Assembly (NCBI GenBank): GCA_016871275.1
Contig: VFZG01000035.1
Location: 1 to 40,615, forward strand
Reading direction: 5' to 3'
DNA: 40,615 nt
Source of the DNA: Acidimicrobiia bacterium
Lineage (GTDB): Bacteria; Acidobacteriota; Vicinamibacteria; Vicinamibacterales; UBA2999
Positions 1-40,615 of the stretch are shown here, one piece after another. The notes below the pieces were generated by a model. It made no database searches. It was not told the DNA's origin and worked only from the letters and a program-made list of their open reading frames with translations. The translations under genes were made by a program, and so were the position numbers. Numbering within the stretch: the stretch's first letter is position 1; every line of letters starts with the position of its first letter.

Positions 1-2
1 TG

Positions 3-755
3 CTTCAGGCGGCGCGACCGTCGATCGGTTTCGCACTGGCTCGGGACGTGGGCGTCATCCGTCAGCTCCTGCCGGAAATGGAGCCGCTCTACGACTGCCC
101 GCAAGACGCGGAGTGGCACCCCGAGGGTAACGTGTGGGTCCACACGCTGATGGTGATCGACCAGGCCCGGGCGCTCAACGGCGATCTCGATCGAGCTCGC
201 CTGGCCACGGTCATGCTCGGCGCCGTCTGTCACGATCTCGGCAAGCCGGCCACCACCGCCGTCATTGACGGCCGCATCAAGTCCCCGAGTCACGAAGCGA
301 TGGGCGTCGAGCCTGCGACGGCCATCCTCGATCGCCTGAACATCAACACGCTCGACGGCTTCGACGTGCGCACACAGGTCCTGGGATTGGTCACCGAGCA
401 CCTGCGCCCGGTGGCGTTCTATAAGACCAGGGACACCGTCCGCGATGGCGCGTTCCGGCGGCTGGCCGCCAAGGTCGATCTCGAGCTGCTGGTACGCTTC
501 GCACGCGCCGACTGCCGCGGCCGTGCCGGCACATTCGACTGCTCAGGGATCGAATGGTTTTTCGAGCGCGCCAGGTCGCTCGGCGTCGAGCACAAGCCGC
601 CGGCGCCGATCCTGCTCGGCCGGCACCTGCTCGATCTGGGCGTGCCGCCAGGGCCGGGGATGGGCGAGATTCTGAAGGAGATCTACGAATTGCAATTGGA
701 TGGCGGCGTCACGACGCTCGATGAGGCGATTGCGGCCGCGCGCAGTCGCGTCTAA
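3..755 (+). CDS. tRNA nucleotidyltransferase/poly(A) polymerase family, C-terminal HD part (5' end outside window)
   Basis: The frame is open to the left edge, so the gene is 5'-truncated and the nucleotidyltransferase head is missing. The visible part matches the C-terminal half of the class II CCA-adding/poly(A) polymerase family. A helical stretch ending in LLPEM leads into an HD metal-dependent phosphohydrolase domain with W-VHT-LMV-D, CHDLGKP, SHE-MG and a later TEHLRP segment. In this family the head adds CCA to tRNA 3' ends and the HD domain has phosphatase or phosphodiesterase activity. A GTG at 48 could be read as a start, but the upstream codons continue the family's alpha-helical sequence, so I treat it as internal. 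The stop codon overlaps the stop of the convergent PLP enzyme gene within CTAA. Without the head, CCA-adding and poly(A) activities cannot be told apart. Confidence 0.8.
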   Translation, partial: LQAARPSIGFALARDVGVIRQLLPEMEPLYDCPQDAEWHPEGNVWVHTLMVIDQARALNGDLDRARLATVMLGAVCHDLGKPATTAVIDGRIKSPSHEAMGVEPATAILDRLNINTLDGFDVRTQVLGLVTEHLRPVAFYKTRDTVRDGAFRRLAAKVDLELLVRFARADCRGRAGTFDCSGIEWFFERARSLGVEHKPPAPILLGRHLLDLGVPPGPGMGEILKEIYELQLDGGVTTLDEAIAAARSRV

Positions 756-1699
756 CTGGCAATGTAGTTCGCGAACGCCTCCGGCGCTACGTTGCCGCCG
801 CTCACGACGGCGACCACCGGCCCCCTGCCGGCATCAGTGTGACCGAGCCCACGCATGAACGCCGCAGTGGTCACGGCGCCACTGGGCTCGGCGACCAGGC
901 GGGCGTAGCGGAACAGCCACGCCACCGCGCGGGCAATCGCCGCCTCGTCTACCATCACGACTTCATCGACAAACTTCTGGAGATGCGCAAACGTGATGTT
1001 GCCGGGACGCAGGTTCATCAACCCGTCGGCAATGCTCGCCGACGATGGCAACGTGACTGGCTGGCCAGCTGCGAGCGACTTCGTCATCTTCGGCGCCCCA
1101 ACCGGCTCCACGGCGACGATCCGTACTGACGGCTTCGACTGCTTGATCGCCGCCGCCACGCCCGAGGCCATCCCGCCGCCGCCGGCCGGTACGATCACGG
1201 TCGCCACGTCGGGACACTGCTCAAGGATCTCCAAGCCCATGGTGCCCTGGCCGGCGACGATCTGCCGGTGATCGAACGGCGGCACCATCGTCAGGCCGCG
1301 CTCGTTGGCTTCCTGTTCGGCGCGCTGCTGTCGATCGAGCGATGTGGTGCCGGCCATGATCACTTCAGCACCGTACGACTTGCACCCCTCCACCTTCACC
1401 GCCGGCGCCGTGGTCGGCATGACGATCACGGCGGGCGCGCCAACGGTCTTCGCCGCCAGCGCCACCGCCTGGCCATGGTTGCCCGACGAATAAGTGATGA
1501 CGCCGCGCGCGCGGCCCTCTGTGGGAAGCTGCGCGATCATGTTGAAGGCGCCGCGAATCTTGAACGCGCCCATCGGCTGCAAGTTCTCACACTTCAGCCA
1601 CAGCGGCCCGGGCACCTGCAGCACGGGGGTGTAAACCACCGCGGACCTGATGCGCTCGCGCGCGGCCCTGATCTCTTCGAGCGTGACGAACGGTTCCAC
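752..1699 (-). CDS. Threonine dehydratase / serine racemase-like PLP enzyme
   Basis: This is a fold-type II PLP enzyme that probably deaminates L-threonine or L-serine to a 2-oxoacid and ammonia, or racemises serine. With the GTG start at 1699 it has 315 residues. Lys47, in PMGAFKIRG, is the expected Schiff-base lysine. SSGNHGQA forms the substrate and cofactor loop, and a GGGGMASG loop holds the PLP phosphate. The C-terminal part ends in VVSGGNVAPE. There is no ACT domain, so it resembles catabolic (TdcB-like) enzymes or serine racemases rather than isoleucine-regulated IlvA. An in-frame ATG at 1738 would overlap the upstream peptidase by 38 bases and add 13 Ser/Arg-rich residues. I prefer GTG because it follows the peptidase TAG by one base and leaves the usual start VTLEEIRAA. 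The purine stretch AGAAAGAAG just upstream could be a weak ribosome site. Confidence 0.85.
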   Translation of the reverse strand: MEPFVTLEEIRAARERIRSAVVYTPVLQVPGPLWLKCENLQPMGAFKIRGAFNMIAQLPTEGRARGVITYSSGNHGQAVALAAKTVGAPAVIVMPTTAPAVKVEGCKSYGAEVIMAGTTSLDRQQRAEQEANERGLTMVPPFDHRQIVAGQGTMGLEILEQCPDVATVIVPAGGGGMASGVAAAIKQSKPSVRIVAVEPVGAPKMTKSLAAGQPVTLPSSASIADGLMNLRPGNITFAHLQKFVDEVVMVDEAAIARAVAWLFRYARLVAEPSGAVTTAAFMRGLGHTDAGRGPVVAVVSGGNVAPEAFANYIAS

Positions 1700-1700
1700 G

Positions 1701-3338
1701 CTACTTCTTTCTGACCTCTCCGAACTGATCGCCGGCATGGTAAGCCGGCAGGCCGGGCTGCTGCGAGATGCGCCAGCCGAGTTGCGCCAGCACCTTCATG
1801 TCGTTGACGCCGCCGCTGAAGTCCCACGACGGATCGTATTCATCACTGGGTTGGTGATAGTCGGTGCTGTTGTAGGCCTCCTGCTTCTTCAGCAGCTCGG
1901 CCGCGTTTGGCCCCGTGAACTGTTTCGGCTCGTTGTACGAGATGGCCGGGACGCCGACCTTGGCGAAGGCGAAGTGGTCGGAGCGGAAGAAGTAACCGCG
2001 CTCCGGATGCGTATCGCCCACCAGCACACGACCGCGTTCCTTCAGAATCGCTTCAACCATGGGGCCAATCGAGGAACGCTCGGAACCCAGCTGCACCATG
2101 TCCGTGGTTGGCCCCAGGTAATTCACGCCATCGATGTTGATGTTGGCGGCGATCTTGTCGACCGGCACCGGCGGGTTGGCGGCCATGAACCCCGCGCCCA
2201 GCAGGCCCGACTCCTCGGCCGTGACCAACGCGAAGTAGATCGAGCGAGCCGGCTTCTCCGGCGACCTCGCCAACGCCTTCGCGATCTCGAGCACACCGGC
2301 GCATCCGGTGGCGTTGTCGTAGGCGCCGTTGTAAATGCGATCGGCATCGGGCGGATCGTTCGGCCGGAGCTCGCGCACCCCGAAGGCATCCCAGTGGGCC
2401 GAGTAGATCACGGCCTCGGACGGATTCGTCGCCCCCCTGATCACGCCGATCACATTCGCCGCTGTCTTACGCGTCGCCTGCTGCTGCAGGGTCGCCGCCG
2501 CGCGAATGCTCAGCGTGACGGCCTTGAAGCCGCGCCGGCTGGCCGCGGCCCGCAGCGCCTCCAGATCGCGTCCGCCGCGGCGAACGAGATCGAGCGCCGC
2601 ACTGTTGCTGATCCAGGCCTTGATGCCGAGCGCGGGCTCACCGGCCTGCGGCGGCAGCGAATACTGGGTGCCGGTCCATGATGACTGCACCACCTGCCAC
2701 GGGTAGGTGGCCGATGCATCGGTGTGGATCAACAGCGCGCCGGCCGCGCCCTGTCGTGCGGCCTCTTCGAACTTGTAGGTCCACCGGCCGTAGTAGGTCA
2801 GCGCGTTGCCGCCGAACAGCGTTGGCTCGTCGGCCGGAGCGGGAGGATCGTTCACCATGATCATCACCCACTTGCCGCGCACGTTCGCGCCCTCGTAGTC
2901 GTTCCACTTCAATTCCGGCGCGTTGATGCCGTAGCCGACAAACACCACGTCGCCCTGCACCTGGACGCGCGGACGATCGAGACCGGAAAACGCCACCACA
3001 TCCTGGAAGTAGCGATACGTGTTGCCAGGCACGCTGACTACGAAGTTGCGCTCGACGACCGATTCAACGATCGGGACCTGCTGAAAATAACTGCCGTCGG
3101 GCGCGCCCGGGGCGATGCCGAGATCGCTCAGTTGCTTCGCCAGGTACTCCTGGGTCTTCTGGCCGCCCGGCGTGGCCGGCGCGCGTCCTTCGAATTCGTC
3201 GGATGCAAGCACCTTGACGTGGTTGGTGAACGACTCGGCCGTGATCTGGTCTTCAGCGGGAGAAGGCGGTGGAGGCGGAGGCGGTGCTGAGCAGCCGATT
3301 GCCAGGACAACAAGGAGCAGCCATGCCGATGTGCGCAT
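1701..3338 (-). CDS. M28-family zinc metallopeptidase, lipoprotein
   Basis: The N-terminus has a lipoprotein signal (hydrophobic stretch, then LAIGC with Cys16 as the lipidation site) followed by a run of prolines, so the enzyme should be anchored in a membrane with its domain outside the cytoplasm. A PA-like insertion lies at about residues 130-285. The M28 metal ligands are all visible: His315 and Asp317 in SAHWDAFG, Asp341 in YNGAYDNATG, Glu375/Glu376 in VTAEESGLLG, Asp403 in NINIDGVN and His495 in DYHQPSDE. This pattern fits a di-zinc aminopeptidase that trims N-terminal residues from peptides. The TAG stop lies just before the GTG of the PLP enzyme, so the two are probably co-transcribed. 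Peptide-derived Thr/Ser could feed that enzyme, which is inference. A TATACT box ends six bases before the ATG. Length (545) is normal for the Acidobacteria-type members. Confidence 0.9.
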   Translation of the reverse strand: MRTSAWLLLVVLAIGCSAPPPPPPPSPAEDQITAESFTNHVKVLASDEFEGRAPATPGGQKTQEYLAKQLSDLGIAPGAPDGSYFQQVPIVESVVERNFVVSVPGNTYRYFQDVVAFSGLDRPRVQVQGDVVFVGYGINAPELKWNDYEGANVRGKWVMIMVNDPPAPADEPTLFGGNALTYYGRWTYKFEEAARQGAAGALLIHTDASATYPWQVVQSSWTGTQYSLPPQAGEPALGIKAWISNSAALDLVRRGGRDLEALRAAASRRGFKAVTLSIRAAATLQQQATRKTAANVIGVIRGATNPSEAVIYSAHWDAFGVRELRPNDPPDADRIYNGAYDNATGCAGVLEIAKALARSPEKPARSIYFALVTAEESGLLGAGFMAANPPVPVDKIAANINIDGVNYLGPTTDMVQLGSERSSIGPMVEAILKERGRVLVGDTHPERGYFFRSDHFAFAKVGVPAISYNEPKQFTGPNAAELLKKQEAYNSTDYHQPSDEYDPSWDFSGGVNDMKVLAQLGWRISQQPGLPAYHAGDQFGEVRKK

Positions 3339-3344
3339 GACACC

Positions 3345-3350
3345 AGTATA
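3345..3350 (-). promoter_or_regulatory. -10-like box TATACT of the M28 peptidase
   Basis: On the minus strand TATACT is followed by six bases (GGTGTC) and then the ATG at 3338. A start point six to eight bases after the box would fall on or beside the ATG, implying a leaderless or nearly leaderless message. No purine-rich ribosome site is present. Confidence 0.5.
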
Positions 3351-3366
3351 GGTGACTGTCCGCCGA

Positions 3367-4281
3367 TCACTCCCGCTGGGCGTTGCGGAACTCCTCGACG
3401 AGCCGCGGCACGCTGTTGATGACGCCGGTCTGGGTCGGCGTCCATCCGAGCGCGCGCGCCTTGGGACTGCGCACCCTCTGATCCAACGCCAGCGCGTCGG
3501 CGTAGGTCCCCAGCTTCTTGCGGGCTTCGGTCAACGGCACGTTGCGGATGTCCGGCCGTTGCGGCAAATGGGCCGCAACCGCCTCGGCAATGTCCATGAC
3601 CCGCTCGTCGGCTTCGTCGGTGGCGTGAATCACGCCCGCCGCCATCGGCGATTCGAGCATGCGCACGTACAGCTCGCCCAAATCGCGGTCGTAGACGCAC
3701 GGCCACCGGTTCTTGCCGGGGCCGACCACGCGGATCAAGCCATTCAACGCGTCCTTGATCAGGTCGGCAATGATGCCGCGACCGCCACCGTAGACAATGC
3801 CGGGGCGAACCACCACCGTGCGCAACGAGGCGGAGAATGCCGACAGCACCATCTCTTCGTGCTTTGGCCGCCACTCGACATGCGGCGGAGGATCCAGCGG
3901 CGAATCTTCCTCCGCGGCCTTCAGGCTTCGGCCGAGGACCCAGACGCCGGAGGTGTAAACGAACACGCGAGGCTTGCCGTCGGCCTGACTTGCCTGGGTC
4001 ATGGCGCTCAGGATGGTCTCGAGCGCCTGCGTTTCCTTGGCCACGCCGCGAGGCGATGCCTCGAACGCCGCGTGCACTACGGCGTCGGCGGCCTTCACCG
4101 GCTCGCCGTACGTCTTCGGCATGCCGAGTTCGCCAATGATCGGCGCGGCGCCCTTGGCCGCCAGCTTCTCGGCCTTCTCCGGGTCGCGCGCCAGCGCCGT
4201 GACCGGGTGGCCACCCTTGATCATCGCGTCGAGCACGGCCGACCCGATGATGCCGGTGGCGCCCGTTAGAAACACCTGCAT
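3367..4281 (-). CDS. NAD(P)-dependent epimerase/dehydratase family protein (extended SDR-like)
   Basis: The protein has 304 residues from the ATG at 4281. The start MQVFLTGATGIIGS contains the N-terminal Rossmann dinucleotide motif TGxxGxxG, and VTALARDPEKAEKL is typical of nucleotide binding after beta-2. Later segments YTSGVWVLG and VVRPGIVYGGG match the extended/atypical SDR fold (nucleotide-sugar epimerase-like or NAD(P)H-binding proteins). The usual YxxxK pair is not obvious, so the chemistry is uncertain. The frame stays open upstream to 4593, but that extension crosses the G-rich repeat and the start of the divergent ligase gene and lacks family similarity, so I reject it. The neighbouring peptidase gene begins 28 bases downstream with its own promoter. 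Substrate unknown. Confidence 0.8.
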   Translation of the reverse strand: MQVFLTGATGIIGSAVLDAMIKGGHPVTALARDPEKAEKLAAKGAAPIIGELGMPKTYGEPVKAADAVVHAAFEASPRGVAKETQALETILSAMTQASQADGKPRVFVYTSGVWVLGRSLKAAEEDSPLDPPPHVEWRPKHEEMVLSAFSASLRTVVVRPGIVYGGGRGIIADLIKDALNGLIRVVGPGKNRWPCVYDRDLGELYVRMLESPMAAGVIHATDEADERVMDIAEAVAAHLPQRPDIRNVPLTEARKKLGTYADALALDQRVRSPKARALGWTPTQTGVINSVPRLVEEFRNAQRE

Positions 4282-4296
4282 ACAGTCCGAGTTTCT

Positions 4297-4302
4297 ATTG
4301 TA
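4297..4302 (-). promoter_or_regulatory. -10-like box TACAAT of the epimerase gene
   Basis: TACAAT on the minus strand ends 15 bases before the ATG at 4281, giving a predicted leader of about eight bases. No Shine-Dalgarno-like sequence lies between them. Confidence 0.35.
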
Positions 4303-4322
4303 TCGAGTCGGACGAGGGACGT

Positions 4323-4351
4323 GGGAAGGGAGAAGGGAGAAGGGAGAAGGG
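4323..4351 (+). repeat. GGGAGAA tandem repeat with G-quadruplex pattern
   Basis: Five runs of GGG (4323, 4328, 4335, 4342, 4349) are separated by AA, AGAA, AGAA and AGAA. The tract is a pure purine strand and fits the G3N1-7 rule for a G-quadruplex. It lies between the divergent epimerase and ligase starts, just upstream of the TAATAT box of the ligase and so in the place of its -35 region. Short tandem repeats can vary by slippage, which might change expression; that is inference. Confidence 0.75.
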
Positions 4352-4356
4352 AGACG

Positions 4357-4362
4357 TAATAT
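4357..4362 (+). promoter_or_regulatory. -10-like box TAATAT of the ligase-acyltransferase gene
   Basis: TAATAT is followed by six bases (CTGTCT) and then the GTG start at 4369. The spacing is the same as for other starts in this window and suggests transcription begins at or beside the GTG. Confidence 0.45.
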
Positions 4363-4368
4363 CTGTCT

Positions 4369-6921
4369 GTGACGACGCTCATCGACGTTTTCCGAACGTT
4401 GGAAAAGCGGCGTGGCGAGTTTCTGGTCTACGACGACGGCTTTCGCGTGCGGAGATACAGCTACGCAGACCTCACGCGCGCCGCTCGCGGCTTTGCTCGG
4501 CGCCTCGCCGCGCACGGTGTCTCGAAAGGCGACAAGGTCGTGCTCTGGGGCGAGAACCGTCCAGAGTGGATCGCCTGCTATTGGGGCCTTCAACTGATCG
4601 GCGCAATCGCCGTCCCGATCGACTACCGCTCGTCACAGGATTTTGCCGCGCGCGTCCGCGACATCGTCAGTGCCCGGCTGGTCCTTTCGGGGGATGACGT
4701 CAGCCTGGAGGGAGTGGAGACCAGGGCCGTAGACGGCACAGAACGCCCGGAGTGGAAGTTCGCCGATCTCGACTGGTCGGCGGATGGGCCAATCCCGGAT
4801 GTGGCGATCGATCGTGACGACGTCGCGCAGATCGTCTTCACGTCGGGCGCCACCGCCGACCCGAAGGGGGTTGTGATTCGCCATCGCAACGTCCTGGCGA
4901 ACGTCGTCCCGGTGGCCCGAGAGATCGACCAGTACAAGCAGTACCTCCGGCCGTTTCACCCGATCCGCTTCCTGAACCTGCTGCCGCTCAGTCACATGTT
5001 CGGCCAGTCCATGACCACGACGATCCCGCCGCTGATCGGCGGCACGGTGGTGTTCATGCGGAGCTTCAGCCCGCACGACATCGTGCGATGCGTACGGGAG
5101 TGGCGAATCTCGGTGATCGTCTGCGTGCCCAAGCTCCTCGAGGTGCTGCAGGAGCACGCCTTACGAATCGACCCGGCGGCCGCGGAGCCTGAGCCGGGAT
5201 TGTCGATTCCGGTCCGGTGGTGGCGCTACCGGAAGATCCATCGCCTGTTCGGCCTGAAGTTCTGGGCGTTCATCGTCGGCGCCGCGCCGCTCGGCCCGGC
5301 GCTCGAGGACTTCTGGAAGCGGCTGGGATTCGTCGTCATCCAGGGCTACGGGCTGACGGAAACCGCGCCGATCGTCACCATGAATCATCCGTTCAAGACC
5401 AACACCGGATCGGTCGGCACGCCGATCGCCGGCGTCGAGGTGAGGATCGCGGACGACGGGGAGATTCTCGTGCGCGGCGAGAACGTGACAACGGGGTATT
5501 ACGAGTCCGCCGCCGCCGGCTCCGCCAGCTTCGGCGAGACAACCGGCCGTTTGATCGACGAGGCCGGTTGGCTTCATACCGGCGACATCGGCGAGATGGA
5601 TACCCAGGGCCGGTTGTTCATTCGTGGCCGCAAGAAGGAAATGATTGTGACACCGGAAGGGCTCAACGTCTTTCCGGATGATGTCGAGCGGCCCTTGAAT
5701 GCGCAGCCGGGCGTCATTGAGTCAGCTGTCGTCCCGGCCAGGGCCGCAGATGGCCCAGTGGGCTCGGAACGGGTTCACGCCGTGCTTCGACTTGATGCGG
5801 GAGGTGACGCCGAGACCCTCGTTCGGCAGGCCAATGCTCAGCTTGCCGATCACCAGCGCGTTCGCAGCTTCTCGATTTGGACGGACGGGCCGCTGCCGCG
5901 GACCCAAGGAACACGGAAGCTCAAGCGTTCGGCCATCAAGGCGTGGGTCGGTGCCGGCTCGACCGGCGCCACGAGCGCCGCGGCCGGCGACCCGCTTCAC
6001 ACGCTGGTCGCGAAGTTTGCCGGCGCACGGCGGCTCGAGGGCAGCACGTCAATCGAAGGTCTTGGCTTGAGCTCGCTCGAGCGCGTCGAACTGATGGTGG
6101 CGCTCGAGGATCAGTTCCAGACGCGCATCGACGAGACCAGGTTTGCCGGTGCGAAGACGCTCGACGACCTGCGCACGGTGGTTGCGGAAGCGCCGCAGTC
6201 GGCGGAGGTCGTCGAACCGTTCGACTTCCCGTCGTGGAACCGCGCGTGGCCGGTGCGCATCATCCGCCGCCTCTCCCTCGCCACCTGGATCCTGCCGATC
6301 GCGCGCCTCTTCGTGCGGGTCAGGGTGCGCGGACTCGAGCACCTCACCGGCATCACTGAGCCGGTGGTATTCGCGTCGAATCACCAGAGCCACCTGGACG
6401 TCCCGGCAATCCTCTCGGCGCTGCCGGGCCACTGGCGTGCCCGCATCGCGCCGGCGGCGCGGAAGGAGTTCTTCAAGCCGCACTTCTTCCCCGCCGACTT
6501 CTCGACGAGGCGGGTCATCACCAGTCGGCTCAGCTATTACGCGTCGGCGTTCTTCTTCAACACCTTCCCGATTCCGCAACACGAGACAGGCGCGCGACAA
6601 ACGCTGCGCTACATCGGTGAGGTGGCCGGCGCGGGATTCTCGGTGCTGATGTTTCCTGAAGGAGTACGGTCGGCCAGCGGCGACATCAAACCATTCATGC
6701 CGGGCATCGGCATGATTGGCTCCCGGCTGGGCCTGCCGGTGGTCCCAGTCCGGCTGCATGGCGTGGACCGGGTGCTGCGCACGGGCTCGATGAGGCCAAG
6801 ACCGGGTCCGGTTTCCGTCAGCTTCGGGCCGCCCATTCGTTTGTCTGGCGACAATTACGTGGCTCTCGCCCGGCAAGTCCAGCAAGCGGTACAAAGTTTG
6901 CTCAACCTGCCCGCAAAGTGA
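4369..6921 (+). CDS. Fusion: AMP-dependent acyl ligase - acyl carrier domain - PlsC acyltransferase
   Basis: This 850-residue protein has three domains. An adenylate-forming ligase (about 1-520) carries TSGATADPKGV (P-loop, from residue 156), GYGLTETAPIV (from 326) and LHTGDIGEMD. A carrier domain (about 535-610) has LGLSSLERVEL, where Ser569 is the likely phosphopantetheine site; the usual Asp before it is Ser. A PlsC-type acyltransferase (about 630-850) has NHQSHLD (His672, Asp677; the HX4D motif) and FPEGVRS. The likely role is to activate a fatty acid, load it on the built-in carrier and pass it to a lysophospholipid or other glycerolipid, as in Aas-type 2-acyl-GPE cycles, but here with its own carrier. 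It is cytoplasmic or membrane-associated. The GTG start at 4369 gives MTTLIDVFRTLEKRRG. The acceptor is not determinable from sequence. Confidence 0.88.
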   Translation: MTTLIDVFRTLEKRRGEFLVYDDGFRVRRYSYADLTRAARGFARRLAAHGVSKGDKVVLWGENRPEWIACYWGLQLIGAIAVPIDYRSSQDFAARVRDIVSARLVLSGDDVSLEGVETRAVDGTERPEWKFADLDWSADGPIPDVAIDRDDVAQIVFTSGATADPKGVVIRHRNVLANVVPVAREIDQYKQYLRPFHPIRFLNLLPLSHMFGQSMTTTIPPLIGGTVVFMRSFSPHDIVRCVREWRISVIVCVPKLLEVLQEHALRIDPAAAEPEPGLSIPVRWWRYRKIHRLFGLKFWAFIVGAAPLGPALEDFWKRLGFVVIQGYGLTETAPIVTMNHPFKTNTGSVGTPIAGVEVRIADDGEILVRGENVTTGYYESAAAGSASFGETTGRLIDEAGWLHTGDIGEMDTQGRLFIRGRKKEMIVTPEGLNVFPDDVERPLNAQPGVIESAVVPARAADGPVGSERVHAVLRLDAGGDAETLVRQANAQLADHQRVRSFSIWTDGPLPRTQGTRKLKRSAIKAWVGAGSTGATSAAAGDPLHTLVAKFAGARRLEGSTSIEGLGLSSLERVELMVALEDQFQTRIDETRFAGAKTLDDLRTVVAEAPQSAEVVEPFDFPSWNRAWPVRIIRRLSLATWILPIARLFVRVRVRGLEHLTGITEPVVFASNHQSHLDVPAILSALPGHWRARIAPAARKEFFKPHFFPADFSTRRVITSRLSYYASAFFFNTFPIPQHETGARQTLRYIGEVAGAGFSVLMFPEGVRSASGDIKPFMPGIGMIGSRLGLPVVPVRLHGVDRVLRTGSMRPRPGPVSVSFGPPIRLSGDNYVALARQVQQAVQSLLNLPAK

Positions 6922-6945
6922 CAGAATCGAAAGGTTGTCAGGTAG

Positions 6946-7045
6946 TCAGGTGGTCGGGCCGTCGGGTCGTCGGGCAGTCAGGAATTCTCCTGGCACGACA
7001 CCAGGCAGCCTGACGGCCCGACGGCCCGACGGCCCGACCACCTGA
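6946..7045 (+). repeat. Long inverted repeat (hairpin) directly upstream of infA
   Basis: The arms 6947-6982 and 7009-7044 match at 34 of 36 positions. One mismatch is a G-U wobble in RNA and the other is A-G. The outer pair 6946/7045 extends the stem to the base before the ATG. Both arms are built from degenerate GTCGGGC or GCCCGAC heptamers. The 26-base loop holds a second small stem (CCTGG 6989-6993 with CCAGG 7001-7005). There is no T-run, so it is not an intrinsic terminator. Because the right arm is C-rich, infA has no visible ribosome-binding site. Confidence 0.9.
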
Positions 7046-7264
7046 ATGAGCAAAGACGACCTGATTGACATGCAAGGCACCGTCGTCGCGGTGCACAGCG
7101 GCGGCCTGTATCGCGTGCAGGTAGATGCCGGACACGAAGTTCTCGCGCAGCTGAGCGGCCGCATGCGGCGATTCCGCATCAAAGTGGTTCCCGGTGACCG
7201 GGTGACGGTCGGCATCTCGCCCTACGATCCGCAGCGCGGCATCATCACCTTCCGGGCCCGGTAA
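7046..7264 (+). CDS. infA: Translation initiation factor IF-1
   Basis: This 72-residue S1/OB-fold protein has the full IF-1 pattern: DLIDMQGTVVAV near the N-terminus, GHEVLAQLSGRMR in the middle and the ending GDRVTV-ISPYD-QRGIITFRAR. IF-1 binds the 30S A-site during initiation. The length is exactly typical. The gene stands outside a ribosomal-protein cluster, next to a DEAD-box RNA helicase that begins 21 bases downstream, so both are probably on one message. The ATG directly follows the right arm of the long inverted repeat and no Shine-Dalgarno sequence is visible. A weak -10-like CAGAAT at 6922-6927 would give a leader of about 110 bases that contains the hairpin. Whether this is the only infA of the genome cannot be seen here. 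Confidence 0.95.
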   Translation: MSKDDLIDMQGTVVAVHSGGLYRVQVDAGHEVLAQLSGRMRRFRIKVVPGDRVTVGISPYDPQRGIITFRAR

Positions 7265-7285
7265 CACGGTCCGGTTCGAAAGACA

Positions 7286-8557
7286 TTGAACGGACAACCC
7301 ACATCGTCGCGCCGGCCGCCCCGGCGCCGTCCGGGTGGCCGCGGCGGTCGCCGCGGACCCGCGAAATCGTTCTCGCCCCGGCCGTCGGCACCACCGCCCG
7401 ACCTGCCGTGGCAGGTCGTCGACGTGGACGCGGCGGCGATGGCGTTCGACTCGATGGGATTCGACTCGCGTCTCGAGTCGGGCTTTCATTCACTTGGCTA
7501 TGAAGGGACGCGCCCGGTGCAGGGCGCGGTCATCCCGCTCGCGCTCGAAGGCCACGACGTGGTGGCGTGCGCCGAGACCGGCACCGGCAAGACGCTGGCG
7601 TTTGCGGCGCCAATCATCGAGCGGCTGCTGAGCGAGACACCGGGCTACGGCGATCCGGCGCGCGAGCACTACACGCGCGCGCTGATCCTGGCGCCGACGC
7701 GCGAGCTGGCGGTGCAGATCGAAGATTCGCTGGTGGGACTGACGTATCACACGCCGGTCACCTCGGCGGCGGTGTTCGGCGGCGTCGAAATGGGGCCGCA
7801 GGAGCGCGCGTTGCAGGCCGGCGTCGACATCGTGGTCGCCACGCCGGGCCGGCTGATGGATCACATGCGGCACAGCAACACCGACTTCGTGCGGGTGCAG
7901 ATGCTGGTGCTGGACGAAGCCGACCGCATGATGGATATGGGCTTCTGGCCCGACGTGCAGAAGATCATGTCGGCGCTGCCGCCGGATCGGCAGACACTGT
8001 TGTTCTCCGCGACGCTGCCCGGCGAGATCCAGCGCATGGCGACCGAGATGTTGAAGTCGCCGCGCTACGTGCAGGTCGGCACGCGCGGCGCCGCGGCACG
8101 CACCATCGATCACCAGATGGTGCAGGTCGAGAACGGCCAGAAGATCGACTGGCTGGCGACGTTCGCCAAGCGCGAGTCGGATGGGCCGGTGCTGGTGTTC
8201 GTGCGCCGGAAGATCGACGCCGATCGCGTCACGCGATCGCTGATCGGCAAGAGCATCAAGGCCGCGGCGCTGCACGCCGATCGGACGCAGCAGGAGCGGT
8301 TGTCGGCGGTGGAAGGGTTCCGCTCGGGCCGGTTGCCCGTGCTGGTGGCCACCGACATCGCCGCGCGCGGCCTCGACATCGAGGGCATCGCGCACGTGAT
8401 CAATTTCGAGGTGCCGGATTCGCCGGAGACCTACGTGCACCGGGTCGGCCGCACGGGACGCTCCGGCGCGTCGGGGCACGCGGTGACGCTCGTCTCGCCG
8501 CATGAACAGCGGGCCTGGTCCGCCGTGGAGGCTGCCATTGGCATCCGCGCCAGATAG
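7286..8557 (+). CDS. DEAD-box ATP-dependent RNA helicase (RhlE-like)
   Basis: All signature motifs are present in order: Q motif region (GFHSLGYEGTRPVQ), I (AETGTGKT), Ia (PTRELA), Ib (TPGR), II (DEAD in VLDEADRMMDMGF), III (SAT), IV (VFVRRK), V (ATDIAARGLDI) and VI (HRVGRTGR). It should unwind short RNA duplexes, acting in ribosome assembly or RNA turnover. The TTG start at 7286 gives 423 residues and an Arg/Gly/Pro-rich N-terminal tail of about 40 residues that may bind RNA. An in-frame ATG at 7439 (MAFDSMGF) would remove the tail but keep the core. The gene follows infA by 21 bases. The pairing of an RNA helicase with a structured infA leader suggests, without proof, that the helicase could act on its own operon's leader. 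Confidence 0.92.
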   Translation: MNGQPTSSRRPPRRRPGGRGGRRGPAKSFSPRPSAPPPDLPWQVVDVDAAAMAFDSMGFDSRLESGFHSLGYEGTRPVQGAVIPLALEGHDVVACAETGTGKTLAFAAPIIERLLSETPGYGDPAREHYTRALILAPTRELAVQIEDSLVGLTYHTPVTSAAVFGGVEMGPQERALQAGVDIVVATPGRLMDHMRHSNTDFVRVQMLVLDEADRMMDMGFWPDVQKIMSALPPDRQTLLFSATLPGEIQRMATEMLKSPRYVQVGTRGAAARTIDHQMVQVENGQKIDWLATFAKRESDGPVLVFVRRKIDADRVTRSLIGKSIKAAALHADRTQQERLSAVEGFRSGRLPVLVATDIAARGLDIEGIAHVINFEVPDSPETYVHRVGRTGRSGASGHAVTLVSPHEQRAWSAVEAAIGIRAR

Positions 8558-8783
8558 TTCAGCGGCGGTCACCCGATTCCTGTCGTGCCGGTGGCGCAAG
8601 GCCGCCGAAGACGGCGTGCCGGATCACTGCACGCATCGCGACGTGCTGCCAATGGCCGGCAAGGACGGCTTCCGCGCCGATTCGTGGTGCGAGGACTGCG
8701 CCTTCTACAAGGCCAAGCGCATGCCGCGCAAGCGCGAAGAGCCGCAGGGACACCCCAACGACGACTGGCGGTTTCGGTACTGA
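8538..8783 (+). CDS. Small Cys/His protein, function unknown
   Basis: I do not recognise a named family. With the TTG start at 8538 the protein has 81 residues; an in-frame ATG at 8502 would add 12. The conserved-looking part is FLSCRWRK, then PDHCTHRDVLP, then WCEDCAFYKAKR, giving four cysteines and two nearby histidines in a spacing suited to binding one zinc ion or an iron-sulfur cluster. The tail is very basic and hydrophilic (MPRKREEPQGHPNDDWRFRY). The gene overlaps the last 20 bases of the helicase gene, so it is likely co-transcribed with infA and the helicase and may have an RNA-related role. That is inference from context only. Codon use and GC resemble the neighbours. Confidence 0.6.
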   Translation: MASAPDSSAAVTRFLSCRWRKAAEDGVPDHCTHRDVLPMAGKDGFRADSWCEDCAFYKAKRMPRKREEPQGHPNDDWRFRY

Positions 8784-8791
8784 TCAGGGAT

Positions 8792-8803
8792 CAGGGATCC
8801 CTG
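8792..8803. repeat. 12-bp perfect palindrome between convergent genes
   Basis: CAGGGATCCCTG lies nine bases after the stop of the small Cys/His gene and before the 3' end of the MerR-TPR gene, next to a direct repeat of GATCAGG. It has no loop and no T-run, so it is a poor intrinsic terminator. It could be a protein site or chance. Confidence 0.35.
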
Positions 8804-8809
8804 GAAAAG

Positions 8810-9727
8810 CTAGTCGGAGAATTCCCTGGCCAGCTCGACCCACTCGCCCTGCGGGGCGAGGCGCTCGTAGGACTTCCAGTGGGCGCGGGCGTCGACCGAG
8901 CGGCCCATCTTCTCCAGCGTGACGGCGAGGTAGAAGTGGGCGTCGGCGTACTCGGCGTTCAGCGCCAGCGCCTCTCGATACGACGCCTCCGCGCTCGCGT
9001 ACTGCGCGTGGTCGTGGTGAATGTTGCCGAGATTGAAGTGCGCCTCGAAGTACGACGGATCGAGCGCGATGGCCCGCTCGTAGAGCGCCTGCGCCTCGGC
9101 CAGCTCGTCGCGCGAATAGCGGATGTTGGCGAGGTTGATCAACGCCGCGACGAGGTCAGGATCCTCCTCGAGGGCCCGGCGATACGCCTGGACCGCTTCG
9201 TCGGTCCGCTCCGGCGTGCCGTCGTCCAGCAGGGAACCCATCAGAAAATACTGCTCGGCTGAGCTGATGACGCCGAATACGCCGGTGCCAATGGTGGCAG
9301 GGGTTCCGGGGGTTCCAAGGGGAATGGTGCCTTGTGTGCCGGATTGCGCGGTTGACAGGCTTTGAGGCGTGCGCGGCTTCAGCTCGATGATGCGGGCCGG
9401 GTGGGCGTCGAGACGGAAATCAAACGCCAGCTGACCCGTTCGGGTCGCCTGCAGGTTCCGGACCACCGCCCGGAAGGTGCGGCCCTGCTGCAATTCGCCG
9501 GCAACCAGGCGCAGCGTGGTGAGGTCGGTGAAACCGAAGCCGCGTTCCTTGCCGTCCTGCTGCTCTGGTTTCAACAGCCCGCACTTCTCAAGATAGCGGA
9601 GGTGATCGAGACGCAGCGACGGATACATCGCCAGAATGTCTCGATGGCGATAGCGCTGCGGGGATTTCTCACCGATATGGTCGGTGGTGCCGACAGCGAT
9701 GGGCCGATCGAGTGGCACATCAGACAT
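8810..9727 (-). CDS. MerR-type HTH fused to tetratricopeptide repeats
   Basis: The 305-residue protein starts with a MerR-like winged helix (about residues 25-95: YRHRDILAMYPSLRLDHLRYLEKCGLL, then GFTDLTTLRLVAGELQQG). It continues through a linker rich in Pro, Gly and Thr (about 115-150) and ends with three to four TPR units (about 155-300), each with the usual A-A--NLGNI and A-ALALNPEY-type spacing. MerR proteins bind DNA as dimers; here a protein-binding TPR array replaces the usual effector-binding coil. The gene lies 36 bases after the kinase gene on the same strand, so it may be in the same transcript and could respond to that kinase (inference). No predicted membrane segment. The ATG at 9727 has no clear ribosome site. 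Confidence 0.85.
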   Translation of the reverse strand: MSDVPLDRPIAVGTTDHIGEKSPQRYRHRDILAMYPSLRLDHLRYLEKCGLLKPEQQDGKERGFGFTDLTTLRLVAGELQQGRTFRAVVRNLQATRTGQLAFDFRLDAHPARIIELKPRTPQSLSTAQSGTQGTIPLGTPGTPATIGTGVFGVISSAEQYFLMGSLLDDGTPERTDEAVQAYRRALEEDPDLVAALINLANIRYSRDELAEAQALYERAIALDPSYFEAHFNLGNIHHDHAQYASAEASYREALALNAEYADAHFYLAVTLEKMGRSVDARAHWKSYERLAPQGEWVELAREFSD

Positions 9728-9763
9728 CGATCGGCTTCACATTGATGCAAATCGCGATCGAAG

Positions 9764-11485
9764 TCAATGAGAGATGGCCTCCCGCATCCCCGCCGCGGAC
9801 TCGAAGCGAGCCGACGGTGCGCTGGCGAGGGCGCGCATGATCGCCGAGCGTGCTTTGAGCGGCAGCTCCGCAGGTGGCGCGGGTGGCGTGAATTGCAGCA
9901 TCCTGCCGATCAACTCGGGCAACGATGCCGCGACGAACGGCACCGAGTTCATGACCATGTGGTAGGCGAGCACCCCGATCGTGAACACATCGGCGCGCGC
10001 ATTCGGCGCGCCGCCCATCAGGATCTCCGGCGCCACGTACGGCAACTCGTTCTCGCTCGCCTCCTGCCCTCGTAGCTCCTGCTCCCGCATGGTGGCAAGC
10101 ACGTCCTGGACCGACTTGATGCCGGCCGACGACACTAACGCGCGTTCGGGCGGGCGTTCGGACGAACCTTCGGACGGGCGTTCGGGCAAGCGGGCGATTC
10201 GGATCATGTCGGGATTCACGCCGCAGACAAAGCCGCCATTGGCGTTGAGGGCCTCGACGGCCCCCAGCATCTGGATGATCAGCGTGGCGGCGCGTGGCCA
10301 GGGCATCGGCCCGGTCGCGGCCATCGCCTGGCGCAGGCTCGGACCCTCGATGAAGTCGGTGACCACGAACACACTGCGCTCGTCTTCACCGAAGTCGCGC
10401 ACCTGCAACAAGTTGGGGTGCGACACCTGCAGCGTGCGCGCCTCGAGCAGGAACCGGGCGCGCACCGCGTCCCAGTGCGGCTGTTGGTCGCGTTTGAGCA
10501 CACGAATCGCCACCGGGATTGCCAGCGCGCGATGCGTACCCTGGTAGATCAGGCTGCCCAGCCGGCCGCGGCCCACCAGCCGGCCCAGCTCGTACTTCGA
10601 CAACAATCCCGAGCCGGCAGCCATCGCCGGCGCAGCCGATCCGCCAACGGCCGCGTGCAGCGCTTCGCTAAACTCCCTCACCGACGGCCAGCGCGCCGAC
10701 GGTTCCTTGCTCAACGCCTTCATCACGACATCGTCGACCGCATGCGGGAGGCCGCCGCGGCGTTCCGACACGCCGACCGGCGCCTGCGTCAGGGTGTGGG
10801 TGATCAGGGTGGCCTGGTTGTCACCGCTGAAGGGACGCCCGCCGGTCAGCATCTCGTAGGCGATCACGCCGAGCGCGTAGACGTCGCTCGCCGCCGTCAC
10901 GGCCGCGCCCGTCAACTGTTCGGGCGCGGCATAGGCCAGGGTACCAAGAAACAACGCCGGATCCGTCAGCCGCGTCTCATCGCTGCTCGCTTTCATCGCG
11001 GCCAGGCCGAAGTCGATCACCTTGTAGACCCGTTCGCCCGACTCATAGCGATGGGCGACGATGTTGGCGGGCTTCAGGTCGCGATGGGTGATGCCGCGAT
11101 CGTGCGCCAGCTGCAACGCGGAAGCGACTTCGTCCAGGATCGCCGCCACCCGCGCCGGTGCCATCGGCGCCTCGAGGTCGATTTCCTCCCGCAGGCTGGG
11201 GCCGCTCAGCAGCTCCATCACCATGTACGGCTGGTGGCCGCCGTCGAAGCCGAAATCCAGCAGGCCGACGATGTTGGGGTGGCGGAGCTGGGCGCAGGCT
11301 CGGCTTTCACGGAGGAACCGGTCGCGCGATTCAGGACGCGCATCCGGCGTGACCTGCATCACCTTGATAGCGACTTCGTCGCCAAGATGGATGCGGCGAG
11401 CGCGGTAGACATGACCCATGCCGCCCGACCCGAGGGCGTCGACAATCTCGTAGCGGCCGTCGATCTTCGCGCCCGGAGACAGCAC
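9764..11485 (-). CDS. Hanks-type Ser/Thr kinase fused to a degenerate second kinase domain
   Basis: The 573-residue protein has two kinase-like halves. The first (about 11-275) is complete: GSGGMGHVY glycine loop, Lys41 in VAIKV, HRDLKPANI (Asp136, Lys138, Asn141), DFG at 158-160 and APEQL. The second (about 298-573) keeps the fold markers (GRGRLGSLIYQG, YVAPEIL, DVFTIGVLAYHMV) but has Arg328 where the catalytic Lys belongs, GVNPDMIRI in place of HRD-KPxN and no DFG, so it should be a pseudokinase. A low-complexity Arg/Glu/Pro/Ser linker (about 434-450) interrupts the second half. No transmembrane segment or sensor domain was seen, so it is probably cytoplasmic. The GTG start at 11485 lies eight bases after a TATAAG box. 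The upstream oxidoreductase ends nine bases before it, and the MerR-TPR gene follows. Confidence 0.9.
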   Translation of the reverse strand: MLSPGAKIDGRYEIVDALGSGGMGHVYRARRIHLGDEVAIKVMQVTPDARPESRDRFLRESRACAQLRHPNIVGLLDFGFDGGHQPYMVMELLSGPSLREEIDLEAPMAPARVAAILDEVASALQLAHDRGITHRDLKPANIVAHRYESGERVYKVIDFGLAAMKASSDETRLTDPALFLGTLAYAAPEQLTGAAVTAASDVYALGVIAYEMLTGGRPFSGDNQATLITHTLTQAPVGVSERRGGLPHAVDDVVMKALSKEPSARWPSVREFSEALHAAVGGSAAPAMAAGSGLLSKYELGRLVGRGRLGSLIYQGTHRALAIPVAIRVLKRDQQPHWDAVRARFLLEARTLQVSHPNLLQVRDFGEDERSVFVVTDFIEGPSLRQAMAATGPMPWPRAATLIIQMLGAVEALNANGGFVCGVNPDMIRIARLPERPSEGSSERPPERALVSSAGIKSVQDVLATMREQELRGQEASENELPYVAPEILMGGAPNARADVFTIGVLAYHMVMNSVPFVAASLPELIGRMLQFTPPAPPAELPLKARSAIMRALASAPSARFESAAGMREAISH

Positions 11486-11493
11486 TGGTGAAG

Positions 11494-11499
11494 CTTATA
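11494..11499 (-). promoter_or_regulatory. -10-like box TATAAG overlapping the stop of the oxidoreductase gene
   Basis: On the minus strand the sequence GTATAAG contains the TAA stop of the large oxidoreductase and ends eight bases before the kinase GTG. The kinase may thus have its own leaderless transcript besides read-through. Confidence 0.4.
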
Positions 11500-14400
11500 C
11501 GTGAACCAGCTCGGATTCAGGCTCGTCGAGCAGGTGTTCGAACCACAGGTTGGAAATCTTCTCCTGGACGCTGTTCTGGCGCAGGCGCGCCTGGAGGTTG
11601 TTGAAATCGACGCGATCGAGTTCCTGGTCCTGGTTGTAGCAGGAGAAAATGAACTCCTCGCGGCCGGTCTCGGGATCGACCTGGCGCTGCAGGCACTGCG
11701 CGCACACTTCCTTCATCATGCACTGCATCGGCGAGTTGATGCTGCCAATGCCGACGTGCGCCGGATCGAGGTGCGGCTGCAACGCGCCGTGCCGGGCCAG
11801 CCGCACGGCGTTCATCATGCGATCGGAACCGATCGCGATGATTCGGGACACGTCCCGCAGCGGCACGGCGGGCGTGCCGAGCTTGCCGTCCGCGTAGGCA
11901 ATCATCGCCTGCACGATGTTGCCGCGGAAGTGATGATCCTGCGGCCGCTGCGGCTGAATCTCGGGCCCCGTGTCGCTGGCCCAGATCACCTGGTCGGTGC
12001 CGGCCTCGATTTCCTCGCGCTTGAAGACATCGGCGCCGTTCTTGTAGCCGGCGAAATACAGCACGCGGTTGCCCTGGGCCTTCAGCGCCCTGGCGATGGA
12101 GAACAGCACGGCGTTGCCCAGGCCGCCGCCGGCCAGCAGTACCGCGGACCGTTCCGGAATCTCGGTGGGCGTGCCCGTCGGGCCCATCACCACGACCGGC
12201 TCGCCCGGCTTCAAATACGCGCACAGCCGGCTCGACACGCCCATTTCGAGCGTGATCAGCGACAGCAGGCCCTGCTCCGCATCCACCCAGGCGCCGGTCA
12301 GCGCAATGCCCTCCATCACCATCGACGCCACGTGATCGTCGACGCGGATGTGCGGGCTGAGCCGCTCGAAGTTCTGCAGCCGGTAGAACTGCCCCGGATG
12401 GAAATGCCGCGCCGCCGCCGGCGCCCGGACAATGACTTCGACAATGGTCGGCGTCAGCCGCACGACGCGCTCGACGCGCGCCAGCAATTGATCGTCGAGC
12501 CTGCTGACCAGCGCGTGCCAGGCGGATTCACGCTGCGGCTGCTGCGCCGCATCGAGCGTCGCGATCTGGTCGGCAAACAGCTCGACGACGTGCGGGTAGC
12601 CGTGCTTGGCGGATGCCATCGCCTTGACGACGTTGCCGTTGTAGCGCGGGTGGTTGTCGCCGTAGTACGAGACGAACTTGCCGCCGGTCTCGTGCGAGGT
12701 GAAGAAGCCGTTGGGATCGGGTTCGAGCCTGAACCGCCCGCCGTGGTTCGCGCGGACGGCTCTATACCCCTGGAAGAACTTCTGCTTGTGGTCGAGCGAG
12801 AACGCGCCGGGATGTTCCTTCTGGTAGGTCACGTTCGGCACCGTGCCGGCGGCCACCAGCACGGTGCGCGCCGGCAACTCGATCCGTGAGCCGTCGGCGC
12901 GCGTGAAGGCCATGGCCCTGACGTGCCCGAACTCGTCGGGGATCGCCTCGACGGGATTCATGTGCTCGGTGAAGGAAATACCTTCCTGGAGCGCGAGCGC
13001 GACCTCTTCGTGATTGAGCCGGTAGGCCGGCGCGTCCTGCATGCGCTTGCGGTAGGCCAGCGTGACGCCGCCCCAGCCGCGAATCAGGTCGATGAAGTTC
13101 GGCGCCTCGCCCGCCGCGCGAGCGCGTTCCCGCTCCCGCTTCACGGCACCGCCGTGGTCGCGGAACTCGTCGAGAATGCCAAGCTCCTCGTCGTCCATCA
13201 CGCCGCGCACCCGCGCCTCGCCCAGTTCGCGGACCAGCGCGTCGTAGCGGTCCACGATCTTCTCGACCTGGATGGGATAGTACGCCATCAGCTCGGTGGC
13301 CGTATCGACACCGGTCAGGCCGCCGCCGATCACCACCGCCGGCAGGCGCGCCTGCAGGTTCGACAGCGTGTCCTTCTTGAACGCGCCGGTCAGCTGCAGC
13401 GCCATCAGGAAATCGCTGGCCTTGCGGATGCCGCGGATCAGGTTGTTCTTGATGTCGATGATCGTCGGCCGGCCGGCGCCGGCGGCGATGGCGATGTGGT
13501 CGATGCCCAGCGCCCAGGCTTCATCCATCGGCAGCGCCCCGCCGAATCGGACGCCGCCGTAGATGCGCAGCTTGCCGCGACGCGCCAGCGTCAGGTGGAT
13601 CAACGTCAGGAAGTTCTTGTCCCAGCGGACCGTGATGCCGTACTCGGAGACGCCGCCAAATCCTTCGAGCACGCGCTCGTCGAGCGGGCGGTAGATCTCG
13701 CTCCAGTCGCGAATCGGCCGAGGCGCCTTGCCGTCGCCGCCGGTCAGCGCCTCGGGGAGCGGTTCGATCTTCAGACCATCGATCGCGACGACCCCGAATC
13801 CCTCGTTGAGCAGGTAGTGCGCCAGCGTGTAGCCGGCGGGACCGAGGCCGACCACCAGCACGTTCTTGCCGTGGTAGTCGAGCGCGTACGGCCGCGCGAT
13901 GTTGAGCGGGTTCCATCGCGTCAGCAGGCCGTAGATTTCAACGCCCCACGGCATGTCGAGCACGTCGGTCAGCACGCCGGTTTCGATCTGCGGGATGTTG
14001 ACCGGTTCCTGCTTCTGGTAGATGCAGGCCTTCATGCAGTCGTTGCAGATGCGGTGGCCGGTGCCGGGGCACATCGGGTTGTCCACGGTGACGATCGCCA
14101 GCGCGCCAATGGCGTCGCCGCGTTTGCGGACCGTGTGCATCTCCGAGATCTTCTCGTCGAGCGGGCAGCCGGCCAGCGGAATGCCCAGCGGGTTGGTGGT
14201 GAGCGTCCCTTCCTTGTCGCGAATGCCCTTCGAGCAGGTGTCCTTGTCGCGCTCGTGGCACAGCACGCAGTAGTGAATCTCGCTCAGCGCCTCACGGCGC
14301 GTGTAACGGTGGTCGGTGAGCTTGAAACCCTGGCGGCGGCGCAGCTTCTCGTCGGGGCCGAACATCTCTTCCGGCCGCGCGGCGTCGGGCCGCCGGATCT

Positions 14401-15082
14401 GGACCAGATGGTCGTAGTCGAGGTTCTCAGGGAAACGGAACACCACCCAGCCGCGATACCGCGGATCGTGAATGTGCGCCGCGCACCACCGCTTCAGCGA
14501 TTCGATTTCGCCGGCCACCTCCGCCACGGCGTCGGTGGCCAGGGCGCTCTTGGCCGCGGCTTCGCGATCGAGCAGCGCACAGCCGTACGCAGCCAGGCGC
14601 ATTTCCGCATCGTGGCTCGCCGATGACGTCAGCGCCCCTGCCACCTGCCGGGTGCCGTAGGTGATCGACTCCGCCAGGGCGTGATCGTCGTCCGTGGCCT
14701 CAACGTGCGCGCCGCCCTTGAGCAGCGGCAGGGCACGGCGGCGAACGAAATCGATCTTGAAGCGGAACAGCACGTCGTAGGCGCGGGTCGCCGCGACCAG
14801 CGCATCCGAATCGGCGCCGACGCCGAACAGCGCGCTTACGAAGCGGCTGACGTGGGGCGCCATGGCCACCACCAGGTTGCCGCGCGCCACCGCGCCGAGC
14901 GAGTCGGGCACTTCGCGGTATTGATCCCACTGTGCCCACAGCTCGGGCTCGGTCGCCTGCACCTGCTGGACAAACGCCTGGTAAAGCTCGCGCAGCCGCG
15001 CCGGCTGGTGCAGGTCGGCGAACGAAAATCCGGGGAGTCCGAGCGGTGTATCAGGAGACGTCTGACTTGCCATGCACAACAT
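11495..15082 (-). CDS. Large multi-centre oxidoreductase: GltD-like flavoprotein fused to PyrK-like module
   Basis: This 1195-residue protein has an N-terminal helical region of unknown role (about 1-265). A GltD-like iron-sulfur segment follows, with Cys272, 275, 283, 306 and Cys338, 346, 349, 353 as likely cluster ligands. Next come two Rossmann domains, one with GLGPAG (412-417) for FAD and one with VIGGGLTG for NAD(P)H. The C-terminal PyrK/ferredoxin-reductase-like module has HFHPGQFYRLQNF, MGPTGTP, LAGGGLGNA and a [2Fe-2S] pattern Cys1121, 1127, 1130, 1148. The order resembles NfnL plus NfnS joined in one chain, so it may transfer electrons between pyridine nucleotides and a ferredoxin or quinone pool; the actual partners are unknown. 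The start is ATG 15082 or, better placed after the TATAAT box, ATG 15073 (MASQTSPD). It is divergent from thiS and upstream of the kinase. Confidence 0.85.
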   Translation of the reverse strand: MLCMASQTSPDTPLGLPGFSFADLHQPARLRELYQAFVQQVQATEPELWAQWDQYREVPDSLGAVARGNLVVAMAPHVSRFVSALFGVGADSDALVAATRAYDVLFRFKIDFVRRRALPLLKGGAHVEATDDDHALAESITYGTRQVAGALTSSASHDAEMRLAAYGCALLDREAAAKSALATDAVAEVAGEIESLKRWCAAHIHDPRYRGWVVFRFPENLDYDHLVQIRRPDAARPEEMFGPDEKLRRRQGFKLTDHRYTRREALSEIHYCVLCHERDKDTCSKGIRDKEGTLTTNPLGIPLAGCPLDEKISEMHTVRKRGDAIGALAIVTVDNPMCPGTGHRICNDCMKACIYQKQEPVNIPQIETGVLTDVLDMPWGVEIYGLLTRWNPLNIARPYALDYHGKNVLVVGLGPAGYTLAHYLLNEGFGVVAIDGLKIEPLPEALTGGDGKAPRPIRDWSEIYRPLDERVLEGFGGVSEYGITVRWDKNFLTLIHLTLARRGKLRIYGGVRFGGALPMDEAWALGIDHIAIAAGAGRPTIIDIKNNLIRGIRKASDFLMALQLTGAFKKDTLSNLQARLPAVVIGGGLTGVDTATELMAYYPIQVEKIVDRYDALVRELGEARVRGVMDDEELGILDEFRDHGGAVKRERERARAAGEAPNFIDLIRGWGGVTLAYRKRMQDAPAYRLNHEEVALALQEGISFTEHMNPVEAIPDEFGHVRAMAFTRADGSRIELPARTVLVAAGTVPNVTYQKEHPGAFSLDHKQKFFQGYRAVRANHGGRFRLEPDPNGFFTSHETGGKFVSYYGDNHPRYNGNVVKAMASAKHGYPHVVELFADQIATLDAAQQPQRESAWHALVSRLDDQLLARVERVVRLTPTIVEVIVRAPAAARHFHPGQFYRLQNFERLSPHIRVDDHVASMVMEGIALTGAWVDAEQGLLSLITLEMGVSSRLCAYLKPGEPVVVMGPTGTPTEIPERSAVLLAGGGLGNAVLFSIARALKAQGNRVLYFAGYKNGADVFKREEIEAGTDQVIWASDTGPEIQPQRPQDHHFRGNIVQAMIAYADGKLGTPAVPLRDVSRIIAIGSDRMMNAVRLARHGALQPHLDPAHVGIGSINSPMQCMMKEVCAQCLQRQVDPETGREEFIFSCYNQDQELDRVDFNNLQARLRQNSVQEKISNLWFEHLLDEPESELVHV

Positions 15083-15086
15083 CTAA

Positions 15087-15092
15087 ATTATA
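15087..15092 (-). promoter_or_regulatory. -10 box TATAAT of the large oxidoreductase
   Basis: A perfect TATAAT on the minus strand lies four bases before the ATG at 15082 and 13 bases before the in-frame ATG at 15073. A normal start point would favour initiation at 15073 with a leader of about five bases. Confidence 0.55.
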
Positions 15093-15133
15093 GCGCCCCT
15101 GGCGCGCCGAGGCTCTGCCGGAGGCGGCTGTGG

Positions 15134-15139
15134 TACGAT
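15134..15139 (+). promoter_or_regulatory. -10-like box TACGAT of thiS
   Basis: TACGAT ends 11 bases before the thiS ATG at 15151, so the leader would be only about five bases. This leaves no space for a TPP riboswitch, which often controls thiamine genes. Confidence 0.4.
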
Positions 15140-15150
15140 CATTTCGTCCG

Positions 15151-15351
15151 ATGACCATCACACTCAACGGCGATCCGCACGACATTCCGGGTCCGCTCAG
15201 CGTCAGCGCGCTGCTGAAGGAGCTCGAGATCGACGCGCGTCGGGTCGCGGTGGAGCTCAACCTCGCCGTGGTCAGGAAAGCCGCCTACGACTCGTCGGTC
15301 ATCAACGAGGGCGACGAAGTGGAGATCGTCAACTTCGTGGGCGGCGGATAA
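15151..15351 (+). CDS. thiS: Sulfur carrier protein ThiS
   Basis: This 66-residue ubiquitin-like protein begins MTITLNGDP and ends NFVGGG. The C-terminal Gly-Gly is the site that is adenylated and converted to a thiocarboxylate to give sulfur for the thiamine thiazole ring. The segment LLKELEIDARRVAVELN matches the family core. A GTG at 15130 would add seven residues upstream of the normal ThiS start and would cover the TACGAT box, so I choose the ATG at 15151. thiG follows after three bases. The ThiF or MoeB-type activating enzyme, ThiO/ThiH and ThiC/ThiE are not in this window. Confidence 0.93.
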   Translation: MTITLNGDPHDIPGPLSVSALLKELEIDARRVAVELNLAVVRKAAYDSSVINEGDEVEIVNFVGGG

Positions 15352-15354
15352 GGC

Positions 15355-16134
15355 ATGGATCAACCGCTGGTCATCGCCGGCCGCACCTTCGCCTCGCGGC
15401 TCATCGTCGGCACCGGCAAGTACCCTTCACACGCCGTCATGAAGGCGGCGCACGACGCCTCGGGCACCAACATGGTGACGGTGGCCGTCCGGCGCGTCGA
15501 CATCACGCGCAAGACCGAGTCGCTGCTCGACTACATCGACACGTCGAAGATCTTTCTGCTGCCCAACACCGCGGCCTGCTACACCGCCGAGGATGCCATC
15601 CGCACCGCGCGGCTGGGCCGCGAAGCTGGCATGTCGAACTGGGTGAAGCTCGAAGTCATCGGCGACGAACGAACGCTGTTCCCCGACAACGAAGGGCTGC
15701 TCGAGGCGACACGCGTCCTCGTCAAGGACGGCTTCATCGTCCTGCCCTACACCAATGACGATCCGGTGATGTGCCGCAAGCTGGCGGAGGCCGGCGCCGC
15801 GGCGGTGATGCCGCTGGGCGCGCCGATTGGCTCGGGGCTCGGCATCCAGAACCCGAACAACATTCGCATCATCAAGGAGCAGGCGACGGTCCCGGTGATC
15901 GTCGACGCCGGCGTCGGGACGGCGTCGGATGCGGCGGTGGCGATGGAGCTGGGCGCCGATGGCGTGTTGATGAACACCGCGATTGCCGGCGCAGACGATC
16001 CCGTGGCGATGGCCACGGCCATGAAGCTGGCGGTGCAGGCGGGCCGCCTGGCCTTCCTCGCCGGCCGCATTCCCCGCAAGTCGTACGCCAGCGCCAGCAG
16101 CCCGCTGCACGGCGTGGTGGGCAGTAAGGCCTAG
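15355..16134 (+). CDS. thiG: Thiazole synthase ThiG
   Basis: ThiG is a TIM-barrel enzyme that joins deoxyxylulose 5-phosphate, dehydroglycine and ThiS thiocarboxylate sulfur to form the thiazole phosphate of thiamine. The 259 residues match the family length. Lys98 in [10 protein letters not shown] is the Schiff-base lysine. Phosphate-binding loops are visible in [16 protein letters not shown] and [14 protein letters not shown], and [17 protein letters not shown] is the classic C-terminal strand-loop. The gene follows thiS by three bases (TAAGGCATG), so the pair is one operon and the two proteins are expected to form the known ThiG-ThiS complex. The end lies 11 bases before the convergent epimerase-like gene. 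Confidence 0.96.
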
Positions 16135-16145
16135 CGAGGCTCGCC

Positions 16146-16676
16146 TCAGCCCGACACGAGCGGCCACGCCGCGTCTTTGTCGGAGATCACCAGCGGTGCC
16201 ATCGGCCATGCAATGCCGAAGGCCGGGTCGTTCCATCGCACTCCGGATTCCGCCTGCCTGGCCCACGGCGCCGACGCAAAGTAGAGCGCCTCGGTGTCGT
16301 CCGCCAGCGTGATGTAGCCGTGCGCGATGCCTTCCGGCATATAGAGCATCCGGCGATTCTCGGCGGTCAGCTCGACGGCATCCCAGTGACGGAAGGTTGG
16401 CGAATCTTGGCGGAGGTCGACGATCACATCGAGCAGCCTGCCGCTGGTGACGCGGATGATCTTGGCCTGCGCGTGCGGCGCCTGCTGAAAATGCATGCCG
16501 CGCAGCGTACCGCGTCTGGTGTTGAAGGCCAGGTTGCACTGGGCGAGCGCCGGATTGAGGCCGCGCCTGGTCAGCTCGTCCGGCAGCCAGGTCATGGCGA
16601 AGAAGCCCCGGGAGTCGTGAATCGGCTTGATGTCGATGAGCCACGCGCCGGGGATCCTGGTCTCGGTGAAAATCAT
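16146..16676 (-). CDS. dTDP-4-dehydrorhamnose 3,5-epimerase-like (RmlC family) protein
   Basis: The protein has 176 residues from ATG 16676 (MIFTETRIPGAWLIDIKPIHDSRGFF) and is a cupin of the RmlC family. His62 in TLRGMHFQ is the catalytic histidine position, and PEGIAHGY and GVRWNDPAFGIAWP are family motifs. In true RmlC the end of the sugar pocket carries a Tyr-Tyr pair after the LYKCT strand; here the matching stretch is LYFASAPW, so Pro137-Trp138 replace it. It may therefore be a 3-epimerase or act on another dTDP- or GDP-4-keto sugar. No rmlA, rmlB or rmlD is present in the window. Divergent from the GT9 gene. An open frame extends to 16859, but the segment before Met62 has no family match. 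Confidence 0.82.
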   Translation of the reverse strand: MIFTETRIPGAWLIDIKPIHDSRGFFAMTWLPDELTRRGLNPALAQCNLAFNTRRGTLRGMHFQQAPHAQAKIIRVTSGRLLDVIVDLRQDSPTFRHWDAVELTAENRRMLYMPEGIAHGYITLADDTEALYFASAPWARQAESGVRWNDPAFGIAWPMAPLVISDKDAAWPLVSG

Positions 16677-16690
16677 ACAGACGCAGGATG

Positions 16691-16697
16691 TATGATA
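16691..16697. promoter_or_regulatory. -10-like TATGAT/TATCAT element in the epimerase-GT9 divergent region
   Basis: TATGATA reads as TATGAT on the plus strand (toward the GT9 gene, start 63 bases further) and as TATCAT on the minus strand (15 bases before the epimerase ATG at 16676). One element could serve both genes. Confidence 0.35.
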
Positions 16698-16759
16698 CTC
16701 GCGCTGTTGCCTGCCGATGAACCCGCCCGCCGCGCGGCGGTGACCCCGCGAACGCGCTG

Positions 16760-17992
16760 ATGCAGACCGGCACCATTCGCGTCCTCGACTACTGGCTTGG
16801 GATACCGCTGTGCGCAATGCTGACCGTCGTCCGACGGATCGGCGGCCAGCGGCGCACACCGCCGCAGCGCATCCTCTTTCTCAAGTTCATCGAACAGGGC
16901 GCCACGGTGCTGGCACAGGATGCCATTGCCCGCGCCGCCGCCAGGGTCGGCCGCGACAACCTGTTCTGCTGCGTCTTCGAGAGCAACCGGGCGATTCTCG
17001 ATGTGCTCGGCGCCGTGCCCGCCGCGAATGTGCTGACGATCCGCGATCGGCGCCTGGTGACCTTCGTGCTCGACTTCCTGCGGACCATCGCCGTGATGCG
17101 GTCGCGCCGCATCGACACGGTCATCGACATGGAGTTCTTCTCGCGCGCCTCGGCGATCTTCTCGTTCCTGTCCGGCGCGACCACGCGCGTCGGGCTGCAT
17201 CGCTTCACCGGCGAGCTCCCCTACCGTGGCGACCTGATGACGCATCGCATCCAGTACTCGCCGCACGCGCACATCTCCCAGCAGTACGCGCTGCTGGCGG
17301 AAGCCGCGTTCCTCGAGCCGACCGACGAACCGCTGCTCAAGTTTCCGCTGCGCAACGTTGCGGAGGCCGCGCCGCTCAGCCGTTTCACACCGACCGAGGC
17401 CGAACTGGCCGCGACGCGCGCGCGCCTGATGCCACCCGGCGCGACGGCGTCCCCGATCGTGTTGCTGAACCCGAACGCCAGCGACCTGCTGCCGCTGCGA
17501 AAGTGGCAGGGCGCGCGTTTTGCCGAACTCGCACGGCGCATCCTCGGCGCCTACCCGCACGCACGCATCGGCGTCACTGGCGCGCCGGCCGAACAGGCCG
17601 CCGCGGAACAGCTGTGCCGCGACATCGACGGCGGCCAACGCGTGGTATCGTTGGCCGGCAGGACGTCGCTGCGCGAGCTGTTGACGCTCTACACGCTGGC
17701 CGACGTGCTGGTCACCAACGACAGCGGGCCTGCGCACTTCGCGTCGCTGACGCCCGTGCACACGGTGGTGATGTTCGGGCCCGAGACCCCACAGCTGTTC
17801 GGTTCGCTGGCGCCGTCGACCACCATCATCTGGAAGGAGCTGGCGTGCAGCCCGTGCGTCAGCGTGTTCAACCACCGCCTGTCGCCGTGCCGCAACAATG
17901 TCTGCATGCAGGCCATCACCGTGGACGAGGTGTTTGCGGCGGTCAGCGCGGCGCTGTCGGGACGCCGACCGTCGGCACCAACCCAGCACTGA
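16760..17992 (+). CDS. Glycosyltransferase family 9 (heptosyltransferase-like)
   Basis: The 410-residue protein has the two-domain GT-B shape of ADP-heptose:LPS heptosyltransferases. The N-terminal part RILFLKFIEQGATVLAQDAI corresponds to the first nucleotide-binding-like strand-loop. The C-terminal part has LLNPNASDLLPLRKW and the signature TNDSGPAHFA, with His in the donor-binding site, followed by FGPETPQLFGSL. A cysteine-rich stretch (CSPCVSVFNHRLSPCRNNVCM) near the end is like the CSPC-C motif of several GT9 members. The likely function is transfer of a heptose or other sugar to a lipid A-core-like or surface glycan in the cytoplasm. Its last 50 bases overlap the 3' end of the convergent SGNH gene. 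The donor sugar is unknown. Confidence 0.86.
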   Translation: MQTGTIRVLDYWLGIPLCAMLTVVRRIGGQRRTPPQRILFLKFIEQGATVLAQDAIARAAARVGRDNLFCCVFESNRAILDVLGAVPAANVLTIRDRRLVTFVLDFLRTIAVMRSRRIDTVIDMEFFSRASAIFSFLSGATTRVGLHRFTGELPYRGDLMTHRIQYSPHAHISQQYALLAEAAFLEPTDEPLLKFPLRNVAEAAPLSRFTPTEAELAATRARLMPPGATASPIVLLNPNASDLLPLRKWQGARFAELARRILGAYPHARIGVTGAPAEQAAAEQLCRDIDGGQRVVSLAGRTSLRELLTLYTLADVLVTNDSGPAHFASLTPVHTVVMFGPETPQLFGSLAPSTTIIWKELACSPCVSVFNHRLSPCRNNVCMQAITVDEVFAAVSAALSGRRPSAPTQH

Positions 17993-19121
17993 CGAGAAAC
18001 TCGAACAGCGCCTCCGCCTTCACGCGATTGGCATTGCCGGCCGAGTGTCCGCGCGCGCCGGGCATCTGCGACGGGCGATACGGCAGGAACGCGCCGACCG
18101 TGCCGCCGGCAGGCGTGCCCTTCCCCAGCATGTCGATCAGTGCGTCTTGGTCGGCTACGGCGCCGCCGTCGTAGAAACGGTCAACGCCGGGGCACTCGTT
18201 CGGTGCCATGTTGATGAAGAACGCAATGCGGTAGACACCCTGGCGATGAAGCCGCTGCAGTTCGGCGACCGCCTCGCGCCACTTGACCATCGTTGGCGTG
18301 TCATCGCCGAGATGTGACGCCAGGCGATCCCGATGTGGGTTTCTGTCCTCCTCGAAGCAGGCATGAGGCTCGGTGAATCGCTCGGTGTCACCGAGGCGCA
18401 ATGCCGGGTCATCGCTTTGAACGTTCGGCCTCGCCGTCTCCTCCGCCTCGGTGGCCTCCAGCCGCGCCCGCAGCGGCTCATGGTCCGAGAACTGCCACCG
18501 GATGGTCAGCAGGATCCGTTTGTACAACTCGTAGGAATATAGCCAACGTTGCATCGAGCCCTGGACCGCGCTGGTGATTCGCCGGCCAAGCGTCGCCTCC
18601 GTTGCCACATCGTTGTCGGACAAGTCGTTCTCGTAGAAGCCGACCACCACCAGGTCCGGCTGATAGCGCGGGCCAACGCGCTGGAGGTACTTCAGCTCGA
18701 TGGCGGTGTTGTAGCCGGGCACGCCAAGGTTCCACACTTCCCAGTTGACGTCCGGCCGCCACGCCTTCAATCGCTTTTCTAGCAAGTACGGATAGGTGGT
18801 GTCGGATAGTGCGCCGTGGCCAAAGGTGACCGAGTCGCCCAGGACCAGGATGCGAAACGTACCAGGCTGCTTGTCGAGGGCGTACTCGCGCGTGTCGCGA
18901 AAGCCGAGCGAGTTGATGTGGACCGGCACACCCGAGAACCAGCCGTCGTAGTTCGGCGCGAGCCGCTGCCCCAGCTCAGGATCGCTGATATAAAAGCCGG
19001 GCACGCCACGCCGCTCGTCCCATCGCCATCGCACCCAGATTTCGATGGCGAACATCGCGATGCAGACCGACCCGATCAGCACCGGTGCGGTGACCAGCAC
19101 CAGCTTGCGCAGCCGGCGCAT
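17943..19121 (-). CDS. Membrane-anchored SGNH/GDSL hydrolase-like protein
   Basis: The protein has 392 residues from ATG 19121 and one N-terminal transmembrane helix (about 8-30) that places the catalytic part outside the cytoplasm. SGNH blocks: GDSVTFGHG with nucleophile Ser97, NLGVPGYN with the oxyanion Gly, YENDLSDND with Asn165 and RGHSAGNAN with His359. The Asp expected three residues before the His is Ala356, so the usual Asp-His pair is broken; the enzyme could work as a Ser-His dyad or be altered. Such proteins next to glycan transferases often act as O-acyl transferases or esterases on polysaccharides (AlgJ/AlgX type). An open frame goes to 19184, but TTG/ATG at 19124/19121 is the first good start. 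It overlaps the GT9 gene by 50 bases at the 3' end. Confidence 0.8.
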   Translation of the reverse strand: MRRLRKLVLVTAPVLIGSVCIAMFAIEIWVRWRWDERRGVPGFYISDPELGQRLAPNYDGWFSGVPVHINSLGFRDTREYALDKQPGTFRILVLGDSVTFGHGALSDTTYPYLLEKRLKAWRPDVNWEVWNLGVPGYNTAIELKYLQRVGPRYQPDLVVVGFYENDLSDNDVATEATLGRRITSAVQGSMQRWLYSYELYKRILLTIRWQFSDHEPLRARLEATEAEETARPNVQSDDPALRLGDTERFTEPHACFEEDRNPHRDRLASHLGDDTPTMVKWREAVAELQRLHRQGVYRIAFFINMAPNECPGVDRFYDGGAVADQDALIDMLGKGTPAGGTVGAFLPYRPSQMPGARGHSAGNANRVKAEALFEFLVSAGLVPTVGVPTAPR

Positions 19122-19157
19122 CAACGGCGCAACCCGCCACAGTATTCGTACACTGCA

Positions 19158-19168
19158 TGTATAGTACA
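19158..19168. promoter_or_regulatory. Near-palindromic bidirectional -10-like element TGTATAGTACA
   Basis: The plus strand reads TATAGT (19160-19165) and the minus strand TACTAT (19166-19161). It lies 30 bases before the GT39 start at 19196 and 39 bases before the SGNH start at 19121, in the centre of the 74-base divergent spacer. Confidence 0.45.
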
Positions 19169-19195
19169 ACCGTCGTCTCGCCACCCATCCACCGC

Positions 19196-21175
19196 ATGCG
19201 ATCGTCGATCATCCGAGTGCTCGAGTCGGACCACGCCGTCCGCGTGGCGATGGCGCTGACGCTGTTCCTCGGGTGCTTCTTCATTTTCGTGTGGGCGCCG
19301 CACCCGTGGTCCTGGCAGGGCATCGACGCCTATCACGAGCTGGCCAGATCGCTGGCCCGCGGCGAACCGTTCCAGACCACCGACGTGCCGTGGGGCTACG
19401 CGTATTACGCGTCGATCCTGTATCGCCTGTTCGGCGAGCGTATCTGGGTGCCGCTGGTGGTGCAGGCGGCGCTGAACGCGCTGGTGCCACTGCTGCTGTA
19501 TCGGTTGACGGCGCCGCTGATCGGTCGCCGCGTGGCGACGCTCGCCGCACTCATCACCGGCGTCTTCTCCTTCAACACCATCTACGCGTCCACGCAGTCG
19601 TCCGACACGATTTGCACGGTGTTGTTCCTCGCCGGATTGATGGCATTCGCCCGCGGCCTGCGCGACGGAACGCTCTGGCCGTTTGCGATCGCCGGCGTGA
19701 TCTTCGGCCTCGTGCCCCAGTTCCGTCCGAACCTGGTGCTGCTGCCGGCAGTTATGGCCGCGGGCCTGGTCCTGGTGCGTCGCGGGCAGATCAGGCGGCC
19801 GCTCGCGAAGGCGGCGGTGTTCAGCGCCCTGGTGCTCGCGCTCCAGCTCCCGTGGATCGTTCGCAATTACCAATTGACGGGCATGTTCCTGCCGACCAGC
19901 ACGCACGGCGGTGTGCAACTCTGGTACGGGACGCTGCAAGTCGGCCCCTATCTCGAGAGCCGCGCTCACAATCCACGGTTCCACTTCGAGTCGGCCGCGC
20001 TTCCCTACACCAGCCTCTGGCGCCGCCCGATCATCGTCAACGCCGCCTACCGCCAGTGCGTGGCCGACTCCCTGGCGCCGACGCAGCTGGTCTACTGGAC
20101 CGATCGCGATCGGCAGAGGCGGCGGATCGATCCCGCGCCTGGCTGGAACGATCGGCAGCCGTCAACCTACGTGGTGCCGCCGCAGCCGAATCACTCGACG
20201 CTCTACTTCTACTTCGAGCAGACGGTGGCGGGTGCCACCGGCTCTCCCTTCACCGCGCCCTACGAAGGCGCCGCGAATCCGTGGGTGTTCTTCATCTCCG
20301 ACCATCACCTCGGCGACCTCGATGCGCATGACGATGAGCTGGACGTGTTCGATCTGGTCAGGCTGATGCAACACGTGGCCTGGCGGGAGCCGCTTCGCGC
20401 GGCAGACAAGCTCGATCTCACGACAGACGGCCGCATCGATGAGGCCGACATCAACGCGGTGGTCAACGTCCTGGTGCCAGGGCCATCGACCCGCCCGCCA
20501 GCCCGGCTCGAGGCCGATACGGGCGGCGCGGCGCTCTCGCTCGGCGATGGTTCCTGGATCCGCGTGCCCCGTGACTTTGGCGGCCGGCAGACCGACCTCG
20601 AGTTGTCGCTCGACGGTGACATCGCGCCGGCGCTGGTTTCGCGGGCGCGTACTTTCACGTCGCTGACGGCCGCTCCCTATTCGCCGCACGGGCCGTGCCT
20701 GCCGGCCGTCGAAGAGACCATCAACCGTCCGTTCTACCTCACCGAACCGCACATGATGCAGCGCTACATGGCGCTGGCCATGGACAACATCAGCCGCGAC
20801 CCGGCCGGCTTTGCGGTCGCGTCGCTCTATCGCGGCGTGCGGCTGTTCATCGTCCGAGGCACCGCCGATACGGCGACGTCGCAGCAGTTCCGGTGGAGCA
20901 CCATCGTCTACGCGATCGGCACGTTGCTGTCGATCGCCTACTTCACCGTGTTCGTGATTGGAGTGGGCCTGTCGTACCGGCGCCGGTCGCCGCTGCTGCT
21001 CTACCTCGTGCCGATCGTGTACGTACCCGTGACGATCTGCTTCGTGCTCACCAACATGCGCTACACCGTGACAGTGCAGCCGTTGATGTTTGCGTTCGTG
21101 GCGGTGGCAATGGCCGCGCTGTTGCGGCTGGATGAGGCACCGGGGCGCCAGGCGGCGCCCCGGTCCAGCGCCTAG
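19196..21175 (+). CDS. GT39-type membrane glycosyltransferase with an internal dockerin-like module
   Basis: The start is ATG 19196; an ATG at 19157 is unlikely because the -10-like TATAGT lies inside that extension. The protein has 659 residues. Helix 1 (about 18-35) is followed by the outer-face acidic motif region WQGIDAYHELARSLARG, several more helices, and PQFRPNLVLLPAVMA, as in ArnT/PMT-like C-type transferases that use polyprenyl-phosphate sugars at the periplasmic face. A large outer region (about 230-570) contains residues 374-427, which look like a dockerin: GDLDAHDDELDVFDLVRLMQHV, then a perfect EF-hand-like loop DLTTDGRIDEAD (Asp407, 411, 415, 418). Two to three helices close the protein. 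The stop TAG shares the CTAG with the stop of the convergent dehydrogenase. The acceptor is unknown; role in surface glycan assembly is inferred. Confidence 0.85.
   Translation: MRSSIIRVLESDHAVRVAMALTLFLGCFFIFVWAPHPWSWQGIDAYHELARSLARGEPFQTTDVPWGYAYYASILYRLFGERIWVPLVVQAALNALVPLLLYRLTAPLIGRRVATLAALITGVFSFNTIYASTQSSDTICTVLFLAGLMAFARGLRDGTLWPFAIAGVIFGLVPQFRPNLVLLPAVMAAGLVLVRRGQIRRPLAKAAVFSALVLALQLPWIVRNYQLTGMFLPTSTHGGVQLWYGTLQVGPYLESRAHNPRFHFESAALPYTSLWRRPIIVNAAYRQCVADSLAPTQLVYWTDRDRQRRRIDPAPGWNDRQPSTYVVPPQPNHSTLYFYFEQTVAGATGSPFTAPYEGAANPWVFFISDHHLGDLDAHDDELDVFDLVRLMQHVAWREPLRAADKLDLTTDGRIDEADINAVVNVLVPGPSTRPPARLEADTGGAALSLGDGSWIRVPRDFGGRQTDLELSLDGDIAPALVSRARTFTSLTAAPYSPHGPCLPAVEETINRPFYLTEPHMMQRYMALAMDNISRDPAGFAVASLYRGVRLFIVRGTADTATSQQFRWSTIVYAIGTLLSIAYFTVFVIGVGLSYRRRSPLLLYLVPIVYVPVTICFVLTNMRYTVTVQPLMFAFVAVAMAALLRLDEAPGRQAAPRSSA
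20315..20478 (+). other. Dockerin/EF-hand-like calcium-binding segment inside the membrane glycosyltransferase
   Basis: The encoded segment has two acidic loop-helix units about 33 residues apart. The second loop follows the dockerin pattern D-x-T-x-D-G-x-I-D-x-x-D. The first loop (DLDAHDDELDVFD) is one residue longer than the standard but similarly acidic, and each is followed by a helix with alternating Leu/Val. Dockerins normally sit at the ends of secreted enzymes, not within polytopic transferases. Confidence 0.6.
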
Positions 21176-22464
21176 AGCCGGAAGACGTGGGGCGCGCTGA
21201 CGCCCTTCAGGGCATTGCGCGTGTCCAACAGCAGCGGGAACTTCTTGACCATCCCCGCGTAATCGAAGGCCTTGTGATCGGTGACGATCACGCCGATGTC
21301 GACGCCCTCGTGCATCGTTACCTCGTCCACGCTGGTCAGATCCAGGTGGCCGTGCGTGAATCCCGCAAAGTAGGGATCGGTGTAGCTCACCGTCGCGCCG
21401 CCCTGGTCGAGCAGTTCGAGGATTTCGAGCGCCGGCGACTCGCGCAGGTCGTTGACGTCGCGCTTGTAGGCGACGCCAATCACGTGGACGCGCGCGCCGT
21501 TGAGCGCCTTCCTCTGGGTATTGAGCGCGTCGGCCACGCGATGCACCACAAACTCCGGCATGCCGCTGTTGATGACACCGGCCAGATCGATGAACCGGGC
21601 CTCGAAGTTGTACTGCCGCGCTTTCCACGACAGGTAATGCGGGTCAATCGGAATGCAGTGGCCACCGAGGCCCGGGCCTGGATAGAACGGCATGAAGCCG
21701 AACGGCTTGGTCTTGGCGGCATCGATCACTTCCCACACGTCGATGCCCATGCGGTGGCACATCAACGCCAGCTCGTTGACCAGGCCGATGTTCACCGCCC
21801 GGAAGGTGTTTTCGAGCAGCTTGACCAGTTCGGCGACGCTGGGCGAACTCACCGGCACGACGGTGTCCATCACCTGGCTGTAGAACGCGACGGCGACGCG
21901 GGTGCTGTCGTCGTTGATGCCGCCGACCACCTTGGGAATGTTCTTGGTCTGATACTGCGGATTGCCTGGGTCGACGCGCTCTGGCGAGAACGCCAGGTAG
22001 AAGTCGGTGCCGGGCGTGAAGCCCTTGGCGGCCAGCGTGGGCTGCACGACTTCGACGGTCGTGCCCGGGTAGGTGGTCGACTCGAGGATGATCAGCTGGC
22101 CCTGCTTGAGAATCGCGGCCGTGGCGTCGACCGCCTGGACCACGTAGGTCATGTCGGGGTCCTTGGTCTTGCGCAGCGGCGTCGGCACGCAGATGTCGAT
22201 GATGTCGGCCTCGCCGAGGCGCGTCGGGTCGGTGGTGGCGACGAACTTGCCGTTCTTCACCACCTCGGCGAGATGATTGGAGGGCACGTCGGGGATGTAG
22301 CTTCGGCCGGCCATCAACTCGGCCACCTTGCGCTCGTCGACGTCGTAGCCGATCACGCCGAACCCGGCGCGCGCAAACTCTACGGCCAGCGGCAGGCCGA
22401 CATAGCCGAGCCCGATGACTCCCAACTTGGCGTGCTTGTTTTCGATCTTTTTCAATAATTCCAT
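21172..22464 (-). CDS. UDP-N-acetyl-D-glucosamine/mannosamine 6-dehydrogenase (WbpA/WecC-like)
   Basis: The 430-residue enzyme belongs to the UDP-glucose/GDP-mannose dehydrogenase family. The N-terminal NAD motif is VIGLGYVGLP, followed by ICVPTPL and ILESTTYPGTT. Lys215 and Asn219 in VAELVKLLENTFRAVN and catalytic Cys270 in GPGLGGHCIPIDPHYL are intact. The Ser/Thr-rich GGHCIPIDP loop is typical of enzymes that oxidise N-acetylated hexosamines at C6 to uronic acids rather than UDP-glucose. It starts eight bases after the stop of the aminotransferase gene, so the two form an operon and probably work in one pathway, such as the WbpA-WbpE route to UDP-2,3-diamino or 3-amino uronic acids. The oxidoreductase WbpB and acetyltransferase WbpD are not in the window. 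The gene was left without a symbol because GlcNAc and ManNAc specificity cannot be separated here. Confidence 0.92.
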   Translation of the reverse strand: MELLKKIENKHAKLGVIGLGYVGLPLAVEFARAGFGVIGYDVDERKVAELMAGRSYIPDVPSNHLAEVVKNGKFVATTDPTRLGEADIIDICVPTPLRKTKDPDMTYVVQAVDATAAILKQGQLIILESTTYPGTTVEVVQPTLAAKGFTPGTDFYLAFSPERVDPGNPQYQTKNIPKVVGGINDDSTRVAVAFYSQVMDTVVPVSSPSVAELVKLLENTFRAVNIGLVNELALMCHRMGIDVWEVIDAAKTKPFGFMPFYPGPGLGGHCIPIDPHYLSWKARQYNFEARFIDLAGVINSGMPEFVVHRVADALNTQRKALNGARVHVIGVAYKRDVNDLRESPALEILELLDQGGATVSYTDPYFAGFTHGHLDLTSVDEVTMHEGVDIGVIVTDHKAFDYAGMVKKFPLLLDTRNALKGVSAPHVFRL

Positions 22465-22472
22465 TGCGTTCG

Positions 22473-23585
22473 TTAGCCGCGGTAAAAGGACCGGATGGCG
22501 TTGACGACGGTAGACTGCTGCGCCTCGGTCAGCTCCGGATAAATCGGCAGCGCCAAGGAGTCAGTGGCGGCGGCTTCGGCAACCGGAAACGCGCCCCTCT
22601 TGTAGCCGAGGTTGGCAAAACACTCCTGCAAATGAAACGGCACGGGGTAGTAGACCTCGGTGCCGATGCCCGCCCGATCGAGATGGGCCTTCAACCGGTC
22701 GCGCTCGGGCACGCGGATCACGAACTGGTTGTAGATGTGCGTGCGGTGCGGCGCCTCGGCCGGCAGCGTGACCTCGGCAAGCGAGGCGCCCGCAAACATC
22801 GCGCGGTAGCGCTGCGCATTGCGGCGGCGGGCGGCGCTCCAGTCCGCCAGATGCGGCAGCTTGACGCGCAGCACAGCGGCCTGCACCGCGTCGATGCGGA
22901 AGTTCGCGCCGACCAGGTGATGGTAGTACTTCGGCTCCATGCCGTGCGTGCGAATCAGCGTCAGCTTCTTCGCCATCGCCGGATCGGATGCCGTCACGAA
23001 CCCGGCGTCACCGAACGCGCCGAGGTTCTTGCTTGGAAAAAACGAAAAGCACCCCACCGCGCCCCACGTGCCCACCGGCTTGCCATGATACTCGCAGCCG
23101 ATCGCCTGCGCGGCGTCTTCAATCACCGCGACGTGCTGCGTGGCGGCGACGTCGACAATCGGTTTCAACTCGGCGGCCTGGCCGAACAGGTGGACCGGAA
23201 TGATCGCCTTGGTGCGCGGCGTGATGGCCGCCAGCGCCTGCGGCACGTCGATGTTGAACGTGTCGGGCTCGCAATCGACCAGCACCGGCCTGGCGCCGAC
23301 CCGGACCACGCACCCCGCGGTCGCAAAAAACGAATACGTCGGTGTGATCACTTCATCGCCGGGCCCGATCTCGAGCGCCATCAGCGCGGCGAGCACCGCG
23401 TCGGTGCCGGAGGAGAGGCCGACGGCATGCGGATAGCCGAGCCTCGCGCTGAGCTCACGCTCGAGGCCCTCGACCTCAGGTCCGCCGATGAATCGCTGAC
23501 TGTCGCACACACGCGTCACGGCATCGAGCAAGGCCTGCCGGAGCGGCGTGTACTGTGCGTGGAGGTCGAGCAGGGGAACTGTCAC
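22473..23585 (-). CDS. DegT/DnrJ/EryC1 (AHBA synthase-type) sugar aminotransferase
   Basis: This 370-residue PLP enzyme transfers an amino group to a keto-sugar nucleotide. The PLP lysine is Lys186 in FFPSKNLGAFGD, Asp157 in VIEDAAQAIG contacts the pyridine nitrogen, and GLSSGTDAV forms the phosphate loop. The C-terminus has the substrate segment VYYPVPFHLQECF. It most resembles WbpE/UDP-3-keto-GlcNAcA aminotransferases, which fits its downstream partner, the UDP-N-acetylhexosamine dehydrogenase. The start is GTG 23585, nine bases after a TAGCAT box, without a ribosome site. It is divergent from a PA14-containing membrane transferase. The product sugar would be an amino-uronic acid for the surface polymer (inference). 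Confidence 0.92.
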   Translation of the reverse strand: MTVPLLDLHAQYTPLRQALLDAVTRVCDSQRFIGGPEVEGLERELSARLGYPHAVGLSSGTDAVLAALMALEIGPGDEVITPTYSFFATAGCVVRVGARPVLVDCEPDTFNIDVPQALAAITPRTKAIIPVHLFGQAAELKPIVDVAATQHVAVIEDAAQAIGCEYHGKPVGTWGAVGCFSFFPSKNLGAFGDAGFVTASDPAMAKKLTLIRTHGMEPKYYHHLVGANFRIDAVQAAVLRVKLPHLADWSAARRRNAQRYRAMFAGASLAEVTLPAEAPHRTHIYNQFVIRVPERDRLKAHLDRAGIGTEVYYPVPFHLQECFANLGYKRGAFPVAEAAATDSLALPIYPELTEAQQSTVVNAIRSFYRG

Positions 23586-23594
23586 AAACCACCA

Positions 23595-23609
23595 ATGCTA
23601 CCGTAGAAT
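23595..23609. promoter_or_regulatory. Back-to-back -10-like boxes TAGCAT (minus) and TAGAAT (plus)
   Basis: TAGCAT on the minus strand (23600-23595) ends nine bases before the aminotransferase GTG at 23585. TAGAAT on the plus strand (23604-23609) ends 20 bases before the GTG at 23630. The two boxes are three bases apart, so their polymerases would exclude each other. Confidence 0.5.
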
Positions 23610-23629
23610 CAAGCCCGGCCCAAAAACCG

Positions 23630-25693
23630 GTGCTCGGCTTTCGCGTGACCGTCCTCCTCTGGCTGCTTTATTTCCTGCTGCCGTCCGAACGCGGCGTCAT
23701 CGACGGCGTGCCGCTCGGGCGGGTCGAGACGATTGGTGTGCTGCTGGTGTTGTGGATCGCCGCGCACCGCGGCCGCATCCCCGGCGCGCGCACCGCCGCC
23801 ACGCTGGCCGTGCTTGCGTCGGTGGCCGCGGCGGCCGTGCCGGGCGAGCGCGGACTCACGGCGCGCTACTTCGCCACCGAGTCGCCGAGCGGTCCATTCG
23901 AGCGCAGCACTGAGTACCGCGGGGCCGGGTTCACGCGCATCGACGCCCGCCTGGACTTTGCGCGCGGCACCCACGACCTGCCGCTGGCGTTCTTCAACGA
24001 CCACACGCGCTTCAATTTCATGCAGATGGGCCAGCCAGACCGGCGCGGGCTGGCGTTCGCGGTGACGTGGACCGCCTGGCTGCACGTTGCCGACCATCGC
24101 GCCCGCCGCTACTACCTGCACGCGCCGGGATCGTCGGCGCAACTGTCGATCGACGCGACCCCGATCCTGACGGCGACATCGGCGTCCCCCGCTCCCACGC
24201 TCGATCTCGCCCTGGCTGAAGGGTGGCACCGCGTCCACATCACGTTCTCGTCGCCGTACCAGGCGCCGCGCGAGTTTTCGGCCGGCGAGATCGAGAACGG
24301 CGTGAGGATGCCGTTCGATGCCGCGCGGACGCGAACCGAGCGCATCGATGAGCGGTCGATGGCGCTGGCCTCGGTCGTCGGCGCCGTCAAGCACACCGCC
24401 GATTGGGCGGCGCTGGCCTGGCTGTCAGCGCTGTCCGCACTGATCCTGCTGCGGCGCGCCGGCGAGGTGTGGTCCGCCGTCGCGTTCGGAGCTGCTACGG
24501 ACACCCAGCGCGCGGGTGCGTACACGGCTGCGGTCGCGCTGTTCATGGCCGCCGCCGCTACGGAGGCAATCAGGTTTGCGTGGCCGTGGGCTGAACGCCT
24601 CCGCATCATGGTCGCCGGCGACGACACGATGGTGTACGAAGGCTACGCGCGCGACATTCTCTTCAACGGCATCTTGATGAACGGCGGGCTGCCGCCGGGC
24701 GCGGCCGAGCCGTTCTACTTCCAGGCGTTCTATCCCTATTTCCTGGCCGCCACGCACGCCCTGTTCGGTGACAGCTTCTTCGGCGCGCTGTTCCTGCAGC
24801 GGCTGTTCGTCGCCGTGACGGCAGTGGCGTTGACGCGGATCGCCATCAGGCTGCGTGGTGTCGACGGGTGGCCAGTGGCGCTCGCCGTGTCGACACTGTT
24901 TGGGTACTGGAAACTCGCGCCGATTTCGGCGGATCTGCTCAGCGAATCGTTGTACGTGCCACTGCTGGCCGTCTGGGCATGGTTGAGCGTGGAGTTGGCA
25001 ACGCGACCGTCGATAGGGTTGGCTGCTTGGACCGGCCTGGCCGGCGGGCTGACCGCGATGACCCGTACCACCATCCTGCTGGCCTGGCCGATGGTGTGGA
25101 GCCTGCTGTTCGCGAAGCTGCGCACCTCGCCGTTCCGGACAAGCGCAATCGCGATCCTCGCGGCGGTATCGCTGGCGTTGTTCTCGTTAATCGGTATCCG
25201 CAATGCGGTGGCCAGTCATCAGTTCGCGCTCACGCCGACCGGACTCGGCGTGACGCTGCGCGGCGGCAACGAGCCGCCGCCGGGCCTGACGTTGAGTCGG
25301 TCACGCGTCGCCCTGTACGAGCGCCTGGGCGTAGGCGGCTACACGGCGGACGTCATCGAATACGCCATCGCGGCGCCGCGCGCCTTCGCCGCCAACACCG
25401 TCCGCAAGGCGCTCTTCGTGCTGGGCTTTTACGAGGCCTGGATGCCGGGCTGGGGATACTCGCCGGTCTACGTCGCCACGTGGATCAGCGCGCTCGGCGG
25501 CGCGTGGCTGCTGTGGTTCCGGCTGCGAGGCGATACCCTCACCGCGTGGTTGCCGGCCGTCATGGCCCTCACGCAGTTTGTGGCGATTGTGATCGTCTAT
25601 CCGCGCGGCGAGCGGCTGATTGTTCCGATCCACACGCTGCTGATCCCCTACTCGGCCATCATGGCGGATTGGCTGTGGCGGTGGCGTCGATGA
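23630..25693 (+). CDS. Polytopic membrane glycosyltransferase (GT39-like) with a PA14-like outer domain
   Basis: With GTG 23630 the protein has 687 residues. Two N-terminal helices (about 5-20 and 33-46; a third hydrophobic stretch follows at 55-70) are followed by an outer domain at about 74-210. It begins GLTARYFA and has FAVTWTAWLHVADHRARRYYLHAPGS...QLSIDATPIL, which matches the beta-barrel PA14 fold known for carbohydrate binding. Then a GT39-type core begins with Asp331-Asp332 in VAGDDTMVYEGYARDIL and MTRTTILLAWPMVWSLL, followed by many helices. I infer a polyprenyl-phosphate-sugar transferase acting outside the inner membrane and holding its glycan acceptor by PA14. An in-frame GTG at 23645 is another possible start; the open frame to 23555 is rejected because it runs into the divergent gene. 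It ends in an ATGA overlap with the next transferase gene. Confidence 0.82.
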   Translation: MLGFRVTVLLWLLYFLLPSERGVIDGVPLGRVETIGVLLVLWIAAHRGRIPGARTAATLAVLASVAAAAVPGERGLTARYFATESPSGPFERSTEYRGAGFTRIDARLDFARGTHDLPLAFFNDHTRFNFMQMGQPDRRGLAFAVTWTAWLHVADHRARRYYLHAPGSSAQLSIDATPILTATSASPAPTLDLALAEGWHRVHITFSSPYQAPREFSAGEIENGVRMPFDAARTRTERIDERSMALASVVGAVKHTADWAALAWLSALSALILLRRAGEVWSAVAFGAATDTQRAGAYTAAVALFMAAAATEAIRFAWPWAERLRIMVAGDDTMVYEGYARDILFNGILMNGGLPPGAAEPFYFQAFYPYFLAATHALFGDSFFGALFLQRLFVAVTAVALTRIAIRLRGVDGWPVALAVSTLFGYWKLAPISADLLSESLYVPLLAVWAWLSVELATRPSIGLAAWTGLAGGLTAMTRTTILLAWPMVWSLLFAKLRTSPFRTSAIAILAAVSLALFSLIGIRNAVASHQFALTPTGLGVTLRGGNEPPPGLTLSRSRVALYERLGVGGYTADVIEYAIAAPRAFAANTVRKALFVLGFYEAWMPGWGYSPVYVATWISALGGAWLLWFRLRGDTLTAWLPAVMALTQFVAIVIVYPRGERLIVPIHTLLIPYSAIMADWLWRWRR

Positions 25694-27252
25694 ATCCGGT
25701 CGACACCGCCGGCGCCGCGCGATGGCACAGGGTGACATGGTTCATCGTCGTGCTCGCCGCCACCCTGCTGCGATCGATCGCGCTCGACCGGTGGCCCGGT
25801 ATCAACGGCGACGAAGCCTGGTATGGCGTGAACGTCCAGGAGCTGCTCGCCGGCCGCGACGTCTTCCTGCAGACCGGCATCGGCAATCCGTTGAGTCCCG
25901 TGCACTCGGGCGTGCTGCTGGCGCTGTCGTTGATCCTCGAGCCGTCGGGCACGCTGCTTCGGCTGCCCGAAGTCATCCTCGGCGTTGCCGCTGTTGCACT
26001 GGCGTATCCCCTGCTGGCCCGGCCGCTCGGCGTTCGCGTCGCCTGGCTGGTCACGCTGTTGCTGGCGATCTCGCCGGTGGCCGTCGCCTATGCCCGCCTT
26101 GGCTGGGACCCCAGCGGCACGCCGCTGGTCAGCCTGCTCGCGCTGGCGCTGGCGCTGCGCGATCGGCCGCTCCTGAGCGCGCTGGCGTGCGTCGCCGGAT
26201 ACCTGATCCATCCCACCAATGTCTTCATCGTGCCCATTGCCGCGGCGGCCTGGGCACCCTTCGGCATCGCCACCTTCCAACGCGCCAGCGGCGCCACGCG
26301 GGCGCGACTGAGAACGTTTGCGGTCGCGGGTCTCATCATGGCCATTCCGCTGGCCGGATGGATGGCGTGGCGCGTCGCGCAGAACCCCGACACCACGCTC
26401 CCATCGGTGCGCATGGTGATCGATCGGGTGACGTCGCCGGCGCGCTGGGCGGCCCGCGGCTGGGGCTTTGTGAACCTGGTCAGCGGCGTGTCAACTACGT
26501 CACACATCGCCGCGCCGCTGGCGGACCCGGTGGCCGCCGCTGCGAACACCACCTTCGCATTCGTGCTCGCCCTATCGCTGTTGGCCGGCTGGCCGATGCT
26601 CCGCGCCCATCAGCATGCGCGGTGGCTGCTCGCCGGCATGCTGGCCGCGTTTGCGGGGTTCCACGTCATCGCGATGGAGCTGGCCCTCCAACCGTCGCTC
26701 GAGCGCTACGGCATGTTCATGTTCGTGCCGATGCTGATCACCCTGGCCATGGCCGTTGACGCGTGCACCACACGCGCGCGAGCGGTGGGCCGGTTGGCGG
26801 CCTTCGCCACCCTGACGCTGTTCGGAGCGATGACGGTCGGGGCCTACTTCTATCCGATCGCCACTCGTGGTGGAGACGCGATCGCGACCTTTCGCACCGG
26901 CGCGGTGGAACCGAAGCTCGCCGCCTACGGATTCATTGCGGCACACAGTGCCGGCGCCGCCACGCGAGTGATTGCCGAAGACTGGTTCCTGTACTGGACG
27001 CTGCGCTACTTCGCGGGCACCAGCGGTCCAATCCATGTCGAGCCGGTACCTGGCGGCTCGCTTCCGGGCGGGACGAGACCACAGGGCGCAGCGGAGCCGC
27101 CATTGCCACCTCCGGCGCGAGCGTACGTGGTGACCTACGGCGAGAGCCCGTACCCGGCACAGTTGGACCTTGGGCGGCCGCTCTTCACCGCCTTCGATCC
27201 GATCGGACGGCCGGTAGTCCAGGTCTTCGCAGCGCCGCAGCTACTGCGCTGA
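25690..27252 (+). CDS. GT39-type membrane glycosyltransferase
   Basis: The start ATG at 25690 overlaps the upstream TGA (ATGA), which suggests translational coupling with the PA14-type transferase. The 520 residues hold about ten to twelve helices. After helix 1 (about 16-32) comes GINGDEAWYG with Asp41-Glu42, the acidic pair of GT39/GT83 enzymes that activates the acceptor hydroxyl. GYLIHPTNVFIVP corresponds to the R-P-x-N-like region, but with His in place of Arg. The C-terminal 110 residues form a soluble outer segment (GPIHVEPVP...AYVVTYGE) with a Pro/Gly linker. It probably uses a polyprenyl-phosphate sugar. Its last 12 bases overlap the end of the convergent OafA-like gene. The long frame before 25690 is only a shadow of the upstream gene. 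Confidence 0.84.
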   Translation: MNPVDTAGAARWHRVTWFIVVLAATLLRSIALDRWPGINGDEAWYGVNVQELLAGRDVFLQTGIGNPLSPVHSGVLLALSLILEPSGTLLRLPEVILGVAAVALAYPLLARPLGVRVAWLVTLLLAISPVAVAYARLGWDPSGTPLVSLLALALALRDRPLLSALACVAGYLIHPTNVFIVPIAAAAWAPFGIATFQRASGATRARLRTFAVAGLIMAIPLAGWMAWRVAQNPDTTLPSVRMVIDRVTSPARWAARGWGFVNLVSGVSTTSHIAAPLADPVAAAANTTFAFVLALSLLAGWPMLRAHQHARWLLAGMLAAFAGFHVIAMELALQPSLERYGMFMFVPMLITLAMAVDACTTRARAVGRLAAFATLTLFGAMTVGAYFYPIATRGGDAIATFRTGAVEPKLAAYGFIAAHSAGAATRVIAEDWFLYWTLRYFAGTSGPIHVEPVPGGSLPGGTRPQGAAEPPLPPPARAYVVTYGESPYPAQLDLGRPLFTAFDPIGRPVVQVFAAPQLLR

Positions 27253-29199
27253 GCCTGGCCGCAGCACCGGGCGCAGCACGTGCTGCGCAAGGTACACCGA
27301 ACCGAGTGGTGTGAGGTGCACGGCGTCGAACGTCATCAGCTCGGGAGGGTCGATGCCAGGGATGACCGCGAGGCAACCATCCGCGTCACAGAATCTGTTG
27401 ATGATCGACACATAGGTCAGCGTCGTCGACGCGGCGAATCTCCGGCGCAGGTCTTCGTCGAGCGTGAGCCTGGCTGTGGACAGTCCGTAGGCAATGTGCG
27501 GCGTCCTGGTCTCCCAGAACCGGTTGATGAAAATCTCTGGGAGGCTGGGCACCCACATCGGCGCCGGTCCCACCAGCACCACGCGGCCGACGCCAAGGTC
27601 GCGCACGTGATTGGCGAGGGCATCCCAGTCGGTCGACAAGTGATCGCCGGCCTGCGAGAGGATCAACACCTCGGGCTTCAGCTCGGCGATCCTCTGCAGC
27701 GCATAGGTGTTGGCGCGAACGCAACGCTTGCCGGGCACGTGAAGGTCGATCGGGCCGAGGCCGGGCCGGCAAGACGAGGTCGCCACCTGCGAAAACGCCA
27801 TGCCGTCCGGGACGAGACTGGCAATGCCCGGGGACAGCGCCTGGGCGTGCGAGTCGCCCCAGAGAAACCACGTCCCGTTCTCGCCGCGAGTCGTACAGCT
27901 GGGTGCGATGGATGTTCGGGAGCGATCGCTGACCAGTTCCATGAAGTCGCACTCGAGCCGATACGGTCCGGCAATGCCGGTGCGCCGCATCGCGTTGTAG
28001 TAGGCCGAGAAGGCGGCCTTGTCGGTCCGGTTAACGGTGCGGCTCCATAGTCCGTCGGCCCGGTAGGTGATCAGGCCGACGACGGCCGTCGCCGCCAGCA
28101 GCACGCACAGCGCCGGAACCACTGCCCGGCGCCGCGGTCCAAAGCGGATCGGTTTCTCGACCAGAACGTAGGTCAGCCAGGCCAGCAGGAACGACGCCAA
28201 CACGACAATCCAACGTGCGGTCACCCCCGGCACCTGACCCTCGCGTAACCGGACGATCGACAGCAACGGCCAGTGCCAGAGATACAGCGGATAGCTGATC
28301 AACCCGATCCCGACCACGAGCGGCCGCGACAGGAACCACCGGTTGACCACCGCGTCCGGACCGGCCGCAATCATCAGCGCGGAACCGGCCACCGGCAGGA
28401 TCGCCCACCGGCCGGGAAAGTGGCGCTGCTCGTCTATGACGACCATGCTGACGGCGATGAGCAGCGTCCCCATGACGCTGGCTGCATGCGTCGCGGCGGC
28501 GGCGGCCAGCATCGCGTCGTACCTGTGCCGGAGCCAGCGCAGGGCCCGCAGCGACGAGGGCGCGGCGGTGGCGTGCGCCAGGTGCGCGAGCATGGCGCCG
28601 GCCATCAACTCCCAGAATCGAGTGTGCGGCAAATAAAAGGTACCAACCAGGTCGCGGCGGATGCGATCGAGGTTGAAGTACATCGATACGGAGAACACCG
28701 CCAGCGTCAGCGCCAGCAGGTCGAACCGGCGCTTCCACGCCAGCCACGCCACCAGCGGCCAGATCAGATAGAACTGCTCCTCCACGCCGAGCGACCATAA
28801 GTGCAGCAGCGGTTTGGTGTCGGCGCCGCCGTCGAAGTATCCGGCCTCTCGCCACGACACGATGTTGGCCACGAAGCCGGCACCGGCGGCGGTGTGCTTA
28901 CCGAGCTCGGCGAACCGATCGGCAAACAACAGGAACCAGCCGGCCGCATAGATCGACCCGAGCACCAGGACCAGCGCCGGGAAGATGCGGCGAATCCGGC
29001 GCGCGTAGAAATCGCTGAAGCTGAATGTGCCGCGCTCGAGGGCGGAGAAGATGATGCCGGAGATCAGGAAGCCGGAAATCACGAAGAACACGTCCACGCC
29101 GACAAAGCCGCCGGGCACGCTGGTCGGGAACGCGTGAAAGCCAATCACCGCAAGCACGGCAATTGCGCGAAGGCCATCGATGTCAGGGCGGTAGGTCAA
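27241..29199 (-). CDS. OafA/YrhL-type membrane acyltransferase with C-terminal SGNH domain
   Basis: The 652-residue protein starts at TTG 29199 with MTYRPDIDGLRAIAVLAVIGFHA, the canonical start of acyltransferase-3 proteins, with His22 in the first helix. Further family motifs are GGFVGVDVFFVISGFLI, RRIRRIFPAL and LWSLGVEEQFYLIWP. Ten or eleven helices extend to about residue 375. The outer SGNH domain has GDSHAQALSPG (Ser450), LSQAGDH and DAVHLTPLG (Asp625, His628). Such fusions take acyl groups (usually acetyl) from a cytoplasmic donor across the membrane and place them on polysaccharide, as in O-antigen acetylation. It is divergent from the L-2-hydroxyglutarate oxidase-like gene with a 26-base spacer, and nine bases separate the TATACT box from TTG. 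It overlaps the GT39 gene end by 12 bases. Confidence 0.92.
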   Translation of the reverse strand: MTYRPDIDGLRAIAVLAVIGFHAFPTSVPGGFVGVDVFFVISGFLISGIIFSALERGTFSFSDFYARRIRRIFPALVLVLGSIYAAGWFLLFADRFAELGKHTAAGAGFVANIVSWREAGYFDGGADTKPLLHLWSLGVEEQFYLIWPLVAWLAWKRRFDLLALTLAVFSVSMYFNLDRIRRDLVGTFYLPHTRFWELMAGAMLAHLAHATAAPSSLRALRWLRHRYDAMLAAAAATHAASVMGTLLIAVSMVVIDEQRHFPGRWAILPVAGSALMIAAGPDAVVNRWFLSRPLVVGIGLISYPLYLWHWPLLSIVRLREGQVPGVTARWIVVLASFLLAWLTYVLVEKPIRFGPRRRAVVPALCVLLAATAVVGLITYRADGLWSRTVNRTDKAAFSAYYNAMRRTGIAGPYRLECDFMELVSDRSRTSIAPSCTTRGENGTWFLWGDSHAQALSPGIASLVPDGMAFSQVATSSCRPGLGPIDLHVPGKRCVRANTYALQRIAELKPEVLILSQAGDHLSTDWDALANHVRDLGVGRVVLVGPAPMWVPSLPEIFINRFWETRTPHIAYGLSTARLTLDEDLRRRFAASTTLTYVSIINRFCDADGCLAVIPGIDPPELMTFDAVHLTPLGSVYLAQHVLRPVLRPGSAQ

Positions 29200-29208
29200 C
29201 GGTCCAAA

Positions 29209-29216
29209 AGTATAGT
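29209..29216. promoter_or_regulatory. Symmetric bidirectional -10 element AGTATAGT with nine-base spacers both ways
   Basis: On the plus strand TATAGT (29211-29216) ends nine bases before ATG 29226. On the minus strand TATACT (29214-29209) ends nine bases before TTG 29199. The whole intergenic region is 26 bases: 9 + 8 + 9. Neither side has a ribosome site. Any -35 contacts must lie within the coding sequence of the opposite gene. Confidence 0.6.
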
Positions 29217-29225
29217 AGAGCGATC

Positions 29226-30317
29226 ATGGTGAACATCGATGTGGCGGTCATCGGCGGCGGCGTCACGGGGCTGGCCTCGGCGCTGGCGCTGGCACGCGCC
29301 GGCGCCACGGTGTGCGTCCTCGAACGGGAACCGAAAACCGGGCGTGCCACCAGCACGCACAACAGCGGCGTCATTCATGCGGGGCTGTACTACCCCGCCG
29401 GCTCACTGAAGGCGGCGCTCTGCGTCGACGGGCGCGACCGGTTATATGCGTTCTGCGCCACGCACCGCATTCCGCACGCCCGATGCGGGAAGCTCGTCGT
29501 GGCGGGCACCGCCGACGAGATTCCGGCGCTCGAAGCGCTGCATCGGCGCGCACACCAGAACGGTGTCACGTCCGTGACCATGGTCGATGCGAGCTTCGTG
29601 AAGCACAAGGAACCGCACGTCCATGCGGTCTCCGCCCTGTGGTCGCCCGATACCGGGATTGTCGAAGCGGAGGCGCTGGTCAAGACGCTCGAGCAGCTGT
29701 GCCGGCAGGCGGATGTGGCGATGGTCGTCGGCAGCCCGCTGATTGGCGCCGACGCGACCGCGGACGGCCTGGTGCTCACCACGCCACACGAACGGTTCCT
29801 CGCCTCGACGGTCGTGAACGCGTCGGGCCTGTACGCCGACGCCAACTCCGCGTTGCTGGGCGGACAGGCGTTCACGATTTATCCGTGCCGCGGTGAGTAT
29901 GCGGAGCTGGCGCCCTCGAAGCGCGCGATGGTCAACGGCCTGGTCTATCCGTTGCCGCACGCGTCCGGAGCTGGGCTCGGCGTCCACCTCGCCAAGACCA
30001 CCTGGGGCACCGTGACGCTGGGGCCGACGATCCGGTACCAGGACGACAAAGACGACTACGAGTCGGGACGGATTCCGCTGGACGACTTCGTGGAGCCGGC
30101 GCGGCACCTGCTGCCGTGGATCACGCTGGCGGACCTGCAGCCGGGCGGCAGCGGCATCCGCGCCAAGCTGCATGGACCCGATACGACCTTTGCGGACTTC
30201 CTGGTGGGACGCGACACCGTGAACCCCCGGATCATCCAGGCGTCGGGCATTGATTCACCAGGACTGACGTCGTGCCTGGCGATCGGTCATCGGGTCGCGT
30301 CGATCTGGCGGGAGTAG
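29226..30317 (+). CDS. lhgO: L-2-hydroxyglutarate oxidase-like FAD-dependent oxidoreductase
   Basis: The 363-residue protein is a DAO-type flavoenzyme. It begins with the FAD-binding MVNIDVAVIGGGVTGLASALALARAG and has HNSGVIHAGLYYP, GRDRLYAFC, YPCRGEYAEL and a C-terminal GIDSPGLTSCLAIG. These are the hallmarks of the L2HGDH/LhgO group, which oxidises L-2-hydroxyglutarate to 2-oxoglutarate and passes electrons to the quinone pool or oxygen. This is metabolite repair and does not fit the surface-glycan theme around it, so it may be a passenger or act on another 2-hydroxy acid. The ATG lies nine bases after TATAGT. The frame is open upstream to 29163, but that part reads through the divergent promoter and the OafA gene. 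It converges on gmd with six bases between. Confidence 0.88.
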   Translation: MVNIDVAVIGGGVTGLASALALARAGATVCVLEREPKTGRATSTHNSGVIHAGLYYPAGSLKAALCVDGRDRLYAFCATHRIPHARCGKLVVAGTADEIPALEALHRRAHQNGVTSVTMVDASFVKHKEPHVHAVSALWSPDTGIVEAEALVKTLEQLCRQADVAMVVGSPLIGADATADGLVLTTPHERFLASTVVNASGLYADANSALLGGQAFTIYPCRGEYAELAPSKRAMVNGLVYPLPHASGAGLGVHLAKTTWGTVTLGPTIRYQDDKDDYESGRIPLDDFVEPARHLLPWITLADLQPGGSGIRAKLHGPDTTFADFLVGRDTVNPRIIQASGIDSPGLTSCLAIGHRVASIWRE

Positions 30318-30323
30318 CCGACC

Positions 30324-31321
<998 letters not shown>

Positions 31322-31355
31322 TCATGAAGCGACTGATGGTCGCGACCGCCAGCAG

Positions 31356-32426
31356 CTAGAGGAGAACGCTGTGGGTCAAGGTGGCGTGCTGGAGCCACAC
31401 GACCCACGACACCAACCACTTGAAGGGACGCGACGCCGCAGACGGCTCAGCCCGCCAGCGCTGATCGAGAAAATTGCCGTCAAGCCGGATCTGTCGCCCC
31501 GGATCGATGGTGATCGCCACCGGCGCCAGGCCGCTCTCGAACCGAAACTCGCGAGCACCTTCGTCGCCCGTCCAGCGCAACAGCGATCGTTGCTCTCCGC
31601 CGAAGTCAATCTGGATGAGCACGCCGCCGCCAATCGGCGGCCCCTGCCTGGTGACGGCGGCGGTCGTCTGATAGCAGCGCCGGCCGTCGCAATTCTGCAG
31701 CTGCGTCGATACGCCCGACAGGGAGTAGTCGACGGCGGTCCTCGCCTCGAGCAACGCGAAGAACCATGTCAGTGGTATGCCGAGCGCCGATTCGAGCCGT
31801 GCCCGCACCTCGTCATCGCCATTCGGGGCCGGCGGACTCAACAGGACACGAATCGCGGCGGCCAGCGCCGGCCAACCGACGACGCCCTCGAGCGACGCCA
31901 CCGCCTCTAGGGCGTGGATGACCGGCAACGGGATGCGATCGTCCCGGGCGTGTCTGGGCACCACCAGCAGCGGCACGCCCCAACGGACGTGGCCGCCAAA
32001 CAGCGACACTTCGTCGATGTGGTGGCCGGGCTGGCGCTGAACGATGTCGAACAATTCTTCGACGACGCGCGATTGCAGGTGCCAGGCAATGCCGTCGACC
32101 AGCGCCGCCGTGGTGTCCGACCCGTGGAGAGAGGCCAGGCGTGTTCGCGCCAGGGCCACGGCAACTTGAGACTCGAGGTGCATCGCCCCCGGCGACGACC
32201 ACCAGGGCACGCGCACAGTAATCGCCCTGGGTGTCAGCGAGGGAGCGGCGCCCAGCCACTCGTCGTAGCGCTGCGTCACCACGGCGATCGTGCGATCGAT
32301 GCGCGATGGCTCGCCGCCGGTCGACACGCTCGCATGGCCCGCGTCCTGCACGGCACCCGGTTGCGCGACACTCGCCAGCAGCGTGCCCGCCATCGCCACG
32401 CCGGCCACGATGACCGTCCGCAACAT
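31356..32426 (-). CDS. Secreted protein of unknown function, possibly a degenerate M1-peptidase-like protein
   Basis: The 356-residue protein has a signal peptide (MLRTVIVAGVAMAGTLLASV) and so is likely exported. I do not recognise a defined family. The central part VDGIAWHLQSRVVEELFD, the middle LGIPLTWFFALLEARTAVDYSLSGVST and the C-terminal VLIQIDFGGEQ...PVAITIDPGRQIRLDGNFLDQRW are reminiscent of the catalytic-helix, helical and beta regions of M1/gluzincin proteins, but the HExxH zinc site is missing. It may be a pseudo-enzyme or a binding protein. Two cysteines in NCDGRRCYQT could form a disulfide. It shares a 20-base divergent spacer with the GT87-like gene, so both are expected to be made together. 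Gmd lies 48 bases downstream on the same strand. Confidence 0.65.
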   Translation of the reverse strand: MLRTVIVAGVAMAGTLLASVAQPGAVQDAGHASVSTGGEPSRIDRTIAVVTQRYDEWLGAAPSLTPRAITVRVPWWSSPGAMHLESQVAVALARTRLASLHGSDTTAALVDGIAWHLQSRVVEELFDIVQRQPGHHIDEVSLFGGHVRWGVPLLVVPRHARDDRIPLPVIHALEAVASLEGVVGWPALAAAIRVLLSPPAPNGDDEVRARLESALGIPLTWFFALLEARTAVDYSLSGVSTQLQNCDGRRCYQTTAAVTRQGPPIGGGVLIQIDFGGEQRSLLRWTGDEGAREFRFESGLAPVAITIDPGRQIRLDGNFLDQRWRAEPSAASRPFKWLVSWVVWLQHATLTHSVLL

Positions 32427-32431
32427 TGCGG

Positions 32432-32438
32432 TAGTATA
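32432..32438. promoter_or_regulatory. Bidirectional -10 element TAGTATA in a 20-base divergent spacer
   Basis: On the plus strand TAGTAT (32432-32437) ends nine bases before GTG 32447. On the minus strand TATACT (32438-32433) ends six bases before ATG 32426. The spacer between the start codons is only 20 bases, so both messages are probably leaderless and mutually exclusive in time. Confidence 0.6.
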
Positions 32439-32446
32439 CGTGTCTG

Positions 32447-33754
32447 GTGCCTACGGCGCGCCTTTTCACCATCCTGCTGGTCGCCATCACGTGCACCCGC
32501 ATCGCGACCACGCTGTGGGCGGCGATGTGGAACAACCGGGGCGATTTCTACGCCTCGCTGCCGGGCACCTACGTCAAGCACCTCAACCCAACCTTGTGGA
32601 ACAGCCCCGACATGCAGGGGGCCATGGGGTATCACCTCGACACCTACTATCACGGGCCGACGCAGTACCTCACCCTCTATCCGATTGCCTTCCTCGATTC
32701 GTACGAGCAGATCGCCTGGGCGCTGCTGCCGCTGTTGGTCGCGGCAATCGCCGGCGGTTGGCTCTGTCTCTATCGGACGCTGACGCACCTGGCGCCTGGT
32801 GTGCGCATCGGCGTGCCGCTGTTCGCAGCCGCCTTCTTGTTCTTCCCGTTGCTGCAGGCGCTCATCCAGCGCGAGTTCGAGGTCATCATCTTTCTGGCCC
32901 TGTCGTACGGACTCCTGCAGCTGGTGCGGAATCGCCTGGCCACCGCCGGTGCGGTGTTCGGCTACGTGGCGTGGTTCAAGTACATCCCGCTGCTGCTGCT
33001 CGGCTACGTGCTGCTGCGCGGCTGGCGGCGGGCCGCCATGGCGTTTGCGATCACCTCCGTCGCCATTGTGGCGATGACGCACCTGTTGTTCGGGTTGGAA
33101 GAGTTCTACAACAACAACGTCCCCGGTCATGCGGCCCAGGTGTTCCGGGTGTTCGAGTACGGCTTTTTCTACGACCGCGGCGGCGTCTTGAACGGCAACG
33201 GCTTCTGCACCGGGTGGTTCGAAACCGAAACCACGCTGACCAATCTGCGCCATGGACTGTGCGCCGTGTCGGCCCGCATACCCGCGCTGCCGCCCAACGT
33301 GATCTACCTGTTGATCTGCGCCGCCGTCGCCATCACGTATCTGGTCACGCACGTCCGGCTGACCCGCAGCGAGCTCAGTCAGGCCGACGAAGGCTGGCGG
33401 CGAGCACTCGAGCTCTCGATTGTGATCACGGTCTGTGCGTGCTTCTTCTTTTCCCACTACTACTACCTGATCGTGTTGATCATCCCGCTGGCGGTGCTGC
33501 TGGTGCGATTCCTCGCCGCTGGGCAAGGCGCGTACCTGGCCGCGTGGGGATGCAGCTACCTGATGATCGGCGCGCTGGTAATACCCACCGGCATCCTGTC
33601 GCCTCTGACTGGCGCTGATGTCTGGGCGTGGTACGTCGGCAGCGGATTGTTTCTCTACGGCGAGTTGCTGCTGATCGCGCTGTTGATGCTCGAGTATTGG
33701 CGGCTGGCGTCGCGGCGAGTGGCCGCCGGCAGCGGCCAACCCGCGCTATCCTAG
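32447..33754 (+). CDS. GT87-like (DUF2029) polytopic membrane mannosyltransferase-like protein
   Basis: The 435-residue protein has about nine to ten helices. Helix 1 is followed by an outer loop with DFYASLPGTYVKHLNP and GYHLDTYYHGPTQYLTLYP, where the Asp and aromatic pattern resembles GT87 polyprenyl-phosphate-mannose-dependent transferases. FEVIIFLALSYGLLQLVRN, AWFKYIPLLLLGYVLLRGW and HYYYLIVLIIPLAVLLVRFL match the later helices of the family. The GTG start at 32447 is fixed by the short spacer to the divergent gene and lies nine bases after TAGTAT. The stop TAG lies within the TATCCT box proposed for the next gene. The likely role is adding a sugar from a lipid carrier during surface polysaccharide assembly; the sugar is not known. 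Confidence 0.78.
   Translation: MPTARLFTILLVAITCTRIATTLWAAMWNNRGDFYASLPGTYVKHLNPTLWNSPDMQGAMGYHLDTYYHGPTQYLTLYPIAFLDSYEQIAWALLPLLVAAIAGGWLCLYRTLTHLAPGVRIGVPLFAAAFLFFPLLQALIQREFEVIIFLALSYGLLQLVRNRLATAGAVFGYVAWFKYIPLLLLGYVLLRGWRRAAMAFAITSVAIVAMTHLLFGLEEFYNNNVPGHAAQVFRVFEYGFFYDRGGVLNGNGFCTGWFETETTLTNLRHGLCAVSARIPALPPNVIYLLICAAVAITYLVTHVRLTRSELSQADEGWRRALELSIVITVCACFFFSHYYYLIVLIIPLAVLLVRFLAAGQGAYLAAWGCSYLMIGALVIPTGILSPLTGADVWAWYVGSGLFLYGELLLIALLMLEYWRLASRRVAAGSGQPALS
33747..33752 (+). promoter_or_regulatory. -10-like box TATCCT overlapping the stop of the GT87-like gene
   Basis: TATCCT ends seven bases before GTG 33760. As with the kinase gene, the box overlaps the stop codon of the gene upstream. 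The match is weak. Confidence 0.3.
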
Positions 33755-33759
33755 ACGTC

Positions 33760-34854
33760 GTGCGCTGGTTCAGGTTCGTCGCAGTGATGCTCGGTCTGGC
33801 CGGGGCGGCACTGGCCACCGAAGTGGGCCTGCGCATCGCCGGCATGGGCTACGGCAGCTCGCCGATGGAATCGGATCCCTACCTGCACCATGTGCATCCC
33901 AAGAACTATCGGTTCGTCGAACATCATCCATCTGGTGAGCTGGGCGGCTTCGAGATCGAATACAACGCCGAAGGCCGCGCGTTCCGCGGCAGAGGCGCCA
34001 CCCCGGTGGTTCCGCCGGGGACGACGCTGCCGTGCCGCATCGCGCTGATGGGCGACTCCTTCACCGAAGCCGGACAAGTCCCGTTCGAGGATTCGTTTGC
34101 GGGACTGCTGGAGTCGGCGGCGCGCGACAGCTGCGAAGTGCGCAACTACGGCACGCGCTCGTACAGCCCGTCCATTTACCTGGTGCAGTGGACCCGCGAT
34201 GTCCAACTGTGGAAACCAGACGCCGTTTTCCTGTTGCTGTTCGGCAACGATGTCCGCGAGGACGTCACCTACCTGCAAAACGCCACCCGCGATGAGCGCG
34301 GCTTTCCGACGGCGGTCCATGGCCCCGGTGGCGGATGGCTGTTTGCTCAGTTGCGCAAGCTCTACACCGCGCGAGTGGCCCGGGCGATGTACATGCAGGC
34401 CGAATGGGCGTGGCACCATCGCGGCCAGAAGCAGTGGACAGTCGGCGGGGTCGTCGAGGAGAACCCGGACTTCACCGGCGAAACGCCGGCGCTGGTCAGA
34501 GAACTCGACCGGCGAGTCGCCGCCGCCGGATCCCGGCTGGTGGTGATGTCGGTGCCGTCCCGCTATCGGCTGATGGGCGACGGGAGTATTCCGGTCGATC
34601 ACGACTTCCATCAGACGGTGAAGGAGTTCACCGCGGCCGGCGGGATTGCATTCCTCGACCTGCGGGTTCCCTTCGAGCGGGCAGCCAGGGCCGGCGTGCC
34701 GCTGTTCTGGCAGCGGGACATCCACTTCAACGAGGCCGGCAACCGCGTCGTGGCGGCGGCCATCGCCCGGAGCTACCCGCCGTTCTTCACGAAGGGCGCC
34801 GAAATCGATGGCCCGATCGTCACCGCAGCCTTTCCGGCCGGATCCACACCGTAG
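33760..34854 (+). CDS. SGNH/GDSL hydrolase family protein, membrane-anchored
   Basis: From GTG 33760 the protein has 364 residues with one N-terminal membrane helix (about 5-24) and an outer catalytic domain. The blocks are intact: GDSFTEAG (Ser100), NYGTRSYSP (Gly131), FGNDVRED (Asn163) and RDIHFNEAGN (Asp320, His322). Unlike the SGNH protein at 17943, the Asp-x-His pair is present. It follows the GT87-like transferase by five bases, so it probably removes or moves acyl groups on the glycan made with that transferase (AlgX/AlgJ-like role; inference). The frame continues upstream to 33628, but those codons are within the preceding gene and lack similarity. Its end lies three bases before the end of the convergent GT39-like gene. 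Confidence 0.86.
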   Translation: MRWFRFVAVMLGLAGAALATEVGLRIAGMGYGSSPMESDPYLHHVHPKNYRFVEHHPSGELGGFEIEYNAEGRAFRGRGATPVVPPGTTLPCRIALMGDSFTEAGQVPFEDSFAGLLESAARDSCEVRNYGTRSYSPSIYLVQWTRDVQLWKPDAVFLLLFGNDVREDVTYLQNATRDERGFPTAVHGPGGGWLFAQLRKLYTARVARAMYMQAEWAWHHRGQKQWTVGGVVEENPDFTGETPALVRELDRRVAAAGSRLVVMSVPSRYRLMGDGSIPVDHDFHQTVKEFTAAGGIAFLDLRVPFERAARAGVPLFWQRDIHFNEAGNRVVAAAIARSYPPFFTKGAEIDGPIVTAAFPAGSTP

Positions 34855-34857
34855 CCG

Positions 34858-36195
34858 TCACAGCGCCGAGCGCGACGTCACGGCGAAGACCACAAACGCC
34901 GCCCATCCCCACAGCAGGAATGCGGCCAGCAGGCCGAGCCACCAGCGGTCGGCCCTCGACAACCAGCCGGGCACCTGCCGCCAGTCCATCGCCACCATCG
35001 TGGCAGACAGCATCAACAGCGGATCGAACACGAAGGAATACCTCGGCTTCGAGATCGCGATCAAACACAACACGACCGCGCCGCCGATGACGGCGGCCAA
35101 CAGGCCGGCCCATCCTGGCGCGCGATGACGAAGGACGAACAGGCCTGCCACGCCGCCGAACAGCACCATCGTCCACTGCAGGTTGGTGAGCAGCAACAAC
35201 AGCAGCGAGGCTGGTGCGAAGACCCCGGCGCGGCCTTCCCCGCCAATCAGTTCCAGCACGTCAGTCTTCGGCACGAACACCCGGGCAAGGCGTCCCAGCG
35301 CCCGCCGTGCAAACTCCCCGGGATGCTCCCGAATCCACTGTACCGCCAGGCGCTGCGACTCCGCCGGCGTCTGGGTGAACGGCGGCAGCTGACCGGCGAA
35401 CTGCTGCCGCCGAAACTCGATCTGGGCCGCCGTCGCACGTGGATTGAACAGATTCAGATCCTCGGCATACTGATCGCGGTTGCCGATGAACAGGTTGTAG
35501 GCGCTGTTGGTGGAAATCGTCAGTGCGCCGGCGGCGTACCAGTTCCAAGCGGCGTAGGCGCCGATGACGCACGAGCCGGCGGCCATCAGCGCAACGGCCG
35601 GATACGCGGCCTGCCGCCGCCAGAGCCCGACGATGCTGATGGGCGCGGTGAACAACACGGGCAACAGGCTTGGTCGCGTCAGCACCATGACGCCGGCCGT
35701 CACGCCGGCCACAACGAAGCTGCCAGTGGCGGCGCCCGGCGCCGTCACCAGCGCCAACATCCACAATGTCGCCAGCAGCGCAGGAATCTCCGAGGTGGCA
35801 AACTGCGCGTAGGACACAGCCGGCAGATACATCGCGTAGGCGATCGTGGCCAGGCTCGCGAACCGCGTGGAGCGAACCGCGTCCGCCGGCCACAGGGCCC
35901 GGCCGAGTCGGCCGGCGAGGATGGCGACGGCCACCGCACATGCGACGTCCATGGCGATCCACGCCAGCCTGACCAGCGCCAGCGCGTCCGATCCGCCAGC
36001 CAGACGAACCAGTGCGATCAGCCAGCCGGTGACCGGCGGCCAGAACAGGTCCTGCTGCCCCTGCAACAGCGCCGAGCCGACCTGGAAGTAGCTCTCCTCA
36101 TCGGAGGCGAATCGCGAGGACGGTTGTGTCAGCCAGACGGCGAGCCGAACCACCAGGACACACGCGATCGGCCAGCGGGGCGTCTTGAAGTCGAT
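34858..36195 (-). CDS. GT39-type membrane glycosyltransferase; start codon uncertain (GTG 36153 or ATC 36195)
   Basis: A GTG at 36153 is the first standard start, but it would cut helix 1 in half (VRLAVWLTQ). The frame continues upstream as FKTPRWPIACVLVVRLAVWL, a complete first helix, and the codon that fits the spacing after the -10 box is ATC at 36195, eight bases from TATACT. I therefore give the gene to 36195 (445 codons) and mark the start as open; CTG at 36156 is another choice. After helix 1 comes the GT39 acidic pair in ASDEESYFQVGSALLQG, then VMVLTRPSLLPVLFTAP and about eight further helices. An outer loop (about 225-300) contains AYNLFIGNRDQYAEDLNLF and FRRQQFAGQLPPFTQTPAE. It likely transfers sugars from polyprenyl-phosphate donors. 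It is divergent from another GT39-like gene. Confidence 0.78.
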   Translation of the reverse strand: MDFKTPRWPIACVLVVRLAVWLTQPSSRFASDEESYFQVGSALLQGQQDLFWPPVTGWLIALVRLAGGSDALALVRLAWIAMDVACAVAVAILAGRLGRALWPADAVRSTRFASLATIAYAMYLPAVSYAQFATSEIPALLATLWMLALVTAPGAATGSFVVAGVTAGVMVLTRPSLLPVLFTAPISIVGLWRRQAAYPAVALMAAGSCVIGAYAAWNWYAAGALTISTNSAYNLFIGNRDQYAEDLNLFNPRATAAQIEFRRQQFAGQLPPFTQTPAESQRLAVQWIREHPGEFARRALGRLARVFVPKTDVLELIGGEGRAGVFAPASLLLLLLTNLQWTMVLFGGVAGLFVLRHRAPGWAGLLAAVIGGAVVLCLIAISKPRYSFVFDPLLMLSATMVAMDWRQVPGWLSRADRWWLGLLAAFLLWGWAAFVVFAVTSRSAL

Positions 36196-36202
36196 GGTGC
36201 GA

Positions 36203-36209
36203 TAGTATA
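36203..36209. promoter_or_regulatory. Bidirectional -10 element TAGTATA between two GT39-like genes
   Basis: On the plus strand TAGTAT (36203-36208) ends eight bases before GTG 36217. On the minus strand TATACT (36209-36204) ends eight bases before the ATC at 36195. The symmetry is the main reason to suspect that the minus gene begins there. Confidence 0.55.
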
Positions 36210-36216
36210 CCTGCCG

Positions 36217-37635
36217 GTGTCGATGTCTTCGTACCGCATGACGCGGTCGACGCTCCCGCAGGTCCTGGCCGCGAGCATCCTGCTGGCCGCGGTGGTGGTC
36301 GCATCGCCCCTGCTGGCGTGCGCGTTGATCGCTGCGCCGTTCTGCGTCGAGTGGGTGGGCCGGGGATTGCCGGCGCCCGAGCGCCGCGCGCTTTACGTGC
36401 TGCTGGGCGGCGCGTTGCTGGTGCGCCTCGCGCTGGTGGCGGCGCAGCTGATCGCCGGCCTGCCGATGCTCAACGACTCGGCCGTCGGCGCACTGGCCGG
36501 CGACGAGTCCTACTATCTGTCGCGCGCGCTGCGGGTGCGCGATCTGATGGCCGGCTACGCCGCCACCAAGTACGACTATTTCGTCGCCAACGATGCATAC
36601 GGACAGACCAGCTATCTCACCGTGCTGACGTGGCTGCAGGTGGTGTTCGGTCCGACGCCGTACAGCCTGAAAGTGGTCAACGGCCTGCTGTTCGTGTGCG
36701 GCGCCGGTGTGCTGTTCCGCATGGCGCGCGCGTCCTTCGGACCGTTGCCGGCATTTGTCGGCCTGTCAGCGCTGCTGTTCTGGCCGTCGCTGCTGTTCTC
36801 CTCGGTATCGCTGCTCAAGGAGTCGATGTACTTTCTTGCCTCCAGCATCTTCGCCGTCGCCTCGTGGTGGTTGATCCGCTCGATCGCCGCCGGGCAGTGG
36901 CAGCGCGCGGCGATGCTGGTGCCGATCGGGTTGGGCGCACTCCTGCTACTCGACGGGCTGCGGCGCGGCGCCCTGATCCTGATGGCGGGCGGGCTGCTGG
37001 CCGGTCTTGCGATTTGGTGGTTCGGACAGACGCGGCGGCGCGTGGTGATGGCCGCGGCCGCCGGCGCCGTTGCCGTGACCGCAGTTATCGCGGTTCCCGC
37101 AGTTCACGACCGCGTGCTGCGAGCCGTCGAGAGCGCCGCCAAGATTCACGCCGGTCATGTCTTCACCGTTGGACACGTCTACAAGTTGATGGACGAGGGC
37201 TTCTACGTGCGGCCGCACGCCCCGGCGTCGTGGGATCTGCGGCTCACCGATCGGCAGGCGCTCCAGTTCGTGGTCAAGGCGGCCGTCAGTTTTGCCGTGA
37301 CGCCGTGGCCGTGGGAAATGCGCTCGGCCGGAGAGCTGGCACTGCTGCCCGAACACATCGTCTGGTGTCTCATGGTGGGCCTGTTACCGTTCGGAATCGC
37401 CGCCGGATGGCGGCGTGATCCGCTGGCCACGGCACTGTGGCTGGGCCTGGCCATTCCCACGGCCGCCGCCGTGGCACTGACCAACGGCAATGTCGGGACG
37501 CTGATCCGGCTGCGCGGCCTGGCCACGCCGTACTTGGTATGGCTGGGCGCATTCGGATGTTGCGTAGTCGGCGAGCGACTGGCGGCGTCGCGCCTGGCGG
37601 GTCGCGGAGCGCTCATCGAAAGGCAGGCGCTATGA
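36217..37635 (+). CDS. GT39-like polytopic membrane glycosyltransferase
   Basis: The 472-residue protein (GTG 36217; ATG 36223 is also in frame) has two N-terminal helices, then an outer loop with LAGDESYYLSRALRVRDLMAGYAATKYDYF. The Asp-Glu pair there corresponds to the catalytic acidic motif of GT39/ArnT-type enzymes. SSVSLLKESMYFLASSIFAVASWW and GALLLLDGLRRGALILMAGGLLAGL continue the core, with about ten helices in all. The outer segment HAGHVFTVGHVYKLMDEGFYVRPHAP resembles the region before the last helices in O-antigen ligase-like or protease-linked transferases. It starts a tightly overlapping four-gene operon (ATGA, GTGA and ATGA junctions). The promoter is the TAGTAT box eight bases upstream. 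Sugar and acceptor are unknown. Confidence 0.8.
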   Translation: MSMSSYRMTRSTLPQVLAASILLAAVVVASPLLACALIAAPFCVEWVGRGLPAPERRALYVLLGGALLVRLALVAAQLIAGLPMLNDSAVGALAGDESYYLSRALRVRDLMAGYAATKYDYFVANDAYGQTSYLTVLTWLQVVFGPTPYSLKVVNGLLFVCGAGVLFRMARASFGPLPAFVGLSALLFWPSLLFSSVSLLKESMYFLASSIFAVASWWLIRSIAAGQWQRAAMLVPIGLGALLLLDGLRRGALILMAGGLLAGLAIWWFGQTRRRVVMAAAAGAVAVTAVIAVPAVHDRVLRAVESAAKIHAGHVFTVGHVYKLMDEGFYVRPHAPASWDLRLTDRQALQFVVKAAVSFAVTPWPWEMRSAGELALLPEHIVWCLMVGLLPFGIAAGWRRDPLATALWLGLAIPTAAAVALTNGNVGTLIRLRGLATPYLVWLGAFGCCVVGERLAASRLAGRGALIERQAL

Positions 37636-38675
37636 GTGTCATCGACGATCAGGGCCGGCTCGCCGGCCGCGTCAATATCGTCGATGTGATGGCCGGGGTG
37701 GTGCTACTACTGCTGGTGCCACTCGGCTACGGCACCTACCTGCTCTTCCGGCCGGCGGCGCCGGTCATCGAGTCAGTGGCGCCCTCGCAGATCAGCAAAG
37801 AGGAAGAACGCATCAGCGTCGGTGGCAGGCTGCTCGCGAAGTTCAAAATCACCGGCTCCGGGTTCACGCCGTTGTTACGGGCTCGCATTGGCAATGCCGA
37901 CGCATTGGGGCTCGTCTTCGAGAACCCGAATTCGGCCGATGTGTTGGTAGGACTGGTCGCGCCTGGCGTGTACGATCTGGTGCTGCTCGACGGTGTCCAG
38001 GAAGTCGCGCGCGCCAGCCAGGCGATCCGTATCCAGCCCGAAACCGCCGCAGCATCGATCGTCGCCGCGGGATGGCTGATCGGCCTCGATGAGGCACAGG
38101 CGCAGGCCCTCACGGTCGGGACCGCATGGCCGACATCCTCACCGGCGTTCCAGGTGGTGGCGTTGGGCCCGCTGGTACCCGGCTTCCGGCAGATCGTCCT
38201 GGCCGGATCGACGGTCGAGATTCCGTCGCCCGAGACGCGCGCCCGCCGGGCGCTGCTGAAACTCGAATGCGGAGCGGCCGTGGTGCTGAATCCATGCGCG
38301 CTCGGCGATCTCCCCGAGTTCAGGGCGCCGCCCGTGGCCATTTCCTTGCCAGGCTGGGACCGGCTGCGGTTCGAGATCGACGAAGTTCTGCCGGCCAGCG
38401 ACGCCGTCCGCGCGACGTTGCGCGTCCGGATGTCACCGTCGGGCCTCGACATCAGGCCCGGCGATCGCGACCAGTTGCTGGACGAGCGAGCGGCGGTGGT
38501 GCGCGCTGTCGCCGGAGACGTCGTCACGCTCGACGCCGGCGTCGACCGCTTTCATGACGGCTGGCGGTATCGCGGTCAACGCCTGTTGCCGGGCGCGATC
38601 ATGGCCTTCACGACCGACCGCTACGACGCGCGAGGCACCCTTCAGAGTTTCAACCTGCAGGCGGCGCAGCCGTGA
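37632..38675 (+). CDS. DUF4330-like membrane protein with an IPT/TIG-like domain
   Basis: The ATG at 37632 overlaps the stop of the transferase gene (ATGA). The 347-residue protein begins DQGRLAGRVNIVDVMAGVVLLLLVPLG, the signature of DUF4330 proteins, with one membrane helix at about 18-37. An outer IPT/TIG-like beta domain follows (about 44-135: PVIESVAPSQISKEE... KITGSGFTPLLRARIG...APGVYDLVLLDG). The C-terminal part (about 220-347) contains AVVRAVAGDVVTLDAGV and GAIMAFTTDRYDARGTLQSF, again DUF4330-like. DUF4330 proteins are often found beside exopolysaccharide genes, but no activity is known. The position between a membrane transferase and a secreted propeller protein suggests a role in holding or exporting the glycan; this is inference. 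Confidence 0.75.
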   Translation: MSVIDDQGRLAGRVNIVDVMAGVVLLLLVPLGYGTYLLFRPAAPVIESVAPSQISKEEERISVGGRLLAKFKITGSGFTPLLRARIGNADALGLVFENPNSADVLVGLVAPGVYDLVLLDGVQEVARASQAIRIQPETAAASIVAAGWLIGLDEAQAQALTVGTAWPTSSPAFQVVALGPLVPGFRQIVLAGSTVEIPSPETRARRALLKLECGAAVVLNPCALGDLPEFRAPPVAISLPGWDRLRFEIDEVLPASDAVRATLRVRMSPSGLDIRPGDRDQLLDERAAVVRAVAGDVVTLDAGVDRFHDGWRYRGQRLLPGAIMAFTTDRYDARGTLQSFNLQAAQP

Positions 38676-39040
38676 TCGACGCCAACTTCCCGTCGTTGTC
38701 CGTGGCACTGGCCGGCAGCTGGCTCGGACGATCGATGGTCGGCGCCGTCTCGATCGCGGCGTCCGCGTGGCAGGCCTCTCGACTCAAACGCTGGATCACC
38801 GGCGCATCGTGGGTGAATACGGGATCGGTCGCGCGGGTCGCACTGACGGGCGCGGCCATCGCCCTGGCGGTGCAGCCAGCGCTGCCCCACTACACCCGCT
38901 CGATCCTGCCGCTGTTCTGGCCGGCCGGCGCGCTGCTGATGGTCGCGGTCATTGCCGTGTGGCCGGCGGCCTTCACCCGAGCGTGGCCACGTTCCACGCT
39001 CGTCCGTATCGTGCGACGCAGCCTCGGCGGCGCCGGATGA
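38672..39040 (+). CDS. Small membrane protein of unknown function
   Basis: The GTG at 38672 overlaps the previous stop (GTGA). The 122-residue product has a weakly amphipathic N-terminal part (NFPSLSVALAGSWLGRSMVGAVSIAASAW) and two clear hydrophobic helices (about 54-70 and 77-98), followed by a basic tail. I do not recognise a family. Tight coupling on both sides argues for a real gene and for a role with the neighbouring membrane transferase and propeller protein. Composition matches the neighbours. Confidence 0.65.
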   Translation: MIDANFPSLSVALAGSWLGRSMVGAVSIAASAWQASRLKRWITGASWVNTGSVARVALTGAAIALAVQPALPHYTRSILPLFWPAGALLMVAVIAVWPAAFTRAWPRSTLVRIVRRSLGGAG

Positions 39041-40615
39041 TCACCCGCCGCGAATGGCTGGCGACCGCCGGCGCCTTGTGGCTGGGGCGCGGACGTGTCG
39101 GCGCGCGGCAGGCGGCCCGGGAGACGCTGCCCAACGGCATCATCCTGCCGTCGCCGTGGCCACCCCGCCGCCACACGTGGGACGCGGCGCCGCAGCAGCC
39201 CCCGTACGTGATCGCACCGCCGCCGATCATCGACATCGACACCGGCCGTCAGCTGTTCGTGGACGACTTTTTGATCGAGGAATCCGGGTTGCACCGCACC
39301 TTCCACGCCGCGACTTATCATCCGGCAAGCCCGGTGTTGCGGCCGACGCGGGACTACGAGCGCCGCGACCCGTACGAGCGCGTCGCCGGCCATCCCAGTC
39401 CCGCGGCCATGGTCTTCAGCGACGGCGTGTTCTTCGATCCCGCCGACGGCCTCTACAAAATGTGGTACATGGCCGGCTACCAGCAGCACACCGCGCTGGC
39501 GACGTCACGCGACGGCATCAGCTGGACGCGGCCCGCGCTGCCCGTCGTCCCCGGCACGAACATCGTGATGAATCGGTGGCGGGATTCGAGCACGGTGTGG
39601 CTCGATCATCAGGCCGCGGGTGGCGCGCGCTTCAAGATGGCGGCCTACGATCTCGAAGCAAAGCGGCTGCGGCTCTACGTCTCCGGCGATGGCGTGCGCT
39701 GGACGGAGACCGGCCAGAGCGGCGTCTGCGGCGACCGCAGCACGTTCTTCCGGAACCCGTTCCGCGGCACCTGGGCCTTCAGCCTTCGGGCCGATCGACC
39801 TGGATCGCTGACGCGCTATCGCCGCTACATCGAGGTCCGGGACTTCCCGGCCGCGAACTGGGATGATGGCGATCCGGTCGTCTGGTCCGGCGCGGACAGT
39901 GGCGATCTGATGCGCGCCGACCTGCGGACCGAGCCGCAGCTCTACAACGTGGACGCCGTCGCGTATGAGAGCCTGATGCTGGGTCTATTCACCATGTATC
40001 GCGGCGAACAGCCGGGCCGCGAAAAGCCGAATGATGTGTGCGTCGCCTTCAGCCGCGACGGCTTCCATTGGTCGCGGGAATCGCGGACGCCGTTCATCAG
40101 CGTGTCGGAGCGGCCAGGTGATTGGAACTGGGCCAACGTCCAGTCTGCCGGCGGTTGTTGCGTGATGGCCGGAGACACGCTCTATTTTTACGTCAGCGGC
40201 CGGCAGGGGATTCCCGGGACCGAGTTGCCGGGCGAATGCAGCACCGGCCTGGCCACGCTCCGCCGCGACGGGTTCGCGTCGGTGAGCGACCAGTTCCCTC
40301 CAGGCGCGGCCCGGCCTGGCGGGCCGATGCGGGGCTCCCTGGTGACGCGCGTGCTGCGTTCGTCTGGCGGCCATCTCTTTGTCAACGCCAGCGTGCGCGG
40401 CAGAATCAGGGCGGAGGTGCTCGATCGCGACGGCCGACCGATCGCGCCGTTCACGATCGACCAGAGTGTCGCCGTGACCGGCGACGGCACCCGTTTGCCG
40501 CTGACCTGGAAAACAGGAACCCTCCGGGCGATCTCGGGGCAGGCCATCCGTCTGCGCTTTGTCCTCGACCGCGCCGAGTTGTATGCGTTTTGGATCAGCC
40601 CCTCGGCCGCCGGGC
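39037..40615 (+). CDS. Secreted beta-propeller protein (glycoside hydrolase-like), 3' end outside window
   Basis: The frame is open from ATG 39037 (ATGA overlap with the upstream gene) to the window edge, 526 codons, so the C-terminus is missing. The N-terminus TRREWLATAGALWLG is a Tat-like signal. The body begins RQLFVDDFLIEES and contains repeated propeller-blade motifs: DGVFFDPADGLYKMWYMAGY, LATSRDGISWTRP, YVSGDGVRWTETG, CVAFSRDGFHWSRESRTPF and DTLYFYVSGRQG. The VDDFLIE group of five-bladed propellers, frequent in Planctomycetota and Acidobacteriota, is related to GH32/43/68-like folds, but its substrate is unknown. In this operon it could cut or modify the surface glycan or an environmental polymer. 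Acidic catalytic residues cannot be assigned safely from one sequence. Confidence 0.8.
   Translation, partial: MITRREWLATAGALWLGRGRVGARQAARETLPNGIILPSPWPPRRHTWDAAPQQPPYVIAPPPIIDIDTGRQLFVDDFLIEESGLHRTFHAATYHPASPVLRPTRDYERRDPYERVAGHPSPAAMVFSDGVFFDPADGLYKMWYMAGYQQHTALATSRDGISWTRPALPVVPGTNIVMNRWRDSSTVWLDHQAAGGARFKMAAYDLEAKRLRLYVSGDGVRWTETGQSGVCGDRSTFFRNPFRGTWAFSLRADRPGSLTRYRRYIEVRDFPAANWDDGDPVVWSGADSGDLMRADLRTEPQLYNVDAVAYESLMLGLFTMYRGEQPGREKPNDVCVAFSRDGFHWSRESRTPFISVSERPGDWNWANVQSAGGCCVMAGDTLYFYVSGRQGIPGTELPGECSTGLATLRRDGFASVSDQFPPGAARPGGPMRGSLVTRVLRSSGGHLFVNASVRGRIRAEVLDRDGRPIAPFTIDQSVAVTGDGTRLPLTWKTGTLRAISGQAIRLRFVLDRAELYAFWISPSAAG

Follow-up and report, generated by a model that had tools for sequence, protein, structure and literature searches.

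How are two divergent genes transcribed when only 26 nt separate their start codons? This question arises at positions 29200-29225 of a 40,615-nt stretch of DNA, which was analysed as a whole and is referred to here as the window, and which is contig C35 of an acidobacterial genome of 3.96 Mb in 124 contigs (G000). To the right of the spacer (CGGTCCAAAAGTATAGTAGAGCGATC), the plus strand carries an lhgO-like gene (29226..30317) for a FAD-dependent oxidoreductase of 363 aa with a Pfam DAO domain (PF01266, E 1.7e-59), whose product is LhgO-like only, as its 265.8 bits against the NCBIfam model of L-2-hydroxyglutarate oxidase (NF008726) lie below the 299-bit cut-off. To the left, the minus strand carries a gene (27241..29199) for an OafA-like membrane acyltransferase of 652 aa with Acyl_transf_3 (PF01757) and SGNH (PF19040) domains, starting at the TTG at 29199, which is the earliest ATG, GTG or TTG in frame and aligns to the ATG of the homologue in the related genome G002. 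On balance, it seems probable to us that the spacer is a promoter consisting of a -10 element alone and read both ways, in which an old lhgO box would have been co-opted in reverse by an incoming OafA-like gene.

The center of the spacer is occupied by AGTATAGT (29209-29216), in which overlapping -10 elements are present on both strands. On the plus strand, TATAGT (29211..29216), the putative -10 element of lhgO, ends 9 nt before the ATG at 29226. On the minus strand, the best candidate for the OafA-like gene is TATACT (29209..29214), likewise 9 nt from its TTG, which overlaps TATAGT by 4 bp and, with a score of 10.2, is the top -10 element in the 251 nt upstream of the TTG. Two alternative minus registers are TACTAT (29212..29217, 12 nt to the TTG, score 8.1) and TACTTT (29207..29212, 7 nt, score 5.5). 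TATAGT itself scores 8.9 and the median genome box 8.7, with a matrix built from 129 boxes of the genome, among them this very site. Predicted transcription starts assume a distance of seven bases from the final T of the -10 box to +1, which places the start of lhgO at about 29223, with a 3-nt leader, and that of the OafA-like gene at about 29202 from TATACT, 29205 from TACTAT or 29200 from TACTTT. The predicted start-to-start distance is consequently 21 bp with TATACT, the strongest register, 18 bp with TACTAT and 23 bp with TACTTT.

Within the 526 nt upstream of lhgO (28700-29225, plus strand), TATAGT is the sole TANNNT, and in the 601 nt upstream of the OafA-like gene (29200-29800, minus strand) this motif occurs only as the three overlapping registers; thus, an ordinary nearby -10 element for either gene, if there is any, must be one of the boxes at 29207-29217. 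No good -35 hexamer stands 15-19 nt upstream of TATAGT (best match 2/6), the best candidate on the minus side is TTCACC (4/6), 15 nt upstream of TACTTT, and a sigma-70 scan of 28700-29700 returned no promoter-like site. Shine-Dalgarno pairing is weak for both genes, with -2.1 kcal/mol for lhgO and -3.0 kcal/mol for the OafA-like gene, as computed with an assumed anti-Shine-Dalgarno tail.

Boxes this close to a start codon are an ordinary feature of this genome. Our sample of 1.24 Mb was made up of the window and 60 stretches of 20 kb each, with genes from a codon-usage script and starts called, as in the window, by an in-house script. Among 957 starts, TANNNT occurred 45 times at a spacing of 6 nt, 24 times at 7, 22 times at 8 and 38 times at 9. 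In all, 127 starts had at least one box 6-9 nt upstream, as compared to a mean of 12.8 for equally wide windows placed further upstream, where the background was 3.2 per position, or about 0.34%. The spacing peaks at 6 and 9 nt and falls sharply at 10 (5 starts). By start codon, 82/639 ATG, 41/280 GTG and 4/38 TTG starts were boxed, the last including the OafA-like gene, and the boxes resemble real -10 elements, the fourth base favouring A and the fifth A or C. Two further genomes of the genus gave 23/328 boxed starts at 2.9 expected (G007, 420 kb) and 16/228 at 3.6 expected (G004, 318 kb), and a control of 39 E. coli K-12 coding sequences, with annotated starts instead of those of our caller, gave one match at about 3.7 expected. 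Start-proximal boxes are thus common in three genomes of the genus, and their excess over upstream windows indicates that near-leaderless starts are common in the acidobacterium of the window. This abundance agrees with the figures of Zheng et al. (2011; PMC3160421), who list leaderless genes in 3/3 Acidobacteria, with a mean of 13.3%.

These frequencies also set in proportion what a first-pass annotation of the locus had described. Its account of a 26-base spacer with TATAGT and TATACT each 9 nt from a start codon is correct. The "exact mirror spacing" does not hold up as a signal: it applies to one minus register of three, and the equality of both distances is unremarkable since 9 nt is one of the two spacings that the genome prefers. 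Its term "leaderless" is borne out insofar as start-proximal boxes are common in the genome, but it gives way to the more exact "near-leaderless", because the predicted leaders are of about 3 nt.

The lhgO direction can be followed through relatives. Our genus set comprised nine genomes including that of the window, six of which have a full-length lhgO, and three of the other eight (G003, G005 and G006) yielded weak matches only. GTATAGT precedes the lhgO ATG by 8, 8, 9 and 10 nt in G001, G004, the window and G007, respectively, that is, in four of six genus members, and it was retained though the flanks have diverged and the divergent neighbour is a different one each time: an unknown ORF in G001, DegT in G004, the OafA-like gene in the window and a GT87 gene in G007. 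G002 instead has TATCAT 6 nt before the start and no GTATAGT, and in G008, where the upstream gene lies in tandem, there is no start-proximal box. Across the order, 11 of 29 lhgO loci, drawn from the best 30 matches, are boxed 6-10 nt before a plausible start (L011 was dropped for having no upstream DNA; L030 is included and boxless), some lhgO match being found in 117 of 119 genomes. A contig search for further close relatives gave 11 loci, the two nearest named ones (76% and 59%) from Acidobacteria MAGs. The genome-wide peak of such boxes and the conservation in genus relatives set the plus-strand box above chance, and we consider it very likely that it is an active promoter in the lhgO direction.

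The complete AGTATAGT precedes lhgO in three genomes, namely that of the window, G001 and G007, the latter two without an OafA-like gene there. Their divergent neighbours also face a reverse box: TATACT lies 11 nt before a GTG of the G007 neighbour and 6 nt before a GTG of the G001 neighbour. The G007 GT87 gene has an alternative start at an ATG 30 nt further in, but the GTG is preferred because residue 5 of the window's orthologue aligns with G007 residue 7. A run of N by tandem repeats (L094:8801-8922) was observed within the G001 neighbour, whose N-terminus is unreadable; owing to this internal run the start of that gene is uncertain.

An OafA-like gene upstream of lhgO is absent from the other five lhgO loci of the genus, and the homologues in G001 and G002 sit behind a same-strand gene, with no TANNNT near their starts. 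Since no other member of the genus has the two genes side by side, there is no sign of selection acting on the minus direction. Instead, lhgO has a DegT aminotransferase gene as its conserved divergent neighbour, found in the window at 22473..23585 on the minus strand (PF01041; 77% identical to the G004 neighbour), with a predicted -10 element of its own, TAGCAT (23595..23600, minus strand), 9 nt before its GTG. This spacing of exactly 9 nt between a TANNNT and the DegT GTG recurs in 6/6 genus members and in five of seven loci of other genera. By eye, a -35-like element containing TTG was also seen about 17-18 nt further upstream of the box (23586-23622 in the window; L196, L197, L094, L198, L093). 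The DegT and lhgO starts are directly divergent in G002 (137 nt apart) and G004 (65 nt), and seven lhgO loci of other genera have neighbours that share the DegT N-terminal sequence.

The window retains this orientation of DegT and lhgO with 5.6 kb between them, a variable stretch of three genes (23586..29225) that ends on the right with the 26-nt spacer. Besides the OafA-like gene, it holds two plus-strand genes, one of 687 aa (23630..25693) with a weak PMT_2 match (25.6 bits, just under the 26.1-bit cut-off) and one of 525 aa (25675..27252) with no Pfam match at 1e-3. Elsewhere the two genes are separated by 2.8 kb (G007; GT87 and a 490-aa ORF), 6.2 kb (G001) or 8.3 kb (G008), so that the site holds differing gene sets in four of six genus genomes and none in two. 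BLASTP at 1e-3 found no match between proteins of different inserts among these four; within the G008 insert, four proteins match each other, three of which are called methyltransferases by Pfam. With DegT and lhgO kept and the genes between them differing, the OafA-lhgO spacer is the edge of a variable insert. From the six genomes we infer that insertion preceded reuse: the lhgO box would be the older, conserved half, genes of surface-polysaccharide type would have been inserted between lhgO and DegT, and the OafA-like gene, thereby brought beside the box, would use its reverse. Alternatively, differential gene loss from a larger ancestral set could give the same pattern.

Whether such reverse use is plausible may be judged from other short divergent pairs. 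In the G000 sample we counted 124 divergent pairs: a box at 5-10 nt precedes both genes in 17 of them, one gene in 32 and neither in 75; at distances of 10-29 nt, 4 of 11 are boxed both ways, and two of these four lie inside the window. The second one is a 20-nt spacer, TGCGGTAGTATACGTGTCTG (32427..32446), with TATACT on the minus strand (32438-32433), 6 nt before the ATG of the gene at 31356-32426, and TAGTAT on the plus strand (32432-32437), whose distance to the GTG of the GT87 gene there (32447-33754, Pfam GT87) is 9 nt. The minus-strand gene of this pair has weak relatives only, in five of six genomes queried. The GT87 gene has no match in G001, G002, G004 or G008, and it is 49% identical to the GT87 that diverges from lhgO in G007.

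Three genomes together yielded 17 divergent pairs with gaps of 14-40 nt; a box is present on at least one side in 12 of these and on both sides in six. Compared with boxes of tandem genes at matched distances (mean null probability 0.114), 6/12 corresponds to a P of 7.9e-4, and to 0.0034 (5/11) without the 29200-29225 site. A harsher null keeps one box and shuffles the remaining letters of the spacer; with the higher of the two anchor-specific probabilities, it predicts 2.8 two-way pairs among the 12 (P 0.017; 0.027 without the site). Two-way boxes are therefore enriched, modestly, as a class among short divergent pairs. The boxes overlap in four of the six pairs and stand apart in two; the other three overlapping pairs share 5 bp, an 18-bp geometry, as compared to 4 bp and 21 bp at 29200-29225 in its best register. 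When TATAGT is fixed there and the rest shuffled, a minus box at a spacing of 5-10 nt appears in 60% of trials, and when TATACT is fixed, a plus box appears in 29%; with a reverse box so frequent in shuffles of this A-rich spacer, the site alone proves nothing about the OafA direction. Support for that direction comes from elimination, from the strength of the box and from the modest enrichment over short divergent pairs, and we consider it probable that the box is an active promoter for the OafA-like gene as well.

Of the earlier promoter reading, then, the start-proximal -10 element of lhgO and its standing as the sole TANNNT set near both genes remain, and its uniqueness, mirror geometry and co-conservation with OafA do not; AGTATAGT persists before lhgO in relatives, independently of OafA. 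Nor is the arrangement the "extreme case" it was taken for, given a second two-way pair 3.2 kb away and two more pairs with overlapping boxes in the genome sample.

The main competitor of a promoter read both ways, less probable but still a serious one, is a promoter that serves lhgO only, with the near-palindromic TATA core producing the reverse box as a by-product and the OafA-like gene either silent or driven from within lhgO by a promoter other than TANNNT, for instance of an alternative sigma factor. The frequency of reverse boxes in the shuffles is what such a by-product would give, and the lack of conserved adjacency, with the G001 and G002 homologues lying behind a same-strand gene, as well as the TTG start, a poor codon for leaderless translation, fit a one-way box too. 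Furthermore, a reverse TANNNT overlaps the -10 boxes of tandem genes in 8/63 (18-bp) and 11/63 (23-bp) cases, versus 15/68 and 14/68 for divergent genes. Yet the 601 nt upstream of the OafA-like gene offer no further TANNNT, its reverse box scores above the genome median, and two-way boxes in short divergent pairs are commoner than under both nulls.

That the transcripts begin inside the opposite genes, with ordinary leaders and ribosome sites, is often the case where divergent gaps are short and might find a foothold in the weak TTCACC upstream of TACTTT, but we regard it as improbable here given the empty sigma-70 scan, the lack of any other TANNNT nearby, the weak Shine-Dalgarno pairing of both genes and the start-proximal position of GTATAGT in relatives. 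Least probable is that an AT-rich octamer arose by chance in a GC-rich gap and has a promoter role in neither direction: the genomic background of TANNNT does produce isolated matches, but hardly a box that persists in four of six genus members despite diverged flanks and different neighbours and that has counterparts at 11 of the 29 lhgO loci drawn from the order.

If a promoter read both ways is indeed at work, TATAGT would start the lhgO mRNA with its leader of about 3 nt, and these base pairs, read the other way, would start the OafA-like mRNA at about 29202 (29200-29205 across the registers), leaving it a leader of 1-6 nt. The 4-bp overlap of the two best boxes would entail mutual exclusion if both directions work: RNA polymerase would open one direction at a time, so that firing would be either-or, which is a fair physical inference.

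Both ingredients are of a known kind. Bidirectional promoters that rely on -10 symmetry were described by Warman et al. (2021, as presented in PMC10268837); they are commonest between divergent genes of the Salmonella chromosome and E. coli and usually have a start-to-start distance of 18 bp. As in those promoters, a near-symmetric -10 element could be used on both strands at 29200-29225; unlike them, the predicted distance is 21 bp in the best register, and 18 bp only with TACTAT, and both transcripts are predicted to start no more than about 6 nt from their start codons. A TANNNT -10-like element without leader is likewise documented in high-GC genomes (Zheng et al., PMC3160421; a Deinococcus-Thermus study, PMC12340547), and here, too, the box sits by the start codon; with its first T as the reference, the signal of Zheng et al. 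is about 12 bp upstream, as compared to 15 bp here, hence the 3-nt leader. In contrast to the leaderless systems of these two sources, the spacer would have one element for two genes. Among the matches listed by searches of the literature on leaderless genes, divergent, bidirectional or overlapping promoters and Acidobacteria, no title or abstract opening described such an arrangement, and a narrow search for mapped transcription starts in Acidobacteria found no paper.

Variable gene sets between conserved sugar-nucleotide genes are known from surface polysaccharide loci. The present locus is similar in that differing sets of glycosyltransferase, acyltransferase or methyltransferase genes lie between the same two conserved genes, DegT and lhgO, and it is dissimilar in that these edges carry -10 boxes at their starts, one of them perhaps used in reverse by the last gene of the insert. 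We tentatively extend this to the notion, speculative and rather doubtful at present, that -10-only promoters of near-leaderless genes are ready-made landing sites for foreign genes. As nothing upstream of the -10 element is needed, insertion would be possible right up to the box, and a near-symmetric box would then drive, in the reverse direction, an incoming end gene that brings neither promoter nor ribosome site. Within one genus, three unrelated neighbours might in this manner have taken over the lhgO box, namely the OafA-like gene, GT87 and the unknown ORF. If the reverse direction is active, two nearly leaderless mRNAs would share a promoter of about 8 bp, close to the smallest two-way regulatory unit imaginable, the lhgO and OafA-like genes would be forced to compete, and there would be a concrete route by which acquired genes are expressed on arrival.
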